Shown here: positions 1 through 31,855 of the stretch, in pieces
Layout: the number at the start of each line of letters is the position of its first letter
Position numbering within the stretch: position 1 is the first letter of the stretch
Source: a virus
Reading direction: 5' to 3' (one strand)
DNA: 31,855 nt
IMG/VR virus record: IMGVR_UViG_3300025121_000111
Location: 1-31,855 of that record
The notes under the pieces: generated by a model
What the model saw: the letters and a program-made list of their open reading frames with translations, nothing else
Told to the model about the DNA's origin: nothing
Databases searched by the model: none
Program-made: the position numbers and the translations under genes

Positions 1-99
1 CAGTCCGGCCTTTTTAAGTATTTCCGAATGACCCCACACACCCCGGAACCAGAACGATTTACAATCCTCAGTTACGATACAACTGAATTCTTTGCACAT
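1..99 (-). CDS. Small phage protein, N-terminal part only (runs off left edge)
   Basis: The first 33 codons are visible and the frame is open to the window edge. The ATG at 99 is preceded by a strong ribosome binding site (GGGGAGG, 7 bases upstream), which fixes the start. The peptide begins MCKEFSCIV and goes on to TEDCKSFWF and HSEILKKAGL. This layout, a short CIV-type strand followed by an H-x-E-I-L helix, recalls a recurrent small phage protein family of unknown function, but that is a recollection and not a search result. It is the third gene of a short leftward cluster (204-374, 122-211, this one) served by the promoter at 439-466. Function unknown. Confidence 0.75.
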   Translation of the reverse strand, partial: MCKEFSCIVTEDCKSFWFRGVWGHSEILKKAGL

Positions 100-121
100 G
101 ATTAACCTCCCCTAATTTAGA

Positions 122-211
122 TTATTGAGCCATTAAACAGATAGCACAAAATGAAAGAGCGGAAAAGAGAAACAATATTCCTAGAAAATCCCTAACTATT
201 CCCTTATACAT
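122..211 (-). CDS. Possible 29-residue membrane peptide
   Basis: A 29-codon reading frame starts with ATG inside the end of the preceding gene (8-base overlap with the stop at 204) and ends in TAA. After a short basic/polar start (MYKGIVRDF) the rest is one continuous hydrophobic segment (LGILFLFSALSFCAICLM), as in small phage membrane peptides. The ribosome binding site is weak (GGTG). Overlap and hydrophobic character support it; length and the weak SD argue against it. If not translated, the stretch is simply a spacer between the two neighbouring small genes. Confidence 0.35.
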   Translation of the reverse strand: MYKGIVRDFLGILFLFSALSFCAICLMAQ

Positions 212-374
212 TTTTCACCAACTCGACAGCCACCACCATCTTTAATAAGTCTTTTTCCCCCTTGCCCATATTCAATATTTTACCGAGAAAATATCTTTGT
301 GCTTCGAGGAATGTTCCATTAATGGAGGTGGTATAACTGCTACCGTCTCCCAGAGTTACCTTCACTGATATCAT
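204..374 (-). CDS. Small phage protein (56 aa), function unknown
   Basis: A longer frame is open up to an ATG at 443, but that codon lies inside the -10 box of the promoter at 439-466 and so cannot be on the transcript. The first usable start is the ATG at 374, preceded by a purine-rich AGGAG/AAGAGG stretch, giving 56 residues beginning MISVKVTLGDGSSY. The product is short, with a predicted beta-hairpin start (VTLGDGSSYTTSINGT) followed by an amphipathic helix (FLEAQRYFLGKIL). The x-V-T-L-x-D-G-S plus N-G-T pattern is one I associate with small phage proteins of unknown role. It is the first gene of the leftmost cluster, with a leader of about 60 bases. Confidence 0.7.
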   Translation of the reverse strand: MISVKVTLGDGSSYTTSINGTFLEAQRYFLGKILNMGKGEKDLLKMVVAVELVKNV

Positions 375-438
375 TTCCTCTTCTTTCTCCTGCTGTTGTC
401 TGGGAAGCAGGCCCCGCTCGCTCTCTGTATCTGACACC

Positions 439-466
439 ATCATATCATCACATGACCGAGTGTCAA
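439..466 (-). promoter_or_regulatory. Sigma70-type promoter, leftward
   Basis: Reading the - strand there is a perfect TTGACA (466-461), a 16-base spacer and TATGAT (444-439). Transcription would start near 432 and read the small genes at 374, 211 and 99. It is the best canonical promoter I found in the window, and it decides the start of the first gene by excluding the upstream in-frame ATG at 443. Confidence 0.75.
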
Positions 467-773
467 GGTTTTTTTTATTTTTTTTGCGGGGGAAAAAGAA
501 GGAATGCGTACAATGCGATTTTAGCCCTGTCTATTTTAGGGTATGTCTTGGCATTAGGTTTTAATAATCTTTGAAATTTGGGCTTGCTAGATGGCACATT
601 TATGGACTGATGGGTTTTTGTTGATATTGTAGGGGTTTTTGGGGATTTTCGGCGGAAAAAGAAAGGTGATGGTACAAGAGACGGTATAAGAGTTTTGTGT
701 GTTTCTAGTTATACTGCCCTATTGGGTCCATGATCTGGTATGGCCTGGACGGATACCATTTGTCTTGTGTCGT

Positions 774-812
774 GGGCCGTGGGCCGTGGGCCTGGGGTTG
801 GGGGTTGAGGGG
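774..812 (+). repeat. G-tract cluster, potential G-quadruplex
   Basis: Six runs of three to five G (774-776, 781-783, 788-790, 794-797, 800-804, 809-812) are separated by loops of two to four bases, and the first three sit in a GTGGGCC repeat of 7-bp period. This meets the usual G3+N1-7 rule for an intramolecular quadruplex on the + strand. No gene is involved. Confidence 0.6.
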
Positions 813-902
813 TTTTAGGCCAGCGTGCTAGGGCGCAGTAACTCTTTATCCCTTTTCCCTTTCATCCCATGACATATGACATGATGACATCGAGCTAGTG
901 TG

Positions 903-1017
903 CTAAGGGCTATGGGATAAGGGCAAGGGCTAAGGGCTATGGGATAAGGGCAAGGGCTAAGGGCTATGGGATAAGGGCAAGGGCTAAGGGCTATGGGATA
1001 AGGGCAAGGGCTAAGGG
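903..1017 (+). repeat. 27-bp tandem repeat, four copies plus a partial
   Basis: Four identical 27-bp units start at 903, 930, 957 and 984, followed by a 7-base partial unit ending at 1017. Each unit carries four GGG triplets separated by short loops (CTAT, ATAA, CAA, CTAA), so the + strand can form a quadruplex within any unit. Perfect identity points to recent expansion or active homogenisation. The array is non-coding. Iterons of an origin, a packaging-related site or a neutral minisatellite are all possible. Confidence 0.9.
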
Positions 1018-1236
1018 AAAAACGCCTATGATAGAGGTCTTATACATTTATATTAATAAGAGTCTTATACTGATATGGGTTTTAGGAGTACCCCCCAGAT
1101 ATGCTTTAGACCCACGGGTCGGCCGGTTTGAACTCTCCCTCGGAAACTGCGCACAAAAACCAAAACAGGTAAGGGAAAAAGATAAATCCCCGAGGGATTA
1201 ATATTGACATGTATTGGTATCACATATGGTATTTTA

Positions 1237-1255
1237 CCCTATTTTAGAAATAGGG
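1237..1255 (-). terminator. Hairpin downstream of the leftward secreted-protein genes
   Basis: CCCTATTT (1237-1244) and AAATAGGG (1248-1255) form a perfect 8-bp stem with a 3-base loop, 85 bases beyond the stop of the gene ending at 1340. No T-run follows on the - strand, so it is not a classical intrinsic terminator. It may protect the 3' end or mark a factor-dependent stop. Confidence 0.35.
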
Positions 1256-1339
1256 CTGTGTTTGGGGGTGTGGTGGGTATTTTCGGGGTATTGTGAGTGG
1301 CATTGCATACGACCTATGTAACGGGTGTGTTATTTACGA

Positions 1340-4165
1340 TTAATCTTGGGGTGGGGTGGGTGTTTTGGTTGGGGTACGGGTGCGAGCCGGGACGAGGGTA
1401 GGGGTAATAGACTTTGTAAGGGTTTGGGTTGGGGAGAACAGGGAGACTGGTGTTTTGGTAAATGGGGTGATAAATGTTGGTGTGATGGTTCTTGTTTTGG
1501 TTACGGAACCGGTAGGGGTAATTGTTCCGGTGCGGGTTACCGTGCCGGTATGGGTGGTGGTTCTAGTGGCAGTTTTGGTCATGGTAAAGGTTCGTGTTCC
1601 CGTCAGGGTTCTGGTTGGTGAACAGGTATTGGTTCTGGTTGTTGTTTGTGTGGGTGTTTTGGTCCCCGTGTTAGTGATGGTTCCTGTATTGGTCTCGGTG
1701 TAGGATGCAGTTTTTGTCTCCGTTTCGGTGTAGGTGTGTGTGGTGGTAAATGTCATTGTTTCTGTTTGGGTATAGGTTTGGGTATAGGTTTGGGTATGCG
1801 TTTCTGTTGGTGTTTGGGTGCGTGTTTTAGTGAACGTGGCGGTTCTGGTGGGAGTTTCCGTCTGGGTGTGGGTTGGGGAACATCCAGAATGGGCAACCGC
1901 CTCAAAATCGTCCACATATTCATCCGTCCCAAGATAAAACCCAACAAATGTTCTATCATTGCTGAACGAGTCAACTATGTTTATTTTCTGTTCTCCGTTA
2001 TATGAAACAACAATGCTATCCCCGTTATAGTCCACTCGTAAAATTGAATTGGGAACATAATCTATATCGGCATACCAATCTATCATGGAGTTTGAGTTAG
2101 CCAATCTGATGAGTGGGCTGACCGAACCCTGCACCTGAACGAACCATCCGTTAGATAGCGTGGAATCGCCACGGAACCAAAGGGTGCCGTTATCGGTGAA
2201 TCGCATAGATACATACCCATTAGGGTCGCTACTCTCCATTAATCCCGGCCCGTCATACGCCATCCCAGATTTAATGCTTGCTATATTCCCGACATAGCTG
2301 TAACCCCACCATTGCCCGGTGTCTGCCACCCCAAGGGTAGGACTATCTGCCCTATTGAAGCTATCGGTAATTATCTCACCACAGGATACCGGAGTAAAGG
2401 TCTGCGTAATGGTTGAGGTATGCGTCTGTGTCTGTGTCGGTGTTTGAGTTGGACTATTTGTTTCTGTCCGGGTGAATGTCCTAGTTCCGGAATAGGTGGC
2501 CGTCTGAGTTTCAGTGCTGGTATATGACGGTGTTTCTGTGTTGGTATATGTCGGCGTCTCGGTTGATGTGTGCGTTTCAGTTTCGGTCCCCGTGTAGGTA
2601 TGGGTTTTGGTTGATGTGTTGGTAGGAGAATATGTCGCCGTTTCAGTTTCCGTATAAGTTGGCGTTTCGGTTCCGGTATAAGTGGGGGTTTCCGTAGATG
2701 TCCCAGTCGGAGAATATGTTTCCGTCCTTGTCCCTGTGTAGGTTGGAGTTTCCGTTCCTGTGTAGGTAGGTGTTTCTGTTCCGGTATATGACGGAGTATT
2801 TGTTTCTGTATAAGTCGGTGTAAATGTTTGGGTTCCCGTATAGGTCGCTGTTTGTGTGGGCGTATAGGTCGGGGTCTGCGTGGATGTGTCCGTCACGCTT
2901 CCCGTGACCGTTGGTGTAGCGGTAGAAGAAGCCACGCAAAAATTAATATCATCAATGTATGCGTCAAATGCCCCTTGATTGCCATCGAAAAATAAGCCGA
3001 CCGCATTAATGGCTTGATGAGATAAAATATTATCGTTGCATAAATAACTGCAAACGAAATTAGACAGGGGTAAATAAACCAACTGCCAGCTTCCCGTTCC
3101 AGTTGACCATGCGGGACTTAAATATAATTCCCCATCCCCTCCGTTCATTGTTGCTTCTCTGATACGCACCTTGAAATTTTTACCTAGAGGAGCGGTAACA
3201 TACATGGATACATAATCCCCAGCGACTATATTCCAGTAATGAGCGGATAACGCATCGCCGGGATTCGCTTCTTGACTGGTGTGAGAATATGCCTCTGACC
3301 ACTCAGTCCCTGTATTCAAAATCATCCAACCGCCATAGTCACCGCTATGGCTTGCCGTTGTCGTCACATACTTCATGGAGCCACCAATCCCAAATCCAAC
3401 AGACCAATGTTGCATACCTCCCCCGGCTGGTTCAAAATTCTCGTAGGAAGAACACCCCGGCGTTGATGTCATGGTCTGTGTTGCCGTCTGTGTTCGTGTT
3501 GGTGTTTGAGTTGGAGTTTGTGTGTGGGTTTTCGTCATGGTCTGCGTTGCCGTAACAGTAAATGTCGGGCTATCATCCGTGGTTACTGCAAAATTATCCC
3601 ATCCCCGGACGGCGCTTTCCGTGGCGATACCGACATAATTCCCAGAGTAAAGACTACCGGAATCCGTGCACTCACCGATAAAAGATTCATTTACATAGGC
3701 TTTAAAATTAAATCCATTAACGATAACTTTTATCCTATCACCCGCCATTGCGTTCCAGTTATATGTCCCCAGTGTTGTATTTTCAGGCCGGATAACGATG
3801 TAAATTTTATTATTTCCATTTGATAACGCTTCATACCGATTAGTAGACCCTGCTTTATTTCTCCAGCTTAAACAAATGCTTGCTCCCACGGATGACCAAT
3901 CACACGCCACCGTATACGAGGAAATTGACACATCCACATACGCCACATTATGACCGTTGGGAGCGCTAGCGAGATAGGCCGTAGCGTTTCCCTCAATTCC
4001 CCAAGTCCCGTCTATCGCCACCCACGGAGGGCCGAGAGTAGTCGCGCTACTGGCCCGGTTAAAATCATCGGAGAATATCGTCCCAGAGGCGAGGTATCTT
4101 GGGATAAGAAATATCAGGATGAGAAAGAAAAGTTTTAAGTATTTCACTTTCCGTATATTTCCCAA
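1340..4165 (-). CDS. Secreted multidomain protein with Thr-x linkers and LamG-like/CBM-like domains (941 aa)
   Basis: The N-terminus is basic then hydrophobic (KYLKLFFLILIFLIPRYLA), a probable signal peptide. Three globular beta-rich domains follow, separated by long linkers in which every second residue is Thr. The first (about 28-200) begins FSDDFNRA and resembles concanavalin/LamG folds. The second (about 240-415) ends FDAYIDDINFCV, like jelly-roll carbohydrate-binding modules. The third (about 600-765) begins DSFNRADSPTLG and looks like a second copy of the first type. The last ~175 residues are pure Thr-x linker. The start overlaps the upstream gene by 22 bases, so the two are probably one transcript. 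A surface or glycan-binding role is inferred; the Thr tracts are plausible O-glycosylation sites. It could be a virion appendage or a protein displayed by the infected host; I cannot tell which. Confidence 0.85.
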   Translation of the reverse strand: MGNIRKVKYLKLFFLILIFLIPRYLASGTIFSDDFNRASSATTLGPPWVAIDGTWGIEGNATAYLASAPNGHNVAYVDVSISSYTVACDWSSVGASICLSWRNKAGSTNRYEALSNGNNKIYIVIRPENTTLGTYNWNAMAGDRIKVIVNGFNFKAYVNESFIGECTDSGSLYSGNYVGIATESAVRGWDNFAVTTDDSPTFTVTATQTMTKTHTQTPTQTPTRTQTATQTMTSTPGCSSYENFEPAGGGMQHWSVGFGIGGSMKYVTTTASHSGDYGGWMILNTGTEWSEAYSHTSQEANPGDALSAHYWNIVAGDYVSMYVTAPLGKNFKVRIREATMNGGDGELYLSPAWSTGTGSWQLVYLPLSNFVCSYLCNDNILSHQAINAVGLFFDGNQGAFDAYIDDINFCVASSTATPTVTGSVTDTSTQTPTYTPTQTATYTGTQTFTPTYTETNTPSYTGTETPTYTGTETPTYTGTRTETYSPTGTSTETPTYTGTETPTYTETETATYSPTNTSTKTHTYTGTETETHTSTETPTYTNTETPSYTSTETQTATYSGTRTFTRTETNSPTQTPTQTQTHTSTITQTFTPVSCGEIITDSFNRADSPTLGVADTGQWWGYSYVGNIASIKSGMAYDGPGLMESSDPNGYVSMRFTDNGTLWFRGDSTLSNGWFVQVQGSVSPLIRLANSNSMIDWYADIDYVPNSILRVDYNGDSIVVSYNGEQKINIVDSFSNDRTFVGFYLGTDEYVDDFEAVAHSGCSPTHTQTETPTRTATFTKTRTQTPTETHTQTYTQTYTQTETMTFTTTHTYTETETKTASYTETNTGTITNTGTKTPTQTTTRTNTCSPTRTLTGTRTFTMTKTATRTTTHTGTVTRTGTITPTGSVTKTRTITPTFITPFTKTPVSLFSPTQTLTKSITPTLVPARTRTPTKTPTPPQD

Positions 4166-4563
4166 TTATAAAGAGACGGTTTAAACCCTGCGTTGATAAG
4201 GCGGTCAAAAACTTCCTTTTTGCATACCCGAATAACAATATAGTCATAGTCTGCTTTTAACTGGAACGGGCTGTCCCAGTCCCCGTCAATTTCCATAAAT
4301 GGGATTTCTCCGAAGTCTGGATAGATAGTGTCTTTTCCGATGTGGGGATGGTTAACGACTGTTCTTTTCATTACAAACCAATAGTTACCTTTTGCCGTAG
4401 GGGTTGGTACTAGATCAGCGGTGCTTAATTCTACTTTTCCGGCGGCAGGCGTGGCGGTTGGCGTGGGGGTGCAAGTGAATGTGTTTGTTTGCTTTACTTC
4501 TATTTGCGAAAACCCGCACAATGGAAAACTGAAAATAAGTAAGGTGAGAAATATTTTTTTCAT
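4144..4563 (-). CDS. Small secreted protein with short Thr-Pro linker (139 aa)
   Basis: Residues 1-20 are a clear signal peptide (MKKIFLTLLIFSFPLCGFSQ), followed by a short TCTPTPTATP linker and a C-terminal domain of about 85 residues rich in aromatic and acidic residues (WFVMKRTVVNHPHIGKD, FMEIDGDWDSPF). I do not recognise the domain. The start codon has no Shine-Dalgarno sequence, and a perfect TATAAT lies only seven bases upstream (4575-4570), so the transcript would start at or next to the ATG and be essentially leaderless. It is the first gene of the pair with 1340-4165 and diverges from the late operon. Confidence 0.8.
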   Translation of the reverse strand: MKKIFLTLLIFSFPLCGFSQIEVKQTNTFTCTPTPTATPAAGKVELSTADLVPTPTAKGNYWFVMKRTVVNHPHIGKDTIYPDFGEIPFMEIDGDWDSPFQLKADYDYIVIRVCKKEVFDRLINAGFKPSLYNWEIYGK

Positions 4564-4569
4564 GTTTCA

Positions 4570-4575
4570 ATTATA
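4570..4575 (-). promoter_or_regulatory. -10 box of a leftward, probably leaderless promoter
   Basis: On the - strand the sequence reads TATAAT ending at 4570, seven bases before the ATG at 4563. No good -35 hexamer is found at 16-18 bases upstream (TATTTT at 4598-4593), so a host sigma factor with relaxed needs or an activator may be involved. It overlaps the control region of the divergent late promoter. Confidence 0.45.
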
Positions 4576-4580
4576 CCATA

Positions 4581-4608
4581 TTGCTTTCTGGGAAAATATG
4601 TGTATACT
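4581..4608 (+). promoter_or_regulatory. Probable promoter of the structured RNA, tRNA and late operon
   Basis: TTGCTT (4581-4586), a 16-base spacer ending in TGTG (extended -10 type), and TATACT (4603-4608). The predicted start near 4615 is about ten bases before the long stem of the structured element, and the same transcript would run through the tRNA and into the terminase genes. No other promoter-like sequence is seen before the late genes. Confidence 0.6.
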
Positions 4609-4625
4609 ATTCTTATCAATTTCTT

Positions 4626-4708
4626 AGTGAGCGGTCGGAGCGTCGCAAATGCGACCGACTCGTTCTCCGTTAAATGCTTCCCACGCAGAGGTGGGGCAAC
4701 CGCTCGCT
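4626..4708 (+). ncRNA. Structured RNA element, three-way junction, unknown class
   Basis: A 10-bp closing helix (4626-4635 with 4699-4708, one G-U pair) encloses two arms. Arm one is GGAG/CTCC (4637-4640 with 4665-4668) holding the hairpin GTCGC-AAAT-GCGAC (4642-4655). Arm two is CCCAC-GCAGAG-GTGGG (4680-4695). The closing helix length and ~80-nt size recall a tRNA, but there is no T-loop or anticodon arm and I cannot assign it to a family. It begins about ten bases after the predicted transcription start and ends 12 bases before the tRNA, so both would be on one transcript. The + strand is assumed from promoter and neighbours; the pairing itself does not show strand. Confidence 0.55.
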
Positions 4709-4720
4709 CAAAAACTAAAT

Positions 4721-4795
4721 TGCGGGATAGCCAAGAGGTCTAAGGCACCTGGTTCATACCCAGACGAATCAGGGGTTCGAATCCCCTTCCCGCTA
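4721..4795 (+). tRNA. tRNA with anticodon CAT (Met or Ile2 type)
   Basis: Cloverleaf: acceptor TGCGGGA/TCCCGCT (4721-4727 with 4788-4794, six pairs plus a T-T mismatch at 1-72), D-arm GCC/GGC with GG in the loop, anticodon loop TTCATAC (CAT at 4755-4757) on a stem with one C-A mismatch at the base, and a T-arm AGGGG-TTCGAAT-CCCCT. CCA is not encoded. The body (TAGCCAAG, AAGGCACC, TTCGAAT) resembles bacterial tRNA-Gln, including a weak first pair, but the anticodon is CAT. It lacks the GGG/CCC anticodon stem of initiators. It decodes AUG, or AUA if C34 is modified to lysidine. It precedes the terminase genes by 16 bases. Confidence 0.85.
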
Positions 4796-4811
4796 CAACT
4801 TAAGGAGATAT

Positions 4812-5210
4812 ATGCCATATAAGGATAAAGACAAACAAAGAAAGGCAATGCGAGAAATAATGAAACGCCAAAGGATGCGTAAAACATTACAGGATGTTGT
4901 CGCCGAAAACAGAGCCTTCCTGGGGGACAAAAAGATTGACGAAGAAGCGTTAATTGAGATGCTTATGAATAAGGCCCATTCCGCCGAACGGGAAGGTTCG
5001 CAGATATCAGCGGTAGAACAAATCATTAAAATCAAAGGTTACTATGCGTCCGACAAGGTGAACATTGTCAAGAGCCAGCTTGAGCATAAAAGCCTGAAAG
5101 AACTTCAGGACATGCTTCAGGAACTTATTGCCATAGAAAAAAACACTATTGACATTACGCCACAAGTGGAGGCTCAGATTGCCGCACCCGAAAAAGAAAA
5201 AACTGCATAG
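4812..5210 (+). CDS. Probable small terminase subunit (132 aa)
   Basis: ATG with an AAGGAGATAT ribosome site, first gene after the tRNA. The protein is almost entirely helical and charged: a basic N-terminus (YKDKDKQRKAMREIMKRQRMRK) suited to DNA contact, a helical middle (EEALIEMLMNKAHSAEREG, QISAVEQIIKIKGYY) and a C-terminal coiled-coil-like stretch (LKELQDMLQELIAIEK). The assignment to TerS (DNA recognition for packaging) rests on position directly before the large subunit, size and helical, basic character; I see no diagnostic motif. Its end overlaps the small zinc-ribbon gene by 32 bases. Confidence 0.65.
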   Translation: MPYKDKDKQRKAMREIMKRQRMRKTLQDVVAENRAFLGDKKIDEEALIEMLMNKAHSAEREGSQISAVEQIIKIKGYYASDKVNIVKSQLEHKSLKELQDMLQELIAIEKNTIDITPQVEAQIAAPEKEKTA

Positions 5211-5394
5211 GTGTAAAAGGTGTATGGAGTGGTTTCCCCGCAAGAAGGTCTTGGATGCGGAAGACCCAAAAACCGAAAAGAAATACAAGATATGTCGTGG
5301 ATGTCTAACCGGCAAGTCCGGCAACCAGGGATTAACCATCGGGATAGACGAACCAGACAGAGCTTGGAATAGGCTTCTGTGTGAAGCATTCTGA
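5179..5394 (+). CDS. Small zinc-ribbon protein between terminase genes (71 aa)
   Basis: The frame is open from 5149, but the best start is the TTG at 5179, with GGAGG six bases upstream (inside the preceding gene). The product begins PHPKKKKLHR and has two Cys pairs, CKRC near residue 12 and CRGC near residue 40, as in a zinc ribbon of HNH or treble-clef type, though no H-N-H catalytic pattern is visible. It overlaps TerS by 32 bases and the TerL start by 14, so the three are translated together. HNH-like proteins often sit beside terminases and help packaging cleavage; a non-catalytic zinc-binding accessory is the safer reading. Confidence 0.6.
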   Translation: MPHPKKKKLHRCKRCMEWFPRKKVLDAEDPKTEKKYKICRGCLTGKSGNQGLTIGIDEPDRAWNRLLCEAF

Positions 5395-6973
5395 TATTGA
5401 AATCGCCAAAGAAGAACTGACCGCAGAAATATTCCGCAGGAAATACGCCAACGACCCGTTTGGGTTTGCAAGAGATGTTTTGGATTACACATCGTTCAAA
5501 GATTATCCGCACGGAGAATTATTTAAGTTTCTATCTCAATCCATCTTTAAACCCAAAAATGGGAAAATGGTATTAATGCCGAGAGGTTCGTTTAAGACTA
5601 TTTGCGTGCACGCCCTGCTTGTCCATAAAATTCTTTATAATCCCAATATTCGTATCCTTTATTTTGGTTCAACTTGGGGTAAGAGTGTTCTTTCGGTTTC
5701 CACAGTCAAGGCTCACTTAGAAAAGAACCCGCTTATACAGAGATTCTTTGGATTTCAAGGGAAGAAAAACGGGGCGAATAAATGGACGGATGACGCCTTT
5801 GTTGTAGCTGGTAGAACTAAGTATTCTTTCAAGGAAGCCACGATGTCAGCGTCCGGGGTGGAAACATCCACGACCGGATTGCATTATGACCTTATTGTGT
5901 TTGATGATATCCATGACCCCGAGAATACAAAGAATTTTGAACAGATAGAAAATGTTAGAAATCATTTCATGCAAGGAAAGTTTTTATTGGATTCATCCGG
6001 TGAGATGTGGGTTATTGGGACGAGATGGAACCTGTTCGACCTGTATGGGTGGATAATTAAAAACATGAAGGACTTTTTTTCATTTTATGTAAAAACTTGC
6101 TATGATGGTCCCGGAAGCCCGACCGACCCGGATAGACTGGATGACCCACAGTTCACACCCAACGAGTCAACATTGCTTCTCCCCGAGGTTTTGGATTTTC
6201 AAACATTGCGTTCTTATAAGGTCATGCAACCGGAAGATTTTTCCGGTCACATGATGAATAGGGCTATCTCACCGGAGATGAACCCATTCAAACAGGAAGA
6301 TATGCGGACATGGGAAAGGGAGGGAGAACTTCCGGTTATTACGGATAAATTCCTGACCATAGACTTAGCGTCATCGTCCAAGAAGTCCTCTGACTATACG
6401 GCACTTATTGTGGGTGGGTGGTGCACAAGAAATAAACTGTGGGTTCTAGATGCTGTTCGTGAGCACATGGACGAGAAACTTATAGCAGATACAATCTTTG
6501 AATTATGCCAGAAACACGGGCTTGATACCTATGGAGCAGAAAGCGGAGCACTCCTGAATTATTTAGAGCCGTTCATGCAGAATGAAATGGCTAACCGGGG
6601 GGTATATCTTATTTCTCAACCTCTCAAGGGATGGCACGGGACCAGCAAGGAAGAAAGAATACGAAGACTAATCCCATTCTGGAAAAACCATGCTATAATT
6701 TTAAGGAAAGACATGGATGAGCTGCAATATCAATTACTCATCGGTGGAGAGCATGACGACTTAAAGGATGCGTTAGCTTATCAAATTGAAATGCACATGC
6801 CAACATCCATAACGGAGGAAGAGATAAGGTCAAGGGATGCGGAAACGGCGGAAGAGATGGAGTCCGCCAGACAGAAAAAAAGCAATGAGATTATGATGTC
6901 CCAGATAGAGTCTGATTTAGCAATGAGCAGGGGGGGTGATTTCCCTGTATCTGGTAATGGGGAGGACTGGTGA
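5381..6973 (+). CDS. Terminase large subunit (530 aa)
   Basis: ATP-driven DNA packaging motor and nuclease. ATPase: Walker A-like MPRGSFKT at residues 66-73, Walker B LIVFDD at 171-176, and a coupling-type motif VIGTRW further on. RNase H-like nuclease: acidic residues in FLTIDLASS (about 325), YGAESGALL (about 380) and HDDLKDALAY (near 460), the usual D/E/D trio. Length is typical. GTG start at 5381, overlapping the preceding gene by 14 bases with only a weak SD. The C-terminal ~60 residues are charged and helical, as often seen where TerL meets the portal. The stop overlaps the next start (TGATG). Confidence 0.95.
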   Translation: MKHSDIEIAKEELTAEIFRRKYANDPFGFARDVLDYTSFKDYPHGELFKFLSQSIFKPKNGKMVLMPRGSFKTICVHALLVHKILYNPNIRILYFGSTWGKSVLSVSTVKAHLEKNPLIQRFFGFQGKKNGANKWTDDAFVVAGRTKYSFKEATMSASGVETSTTGLHYDLIVFDDIHDPENTKNFEQIENVRNHFMQGKFLLDSSGEMWVIGTRWNLFDLYGWIIKNMKDFFSFYVKTCYDGPGSPTDPDRLDDPQFTPNESTLLLPEVLDFQTLRSYKVMQPEDFSGHMMNRAISPEMNPFKQEDMRTWEREGELPVITDKFLTIDLASSSKKSSDYTALIVGGWCTRNKLWVLDAVREHMDEKLIADTIFELCQKHGLDTYGAESGALLNYLEPFMQNEMANRGVYLISQPLKGWHGTSKEERIRRLIPFWKNHAIILRKDMDELQYQLLIGGEHDDLKDALAYQIEMHMPTSITEEEIRSRDAETAEEMESARQKKSNEIMMSQIESDLAMSRGGDFPVSGNGEDW

Positions 6974-7263
6974 TGCTTCAACCTTTGCACCACAATGTTC
7001 TGGCAAGGATAGTGAAGGAACAGGAAACTTTTAAGAGTGGGTTGTTTATTCCCGAGACGGTGGATACGAACGCAAAGACAGAACTCTCTGAAGTCATAGC
7101 GGTTGGAAGTGAAGTGAGAGAGGTTGCTGTCGGGAATATGATTGTTATCCAGAGGCACGATGGAATATCGACAAATAAAGACGCTACGGAGCTGGTGATA
7201 CATGAGTCGCAAATCCTTGCTATTGTTGAAGGCGTGTCTATTAAGAATGAGAAGGGAAATTAA
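6973..7263 (+). CDS. GroES/Cpn10-like co-chaperonin (96 aa)
   Basis: Size and pattern match the ten-kilodalton co-chaperonin: LQPLHHNVLARIV at the start, SGLFIPE, then SEVIAVGSEV, VAVGNMIVIQ, and a C-terminal ESQILAIVE equivalent to the conserved end of GroES. The mobile loop region is FKSGLFIPE. ATG at 6973, with GGGGAGG seven bases upstream, overlaps the TerL stop. By analogy with T4 gp31, it may replace host GroES so that a bulky capsid protein can fold in GroEL; this is inference. Its place between terminase and portal supports a role in head assembly. Confidence 0.85.
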   Translation: MLQPLHHNVLARIVKEQETFKSGLFIPETVDTNAKTELSEVIAVGSEVREVAVGNMIVIQRHDGISTNKDATELVIHESQILAIVEGVSIKNEKGN

Positions 7264-7265
7264 TC

Positions 7266-7523
7266 GTGTTGGAGTATGTCGTTATTGGTTTAATGGCGGT
7301 AGCCCTCGCGTGGGAAAAATACCAATCTTGGAAAATCATTTCTCGTGTTATTCCGAAACATCAAAAACCAAAAGAGGAAGAAAAAGAAATAGATGACGAG
7401 CGAAGAAAGTTAGAGGCCGAGTATGAGAGTTTCTCGGATAGGGAGTCTTTAACTGATGTTGAAGTTCGTAGGTTAGATTATATCATGAAGAAGTTAGGGG
7501 AGACTGGAGATTTGAATGTCTAA
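7266..7523 (+). CDS. Small membrane-anchored helical protein (85 aa)
   Basis: GTG start, two bases after the preceding stop. One hydrophobic N-terminal segment (YVVIGLMAVALAW) is followed by a highly charged helix (KPKEEEKEIDDERRKLEAEYE) and a short C-terminal helix. It ends inside the portal gene (8-base overlap), so it belongs to the head-gene set. I do not recognise a family. Confidence 0.7.
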   Translation: MLEYVVIGLMAVALAWEKYQSWKIISRVIPKHQKPKEEEKEIDDERRKLEAEYESFSDRESLTDVEVRRLDYIMKKLGETGDLNV

Positions 7524-9561
7524 GAATTACGTTTTAGAATATCCTGAAAATGTAGAAGAGGTTATTGACGAGAACAGGCGTTTTTATAACGAAGCAAAAG
7601 ATAAGCGGGGAAGCGTAGAAGAAAACTGGTTCCTTAATACTGCGTTCCAGCAAGGTCTGCAATATGTCAAGTGGCTTTCCGACCAGCGCACCCTTACGAA
7701 CAACTATGCTCCCACTTGGAAGGTTAGACATGTATCTAACCTGTGCTCCCCAGCTCTTAGGGTTATGAAAAGTCACATTCTTGGTAGTGAACCAATCGTC
7801 CATGTCCATCCGTCTAAGACAGATAATGAGAGTAAAGAAAGCGCAAGGATAGGTGATAAGTGGATTCAATGGGTTTGGTATACGGAAAATTGTTTTGAAA
7901 AACTACTGAAAGCATACGATAGCGTTCCCACAAAAGCAGACCACTACTGGAAAGTTTTTTGGGATAAATCAAAAGGTCAAACGCTCACATATCCGAAGTC
8001 CCAGATAGAACCCAACGATTTTCCCATCATTGAAGATGGTATTCAAAAAATCAACGAAAAGAATGAACCATTATTTTATAAATTAGACTTAAACGGTAAC
8101 CCAGAGATGGAATCGGTAAAAACGGGCGGAGTGTCAATCAGTAACGTAGAGGTTGAATCGCTATTCGTGGACCCGGCGTCCACATGCGATGATGACTGTA
8201 GATGGAAACAACACGTCTATCCAATGGACGTTCAGGAGATAGAAGGAGTATGGGGAGTTCCGGTTAATCCAGAACAAGAACTTATCTCAACTGGTTTTGA
8301 CGCACAATTATCAAGTCTGCTGGGAATTAATCGAGAGTATCGCTATGGTCGTTCGGCAATGGTCATAGAGAGATGGGAAAGGCCATCTCGAAGGTTCCCC
8401 AAAGGAAGAGTTATTGTAACTTGCAACGGTAAACTTTTGCAGTATATCGAAATTCCCAAAGAGTATCTTCAGTTAAGAAATCCATTCCCATTTATCCATT
8501 ACAGGATGGAGAGTGTTCCCGGTTCGTATTATTCCAAGACTCCATTCACCGATGCTCGTGGCCCGCAAAGAACAATCAATATTATTATTTCCAAGATGGC
8601 TGAACATGTAAAATTAATGGCCTCGGGGAAATGGATAATTGCGGACAGAAACAATGTTCCCGATAAATATATCACTTCAGATATTCAGGTCATGAGATAT
8701 AAATGGGCTCCCGGAGTAAAAGAACCGCACCAAGCCCAGTTAGCCCAAATGCCCGGTTATCCGCTAGAACTTCTTGGATTAGTGACGCAACACTTTAATG
8801 ATATTCTTGGGATTCATGATGTGTCTCACGGAAGACCACCTAAAGGTATCAGGGCTGGAACGGCATTGGCGGCATTACAGGAAATGGATGTATCGCAACT
8901 GGAGCCTGTCATTAAGGCAATGAAGTCGAGCTTATCAGACCTCGGAAAAATGCTTTTATCTATCGCTCAGGTGAGATGTTTAATTCCTCAGATGCTGACC
9001 ATTGTCGGAAAAGACAAAGAGTTTTATGTTGAACAATTTGTAGGTTCAATGGTTGACCTAGAAAGCAATGTTACTTGTGAGCAGGACACGGCTCTTCCAC
9101 AGAACAAGGTGTATCGGGAAGAAATGCTCAAGGGTAGATTGCAAATAAACGCTATCAGTATACGAGAATATCGAAAATTTATGGAAATTGAAGACGACGA
9201 AATTGATTCTAGGGAAAGGATTGACGAGGCAAAGGCAAAGTGGGAAAACTCACAAATGGATAAAGGAGTTCAATGCGAGGTTGTTGCTTATGACTATCAT
9301 CCCGACCATCTCCGTGAGCATTACGATAGAATGAAAGACCCTAATTATATTTTAAATGTTCCACAAGAAATTAAAAATCTCTATCAAGCTCACACGACCG
9401 AGCATGCGAATCAGTGGTCTCTGGGAATGATGACCCCGGACTCGCTAATGAAACTAACTAAGGATGGGTTGCAACAGCCCACCCCACCGCAGGCGCAATC
9501 TTTTCCGGGAAGCGAGGTTGTCACTTCGGGAAAAACAATGCCCAGGACACAACCTTTATAA
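7516..9561 (+). CDS. Portal protein, P22-like (681 aa)
   Basis: The portal is the dodecameric ring through which DNA enters and leaves the head. The N-terminus (RRFYNEAKDKRG, FLNTAFQQGLQYVKW) and length match P22-type portals. Further on, residues such as RGPQRTINIIISKMAEHVKL and DILGIHDVSHGRPPKG followed by RAGTALAALQEMDVSQ fit the clip/crown-side helices of that family, where an N-x-x-x-x-I helix precedes the G-x-x-P loop. It is placed directly after the GroES-like gene and before scaffold and capsid. GGAG sits six bases before the ATG. Confidence 0.9.
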   Translation: MSKNYVLEYPENVEEVIDENRRFYNEAKDKRGSVEENWFLNTAFQQGLQYVKWLSDQRTLTNNYAPTWKVRHVSNLCSPALRVMKSHILGSEPIVHVHPSKTDNESKESARIGDKWIQWVWYTENCFEKLLKAYDSVPTKADHYWKVFWDKSKGQTLTYPKSQIEPNDFPIIEDGIQKINEKNEPLFYKLDLNGNPEMESVKTGGVSISNVEVESLFVDPASTCDDDCRWKQHVYPMDVQEIEGVWGVPVNPEQELISTGFDAQLSSLLGINREYRYGRSAMVIERWERPSRRFPKGRVIVTCNGKLLQYIEIPKEYLQLRNPFPFIHYRMESVPGSYYSKTPFTDARGPQRTINIIISKMAEHVKLMASGKWIIADRNNVPDKYITSDIQVMRYKWAPGVKEPHQAQLAQMPGYPLELLGLVTQHFNDILGIHDVSHGRPPKGIRAGTALAALQEMDVSQLEPVIKAMKSSLSDLGKMLLSIAQVRCLIPQMLTIVGKDKEFYVEQFVGSMVDLESNVTCEQDTALPQNKVYREEMLKGRLQINAISIREYRKFMEIEDDEIDSRERIDEAKAKWENSQMDKGVQCEVVAYDYHPDHLREHYDRMKDPNYILNVPQEIKNLYQAHTTEHANQWSLGMMTPDSLMKLTKDGLQQPTPPQAQSFPGSEVVTSGKTMPRTQPL

Positions 9562-9623
9562 AAAAGCATAATATTTACAAAAGTCATGGTAAAATGTAGA
9601 TTAAAAGAAAAGAGAGGAGCCAA

Positions 9624-9893
9624 ATGTTCAATCGAGGGCAAGTCGTTGATGCTATGATGAGCGAAGACGAAGGAATGAAACTTCCCGAAACTGGGGAGGT
9701 ATCTTTAGATTTATCTTTATTTCCAGAATTGCAGAATAAAAAGGAGGGGGAGACGGCGACGGTAACGGTAAAGATAAAAGCCATTGCTGGAAGGAATGTT
9801 ATTGTTGTCCCCGGTGAAATTGAGGCAGAAGAGCCGGTAATAAAGCCAGGAACTGAATCGTATCAAGAAAAACCAACTTTAGGGGAGGTATAA
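9624..9893 (+). CDS. Small head-region protein (89 aa)
   Basis: ATG with GAGGAG seven bases upstream, after a 62-base gap from the portal. N-terminal acidic helix (MMSEDEGMKLPE), then DLSLFPELQNKKEGETATV and a beta-strand run TVTVKIKAIAGRNVIVVPGE, then an acidic tail. Proteins of this shape occur between portal and scaffold in podovirus-like phages, but the role is unknown. It ends one base before the scaffold start. The gap upstream contains TGGTAAAAT, an extended -10-like sequence without a good -35. Confidence 0.65.
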   Translation: MFNRGQVVDAMMSEDEGMKLPETGEVSLDLSLFPELQNKKEGETATVTVKIKAIAGRNVIVVPGEIEAEEPVIKPGTESYQEKPTLGEV

Positions 9894-9894
9894 A

Positions 9895-10617
9895 ATGAGT
9901 GAAGTCCCAGTTGTTGCTGAGGCGGGAAAAACAGCTGTTGCGGAACCACCGAAAGTGGAAGTGAAAGCACCAGAAGCAAATATTGAACCGATAGTAGACG
10001 AAAAAGTATTTGAGTTGCAGTTCCAGAAAGAAAGTTTGGAACGGGAACTTAATGAACTAAAAAACGATGAAGCCTTTAAGCATCTTATCACGATGAAACA
10101 GGTTTTGTCGTTGAAACCGGAAAACCGACAGAGGACGAGGGACTTCCTCGCTCAACTCTCGAAGGATACGATTCCAGACGGTACCTCAATAGAGGATATG
10201 ACGCCTGAGCAAAAACGTATTCAAGAGTTGACCGAACAGGTCAGTTCACTGATGGAGAAAGACAGAAAGGCAGATGAGAATAGGTCACTCGAAACGCAGA
10301 AAGCGGCTTTAAGGAAAGATTGGGGTAAGATTGAGGTAATGTATCCAGAACTCAAGAACCCTATCCTTAAAAAAGCCGTTCTTTTTGAGTATAAAGAGGG
10401 TGGAACCAAGTCTCTTCTGGAAGTTGCAAAAAGCGTTATGAAGGAACATAAACTTAATCCTTTGAGCGCAAATGTCATACCAACTGAAACTTTGCAGAAA
10501 TTAAAGGAAGCTCCAGCGATCACTGCTGGTGCTCCCGGGTCGGCGACAGAACCGCCTAAATACAAAAACGTAACTGAGGCGATGGAAGCCGCCGCGGCCA
10601 GAGTTTCTGCGGGTTAA
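9895..10617 (+). CDS. Probable scaffolding protein (240 aa)
   Basis: A charged, helix-rich protein without cysteines: Pro/Ala/Glu-rich start, a long coiled coil (FELQFQKESLERELNELK, then IQELTEQVSSLMEKDRKADE), and an Ala-rich C-terminus (TEAMEAAAARVSAG) of the kind that contacts coat protein. Position immediately before the major capsid protein fits. Scaffolds guide procapsid assembly and leave before packaging. Strong SD (GGGGAGG). No protease motif is visible. Confidence 0.8.
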   Translation: MSEVPVVAEAGKTAVAEPPKVEVKAPEANIEPIVDEKVFELQFQKESLERELNELKNDEAFKHLITMKQVLSLKPENRQRTRDFLAQLSKDTIPDGTSIEDMTPEQKRIQELTEQVSSLMEKDRKADENRSLETQKAALRKDWGKIEVMYPELKNPILKKAVLFEYKEGGTKSLLEVAKSVMKEHKLNPLSANVIPTETLQKLKEAPAITAGAPGSATEPPKYKNVTEAMEAAAARVSAG

Positions 10618-10634
10618 AGAAAAAGGAGAAATAA

Positions 10635-11855
10635 ATGACCATTCAATTAGATGCCCTGTTAAAAGACAGGTATGTTGCCAATCGTTTCATGAACCAAATC
10701 AATGAGGCTACCATTGCTCTTGATAATATCGAAAAGACCAGCAAATATGTGGACTTTTCAGGTCGTCAGGCAAAATTCCCTATCCAGTTAAGCCATCCTC
10801 AAGGATTCGGTTTTGCTGGCGCTACGGATGATTTCCCGACAGCCGTTGACCCAACGCTCACTCAGGGTGTTGTGGACATGGCTTGGTTGAAATTTGCCAT
10901 TAAGGTCGAGATGGAACTAATGGAGCGCTCCAAGAACGACGCTGGTGCTTTTGCTCGTGGTGTCGGCTTGCAAATGGATTCCATCGCCCCCGCAATGCGT
11001 AGGCATGTGAACTTCCTTATCCTGAACTCCAACGGTGCCGGTAACATTTGTTACTTGACCGCAGATGCAACTAGCACTTCTCATGTTGTGTCTGACGTGA
11101 CCAATCTCGAGGTCGGTATGCGTGTGGCGGCTATCACTCGTGGTGCGAACGCTGATTTCAGTGCGTCCTCAACCGTCGTGGCAGATACAACCATCACCGC
11201 TATCGTTCCTTCGACCAAGACCGTAACGTTCGCGGATAGCATTAACGCTGGAGACCCAGCCGCCGCAGCAACAACGACTTGGATATTCAGATACGGCGAA
11301 AAAGGGAAGGTTATTCTCGGTATCCCTGCCGCTCTGGATGGAACCATTGATACCTATCTGGGAGTTTCTCGTGCGTCCTATGGGTCATTTAATGGCGTGG
11401 TGAACACGACCGGTACTAAACCTACCACAGTGGCTATCACGGAAGCACCTCTGTATATTGGTGACACCGTTATCAATAAAACGGGCATCAATAAAAAAAT
11501 GTATCTAGCATCGCATGAACTAATCAACGGTCTTGCCCAGACGTTTGGCACTCTGCGTCAGTATAACGACGCACAGGCTGTCAATCTTAAGGGTGGGTAT
11601 CGTGGGTTAACGTTTAGCGATACGTCCTTCTTTGCGGATGAGCAGATGCCGGGAAGCATGGTATATATGCTGACACCTGAAACATGGCAGATACATCAGA
11701 CCGGTGACCTGAAGTGGGTAGAACCTACTCCGGGAAACATTCTCCAAAAACCGGCAGGGAAATCCTACTGGGTTGGTGAAGGTTACTGGCCATTCCAAGT
11801 TGTCTGCGTTCGTCCCAATGCGAACGTTATCAACGACAACCTGAAAGCGTCCTAG
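10635..11855 (+). CDS. Major capsid protein, HK97-fold type (406 aa)
   Basis: Position after portal and scaffold, strong SD (AAAAGGAGAAATAA), and length fit. The protein has an N-arm (LLKDRYVANRFMNQINEATI), an E-loop-like beta stretch (GRQAKFPIQLSHPQGFG), a long spine-helix region (RHVNFLILNSNGAG) and a C-terminal A-domain-like part (KMYLASHELINGL, YRGLTFSDTSFFADEQMPG, MVYMLTPETWQI). Residues about 140-215 form a Ser/Thr/Ala-rich beta insertion that could be a surface domain. Assignment is from order and pattern. The stop codon is followed at once by competing RNA stems and a T-run. Confidence 0.9.
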   Translation: MTIQLDALLKDRYVANRFMNQINEATIALDNIEKTSKYVDFSGRQAKFPIQLSHPQGFGFAGATDDFPTAVDPTLTQGVVDMAWLKFAIKVEMELMERSKNDAGAFARGVGLQMDSIAPAMRRHVNFLILNSNGAGNICYLTADATSTSHVVSDVTNLEVGMRVAAITRGANADFSASSTVVADTTITAIVPSTKTVTFADSINAGDPAAAATTTWIFRYGEKGKVILGIPAALDGTIDTYLGVSRASYGSFNGVVNTTGTKPTTVAITEAPLYIGDTVINKTGINKKMYLASHELINGLAQTFGTLRQYNDAQAVNLKGGYRGLTFSDTSFFADEQMPGSMVYMLTPETWQIHQTGDLKWVEPTPGNILQKPAGKSYWVGEGYWPFQVVCVRPNANVINDNLKAS

Positions 11856-11899
11856 TTTTAAGAGTCTTGGGTGTTCCTCTTAAAAGACACCCATTTTTT
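11856..11899 (+). terminator. Overlapping stems and T-run after the capsid gene
   Basis: Immediately after TAG, TTTTAAGAG (11856-11864) pairs with CTCTTAAAA (11877-11885). A second stem, TGGGTGT (11868-11874) with ACACCCA (11887-11893), is followed by six T (11894-11899) and has the form of an intrinsic terminator. The two stems interleave. With only one base between 11885 and 11887, a full pseudoknot looks sterically impossible, so the stems should exclude each other. A partial terminator that lowers expression of genes downstream of the abundant capsid protein is the likely role. Confidence 0.65.
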
Positions 11900-11919
11900 A
11901 CTCTTGAAAGGAGAATAAA

Positions 11920-12213
11920 ATGTTATTTCCCAATATGAGAAATTTTAGGCTAGACCTAGATGTTAATGGTGTCCAGGTGGTTACTATTACTTTAACTGGT
12001 GCCGCAAGTGGAACCGGAGACACGGGAACTGCGTTTTCCAATACTGACTTTATGGTATTGGCCGTCCCTGACGACGGTAGTGTGATCGGCGGGAAAATGG
12101 ATAGCAATGTCGTAGCTTATGTGGTTGATGCCAACACGGTCGGTGTTAAGACCGTAGACGGTGCGGTTTATACCGGAGACATCAATGTTATTTGCATGGG
12201 TGAAATGGCGTAA
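11920..12213 (+). CDS. Small beta-rich head protein, possible decoration protein (97 aa)
   Basis: AAGGAGAATAAA precedes the ATG. Alternating hydrophobic/polar strands (FRLDLDVNGVQVVTITLTG, FMVLAVPDD, NVVAYVVDANTVGVKTV) indicate a beta-sandwich. It has no recognised family. First gene after the capsid terminator, where decoration or head-completion proteins are common; that role is inferred. The stop overlaps the next start (TAATG). Confidence 0.65.
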   Translation: MLFPNMRNFRLDLDVNGVQVVTITLTGAASGTGDTGTAFSNTDFMVLAVPDDGSVIGGKMDSNVVAYVVDANTVGVKTVDGAVYTGDINVICMGEMA

Positions 12214-12428
12214 TGGCTGACGACAAATTCGGGATATTTAAGGATATGACGGGCAAACGGAGACTCCTGTTAGGGGTCAAAGAAATGCACGAGCATAACC
12301 TTAATATTCCGAAAGAGTCGGACAGGAAGTATCGTAACGACATGGAAGCCTTTGCTAAAGAGTGGCATAAATCACATGTTAGAAATGCGGTAAGCGTCTC
12401 TGTCCCCTCGAGCATGGGTTCCCTATAA
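12213..12428 (+). CDS. Small hypothetical protein (71 aa)
   Basis: Starts within the stop of the preceding gene (TAATG). Sequence shows a basic strand region (GIFKDMTGKRRLLLGVKEM), then a charged helix (RKYRNDMEAFAKEWHKSHV) and a Ser/Val-rich tail. No family recognised; part of the head-to-tail gene block. Confidence 0.65.
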   Translation: MADDKFGIFKDMTGKRRLLLGVKEMHEHNLNIPKESDRKYRNDMEAFAKEWHKSHVRNAVSVSVPSSMGSL

Positions 12429-12448
12429 TATAACGGGAATGGAATATC

Positions 12449-13162
12449 ATGGATAGAGCCACCATTAAATCATCTATTATATCTCAACTCTCTGGCGACC
12501 CCTATGTCGTTGGAACCGGACCGGGTAGTCCGGGTGATACGGACATGAATTTATTTATCAATGAGGCATTGGATATTATCGGCAGGAAGACTCCGTTAAT
12601 GAATGATAGCGTTTCAATCAATACGGTATTAAATCAAGCGGAATACGAACTTCCTACCAATATTGCTCAGGTAAAATCAGTAACATGGGATGGTCACTCG
12701 CTATCTCCTATTTCGTTTATGGAGAGAAATAGGCAAATGGACGGAATAGTTGTTTCCGTATCCTCCGGGTTTCCATATCAGTACTACATCAGGCGGAAAA
12801 CAAATAGCAATGTCATATCCACAGGTGGGACCGACCCGCTGACCTCGCTACTTCCATCACCATTGCTAATAGGGTTACTTCCTTCTCCGGGGTCAGTTAA
12901 GGTTTTATCCATTGAATGTTCTTTATATTTAGGACATCTTTCGATTGACCAAGACATACCCCAATTCACACCGCAATTCCACGATATGATAGTTGATTAT
13001 GTATTATCGAAACTATGGTTTAAGAAAAAAGAATATTCGTTGTGCCAATCCGCTAAAGACGATTTCAGGGAAAAATTGAACGACTATGGGTTATACATAC
13101 AGCAAACATCTTCTGGAGAAGAAATACCCCAGAGGGTAGACGATATTTCTTGGGGTCTTTAA
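12449..13162 (+). CDS. Head-tail adaptor or head-completion protein (237 aa)
   Basis: The pattern is that of adaptors placed under the portal: an N-terminal helix (DRATIKSSIISQLSG), LFINEALDIIGRKTPL, a beta region (QAEYELPTNIAQVKSVTWDG), and C-terminal helices (FHDMIVDYVLSKLWFKK, CQSAKDDFREKLNDYG). Such proteins join the portal to the nozzle in podovirus-like particles. It ends directly against the nozzle start (TAA then ATG). Assigned by pattern and order. Confidence 0.7.
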   Translation: MDRATIKSSIISQLSGDPYVVGTGPGSPGDTDMNLFINEALDIIGRKTPLMNDSVSINTVLNQAEYELPTNIAQVKSVTWDGHSLSPISFMERNRQMDGIVVSVSSGFPYQYYIRRKTNSNVISTGGTDPLTSLLPSPLLIGLLPSPGSVKVLSIECSLYLGHLSIDQDIPQFTPQFHDMIVDYVLSKLWFKKKEYSLCQSAKDDFREKLNDYGLYIQQTSSGEEIPQRVDDISWGL

Positions 13163-16141
13163 ATGAGGCCGTTCAGATATGCCGTTCCGGGAATTGGAAC
13201 GATGGGGCAAAACGACACTCTCGCAAAACACTCCATTAAAGACCAAGAACTAGTCGTATCTAACAATGTGTTTGGTGATGAGATTGGCGGTTCATCTTTT
13301 CAACCATACGCCGTAAGATACGGAAATCCTCTTCCAGACGGTGGCTCTTGCGGTGGGTGCTGGGAATATAAGACTCACGATGGTACATATTATCTGATAT
13401 CCGCATCAAAGAATGGGGCATCTAGTCACCTTTACTGTACCCGTGACGGTAAGACGTGGACGATAGCAAATGACGGGACAACTAATTTAATATTTGACGA
13501 TACGTTTACCCCAGAAGGATGGGTGTTTTTTGATAAGTTTTGGGTTACCGATGGAAATTCAGACGTATGGACATTCAATGGAACTGATTGGATAAAAGCG
13601 GGGACATGCAAGGCGGCGTGGAGCGATGATGCCGGTGCCGTGGTCGCCGGGGAACATAAATACGCCATATCAATTACCGTTAATTCGGTGGAATATATTC
13701 TTGGTGTCGCAAGTAACGCTCCGTCTGTTTCTGGGGCAAAGGGAAGCATTGAATTAACCCATATACTATTAGGTCCACTAGCCGGAACAACAAAAAGAAC
13801 TGTTTATAAAACAAAAGCGGACGAAAACACATTTTATAAACTGGTTGATATTTTGGATAATTCCACAACGACCTATGTTGACAGCGCCGATGATAGCGCA
13901 CTTTCCTCGATTATGCCGTCCACCGCTGATTCATCTACAGTTATCGCCCCAGTCCCAAAGGCATACTATCCCGTTTCGCACGACCATAGGATGTTTCTGC
14001 TGAAAGACCCGGACGACCCCACGCTTATATGGTATTCAGAGTTTGATTGTCCTCATCTTTTTAAACCAACCAACTATGAACGACTTCCAATAGAGAGTGA
14101 AGTTATTTGGGGTGGTGCTTCATTTTACGGAGAACTCATCGTAGCCACTGAAAACAACCTTTGGATATTAATGGGAGATAATGTTAATAGCCGGTTCAAA
14201 TTAGAGAGAAGGGTGGAGGGGATAGGCTGTTTATTCCACAGGACCATGAAACCATATTTTAGGGGGGAACAGCAATTAATAGTGTTTTTATCAAGAGATG
14301 GATGGAGGGGGTATGACGGAAGCAAAAACCCTCCGTTGTTATCACGACAGATAAAAAAGATGTTCCATAATGTTCTTCAACCTCAGCAGATAGTGGGAAA
14401 TAAATCCTATTCTACTCAGGGTGATTGGGCGGCGGGAACGATATCGCAATCAGGGACTCCGGCATCGGATGACCTAAGTTTAACCACAAAGACGGGTTCT
14501 GTTGTCTTAGCAAGAGCCGCTCAGGTCGTTGGATATCCTCCCGTAAGTGGGTGCTATTATCAAGTAGAGGGATTTGCAGGCGTTAATACATCTGACGCAG
14601 TATTTGTTTCTCCCGCATCGGGTGGATGGGATAACCCGTTAAATTATCTTAAATCATTGGTGGCAATTGGCGGAGGAGTTCAGTATAGAATAGTCATGCC
14701 AACCATTGGGTTCAGGGCAGACACGGCATCTTTCAATTTTAGGATGAGATTGAACGGTGTATCTAGCTGGTCGTGCAGACACTTTTTTGTTTATATCACA
14801 TACGATAATGGGGATGGAACTACATCTATCCAGTGGGTGCATTATTTACCAGACTCTTTCTCTGCCACAATTTTCCCATATTCTTTGGACTGGGCGCAAC
14901 ATACAATTACCGTTGCCACCGACCCTAATAAGAAAATCATAGAAATGTGTATCAATGTGGCATTTGAGAATAGCGGGAATGTTCCTCCGGCTGGGTCTGG
15001 TCCTAACATGGAATTTTACTGCGGTGGAAGCGCATATTCTTACACGCCATATAAAACATACGGAAAATGGAAATCAGATATTATAGATACGACAATTACC
15101 GGAATGAAAACTTGGAATAATCTAAACATTTTGGATGTTCCCAATGGTCACTATATTAATTATTACATACGGGGGGCAGATGATACATTTGACCCGGATG
15201 ACGACACAACTCCTACATGGATTTTAACAAATACGAACAGCGATGATTCCGACCCGATAACACTACCGGTGACGAATAAATTTGTGCAATTAGCGGCAGA
15301 ATTACAGCAAACCGGAGTTACCATTTCTGACCCAACGCCATCCGATGCGGGAGAATACTATTCAGCGTCGAGCGGGCTATACCCAGACAATACGGGAACG
15401 GGTGTTCCATTCACAGTCCTTTCCGGAACGACCCAGTTCGTTATTGTTAATGGTGATGAAAAATCTCTATGGCTTGGGCAGAACACCGATGACCAGGCAT
15501 TGCTTTATAGAGGACTCACGGCAGACACAACTTTTGTTGATACTACCGGATGGTCGGTTTCAATGAAATTTAAAACAGACGGTTCAACGCAGGGAAAGAC
15601 ATGTTTTTATGTAGAGGATGACGCGATAGGTATCGGTGTTACTTTTGACACGGCAACAAATAAGATTTACTTATTCGACATTGCTGGTGATTTCAGCATT
15701 ATTTCTGCGGAGGGAGACCTTTCCGTTACTGGTGATTTTGGGGCTGGGATTGCTGACGGTGACTGGCATGTAATAAAATTATGTGTAAAAAACTCGTCCG
15801 CAAAAGTATATTTTGACGACAGAGTTTCTCCAATTATTGAAGGGGTATGTAACATGCCAACAATGAGCAATCCACAGGGACTCTATGTTGGAAGAAGGTT
15901 CGACACGGTTGGTGATTCTACCCCGTTCTCTAATTATATTTATTGGATTAAGTGGGACAATTCTGGTCCCGGATACCCGGTAGTATCTGGCGTTGAGGAT
16001 AACAATTCCCCTGAATTAGTTTCAATGTATCTTTCATGGAAATCGGCAAATGATGGAATAGACCCGACAACCTCAGCGTCCTCTGTTTTCTTTGGGGATA
16101 GGTATCTCTGTGCTGTCACAGAAGATGGGGAGTTCTCATAA
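13163..16141 (+). CDS. Tail nozzle/propeller protein, large part (992 aa)
   Basis: N-terminal and middle residues show propeller-like repeats: SHLYCTRDGKTWTIANDG, DKFWVTDGNSDVWTFNGTDW, FYGELIVATENNLWILMGDN, LSRDGWRGYDGS. They match the tail hub/nozzle family (P22 gp10-like). Residues about 400-720 and 750-930 are beta-rich insertions; the latter contains a LamG-like stretch (WSVSMKFKTDGSTQGKTCF, DGDWHVIKLCVKNSSAKVYFDD). The last residues, FFGDRYLCAVTEDGEFS, look like the start of a propeller blade whose continuation is found in the next gene (from about residue 220). The stop overlaps the next start (TAATG), so the propeller appears to be split across two genes. Confidence 0.75.
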   Translation: MRPFRYAVPGIGTMGQNDTLAKHSIKDQELVVSNNVFGDEIGGSSFQPYAVRYGNPLPDGGSCGGCWEYKTHDGTYYLISASKNGASSHLYCTRDGKTWTIANDGTTNLIFDDTFTPEGWVFFDKFWVTDGNSDVWTFNGTDWIKAGTCKAAWSDDAGAVVAGEHKYAISITVNSVEYILGVASNAPSVSGAKGSIELTHILLGPLAGTTKRTVYKTKADENTFYKLVDILDNSTTTYVDSADDSALSSIMPSTADSSTVIAPVPKAYYPVSHDHRMFLLKDPDDPTLIWYSEFDCPHLFKPTNYERLPIESEVIWGGASFYGELIVATENNLWILMGDNVNSRFKLERRVEGIGCLFHRTMKPYFRGEQQLIVFLSRDGWRGYDGSKNPPLLSRQIKKMFHNVLQPQQIVGNKSYSTQGDWAAGTISQSGTPASDDLSLTTKTGSVVLARAAQVVGYPPVSGCYYQVEGFAGVNTSDAVFVSPASGGWDNPLNYLKSLVAIGGGVQYRIVMPTIGFRADTASFNFRMRLNGVSSWSCRHFFVYITYDNGDGTTSIQWVHYLPDSFSATIFPYSLDWAQHTITVATDPNKKIIEMCINVAFENSGNVPPAGSGPNMEFYCGGSAYSYTPYKTYGKWKSDIIDTTITGMKTWNNLNILDVPNGHYINYYIRGADDTFDPDDDTTPTWILTNTNSDDSDPITLPVTNKFVQLAAELQQTGVTISDPTPSDAGEYYSASSGLYPDNTGTGVPFTVLSGTTQFVIVNGDEKSLWLGQNTDDQALLYRGLTADTTFVDTTGWSVSMKFKTDGSTQGKTCFYVEDDAIGIGVTFDTATNKIYLFDIAGDFSIISAEGDLSVTGDFGAGIADGDWHVIKLCVKNSSAKVYFDDRVSPIIEGVCNMPTMSNPQGLYVGRRFDTVGDSTPFSNYIYWIKWDNSGPGYPVVSGVEDNNSPELVSMYLSWKSANDGIDPTTSASSVFFGDRYLCAVTEDGEFS

Positions 16142-17382
16142 TGGCATTAATACTCAGGGATACATTTACTGGAACGGTTTCCGCCACATGTTTAACTGAC
16201 GGGACGCATAAACTTGATGTTGGTGTCGGTGGAATAACCACTCAATCATGGATAGCATTATCCGGCGGTGGCATTTACGGGATAGACGGGTCTGGAAGCG
16301 CCGAAGAAACAACGGAGGGAACTAACGATTTACTTCCCGGTGGAGAAGATAATGGCGATGGGGTTGTGGCTGAAGCGGGCGTTTCTGACTGTAATGTTTC
16401 TGCTATTTTCAGCGAGGACAGCACCCCGGCTGGAAAGGGATGGAGAATACTTGGACGGGTAACCGATAGAAGCAACGCCATAACATTGTCATACACACAG
16501 GGTCAACTCTATTTATGGAAATTAGAGGGCGGACTATATACTCTCCTTGGAAGCACATTTCACGAGCCACAGGTTGGGGATAGAATAACCCTTCACATGA
16601 AAGGCGGAGGGCTTACAGCAACCAATACATATCAGGACATAGGAACTCCCGAAACAATTATTGATACCGTGGTATGCGATTTCAATAAGACCGTAACTAA
16701 GCATGGTTTGGGGCATGGGTATCAGCAAGGAAAGTGGTCTGATTTTAGGGTAGACGGAATTGAAGCGACAATACTTCCCACGACCGAAAACTATAACAAT
16801 GTCATTGCCATACTGGACAAAAACGGATTTTGGACATTCAAGAGAGGTGTCTTTCCCGGGGCGATGTGCGTATTCAAAGGTCAACTGATCTGGGGAGAAT
16901 CGAACAGTCCAAATTTTTATTGTTTAAACTCGGAAACAAAATCCCAACCCAATCCATCCACATTTATAGAAAACGGGGCCATTGTGGATAATCCTCATTA
17001 CGATGACGCTAGGGTGGCGGGAATAGTGGAAACCAAGCATTTCGATATTGGCGCTCCTGAATATTGGAAAGAATTTGTAGCGGCAGATATAACCTATGAC
17101 GGGGAGTGTTTTTGCACGGTATATGTGGACGATGCGGCTGTTATCCGGTGGAGATTAAAAGGGGCCGGGGTGGGAAGAAGGACAGTTTCTTTCCCATTCC
17201 CATCCAGTGGAAAACAATTCGGCGAAAGGGTGCATTTTGTATTTAATAATGGATTCCCAACGGCGACCCCCATAAATTACATTAATTTTCAGATATATAG
17301 TATAATTATAAAAGGATTCATTCAGGAATACAGGGAACAGGATGTTGTATTAAATAGGTCTACCGTAGAGGAAACATTTTAA
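16141..17382 (+). CDS. LamG-like domain fused to the C-terminal part of the nozzle (413 aa)
   Basis: ATG overlaps the previous stop by one base; GGGGAG lies eight bases upstream. Residues 1-215 form a concanavalin/LamG-like domain (LRDTFTGTVS; GWRILGRVTDRSNAITLSY; VGDRITLHMKGGG), related in style to those of the secreted protein at 1340-4165. From about 220 the sequence turns into propeller blades and a terminal beta domain (NVIAILDKNGFWTFKRG; MCVFKGQLIWGESNS; IVETKHFDIGAPEYWKEFV), as at the C-terminus of podovirus nozzles. It thus probably completes the fold begun by the upstream gene. Why a start codon separates the two is open. Confidence 0.65.
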   Translation: MALILRDTFTGTVSATCLTDGTHKLDVGVGGITTQSWIALSGGGIYGIDGSGSAEETTEGTNDLLPGGEDNGDGVVAEAGVSDCNVSAIFSEDSTPAGKGWRILGRVTDRSNAITLSYTQGQLYLWKLEGGLYTLLGSTFHEPQVGDRITLHMKGGGLTATNTYQDIGTPETIIDTVVCDFNKTVTKHGLGHGYQQGKWSDFRVDGIEATILPTTENYNNVIAILDKNGFWTFKRGVFPGAMCVFKGQLIWGESNSPNFYCLNSETKSQPNPSTFIENGAIVDNPHYDDARVAGIVETKHFDIGAPEYWKEFVAADITYDGECFCTVYVDDAAVIRWRLKGAGVGRRTVSFPFPSSGKQFGERVHFVFNNGFPTATPINYINFQIYSIIIKGFIQEYREQDVVLNRSTVEETF

Positions 17383-17651
17383 TGGAGTATAGAGAACTGG
17401 AAAAAATTGTTCAGGCCCAAGAGAAGACCATTAACGAGCTAAAACAAAAAATTAATGTTCCTTCTCAGGAGGCCGGGATAGCTAAGGAACTTAGGGATTT
17501 AAAACAGACCGCCCAACAAAGGTCGCATACTCAACACACATCTGACCCTAGTGACACGGATGGCGTAGATGGAGAAATACGAGTTGTGCACAATTCTTTA
17601 GGAGCTATTTATTTAGTTACAAAAGATAAAGGTAAATGGGTTGGAGTTTAA
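17382..17651 (+). CDS. Small coiled-coil virion protein (89 aa)
   Basis: TAATG overlap with the preceding gene. N-terminal coiled coil (YRELEKIVQAQEKTINELKQ), a Ser/His/Asp spacer, then a compact C-terminal beta motif (DGEIRVVHNSLGAIYLVTKD). This layout, a trimerising helix plus a short beta tip, is seen in small tail-fibre or tail-tip proteins. Position after the nozzle agrees; the role is inferred. Confidence 0.6.
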   Translation: MEYRELEKIVQAQEKTINELKQKINVPSQEAGIAKELRDLKQTAQQRSHTQHTSDPSDTDGVDGEIRVVHNSLGAIYLVTKDKGKWVGV

Positions 17652-17668
17652 TATAAAAGGAGAAGAAT

Positions 17669-18400
17669 ATGCCACTACCTACTGACCTGTCAACGGCAAT
17701 GGGAGCAAATTACCAAACTGGCGGTAATTTAGACTATCTTTTAGGACCAGCCACTAGGCACATTAAGGCTTTGGCGGCAAAGCAGGCTGGTCGTGCCGTT
17801 GAGCAATCTGCCATCACCGGAGGCATGCGTGGGGGTGGTTTACAGTCCAGACTGGGAGAAATTGATTCTGCGGAGCAATATGCTACGGAAGACCTGATAA
17901 CATCAATGCTGGCACAAAAGGCTGTTATTGATGAACAGAAACGCCAAGAAGAAGCTAATAGGATTAGGCTAGAGGAAGCGTATAAGAAGAATGAGGAAGC
18001 TCAAAAGAAGGTGAATGAGGGACAAATGGCTGGTGGTGGTTTAGGTGCCGCATTGGCGGCGGCGTTAGCAATCCCTACAGGAGGTCTTTCCCTAGCCGCA
18101 TTGCCTGCGATGGCGACCCCAGCAATGATTGGGTATGGGGCAGGACAGTCCATCGGGGGGAATATAGCAAAGATGGGGACAGGTGGCCCAGCAGACCTTT
18201 CTACGATTGGGAATATAGGGACTAATTTAGCGGCTCAGGAAGCGGAGAAAAAACGTGAGGAAGAAATGAACAGGTTATATAAGTATCTATTCCCAGACGC
18301 TTTTGAAAACAAAGATTTAAATATTGATGCGGAAACGCTCAGGCAACCAAAACCCAACGAGAAAAGCGCAGCGTGGGATTATCTCAGAGGAGGATTCTAA
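17669..18400 (+). CDS. Internal virion (ejection) protein candidate (243 aa)
   Basis: AAGGAG precedes the ATG. Central Gly/Ala-rich hydrophobic stretch (GGLGAALAAALAIPTGGLSL, then MATPAMIGYGAGQSIGGN) flanked by charged coiled coil (DEQKRQEEANRIRLEEAYKK). This resembles ejection proteins, which are packed in the head and inserted into the host envelope with the DNA. Three such genes follow one another. TAATG overlap with the next. Confidence 0.6.
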   Translation: MPLPTDLSTAMGANYQTGGNLDYLLGPATRHIKALAAKQAGRAVEQSAITGGMRGGGLQSRLGEIDSAEQYATEDLITSMLAQKAVIDEQKRQEEANRIRLEEAYKKNEEAQKKVNEGQMAGGGLGAALAAALAIPTGGLSLAALPAMATPAMIGYGAGQSIGGNIAKMGTGGPADLSTIGNIGTNLAAQEAEKKREEEMNRLYKYLFPDAFENKDLNIDAETLRQPKPNEKSAAWDYLRGGF

Positions 18401-19059
18401 TGGGAAAACTTGACGGTCTCTTTCAACCATTCTATGGTGACATTCCCATTGCCCATCAAAAACCCATTGCTCCGGCTCCGGTTACTTTTCCCAAGGGTAA
18501 TGGTAGCGGTAAGGATTTACTATCTCAGTTACTCCCAACGCTATTGGCATCCAGAGATAGAGAGGCTTCAGATAAGCGTAAATTCGGATATGATGTAGAA
18601 CTACAGTCTATGAAGGAAAAACAGTTTGACCCGCACAAAGACCCAAAATGGTTGACGCTTTACGCACAGCACCAGATGGCTGGCGAGAATTATCTTAGAT
18701 TGTTGCGGGAAATATCAGCAACGCCTGCTCAACTAGACACAGCTAAGAGAATGTTCGACGCGGCGACTAAGAATTTAAAAGGATATTCCGGTGCTGGCAT
18801 TCAGATTGGGGAAAAGACTGTTCCGGGAACTGGTATCAGGGGCATATTAGAGGTTTTTGGTTTACCGGAACAAACCATTACGACATTTGAGAATTATTCC
18901 AATTCACCAATGCAGAGCGGGGCAAAAAGTCAGGTGGACAGTATCCTTCGGACCGCTCCCTTATCCGTGAGGCTTGTTATTACTGAGGCTATTCGGTCAG
19001 AAGCATCTCCAACCAAAATCCTACAGTTAGAACAAGTCATGCCGTATGTTGGTAAATAG
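18400..19059 (+). CDS. Internal virion protein candidate (219 aa)
   Basis: The frame opens at 18373, but the ATG at 18400 has AGAGGAGG upstream and overlaps the preceding stop, so it is the likely start. Proline-rich N-terminus (AHQKPIAPAPVTFPKG), then charged helices. No transmembrane segment is evident. Sits between two internal-protein candidates; function unknown. Confidence 0.6.
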   Translation: MGKLDGLFQPFYGDIPIAHQKPIAPAPVTFPKGNGSGKDLLSQLLPTLLASRDREASDKRKFGYDVELQSMKEKQFDPHKDPKWLTLYAQHQMAGENYLRLLREISATPAQLDTAKRMFDAATKNLKGYSGAGIQIGEKTVPGTGIRGILEVFGLPEQTITTFENYSNSPMQSGAKSQVDSILRTAPLSVRLVITEAIRSEASPTKILQLEQVMPYVGK

Positions 19060-19061
19060 CA

Positions 19062-22043
19062 ATGTCTTCTCTGGATGATATCAGAAAATCCGTTGCCTCT
19101 CAATTAAATATTAAACCTACGGAATCTGGGGAATCCTTTAATCTAGAATCTATCCGTAAATCTGTTGCTGAACAACTTGGGTTAACTCGTGGGCAGGCAT
19201 ACGATTATTTAATGGAAAGTGGCCGCCTAAAAGAAGAAGAAGCCAGTATCCATCCGTATGGGGACTATGTTTATCCTGCTTTAAATAAAGCCGGAGAAAA
19301 AATAAGCAATGTTATCGGCGGCATAAACTCCCAGCGAGAAAAACTAGATTTTCTTAAGACCACACCTCTCTCATTTTTATTTAAAGAAAAACCACGTCCA
19401 GAAGACAGGGTTGCCCCAGACCAAGAGTTACAGATACGAAATCCGACACTTATTGAAAAATATTTACCGGAACTTCCGGGGAATCCATATCTAAGATTTA
19501 AGGAATACCAAGGCAAGTTAAACCAGTTATATCAGGAACAACCCGGTCAACTAGCCAAGAACGCACTGAATATAGCTACCACGGCAATGGGATTCGTAGA
19601 TGCCCCGGCTTTCATAAAAGACCTCAAGGACAGACCTATCTCAACGATAGAAAGTATAATTAAGATGCCATTTGAGGGAGCTGGAGAATTTGCTCAAGAT
19701 TTACAGAGGTCTCTGCTTACCGGAGAAACACCTAAGTTCTGGAAAGAGGGACGGTCTGCTGAGGTTGCGGCAAAGATTCTTTCTGGGTATGCGCTATTAA
19801 GGGCAAGAAAGTCCCCTAAATCAGCCCCAGAGATGGTTACCGCAATGTCCCCGGAAGAGTCGGCCTCTATTGCATCCGAGATTAAGGCGAGAAATCCCAT
19901 ATATCCTAACGAACTTAATCCGGTAGATTCCGTAGTAGAACGGTTGGGGCAGGTTAAAAAAACGGTTAATCCGGCAGTAGATATTCTGGAAACCGCAAAA
20001 GGAAAACAGAAAATTGATGTATTGGAAAACATTCTTCCCGAACCGCCATTTTCATACGGGGGAATGGAAACCCCGGTAAAAGATATACCAAAAAAAATAC
20101 AATCGTCTCGGGAACTTATACGGAAACTTCCCCAGACAACTCAAGAAGCCATTGATAGTATTACTGGTAATTTGGAACTCATTAAAAAGACGGCAAAAAA
20201 AGACGTTGACCCCTTAAGAGAAACACTGGTTGACCAGTATACTAAAATCACTAAGGACGCTAAGACCCCGGATAGGGATATTGATTTTAATTCCATACGG
20301 ACAGCACTGGAATACAAGTTACCCGTTAAGCCAGGGGAAGCAACATATAAGCAGTTATCGCAGGGTGAGTTAGAGCCAATTAAAAAATGGCTTGCTAATC
20401 CCGGTTCGGTTATTCCTGAGTTTGTGAAAGTTGTTGGTGCGGCGGATGATATGGTTAAGTATCGGGCCCATAAAATATTTACAGAGGCAGAGAGTTTTAT
20501 GCGGCAGATACCGAGGAAAAGCAAATCATCGGAATTGATCGCTAAAGCTCTAGACGGTCAAATAGACGCATCTTCATTGAATAGTATTGAAACCACAGCT
20601 TATCTGGGAGTTAAAAAACTATTTCAGGATTTAGCCAACGAATTCGGGATACAGCCGCAAGATAGGATAGCGGACTACTTCCCGCACATATTCAAGAAAT
20701 TGCAGGAATCTGGTGCTGATATTTCTACCGAGACTCGCCACGGAGCACAGATAGTTGATAGATTCTTTAAAAGCAGACAGCCAGAACTAGGCGCAAAGGG
20801 TTGGGAATTAGACATACACGATGCTGTGGAAACCTATGTAAATCTTGGACTCCGTAAGGTATATTTTGAGCCAGCATTGAAACAGGTTTATAGGGGGGTA
20901 ATGTCTATGGACGGATGGAAGGGTGAATACGCAAGGATGTGGTTTGATAAGTCTCGTGGAGACCCTCTGGCTATTAATAAAAGACTGGATAGTTGGAGTA
21001 AATTTGGACGAACCTATGACGAGAACCTATCTCTATCGTATTATAGGGATTTGCTTGGTCTATCCATTCCCACCATGTTAAAAAACACCACACAGAGTAT
21101 TAATACGATAGCTGCGGCAGGAATTCTACCAACAATGGCCGGAGCATCTAGGTTCGTTATGAAGTCGCTTACGAAAGAGGGTCGGATGGAGTTACAGCAA
21201 TCTGGGGTGCTACAGGAAGTTAAAAATATGGTAGAGGTTCAGCAATCCATTGTTCGCAGTATCCCATCAAAAATATCAGATGCTATTATGATGCCAATGA
21301 CGGCGACAGAATATTTAAATCGTGGCATTGCATACCATACCGGATATTTTAAGTTTCTTTCGGAATACGGGAAGAGCGGGTTAACCCAAGAGGCATTACA
21401 CGCAGGGGCAAGAGCTGAGGGGGTAAAACTGTCAAATATGACCCAGTTTAAGTATGGAATTATCTATGACTCTCCCTATCTAAGAGACGCTCTCCCTCGG
21501 TCTATTTTACAGTTCTCTTCTTTCCCAATTAAACAAGCTAATTTTGTCTATCAATTATATAAGCATGATAAAACTGGGATTATTAGATATCTCGCTATGA
21601 CCGGTTTCCTGTCATATACTAGGGGATTTGATAGGGACTCAGATGGACCATTCTCAATTAATAATCTTATCCCAAGTTCTCTCGTAGGAGCACCCGCAGT
21701 AAAATCTCTGGCGAAAGCGTCCAGGGAACTGGCTGCCGGAAGTAAATATATGGGAACTGCCATGTCAAGCGTGTTCACGCACGGAATTGATAGCGGGTAT
21801 ACTATACAGAATTTGCGTAATGTGGGGAGAGAATGGGGAAATTTCTTAGGGTCTATGGCTGGATATAGATTTGGATATCTTACCGGTTGGCAACCAGTGT
21901 CATCTGGAGGAGAACTTGGGAAAGTGATATTTGCTGATTATCCGCTTGAGAGGTCGGAGGCACTAGAAAAGGTAATGCCCGTTGCTGGTGTCCGTCAGGG
22001 ATTAAAGTTGTTGCATGGAAAAGAAGTAAAATTCTGGAAATAG
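19062..22043 (+). CDS. Large internal virion/ejection protein candidate (993 aa)
   Basis: Long, mainly helical protein. The first 45 residues contain a duplicated helix (LDDIRKSVASQLNI and LESIRKSVAEQLGL). Middle regions are charged coiled coil; hydrophobic segments appear around residues 665-710 (LGLSIPTMLKNTTQS, INTIAAAGILPTMAGASRFV). No transglycosylase (E-S/G-G) or protease motif could be picked out. Size and place between the nozzle and lysis modules match the largest ejection protein of podoviruses. Only two bases separate it from the preceding gene, and no clear SD is visible. Confidence 0.6.
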   Translation: MSSLDDIRKSVASQLNIKPTESGESFNLESIRKSVAEQLGLTRGQAYDYLMESGRLKEEEASIHPYGDYVYPALNKAGEKISNVIGGINSQREKLDFLKTTPLSFLFKEKPRPEDRVAPDQELQIRNPTLIEKYLPELPGNPYLRFKEYQGKLNQLYQEQPGQLAKNALNIATTAMGFVDAPAFIKDLKDRPISTIESIIKMPFEGAGEFAQDLQRSLLTGETPKFWKEGRSAEVAAKILSGYALLRARKSPKSAPEMVTAMSPEESASIASEIKARNPIYPNELNPVDSVVERLGQVKKTVNPAVDILETAKGKQKIDVLENILPEPPFSYGGMETPVKDIPKKIQSSRELIRKLPQTTQEAIDSITGNLELIKKTAKKDVDPLRETLVDQYTKITKDAKTPDRDIDFNSIRTALEYKLPVKPGEATYKQLSQGELEPIKKWLANPGSVIPEFVKVVGAADDMVKYRAHKIFTEAESFMRQIPRKSKSSELIAKALDGQIDASSLNSIETTAYLGVKKLFQDLANEFGIQPQDRIADYFPHIFKKLQESGADISTETRHGAQIVDRFFKSRQPELGAKGWELDIHDAVETYVNLGLRKVYFEPALKQVYRGVMSMDGWKGEYARMWFDKSRGDPLAINKRLDSWSKFGRTYDENLSLSYYRDLLGLSIPTMLKNTTQSINTIAAAGILPTMAGASRFVMKSLTKEGRMELQQSGVLQEVKNMVEVQQSIVRSIPSKISDAIMMPMTATEYLNRGIAYHTGYFKFLSEYGKSGLTQEALHAGARAEGVKLSNMTQFKYGIIYDSPYLRDALPRSILQFSSFPIKQANFVYQLYKHDKTGIIRYLAMTGFLSYTRGFDRDSDGPFSINNLIPSSLVGAPAVKSLAKASRELAAGSKYMGTAMSSVFTHGIDSGYTIQNLRNVGREWGNFLGSMAGYRFGYLTGWQPVSSGGELGKVIFADYPLERSEALEKVMPVAGVRQGLKLLHGKEVKFWK

Positions 22044-22052
22044 GGGGTTATA

Positions 22053-22364
22053 ATGGATATATTTATAGATGATTCTACGGCACCGGGAGAGGTCAATAAA
22101 AACGGGATAAAATGGTTCATTGACAGAATTAGGAAAGAGGGTCACAGAGCGATACTGTATTCCACAAAGAAAGATGACCCAGAAGCAATGAAGAATATCA
22201 TGGCAGAACTAAAAACGAACGGATTGCACTTTGACGGTGTATGGAAAACAGCAAAACCAGAAGGAATTATTATAGATAAATCATGTATCCGTTTTAAATC
22301 AAAGTTTCAGCAAGTCTATGATATAATGAAAAATATGAATAAAGAAAAGGAGACCTCCAAATGA
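22053..22364 (+). CDS. HAD-like protein with degenerate active site (103 aa)
   Basis: The order of motifs is that of a small HAD phosphatase: hydrophobic strand with MDIFIDDST, GIKWFIDRIRKEGHRAILYST (strand ending in S/T, motif II), then KPEGIIIDKS for motifs III/IV. However, the first motif reads D-D-S-T and does not have the DxDxT spacing, and only one acidic residue is kept in the last motif, so activity is doubtful. Strong SD (AGGGGG). The stop overlaps the next gene (ATGA). It might instead bind nucleotides or act structurally. Confidence 0.5.
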   Translation: MDIFIDDSTAPGEVNKNGIKWFIDRIRKEGHRAILYSTKKDDPEAMKNIMAELKTNGLHFDGVWKTAKPEGIIIDKSCIRFKSKFQQVYDIMKNMNKEKETSK

Positions 22365-23881
22365 AAAAGCTATTTATTGCTCTTTTGCTGTGTTCGCTTC
22401 CCGTTTTCGTGTTTTCCGATACGGATACGGAAACGCCAACCGAGACCCCTAGCGGAACACCCACCGAAACACTGACACTGACGGAAACCATGACATCAAC
22501 GGAAACGCTGACGTTAACAGAAACTATGACGTCAACGGAAACAAAAACAATGACCACTACGAAAACATCGTCCCAGACATTTACAGCAACCCCTACCTGC
22601 GTTGGGGATAGTCGCCTTAGAATCAATACCTACGCCGACACATATATTGATAATGAAGCGCCCACATCGAACTTCGCCAATTCTTCCACTGTTAGGGTTA
22701 CTGGGTGGAACGGCGGAGGCGGGCACGATCAAAGCGGTTTCTTAAAGTTTAGTCTTAGTTCTATCCCAGACGGAGCAGAAATACTCAATGCCTCTTTGCG
22801 GGTTTATGTGACTGATAGCACTGGCACTGTTCCCCTTAGTATCTTTCGCCTAACGACCACCGGAATGACCTTCACTGGAAGCACATACAACAAAAAAGAT
22901 GGAACACTTAATTGGGCTAGTGGCGTGTTTAGTGACGATGATTATTCAGTTACGATGGCTGGTGATTTAACGGTCACTGCGTCCTCTTCCTTTTATCACG
23001 CTACCATCCTTCCCGGTAGCATAATTAAAGACGGTAGCGGTAATATAGTATTTATTTTAAGGGATATGACGGAAAACAATGAAGAGTCTTGCCGGATATA
23101 TGCGACCAATAGCGGGGACTCCGATTATTATGCCCAATTAGAGGTTTGCTACAATCTCCCGACATCCACACCAACCACAACCAACACAGGGACAAAGACC
23201 CCGACATACACTGGGACGGAGACTCCGACACAAACAGCTACATATTCTCCGACCAATACATCCACTGAGACTCCCACTCGTACAAGAACAAAGACAAACA
23301 CAGAGACTCCCACGGGGACATCAACGAAAACACAAACAGTTACGCAAACCGGGACAAGAACAAAAACAGAAACTGCCACAAATACATCCACTAGAACATT
23401 CACCTACACATGGACACACACTTATACATACACTTTTACTCCCACGGGTGGAACAGACCCAGTTCTGGACCAGAGACTTATCCGTGTTGTGAATCCGCTG
23501 GGTAATGTGGTTAATGTTCAGGCAGACGTTGCTGGAGATATCTATGTTATGAACAGGGTAGACCCATCTTACTCGATTCAAATGTTCAATATTGCCGCAG
23601 TTGCTCTCACGACAACTGGGAATACGGTCATTTCTCCCACGTCCGGCAAAATTATAGATGTTAAGGGTTGGGCTTGGTATGCGAGCGGAAATGCTACCGT
23701 TAGTTATGTAGACGGGACAATTACCGCCGGGCTTCTTGGATACACGGTGTATTCGCCTGTAAATAAAGATGCGTTCCCTACTGGTGGAACGGTGTTTTCA
23801 ACTACAAGTGGCTCGGGATTATATCTTTCTACGACCGCTGACGTGAATGTTAGCGGTTGGGTATACTATAAATTGCGGTAA
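22361..23881 (+). CDS. Secreted Thr-rich protein with DNRLRE-like domain (506 aa)
   Basis: Signal peptide MKKLFIALLLCSLPVFVFSD, then a Thr-x linker to about residue 70, then a beta-sandwich of DNRLRE/CBM type (INTYADTYIDNEAPTSNF; GFLKFSLSSIPDGAEILNAS; SLRVYVTDSTGTVPLSIFR). A second Thr-x linker runs to about 360, followed by a C-terminal domain that I do not recognise (LDQRLIRVVNPLGNVVNVQ ... YSPVNKDAFPTGGTVFS). DNRLRE domains bind glycans in known families. The ATG overlaps the HAD-like gene. Like the protein at 1340-4165, it combines a signal peptide with glycan-binding-like domains; a receptor-binding or surface role is inferred. Confidence 0.75.
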   Translation: MKKLFIALLLCSLPVFVFSDTDTETPTETPSGTPTETLTLTETMTSTETLTLTETMTSTETKTMTTTKTSSQTFTATPTCVGDSRLRINTYADTYIDNEAPTSNFANSSTVRVTGWNGGGGHDQSGFLKFSLSSIPDGAEILNASLRVYVTDSTGTVPLSIFRLTTTGMTFTGSTYNKKDGTLNWASGVFSDDDYSVTMAGDLTVTASSSFYHATILPGSIIKDGSGNIVFILRDMTENNEESCRIYATNSGDSDYYAQLEVCYNLPTSTPTTTNTGTKTPTYTGTETPTQTATYSPTNTSTETPTRTRTKTNTETPTGTSTKTQTVTQTGTRTKTETATNTSTRTFTYTWTHTYTYTFTPTGGTDPVLDQRLIRVVNPLGNVVNVQADVAGDIYVMNRVDPSYSIQMFNIAAVALTTTGNTVISPTSGKIIDVKGWAWYASGNATVSYVDGTITAGLLGYTVYSPVNKDAFPTGGTVFSTTSGSGLYLSTTADVNVSGWVYYKLR

Positions 23882-23903
23882 AAATCTGAAAGGGGAGGTA
23901 GTA

Positions 23904-24368
23904 ATGAAGAAGTTTATTCTGGTTGGAATGATTTTGGCTTTAACCAATTTAGCGTCTGCGTTTCCTATCGCTGACGATGTTTTAGGGGTTGACGTGGAAT
24001 CCCCATTAAATTGGAATGTCGCTACCGTCTATTCGGTGAAGTATGCCGAGGTTTCCTTGGCTAGCGGTTTATATATTTTACAGGTCAGGACACCTCGGAT
24101 ATGGGTGATTCCCGACATCGTTTGGAATGAGAACCTTATGTTGGGAGCATCCCAGAAAAGAACTTTATTGGGCCTTGCCACTTCGGTTCCCCTGACCTCT
24201 TTTGATAGCACCGGAATAATCTCTGACCTGTTACCAGCCTTAAAGAAATTTGACGGAGGTGTTTATGGCGGGTGGGGATATTCAGTTACGACCCTTGACA
24301 ATCCCGCAAGTATTGAAATAAAGTGGGCTGGATTTGACTTCGGGTTCGGTCTCATTAAACGCTGGTAA
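23904..24368 (+). CDS. Secreted protein of unknown function (154 aa)
   Basis: The frame is open from 23847, but the ATG at 23904 has GGGGAGG six bases upstream and yields a proper signal peptide (MKKFILVGMILALTNLASA), so this start is preferred. The mature part is beta-rich with many aromatics (WNVATVYSVKYAEVSLASG, IWVIPDIVWNENLMLGASQK) and ends GFDFGFGLIKRW, an aromatic C-terminus as in many outer-membrane beta-barrel proteins; the barrel reading is a guess. It lies between a secreted Thr-rich protein and the lysis genes. Confidence 0.6.
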   Translation: MKKFILVGMILALTNLASAFPIADDVLGVDVESPLNWNVATVYSVKYAEVSLASGLYILQVRTPRIWVIPDIVWNENLMLGASQKRTLLGLATSVPLTSFDSTGIISDLLPALKKFDGGVYGGWGYSVTTLDNPASIEIKWAGFDFGFGLIKRW

Positions 24369-24379
24369 AGGGAGGAATT

Positions 24380-24643
24380 ATGGAGATATCAATCGTGGAG
24401 ACAAAAGTCCCTTTCACATCTAGGCCAATCGGACGGGCGTTGAAAACGCTAGGAGCAGGTATTCTTGGCGTGGTTTTACTATCCCTTCTAGGGTGGGCTT
24501 CCGAAGCATCCAACTTTCAACCACTTATTGATTTAATTGATAGCCCTTTTTATCGCTCACTTGCAACTATTAGCGTGGCTTCTTTAGCGTCTTGGGCTGG
24601 TCGCAAGGTTAAAGAGAGCGGTGGGGACTTAAAGGTCATTTAG
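24380..24643 (+). CDS. Holin candidate with two membrane spans (87 aa)
   Basis: Two hydrophobic segments (LGAGILGVVLLSLLGWA and FYRSLATISVASLASWAG) separated by a short polar turn, a charged C-terminus and small size fit a class II-like holin. It precedes another small membrane protein and the endolysin. AGGGAGG precedes the ATG. Function by position; not proven. Confidence 0.65.
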   Translation: MEISIVETKVPFTSRPIGRALKTLGAGILGVVLLSLLGWASEASNFQPLIDLIDSPFYRSLATISVASLASWAGRKVKESGGDLKVI

Positions 24644-24651
24644 GAGACATA

Positions 24652-24873
24652 ATGACAAAGGGTAATGGGAAGCAACTATACGCAGACGTAGCGGTCATTA
24701 AGGAAAAACTCCTCAATCACATAGACAGGATAGAGGATTTTATCGTTAACGACTATCGCCCACTTAAATGCGATGTCCAACGACACAATAAATTGTTTTG
24801 GGGTGTGTGGGGCGGATTTGGTGCCTTAATGTTTCTATTCGGTCTAGCCATAAAATTATGGGGACATTTCTAA
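24652..24873 (+). CDS. Small C-tail membrane protein of the lysis cassette (73 aa)
   Basis: A cytoplasmic-type helical part (DVAVIKEKLLNHIDRIEDFI), then one C-terminal transmembrane span (LFWGVWGGFGALMFLFGLAI). This layout is that of XhlA-like lysis-accessory proteins. The SD (AGGAG) overlaps the previous stop. The gene is followed directly by the structured element at 24874. Confidence 0.65.
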   Translation: MTKGNGKQLYADVAVIKEKLLNHIDRIEDFIVNDYRPLKCDVQRHNKLFWGVWGGFGALMFLFGLAIKLWGHF

Positions 24874-24943
24874 GGGACCGACCTCTTGGTTGCCCAGCAC
24901 ACTTCCCCGGTGTGTTCCCCCTCGATTAAGAGTGTTCGGTCCC
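24874..24943 (+). ncRNA. Structured intergenic RNA between membrane protein and endolysin
   Basis: Starts at the base after a stop codon. Nested helices: GGGACCGA (24874-24881) with TCGGTCCC (24936-24943), CTCTT (24883-24887) with AAGAG (24928-24932), and an apical hairpin CACAC-TTCCCCG-GTGTG (24898-24914). The endolysin SD (AAGGGGG) lies just after it and is free in this fold. It may be an RNase-resistant spacer, a processing site or a control of lysis timing. Not a terminator: no T-run. Confidence 0.5.
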
Positions 24944-24959
24944 ATAATAAGGGGGTAGT

Positions 24960-25481
24960 ATGGACCAACTCTCATTTAAAAGAATTTGCCAGTTAGAGGG
25001 CGGATATTCGAACGATCCCGTTGACCGTGGAGGGGAAACCAACCTAGGAATAACACAGTCAGTTTACGACACATACCGTCAATCCAAAACACTAGAAAAG
25101 CAAAGTGTTAGATTTATCTCTGAGTCGGAAGCCATGGATATTTATGATTTGTATTATTGGAAGCCCATGGTTTGTGATTCAATTCCTGAAATTCTTCGTT
25201 TTGCCATTTTCCAGTTTGCTGTTAATTGTGGGGTAGGAACTGCGGTTAAACGATTACAGGGTATTGTCGGCACTACAATCGACGGTAAGGTTGGTGAAGG
25301 GACCCTTGAAGCATTAATGCCTTTGGACCACAAAATTGTCACCACGATGCTTTTCTTGTCTCAAATAATTAGATATTACGAAATTGTGTTGCGTCACCCC
25401 GAACAGGGGAAGTTTTTGCGTGGATGGTTAGGTCGTGTCAATACGTCATCAATGTGGTGTGGGCTGGCGGCATCTCGTTAG
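24960..25481 (+). CDS. Endolysin, GH108-type muramidase (173 aa)
   Basis: The N-terminus CQLEGGYSNDPVDRGGETN carries the GH108 signature: the catalytic Glu is E13, followed by the conserved D-P-x-D-x-G-G-x-T-x-x-G-I-T pattern (LGITQSVYD). The middle continues DIYDLYYWKPM and the C-terminal half matches the peptidoglycan-binding partner (FAIFQFAVNCGVGTAVKRLQ, DGKVGEGTLEAL). Length is normal. It has no signal peptide, so it depends on a holin, in agreement with the two upstream membrane proteins. Last gene of the rightward module; a terminator follows. Confidence 0.9.
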   Translation: MDQLSFKRICQLEGGYSNDPVDRGGETNLGITQSVYDTYRQSKTLEKQSVRFISESEAMDIYDLYYWKPMVCDSIPEILRFAIFQFAVNCGVGTAVKRLQGIVGTTIDGKVGEGTLEALMPLDHKIVTTMLFLSQIIRYYEIVLRHPEQGKFLRGWLGRVNTSSMWCGLAASR

Positions 25482-25494
25482 TATTCCAAAATGT

Positions 25495-25515
25495 ACTTCA
25501 TGATGAAGTCTTTTT
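25495..25515 (+). terminator. Intrinsic terminator at the end of the late module
   Basis: ACTTCAT (25495-25501) and ATGAAGT (25503-25509) form a hairpin followed by C and five T. It lies 14 bases after the endolysin stop and abuts the end of the convergent leftward gene, marking the border of the two transcription units. Confidence 0.7.
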
Positions 25516-25724
25516 CAGAAAGCACGTTCGACTCCTAGTGAGTGTCCTACTTGGGCGATAGTTGCAATCGTAACGGCGAGCCATACGACAGACATAAATA
25601 ACAGCGTTGCGATTACGTATCGCCACCACTTCGCTTTCGATGGTCCCCCCGTTTCATACTCTTCTCCGTAACCATTAATGCAAATTTTCTTTTCTTTATG
25701 GTCGTTCATTCCATTTATAATCAT
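25515..25724 (-). CDS. Small single-span membrane protein (69 aa)
   Basis: The frame is open further upstream, into the preceding gene, but the ATG at 25724 has GGAG seven bases before it. A polar N-terminal half (NDHKEKKICINGYGEEYETG) is followed by a strong transmembrane segment (YVIATLLFMSVVWLAVTIAT). Function unknown. Last gene of the leftward accessory operon. Confidence 0.6.
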   Translation of the reverse strand: MIINGMNDHKEKKICINGYGEEYETGGPSKAKWWRYVIATLLFMSVVWLAVTIATIAQVGHSLGVERAF

Positions 25725-25740
25725 TTTTTTTCTCCATTTG

Positions 25741-25995
25741 TTAAGTATCAATTTTATTGCAATCTGGGCATACATTGGTCTGAACATAGACCCCATCCAT
25801 TACATCACTCAGTTTTATCCCACCTTCACCACTTCGTGAATGTTTTTTATACCTATTGAACCTACATTTACGAATAACTGAACCAACCCAATTTCCACAA
25901 ATATCACACTTCACCCCCATCCTAGACCAACTTATCTTATCGTAGTTCTTTGCATACTCCGGCGACGGTTTCTGATGATATTCGAATTGCGCCAT
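25741..25995 (-). CDS. Small zinc-ribbon protein (84 aa)
   Basis: Two Cys pairs, CDIC near residue 30 and CPDC near residue 77, with a basic stretch between (RKCRFNRYKKHSRSG). This is a zinc ribbon or knuckle separated by a beta hairpin. AAGGGGG is well spaced before the ATG. No family identified; nucleic-acid contact is plausible but not shown. Confidence 0.65.
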   Translation of the reverse strand: MAQFEYHQKPSPEYAKNYDKISWSRMGVKCDICGNWVGSVIRKCRFNRYKKHSRSGEGGIKLSDVMDGVYVQTNVCPDCNKIDT

Positions 25996-26022
25996 GGCTT
26001 CCCCCTTAATATATTTGATATT

Positions 26023-26145
26023 TCAGATTAGATAGCATATGCCCCACGCTATTATAAAACCAAATATGCACCCGAAAAGAAAAGCAACCATATCCCTTCC
26101 CTGCCTTCCGTTCCTTTCGCTGTCCAGTTCACTAAAAATAGTCAT
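26023..26145 (-). CDS. Small membrane peptide (40 aa)
   Basis: Begins MTIFSELDSERNGRQGRD and continues as one transmembrane segment (FLFGCIFGFIIAWGICYLI). GGGAGG is placed six bases before the ATG, and the start overlaps the stop of the upstream gene (ATGA), so translation is coupled. Such coupled short membrane proteins are typical of phage accessory regions. Function unknown. Confidence 0.7.
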   Translation of the reverse strand: MTIFSELDSERNGRQGRDMVAFLFGCIFGFIIAWGICYLI

Positions 26146-26336
26146 TTTCCCTCCCTTGATTCAAATGCTTCTTTGAAGTGAGCGCAATCCAATGCCGACT
26201 TATGGCATTTGGGGCACGCCCTTGGAGCTATCTTCCAGTGATGATGACATTTATCACATACATACACCCCTTTTTCGTTTGGGGTTACTCCGTTATGACT
26301 ACAGATCGTGCACTTCTTTGCTCCTCCCCAAGCCAT
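26142..26336 (-). CDS. Small double zinc-ribbon protein (64 aa)
   Basis: Cys pairs CTIC (9-12), CDKC (27-30) and CPKC (41-44) with nearby His residues (CHHHW; SALDCAHF) can bind one or two zinc ions. A ribbon with a spacer KIAPRA separates the sets. AAGGA precedes the ATG. It is coupled to the following 40-residue membrane protein. No known function. Confidence 0.75.
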   Translation of the reverse strand: MAWGGAKKCTICSHNGVTPNEKGVYVCDKCHHHWKIAPRACPKCHKSALDCAHFKEAFESREGK

Positions 26337-26338
26337 AT

Positions 26339-26503
26339 TTATTTTTCCTTATGTTTTTCAGATTTAAATTTATTTATTATGTCTCTTAATTCCTTACAGT
26401 GTTTCGCACATAAATCAAGGTCAACGCTCCACGCTGGCACACTTCCGGGAGAAAAACGATACCACCCTACCTTTTCACTATTGCACCTATCGCATTTTGT
26501 CAT
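26339..26503 (-). CDS. Small zinc-finger-like protein (54 aa)
   Basis: Starts MTKCDRCNSEKVGWYRF and contains CDRC plus C-A-K-H-C (residues 32-36), enough for one zinc site, then a basic helix (KELRDIINKFKSEKHKEK). A strong SD (GGGAGG) lies nine to ten bases upstream, inside the overlapping gene. Overlaps the previous gene by 17 bases. Confidence 0.7.
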   Translation of the reverse strand: MTKCDRCNSEKVGWYRFSPGSVPAWSVDLDLCAKHCKELRDIINKFKSEKHKEK

Positions 26504-26645
26504 GTTTTTTTTCCTCCCTAATTTTAATTCTTTCGTTTTGTTCTCTTTTTAAAAGCCATACACAGATGAACACATTCTTACAATCCCCGTCATCATTCGG
26601 ACACTTCTCTTTCTTATGTTTTTTACGCCATTGCGCACATACCAT
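26487..26645 (-). CDS. Small Cys-rich basic protein (52 aa)
   Basis: Sequence begins MVCAQWRKKHKKEKCPND and has Cys at 3, 15, 22 and 28, which could form a zinc site, followed by a charged helix (LLKREQNERIKIREEKK). AGGGGGTGA before the ATG is a good ribosome site. Ends inside the next gene (17-base overlap). Function unknown. Confidence 0.65.
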   Translation of the reverse strand: MVCAQWRKKHKKEKCPNDDGDCKNVFICVWLLKREQNERIKIREEKKHDKMR

Positions 26646-26697
26646 TCAATCACCCCCTGTCAATTAAGAAAAAACCCAAAAACTCGTTGATTAGCCC

Positions 26698-26874
26698 TTA
26701 TCTGGCAATAAGATTATGACGCTTTTTTGATTTTTCAGGCTTTTCATACTGGCTTGCGATTTTAGGGGCTTGTGCCGCCAAACGCCTATACACGCTCTTA
26801 CTTATGGAAACGGTCTCCCTTTGTGGTTTTACTATTTTGGGGCAGTATTCTTCTTCGCTTAGAATGTTACGCAT
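26698..26874 (-). CDS. Small basic protein (58 aa)
   Basis: The frame could be extended to a TTG at 26901, but the ATG at 26874 has GGGGGTG eight bases upstream. N-terminus acidic (MRNILSEEEYCPKIV), then a helix (SISKSVYRRLAAQAPKIAS) and a basic tail (KPEKSKKRHNLIAR). No Cys pair. May bind nucleic acid; not recognised. Confidence 0.6.
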   Translation of the reverse strand: MRNILSEEEYCPKIVKPQRETVSISKSVYRRLAAQAPKIASQYEKPEKSKKRHNLIAR

Positions 26875-26996
26875 ATCGTCAGCACCCCCGCAGCAATCCA
26901 ATAAATTCCGTGTTTAAAATCCCCGTTCCAGAAGTAACATATACCAGCAAGAAAGTTAATTGAAATCAAGATACATGGAAAGAGCTTAGGGTTCAT
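26859..26996 (-). CDS. Small two-span membrane protein (45 aa)
   Basis: Two hydrophobic segments (FPCILISINFLAGICYFW and GIYWIAAGVLTICVTF) joined by the loop NGDFKH. This G-D-x-x-x-G-I-Y-W arrangement is, in my recollection, recurrent in short phage membrane proteins. GGAGG is placed eight bases before the ATG. Overlaps the next gene by 16 bases. Function unknown. Confidence 0.75.
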   Translation of the reverse strand: MNPKLFPCILISINFLAGICYFWNGDFKHGIYWIAAGVLTICVTF

Positions 26997-27047
26997 TTTC
27001 CCTCCGCCAAACGATTTAATATTAATGGATATTTTTTTCTTAAATTT

Positions 27048-27329
27048 TCAGCCCCCTTTGGTTTTGTTGCATTCTTCTTCCTCGCATAACCTATTCAATA
27101 TTTCGGTATATCCTGCTAAATCAACCAAATTATCTCTTTTATATTTAAATCTATTTCTGGCTAATTTTACAGCTATCATCACCACGCAACACTCTTTCGG
27201 TGTTAATTCTTTCCCAAGCATTGCTGTCACAATCTCTGAAATGTATTTAAAATTTATCCTTGGGTCGGCATACTGTGCCTGTCTTTCTCCGTTCACCAAA
27301 TTTTCCGCTTCTAATAGGATACTATTCAT
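27048..27329 (-). CDS. DUF6378-like phage protein (93 aa)
   Basis: The sequence ILLEAENLVNGERQAQYAD, then KYISEIVTAMLGKELTP and ARNRFKYKRDNLVDLAGY, is the pattern of a widespread small phage family that I know as DUF6378; family name from memory. It is all helical. Two ATGs in a row (27332 and 27329) are possible; the second has the better distance to the AGGGGG, the first overlaps the upstream stop as ATGA. Function unknown; a MazG-like nucleotide-handling role is sometimes suspected for this kind of helix bundle but no catalytic E-x-x-E motif is clear here. Confidence 0.75.
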   Translation of the reverse strand: MNSILLEAENLVNGERQAQYADPRINFKYISEIVTAMLGKELTPKECCVVMIAVKLARNRFKYKRDNLVDLAGYTEILNRLCEEEECNKTKGG

Positions 27330-27700
27330 CATTTCCCCCTGTCGAAATCGCAACTTGTGCATATATAATAGTTAGTTTGTCCATCCTTATATTTTTTACA
27401 TTTTGGTTTCATTAACATTCCGCACCTTTCGCGGTTAGGAGTCATACATCCCCTGATTTTATCCCTAAGTCCAACAACTTGTTTCTTGGTCAAGGGTTTC
27501 TTTTTCACTACCCTTGGTTCCGTGATAGAAGTGTCTATTAAATCTACCGTTCTCCGCAGGTAGGAATTACCACCGTCCACCATGCTGTGCCCGCACTCGC
27601 ACTCCCTGTAATCATGAGTGAAGTTGCTCACTATCTCCTGTTTACATTTTGGGCATATCCCCGAATTACGGAGTATTTTTACATCCACGCAGGAAATCAT
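27329..27700 (-). CDS. Zinc-ribbon phage protein with VDGG motif (123 aa)
   Basis: The ATG at 27700 overlaps the preceding stop (ATGA) and has GGAGG eight bases upstream; an ATG nine bases earlier is less well placed. First part: CPKCKQEI, then HDYRECECGHSMVDGGNSY with LRR, a recurrent phage motif. Second part: basic linker (VVKKKPLTKKQVVGLRDK), then Cys residues at CMTPNRERC, MKPKCKKY and CTSCDFD. Two separate zinc sites are likely. Role unknown. Confidence 0.7.
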   Translation of the reverse strand: MISCVDVKILRNSGICPKCKQEIVSNFTHDYRECECGHSMVDGGNSYLRRTVDLIDTSITEPRVVKKKPLTKKQVVGLRDKIRGCMTPNRERCGMLMKPKCKKYKDGQTNYYICTSCDFDRGK

Positions 27701-27891
27701 TCCATCCACCTCCCCGCTATCTCTTTTATTGCCTCTAACGCTTTTGTTTTGTCTCCTCCGTATTTAAGGCAATTTCTGGAAACATTATATGCCTCTTCCA
27801 AAGACCCGTTCATCTCGGAAGCGTTCACGGCGCACCGATAATTATATTTGTCATCTTCACTGTTTAGGTTGAACATTAGTATCGCCTTCAT
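27697..27891 (-). CDS. Small phage helical protein (64 aa)
   Basis: Begins MKAILMFNLNSEDDKYNYRC, with a beta strand and an acidic turn, then helical (SLEEAYNVSRNCLKYG; TKALEAIKEIAGRWME). The MKAIL-F-L-x-E-D start recalls a small protein found in many phages. GGGGTGG precedes the ATG, and both ends overlap neighbours as ATGA. Function unknown. Confidence 0.7.
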   Translation of the reverse strand: MKAILMFNLNSEDDKYNYRCAVNASEMNGSLEEAYNVSRNCLKYGGDKTKALEAIKEIAGRWME

Positions 27892-28058
27892 TTTCCACCC
27901 CGCATATGAACGAATACAATTCCACCCTTTAAAACATGCTTTATATCTTCAATGTTGCGAAACCAAAAGCTCATCCACCTTGTTTTTTTCCCTATACAAA
28001 GACTAAGCCTCCACCCCCTAGAATATTCTCTCGCCATCCAACAAAATTTACCTTTCAT
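27888..28058 (-). CDS. Small basic Trp-rich protein (56 aa)
   Basis: Sequence includes MKGKFCWMAREYSRGWRL and TRWMSFWFRNIEDIKHVLK, with five Trp and many basic residues. The GGGGAGG before the ATG is excellent, and the stop overlaps the next ATG (ATGA), so this is very likely a real gene. No match recognised. It is the first gene after rtcB. Confidence 0.7.
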   Translation of the reverse strand: MKGKFCWMAREYSRGWRLSLCIGKKTRWMSFWFRNIEDIKHVLKGGIVFVHMRGGK

Positions 28059-28103
28059 TTTCCCTCCCCTGGGTATTTAATTGCCAATATTCAACCCCAG
28101 CAT

Positions 28104-29297
28104 TTAGGCTTTAATGACCGCTAGGGGTTTTAGTTTAACCAATATCTTCACCAAGTCCTTTTGGTTTTCCATTACAGCGTCTATGTCTTTATATGCCCCT
28201 GGAGCCTCATCCAAATCTTGCTGGTTACGAACTGAATGAACTATTCCCATGTCGTCCATCCGCTTTTTTTCTTCTTCAAGATTCAATGTTTTTATCGCTT
28301 GCCCCCTTCCCATTTTTCTACCCGCTCCGTGAGAGCAAGACCTGACGCTCTCTTCGTTTCCCAAACCCTCAACGATATAGCTGGAAGTTCCTTGGCTGCC
28401 AGGTATGATACCCAACTGCCCAGACCGAGCTGACGTTGCCCCCTTGCGGTGTATCCAAAGGTTCTTCCCCCTATAACTTTCAATCGTGGCGTAATTGTGG
28501 TGGATATTTATCGTTTGCAGTCTTTGAACATTAAAAGATGAACGAAGAATATTTTCTACCCGGTCCATCATTAAATCCCTGTTCCTTTGAGCAAAATCCA
28601 GACAAAAATTCATTTCTCCGATATACGCCTTTCCTTGGAGGGTTTCACCGGGTAAAAAGGCCAAATCCCATTCCTTTTTTATCTCAGTAAACCATTCTTG
28701 ATTAAATTCTTTTGCCATTTTATTATAGGCGTCACAAACTTGCTTTCCGACATTTCTTGACCCGCTATGGATCATAATCCAGATATTTCCGTCATCCCCT
28801 TTTTGTATCTCAATGAAATGGTTTCCCCCGCCAAGCGTACCCAACTGATAAGCCGCTCTTGAGAGCTGGGAAAAAACAATAGGGTATGTTTCGCTATCTA
28901 TCCCTGGGTATCCAAAAAGAAGCGGAGCAATTTCTTGGCGTTCCTTGTGATGCTCAAATCCTAGTGGTATTTGCTGGCGTATTTCCCCCATAATTATCTT
29001 CAATTCCTCTTGAGTTAGATGTTCTAGGGATGTCTTTACCGCCACCATCCCGCATCCTATATCGACCCCAACGGCATTTGGGATAATGACACCATCTGTC
29101 GCTAAAACCCCACCGATAGGCATACCGTATCCCATATGGCAATCCGGCATTAAACCAACAAACTTTGCAAATGGAAGCATTGACAAATTCTTAGCCTGGG
29201 ATAGGCAGGACGGCTCGATATCCTCTGGCTTGTCTAACCAAACCTTGATAGGAACTTTCTGTTCTGGATTTATTTCCCTGTCATATAAAACAAACAT
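28104..29297 (-). CDS. rtcB: RtcB RNA ligase (397 aa)
   Basis: Joins RNA ends bearing 2',3'-cyclic phosphate (or 3'-phosphate) to 5'-OH, using GTP and Mn. All family motifs are present and intact: PDCHMGYG (51-58), GVDIGCGM (77-84, metal ligands D79 and C82), GTLGGGNHFIE (153-163, H160), HSGSR (177-181), HHNY with H267 as a further ligand, HRKGAT, GSQGTSSY, and CSHGAGR with H323 as the likely guanylylated histidine. No archease gene is in the window. AAGGGGGG precedes the ATG. Upstream is a 387-base gap that holds the structured RNA; downstream are tiny phage genes. RtcB in phages is usually linked to repair of cleaved tRNA. Confidence 0.95.
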   Translation of the reverse strand: MFVLYDREINPEQKVPIKVWLDKPEDIEPSCLSQAKNLSMLPFAKFVGLMPDCHMGYGMPIGGVLATDGVIIPNAVGVDIGCGMVAVKTSLEHLTQEELKIIMGEIRQQIPLGFEHHKERQEIAPLLFGYPGIDSETYPIVFSQLSRAAYQLGTLGGGNHFIEIQKGDDGNIWIMIHSGSRNVGKQVCDAYNKMAKEFNQEWFTEIKKEWDLAFLPGETLQGKAYIGEMNFCLDFAQRNRDLMMDRVENILRSSFNVQRLQTINIHHNYATIESYRGKNLWIHRKGATSARSGQLGIIPGSQGTSSYIVEGLGNEESVRSCSHGAGRKMGRGQAIKTLNLEEEKKRMDDMGIVHSVRNQQDLDEAPGAYKDIDAVMENQKDLVKILVKLKPLAVIKA

Positions 29298-29319
29298 ATT
29301 CCCCCCTTTATCTATTTTG

Positions 29320-29664
29320 CAATCTCTAGGCCGGTTTCAGCCCGGCTACACTTAAGGTGGGCGCGCTGGTGATGTCGCCCCGTTTTACGGTCTGCCGACT
29401 GCCTAACCATACTCATCTCAGCAGTTACACCCGCACCGTATCGCTACACCGGGCATACCCCCTTAAGTTCGATTCGCGTGTCAGCTCCACGCCGCTAGAG
29501 ATTGGACTTCTCCATTTTATTTTTAAAAACTGTTTTAGGTGTAGGCGTGCAACAACGCCTCGTTTTTAAGACCACCAAACGCCACACTAAGCCGGGTCAA
29601 AGCGTTGGTCCCTCCGATGTCCGGCGTGAGGATTGCTTGCGGCTCTCACCGCCCTGCTTGGAGG
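29320..29664 (-). ncRNA. Large structured RNA or rtcB leader, unknown class
   Basis: No gene fits the 386 bases between the zinc-protein stop (29684) and rtcB, yet inverted complementarity runs almost throughout. Domain near rtcB (29320-29504): a 10-bp closing helix (29320-29329 with 29495-29504) encloses GCCGG/CCGGC (29330-29346), an 8-bp long-range helix (29350-29357 with 29461-29468) and GCGTG/CACGC (29476-29492). Inside the long helix are GGGCG/CGCCC, CCGT/ACGG, ACTGC/GCAGT and CCCG/CGGG. Second domain (29523-29664): 8-bp helix 29523-29530 with 29562-29569 around AGGCGT/ACGCCT (29543-29560), AACGC/GCGTT (29578-29606), CCTCC/GGAGG (29611-29664) around GTGAG/CTCAC (29626-29649). Strand is taken from neighbours. 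The rtcB ribosome site remains free. Confidence 0.6.
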
Positions 29665-29683
29665 TCTCACCCAAAACCATTCT

Positions 29684-29932
29684 TTACTGTAAACGATAAG
29701 TCTCTTTAACCGTATATCCGAACCTTGTATGATTACCCTTCCCATTAAGACACTTCTGACACCATCTTTCAACCCACGATATAACTCCTTTATTAAAAAA
29801 GACAAAGTTACCGTGAATAGCACAAACCGGCTTACCACACCGGCAACAGGAGTTTGCTTTGTAAAAATGCCCGCAAGGAGTAACCCTCCAAGGATGTAAT
29901 TTAAAACAATTATCGTCATTTATCTTTTTCAT
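29684..29932 (-). CDS. Small zinc-finger protein (82 aa)
   Basis: The frame opens at 29983, but the ATG at 29932 has AGAGGAAAC upstream and begins MKKINDDNCFKLHPW. Cys/His pairs: CGHFYK, CCRCGKPVC, AIHGN and CQKC, enough for two zinc ions in a treble-clef or double-ribbon arrangement. The start lies inside the upstream gene (17-base overlap). The structured RNA begins directly downstream. No family identified. Confidence 0.7.
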   Translation of the reverse strand: MKKINDDNCFKLHPWRVTPCGHFYKANSCCRCGKPVCAIHGNFVFFNKGVISWVERWCQKCLNGKGNHTRFGYTVKETYRLQ

Positions 29933-30137
29933 GTTTCCTCTTTCTTGTGCGCAATTCCTTGCGCTTAATGCAAGATTTTGCAACCAATGCGCAACCTATT
30001 GCGCTTGCCCAACAAGTCCTTAACTCACCCCTCGGTATCCAAGGGAATAGGTCATGAACGTCCGATAAATCCGATAAAGTGGAACAAACGCCCGATTTCT
30101 TATATTTCTTAATCATCAACTTGTTTCGCTTAATCAT
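29916..30137 (-). CDS. Small basic protein (73 aa) carrying phased palindromes
   Basis: The ATG at 30137 has AAGGAGGG well placed upstream. N-terminus basic (MIKRNKLMIKKYKKSG), middle neutral (VCSTLSDLSDVHDLFPWIP), then RGELRTCWASAIGCALVAKS and a very basic end (KRKELRTRKRKHEKDK). The codons for the stretch from CWASAIGCA to ELRT contain three inverted repeats (29949-30004). The coding potential may be partly dictated by the DNA or RNA element. Function unknown. Confidence 0.6.
   Translation of the reverse strand: MIKRNKLMIKKYKKSGVCSTLSDLSDVHDLFPWIPRGELRTCWASAIGCALVAKSCIKRKELRTRKRKHEKDK
29949..30004. repeat. Three helically phased palindromes inside a gene
   Basis: GCGCAA-TTCC-TTGCGC (29949-29964), TGCAA-GATT-TTGCA (29969-29982) and GCGCAA-CCTA-TTGCGC (29989-30004): the same half-site with four-base spacers. 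Their centres lie 19 and 21 bases apart, close to two helical turns, so a dimeric DNA-binding protein would sit three times on one face. In RNA they would form three hairpins in a row. Only isolated half-sites were found elsewhere in the window. Confidence 0.75.
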
Positions 30138-30366
30138 CAACCCTCCTTAGTTCTTCTTCAAACATTTCACATTGTCCGTGTTCGTTAGATAATATTGCCC
30201 CTTTAGGGCAACCTTCTTGATATGCAAATACCGTACATACCCATCCAATTCTGGTCATAATTGAATTACCATCTACACACGGGTGCCCGTTTAAAGGAAA
30301 GTGCATTGAACAATGACAGCAACACCCCCACCTATGTCCTTTATTTGGACACGCAGTAGTTTCCAT
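30130..30366 (-). CDS. Small Cys/His-rich protein (78 aa)
   Basis: Begins METTACPNKGHRWGCCCHC and continues HPCVDGNSIM, GWVCTVFAYQEGCPKGA, EHGQCEMFEEEL. Nine Cys and several His indicate one or two metal sites; the pattern is not a simple CxxC zinc ribbon. GGGGG is six bases upstream. Its end overlaps the next gene by 8 bases. Function unknown. Confidence 0.7.
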   Translation of the reverse strand: METTACPNKGHRWGCCCHCSMHFPLNGHPCVDGNSIMTRIGWVCTVFAYQEGCPKGAILSNEHGQCEMFEEELRRVDD

Positions 30367-30374
30367 TCGACCCC

Positions 30375-31325
30375 CTATGTTAAAAATGCCTTCCCTTTTT
30401 CAATACGATAATTCTCTACAGAAAAGTTTCCGCTTGCGTCCTTTTCCAAAATAGCGAACCCGTGGTTCCATTGATTGATGCGTGCGTATTCAGGGTGTAG
30501 TATCTGAAGGCATCCGGTCGTCCAAGTAGACACCCCATCATCATCCCCACGCTTATACGAAAAGAACGATGATTTATGGTAGTGGGCTCCCATAACATGT
30601 ATCCCCATCTTCAAGAAAATTGATCTGGCCGGAGAAACTAAAGTAGAAAACCCCTTACCCAGTTCATCACCGTGTATCAATGTTAGTTTACCATATTTCA
30701 TTAAATTGTCATCCACTATAACCTTAACCTCGTCATCCATATCAAGAAGGTCGGCGAGGGCAACGCTATCATTTAATGCGGGGGCTTTTGCCCAAATATA
30801 ATGAGCCAACCGTCTTTCGTGATTGGCGCACTTCCACCAATTTTTAACATCTAGTTTTTGTGATGTGTACCTAAATAACTGTCTTACGCAAGACAGTTCT
30901 CTTTCCATTGATGGCATGCCTGGATTTTGAATGAAACGGGATAACATATACATATCACATACATCACCGTTCCAATATACTGAATCAACTTTTCTTTCCT
31001 TTGCGGTTTTTATTGCTATTTCTAATGCCTCGATATCGTGTTGCGGACAGTGCGGGTCAGCCAAAACCAAAGTTCTTTTCCATTCCTTTGGTAACTGCCT
31101 AAACGCCCATTTATCACCAACAGATTTCGGAATGGAAAAATTAAATCTTTGCATTCTGAATTGATGCCCCCTCGTACCCATTTGGTATCGTATTTTATCC
31201 CTAGTTGAATCAACTTCGGGGAAAACAGAGGGATATTTTTCTACTAAATATCTTGCTAAAGCTCTTTTCGCCCACCCCTGTTTCTCTACCAATTCTTCAC
31301 CTATTATCCTTTGAGCTTCGGTCAC
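30375..31325 (-). CDS. Metallophosphoesterase with N-terminal HTH-like region (316 aa)
   Basis: The frame is open to 31367, but the GTG at 31325 has AAGGGAGG at ideal distance and gives a product starting (M)TEAQRIIGEELVEKQ. Residues 1-60 resemble a helix-turn-helix (GWAKRALARYLVEKYP). The calcineurin-like domain has all motifs: DPH (D90, H92), GDVCD (D121), NHE (N168, H169), IHGD (H218) and GAHYH (H248, H250), so an active two-metal phosphodiesterase or phosphatase is likely. The substrate is not clear; phage members of this family may cut nucleic acid or 2',3'-cyclic phosphate, which would suit the nearby RtcB, but this is speculation. Confidence 0.85.
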   Translation of the reverse strand: MTEAQRIIGEELVEKQGWAKRALARYLVEKYPSVFPEVDSTRDKIRYQMGTRGHQFRMQRFNFSIPKSVGDKWAFRQLPKEWKRTLVLADPHCPQHDIEALEIAIKTAKERKVDSVYWNGDVCDMYMLSRFIQNPGMPSMERELSCVRQLFRYTSQKLDVKNWWKCANHERRLAHYIWAKAPALNDSVALADLLDMDDEVKVIVDDNLMKYGKLTLIHGDELGKGFSTLVSPARSIFLKMGIHVMGAHYHKSSFFSYKRGDDDGVSTWTTGCLQILHPEYARINQWNHGFAILEKDASGNFSVENYRIEKGKAFLT

Positions 31326-31387
31326 TTTTTCCTCCCTTAAGATTTTTTCGGGGGACCCCCAGACCAAGCCATCACCCCATGGTAACG

Positions 31388-31404
31388 CCCAGTTTTAAAC
31401 TGGG
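31388..31404 (-). repeat. Inverted repeat between MORN and phosphoesterase genes
   Basis: CCCAGTT (31388-31394) and AACTGGG (31398-31404) form a 7-bp stem with a 3-base loop. It lies directly after the stop of the MORN-repeat gene on the - strand. No T-run follows, so an mRNA-end or processing hairpin is likelier than an intrinsic terminator. Confidence 0.4.
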
Positions 31405-31409
31405 GGACC

Positions 31410-31855
31410 TTATTTTAGCCGTTCCCCGTCCTTCCAATTCTCCACAAACCACGGTGAGCCGTTCTCGTGCCACACTTCCCTTTTCCCTTCCAGTTTCCCG
31501 TCCTTCCAATTATCCACCACATACGGTGAGCCGTTGGAGTACCACGCTTCCCTTTTCCCGTCCCGTTCCCCGTTTTTATAATTCTCCACCACATACGGTG
31601 AGCCGTTCTCGTACCACACTTCCCTTTTCCCCTCCAGTTTCCCGTTTTTCCGATTCTCCACCACATACGGTGAGCCGTTCTCGTACCACTCTTCCCTTTT
31701 CCCCTCCCGTTTCCCGTTTTTCCAATTCTCCACCACATACGGTGAGCCGTTGGAGTGCCACGCTTCCCTTTTCCCGTCCAGTTCCCCGTTTTCCCAATTC
31801 TCCACCTCACACGGTGAGCCGTTCTCGTACCACGATTCCCTTTTCCCGTGCCGTT
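31410..31855 (-). CDS. MORN-repeat (YwqK-like) protein, 5' end beyond the window
   Basis: The reading frame continues to the right edge (RHGKRESWYENGSP and so on), so the GTG at 31805 is internal and the protein is longer than seen. It consists of about six 24-residue repeats of the form ENWKNGKREGKREEWYENGS followed by PYVV, the MORN_2 pattern found in YwqK-type proteins; these are beta-hairpin repeats of uncertain role, sometimes annotated as antitoxins. The repeats differ mainly at NG(K/E)(R/L)(E/D) and W(Y/H). Ends ENWKDGERLK. Confidence 0.8.
   Translation of the reverse strand, partial: RHGKRESWYENGSPCEVENWENGELDGKREAWHSNGSPYVVENWKNGKREGKREEWYENGSPYVVENRKNGKLEGKREVWYENGSPYVVENYKNGERDGKREAWYSNGSPYVVDNWKDGKLEGKREVWHENGSPWFVENWKDGERLK
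31424..31855 (-). repeat. 72-bp tandem repeat encoding the MORN units
   Basis: Near-identical 72-base units (24 codons) recur from about 31424 to the window edge, e.g. the GAGCC core recurs every 72 bases from about 31456 on. Because the period is a multiple of three, a second frame is also open for over 130 codons without being a gene. Differences are mainly substitutions at fixed codons; no frame-breaking indel is seen. Confidence 0.8.

Follow-up and report, generated by a model that had tools for sequence, protein, structure and literature searches.

A widespread and apparently undescribed phage RNA family whose three-way-junction hub sits within a tRNA-like shell in most members

The stretch of DNA analysed here, in the following called the window, comprises 31,855 nucleotides of the IMG/VR record IMGVR_UViG_3300025121_000111. 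It is a single viral contig with phage genes, among them those for a P22-like portal protein and a glycosyl hydrolase 108 lysozyme. The gene for the RNA ligase RtcB (PF01139, E 2.7e-110) is encoded on the minus strand and the gap before it therefore extends upwards from position 29298. The nearest plausible gene upstream has 99 codons, is cysteine-rich by inspection and ends at 29684; thus the gap measures about 386 nt. An SD-like GGGGGG is found ahead of rtcB at 29299-29309. The sole tRNA gene detected in the window codes for tRNA-Met (4721-4796, plus strand, anticodon cat). Elsewhere in the window we note large threonine-rich proteins with TETPTYT-type repeats (1340-4165, minus strand, and 22361-23881, plus strand) and a protein built from NGKREGKREEWYENGSPYVVEN repeats, which look MORN-like by eye; its gene runs off the contig (31410-31853, minus strand).

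A preliminary description of this DNA had pointed out that the stretch in front of rtcB is gene-free and densely self-complementary, and had proposed either a new large noncoding RNA of phages or an unusually large leader controlling rtcB. The open reading frames over the stretch are indeed short and overlap on both strands, and no conserved protein frame is seen. In single-sequence folding against shuffles the minus strand of the whole stretch beats the shuffled sequences (z -3.2); the plus strand is weaker (z -2.1). The structure is real, but the gap does not form one unit. Instead it holds two RNAs, element 1 at 29320-29504 and element 2 at 29532-29677. When folded separately, 29320-29505 reaches a z of -4.0 with none of 200 shuffles as good, whereas 29533-29680 is weaker at -2.4. 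The preliminary description could not match the stretch to known RNAs, and likewise Rfam 15 gave nothing over the gap at the gathering threshold; at E<=10 only a chance match to DicF appeared, and none of the known ribozyme families in Rfam matches in the window stretch. The features, all on the minus strand and from element 1 onwards given with its parts in 5′ to 3′ direction, are the following.

28104-29297, minus strand: rtcB, RNA ligase gene
29320-29504, minus strand: element 1 (type A), a structured RNA of 185 nt with a tRNA-like shell and a pseudoknotted three-way-junction hub (covariance model, folding, covariation)
29495-29504, minus strand: 5′ strand of the closing acceptor-like stem, CAATCTCTAG (7/7 acceptor pairing in relatives)
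29476-29492, minus strand: D-arm-like hairpin H1, GCGTG..CACGC (0 of 2000 permutations)
29470-29475, minus strand: conserved linker with AATC, between the D-arm-like hairpin and H2
29461-29468, minus strand: 5′ strand of H2, ACTTAAGG, in place of an anticodon stem (covariation)
29451-29458, minus strand: strand S, the 5′ strand of H3, GTATGCCC; pairs with S'2, alternatively with S'1
29447-29450, minus strand: pseudoknot partner GGTG, pairs with CACC of the H5 loop (96.5% paired, nearly invariant in type A)
29427-29435, minus strand: S'1, TGCGGGTGT, alternative partner of S (inspection and RNAalifold; invariant)
29399-29424, minus strand: hairpin H4 with the conserved 16-nt loop GAGATGAGTATGGTTA (99.2% paired, double changes in 5/6 pairs)
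29390-29396, minus strand: S'2, the 3′ strand of H3, GGCAGAC (H3: 0 of 2000 permutations)
29359-29387, minus strand: hub strand TAAAACG and hairpin H5, GGGCG..CGCCC
29350-29357, minus strand: 3′ strand of H2, CCTTAAGT (covariation)
29330-29346, minus strand: T-arm-like hairpin, GCCGG GCTGAAA CCGGC
29320-29329, minus strand: 3′ strand of the closing acceptor-like stem, CTAGAGATTG
29532-29677, minus strand: element 2, upstream of element 1 and in tandem with it; likely a minimal member that lacks the tRNA-like shell

Both long-range helices noticed earlier proved to be real parts of element 1. The helix of 10 bp closes the element as its acceptor-like stem (CAATCTCTAG/CTAGAGATTG), and the helix of 8 bp (ACTTAAGG/CCTTAAGT) corresponds to H2; in relatives the two consist of different yet complementary sequences in place of those of the window. 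In many modules strand S has two possible partners, S'1 and S'2. In type A the S/S'2 pairing is supported statistically and the S/S'1 pairing by inspection only. The start codon of rtcB lies 22 nt past the end of the closing stem.

A sensitive BLAST search against 50,697 phage records returned one convincing relative, in the Klebsiella N4-like phage PP889499 (74.5% over 94 nt, E 1e-6). Two other matches, both short and located within annotated genes, were discounted. With patterns derived from the positions conserved in PP889499 we retrieved 10 and then 28 contigs from IMG/VR, and all 28 carry the same RNA when compared side by side. The 13 contigs found with a pattern of the 3′ half were each already among the 28. 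Each of the helices H1-H4 beat 2000 of 2000 partner-swap permutations in an alignment of 23 sequences. The window was excluded from the covariation statistics, which rest on 22 sequences. In these, 90.4% of the pairs in the named structure are standard ones, and 17 pairs and 97 cells are changed on both sides. The 97 compensatory changes compare with 29 in shuffles (0/500 as high) and with no more than 27 when the pairing partners are shifted along the alignment; the covariation score is 0.383 versus 0.124. Covariation is clearest for H2, where seven of the eight pairs show double changes.

Model R1, a covariance model of the 22 relatives with the window held out, matches element 1 over 29349-29474 with 113.4 bits and an E-value of 2.6e-31, covariance-model E-values being rough. 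Across 376 kb of sequence, drawn from random viral loci and K-12 prophages, the model has no match at E<=1, and no type-A-like match is found in the DLP12 and Qin prophage regions of K-12. Four viral matches of a CNN...NNG pattern (L015-L018) all match the model. The idea of a new large noncoding RNA of phages is thus borne out by covariation, by the held-out model match, by more than 100 relatives and by the lack of an Rfam family. What would have spoken against it, namely relatives lacking compensatory changes, folding no better than shuffled sequence or a conserved protein frame, was not found.

Common to all members is a three-way-junction hub of the form GA..UAAAACGAGGCGU-loop-ACGCCUA. 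The elements of the hub follow each other in the order H2, GA, H3 with a variable module, UAAAACGAG, H5 (GGCGU/ACGCC) and UA into H2, and the hub is probably locked by a loop pseudoknot between the H5 loop and the exchangeable module. The signature AAAACGAGGCGT-(6 to 12 nt)-ACGCCTA occurs in at least 120 contigs of the viral scan; as the scans looked for exact patterns, the counts are minimum values, and the invariance of the searched positions (16-nt loop, hub string) is partly built in by the patterns. None of 395 Bacteroidota genomes contains the hub signature and chance matches are therefore rare. A perfect 8-bp H2 followed by GA is present in 30 of the 77 non-type-A members listed, against 0.8 with swapped flanks. 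This strict search was used instead of a wide search for H2 which is too permissive (109 versus about 85 with swapped flanks).

The probable loop pseudoknot is supported by matches of four bases: within the module a 4-nt complement of the H5 loop is found in 63 of the 78 members listed versus 40.7 (maximum 53) after shuffling. Complements of 5 nt are not above chance in the members listed. In type C, loop and partner change together (CTGG/CCAG, CGGG/CCCG, CCGG/CCGG and ATCAG/CTGAT). They match in 10 of the 12 type C members listed, with 1/500 shuffles as high; one exception is a Listeria phage (L065).

The outer part of the RNA resembles a tRNA. All seven pairs of the acceptor stem form in 53 of the 82 listed members with the AATC motif, compared with a mean of 9.0 (maximum 19) when flanks are swapped, and the distance from acceptor to AATC is tRNA-like with 19-23 nt in most listed members. 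Given this acceptor stem and the D-arm-like and T-arm hairpins, the shell corresponds to a tRNA minus the anticodon arm. An anticodon arm with a 7-nt loop is not present, and H2 and the three-way junction stand in its stead. Among the 53 clear cases in the members listed, a discriminator A is found in 29 and CCA is encoded in only four, so that aminoacylation is not indicated. By inspection the T-loop of one group is near canonical, and its D-arm reads GGCGGAATAGGTAGACGC, which we take to resemble leucine tRNA. We also note a locus of the Enterococcus phage phiFL2A (L152:2470-2530) with a tRNA-like shell (GTCACTG/CAGTGAC stem, T-arm) from which the hub has apparently been lost.

The modules are highly diverse. 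Type A carries the hairpin with the conserved 16-nt loop, and there are several others. In L143 and L111 the module is by inspection tRNA-like or apparently a true tRNA. Six members (L045, L086, L089, L105, L138 and L142) show, again by inspection, a permuted order of the strands, and their complementary H3 measures 8 nt. Several permuted members have a tRNA-like gene directly upstream.

Element 2 carries the exact hub signature at 29542-29569. Its H2 comprises 10 bp with one G-U pair (29668-29677 with 29532-29541) and its H3 is AGACC/GGTCT. Model R1 scores it with 18 bits (E 0.0027), which is marginal taken alone. Judged by the exact signature, the 10-bp H2 and the H3, element 2 is likely a minimal family member. 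As element 2 and other minimal members have no shell, the function cannot reside in the shell alone.

Relatives are found in phages of E. coli, Klebsiella and Listeria; plasmids gave no matches. A subtype of the RNA is located between the antiterminator Q and the holin, both in the P22-like E. coli phages CUS-3 and Huey and on a chromosome of E. coli. Among 5,426 complete genomes of this species, 116 (about 2%) contain at least 80% of that subtype, whereas the search in E. coli with the other subtypes tried gave no match. The proteins encoded next to the RNA repeatedly include Q-like antiterminators and transcriptional activators. Transfer RNA genes lie within 1 kb of 36 of the 117 members listed, and of none of the randomly chosen positions in random viral loci; some of these tRNA genes are probably inside the element itself. 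In Listeria phage B025 (L150:2750-3330) a member is flanked by matches to rliG and rli62, both below the cut-offs, and to mcrA, above it.

The gene rtcB is present in 5 of 29 type-A records, in 3 of 50 other members listed and in 1 of 50 random viral contigs. The type-A frequency differs from the random one with p about 0.02, and two of the loci concerned, L029 and L031, are near relatives. Six loci have rtcB within about 0.5 kb of the RNA (the window, L005, L029, L031, L080 and L071), and this distance is more telling than the presence counts. In L071 the RNA is positioned downstream of rtcB.

From these observations a widespread phage RNA family with a hub that most members enclose in a tRNA-like shell is well supported, and two of its members lie in the window. 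The family is apparently undescribed. It is absent from Rfam 15, and a literature search by motif string and topic found no description in open papers and very few preprints.

As to the function, we suggest, with a probability of about one half, that the family is a tRNA mimic of phages, which is processed like a tRNA, acts in trans and keeps company with genes for tRNA supply and tRNA repair. On this reading, the minus strand of 29320-29504 would encode an independent phage RNA that outwardly is built like a tRNA, with an acceptor stem of 7 bp or more, and in which the anticodon arm is swapped for H2, leading into the conserved three-way junction H2/H3/H5. Host tRNA-processing enzymes, that is, RNase P and the 3′-end enzymes, might recognize the shell. 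Their cuts could release the RNA from a longer transcript and at the same time free the rtcB message. The mature RNA would then act in trans as a tRNA mimic which engages host factors that deal with tRNAs or ribosomes. Together with extra tRNAs and the co-encoded RtcB it could belong to a phage set that sustains translation when host nucleases cut tRNAs.

The proposal of the preliminary description that the stretch is a large leader of rtcB is not supported. Such a cis-acting 5′ leader could sense tRNA fragments or RtcB and alter access to the ribosome-binding site, and the geometry in the window is suited to it: 22 nt separate the closing stem from the start codon, and the ribosome-binding site follows about 10 nt downstream of the stem. 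Moreover, in L005, L029 and L031 the RNA is directly followed by rtcB, and in L080 the gene comes within 0.5 kb. Yet 24 of the 29 type-A records and 47 of the 50 other members listed have no rtcB, the RNA comes after rtcB in L071, and the downstream genes are diverse or on the opposite strand. Since most members lack rtcB and the position upstream of it is not constant, we regard a leader as quite unlikely. The same scarcity of rtcB weighs against an RNA which cleaves itself or is cut by an enzyme and whose ends RtcB joins into a circle, the shell and the segments S, S'1 and S'2 serving this processing. Adjacency to rtcB in six loci is commoner than expected, in six members the strands are permuted and H3 is complementary over 8 nt, and inspection reveals two segments able to pair with the same strand S, all of which would suit a circle. 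However, no known ribozyme fold matches, and the permutation also fits a hub that tolerates different end positions; the chances of this reading are poor. A broader version is likewise rather unlikely. In it the family would be a new modular class of phage RNA, with a tRNA-shaped shell around a conserved pseudoknotted hub that carries exchangeable modules, whole tRNAs among them, and RtcB would join or repair the ends of the RNA so that it could exist as a circle. If true, it would account for the rtcB neighbours as well as the permuted members.

By analogy to GOLLD and ROOL the family might also act as a self-assembling scaffold or cage that holds tRNAs or other cargo. It shares with them the phage location in tRNA clusters and the conserved core with an exchangeable module, which in some members is a tRNA (PMC12286853). 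But the RNA is far smaller and has no sequence or model match to either, and we think this rather improbable. Finally, the tRNA-like shell, the loss of CCA and the hub-less shell in phiFL2A could be taken as signs of a degenerate tRNA array, or of tRNA genes with inserted sequence, without a function of its own. Against this stand the compensatory changes across diverse phages and the near-invariant hub positions, which can only be explained by selection on the RNA; thus a degenerate origin is largely refuted and very improbable.

A conserved RNA with a tRNA-like shell but no anticodon, distributed over phages of Gram-negative and Gram-positive bacteria and absent from Rfam 15, would constitute a new RNA class, which is directly testable in laboratory phages. 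The link to tRNA clusters and RtcB would offer a concrete way into the question of how translation is protected or exploited by phages. It also appears that whole RNA families in the intergenic space of phages escape current annotation.

Among the known systems, YrlA comes to mind at this locus. This bacterial Y RNA (RF02553) is a tRNA-like RNA linked with rtcB, in the operon rsr-yrlBA-rtcBA (PMC7790460). RF02553 is above the cut-off in none of 29 records and not in the window; two weak matches outside the window, one of which falls on a tRNA, score 23.4 and 22.1 bits against a cut-off of 69. TROVE (Ro60/Rsr) is not one of the 25 Pfam families recorded for 109 proteins of the flanks. The prophage RNA STnc100 (RF02076) was rejected as well, as 0 of 8 records with family members match.

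With tmRNA (SsrA, including the permuted form RF04321) the family shares an anticodon-less tRNA-like domain from which a long helix leads into a pseudoknotted body. It differs in its D-stem-like hairpin and in that CCA is usually not encoded. ARAGORN made no tmRNA call over 145 loci with elements, only nine elements being called as intron-bearing tRNA, and the tmRNA models of Rfam have no match in the window stretch. In type A no tag-encoding frame was seen by eye; the invariant GTGTAG stops one frame and the H4 stem bases vary. Beside the type-A RNA of N4-like phages, Klebsiella phage PP889499 among them, there is a tmRNA-like coding piece (L001:3680-3900 and L007 about 6790-7000) with the tag-like frames ANDDVVLMAA* and ANDNVVLMAA*. 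The piece in L001 matches permuted tmRNA below threshold (33.3 versus 47 bits), and no acceptor piece was identified beside the two.

GOLLD and ROOL differ from the family in structure and are much larger, and identity with them was discarded as no Rfam model matches. The habits are alike: GOLLD and ROOL are phage-encoded and located near tRNA islands, GOLLD consists of a conserved part and a variable part which at times holds tRNAs (PMC12286853), and the present family is also phage-encoded, keeps the company of tRNAs and combines a conserved core with an exchangeable module. As to tRNA itself (RF00005), neither ARAGORN nor Rfam detects element 1 of the window as a tRNA, and the family is distinguished from it by the missing anticodon arm; what it shares with tRNA is the 7-bp acceptor stem and the positions and spacing of the D- and T-arms.
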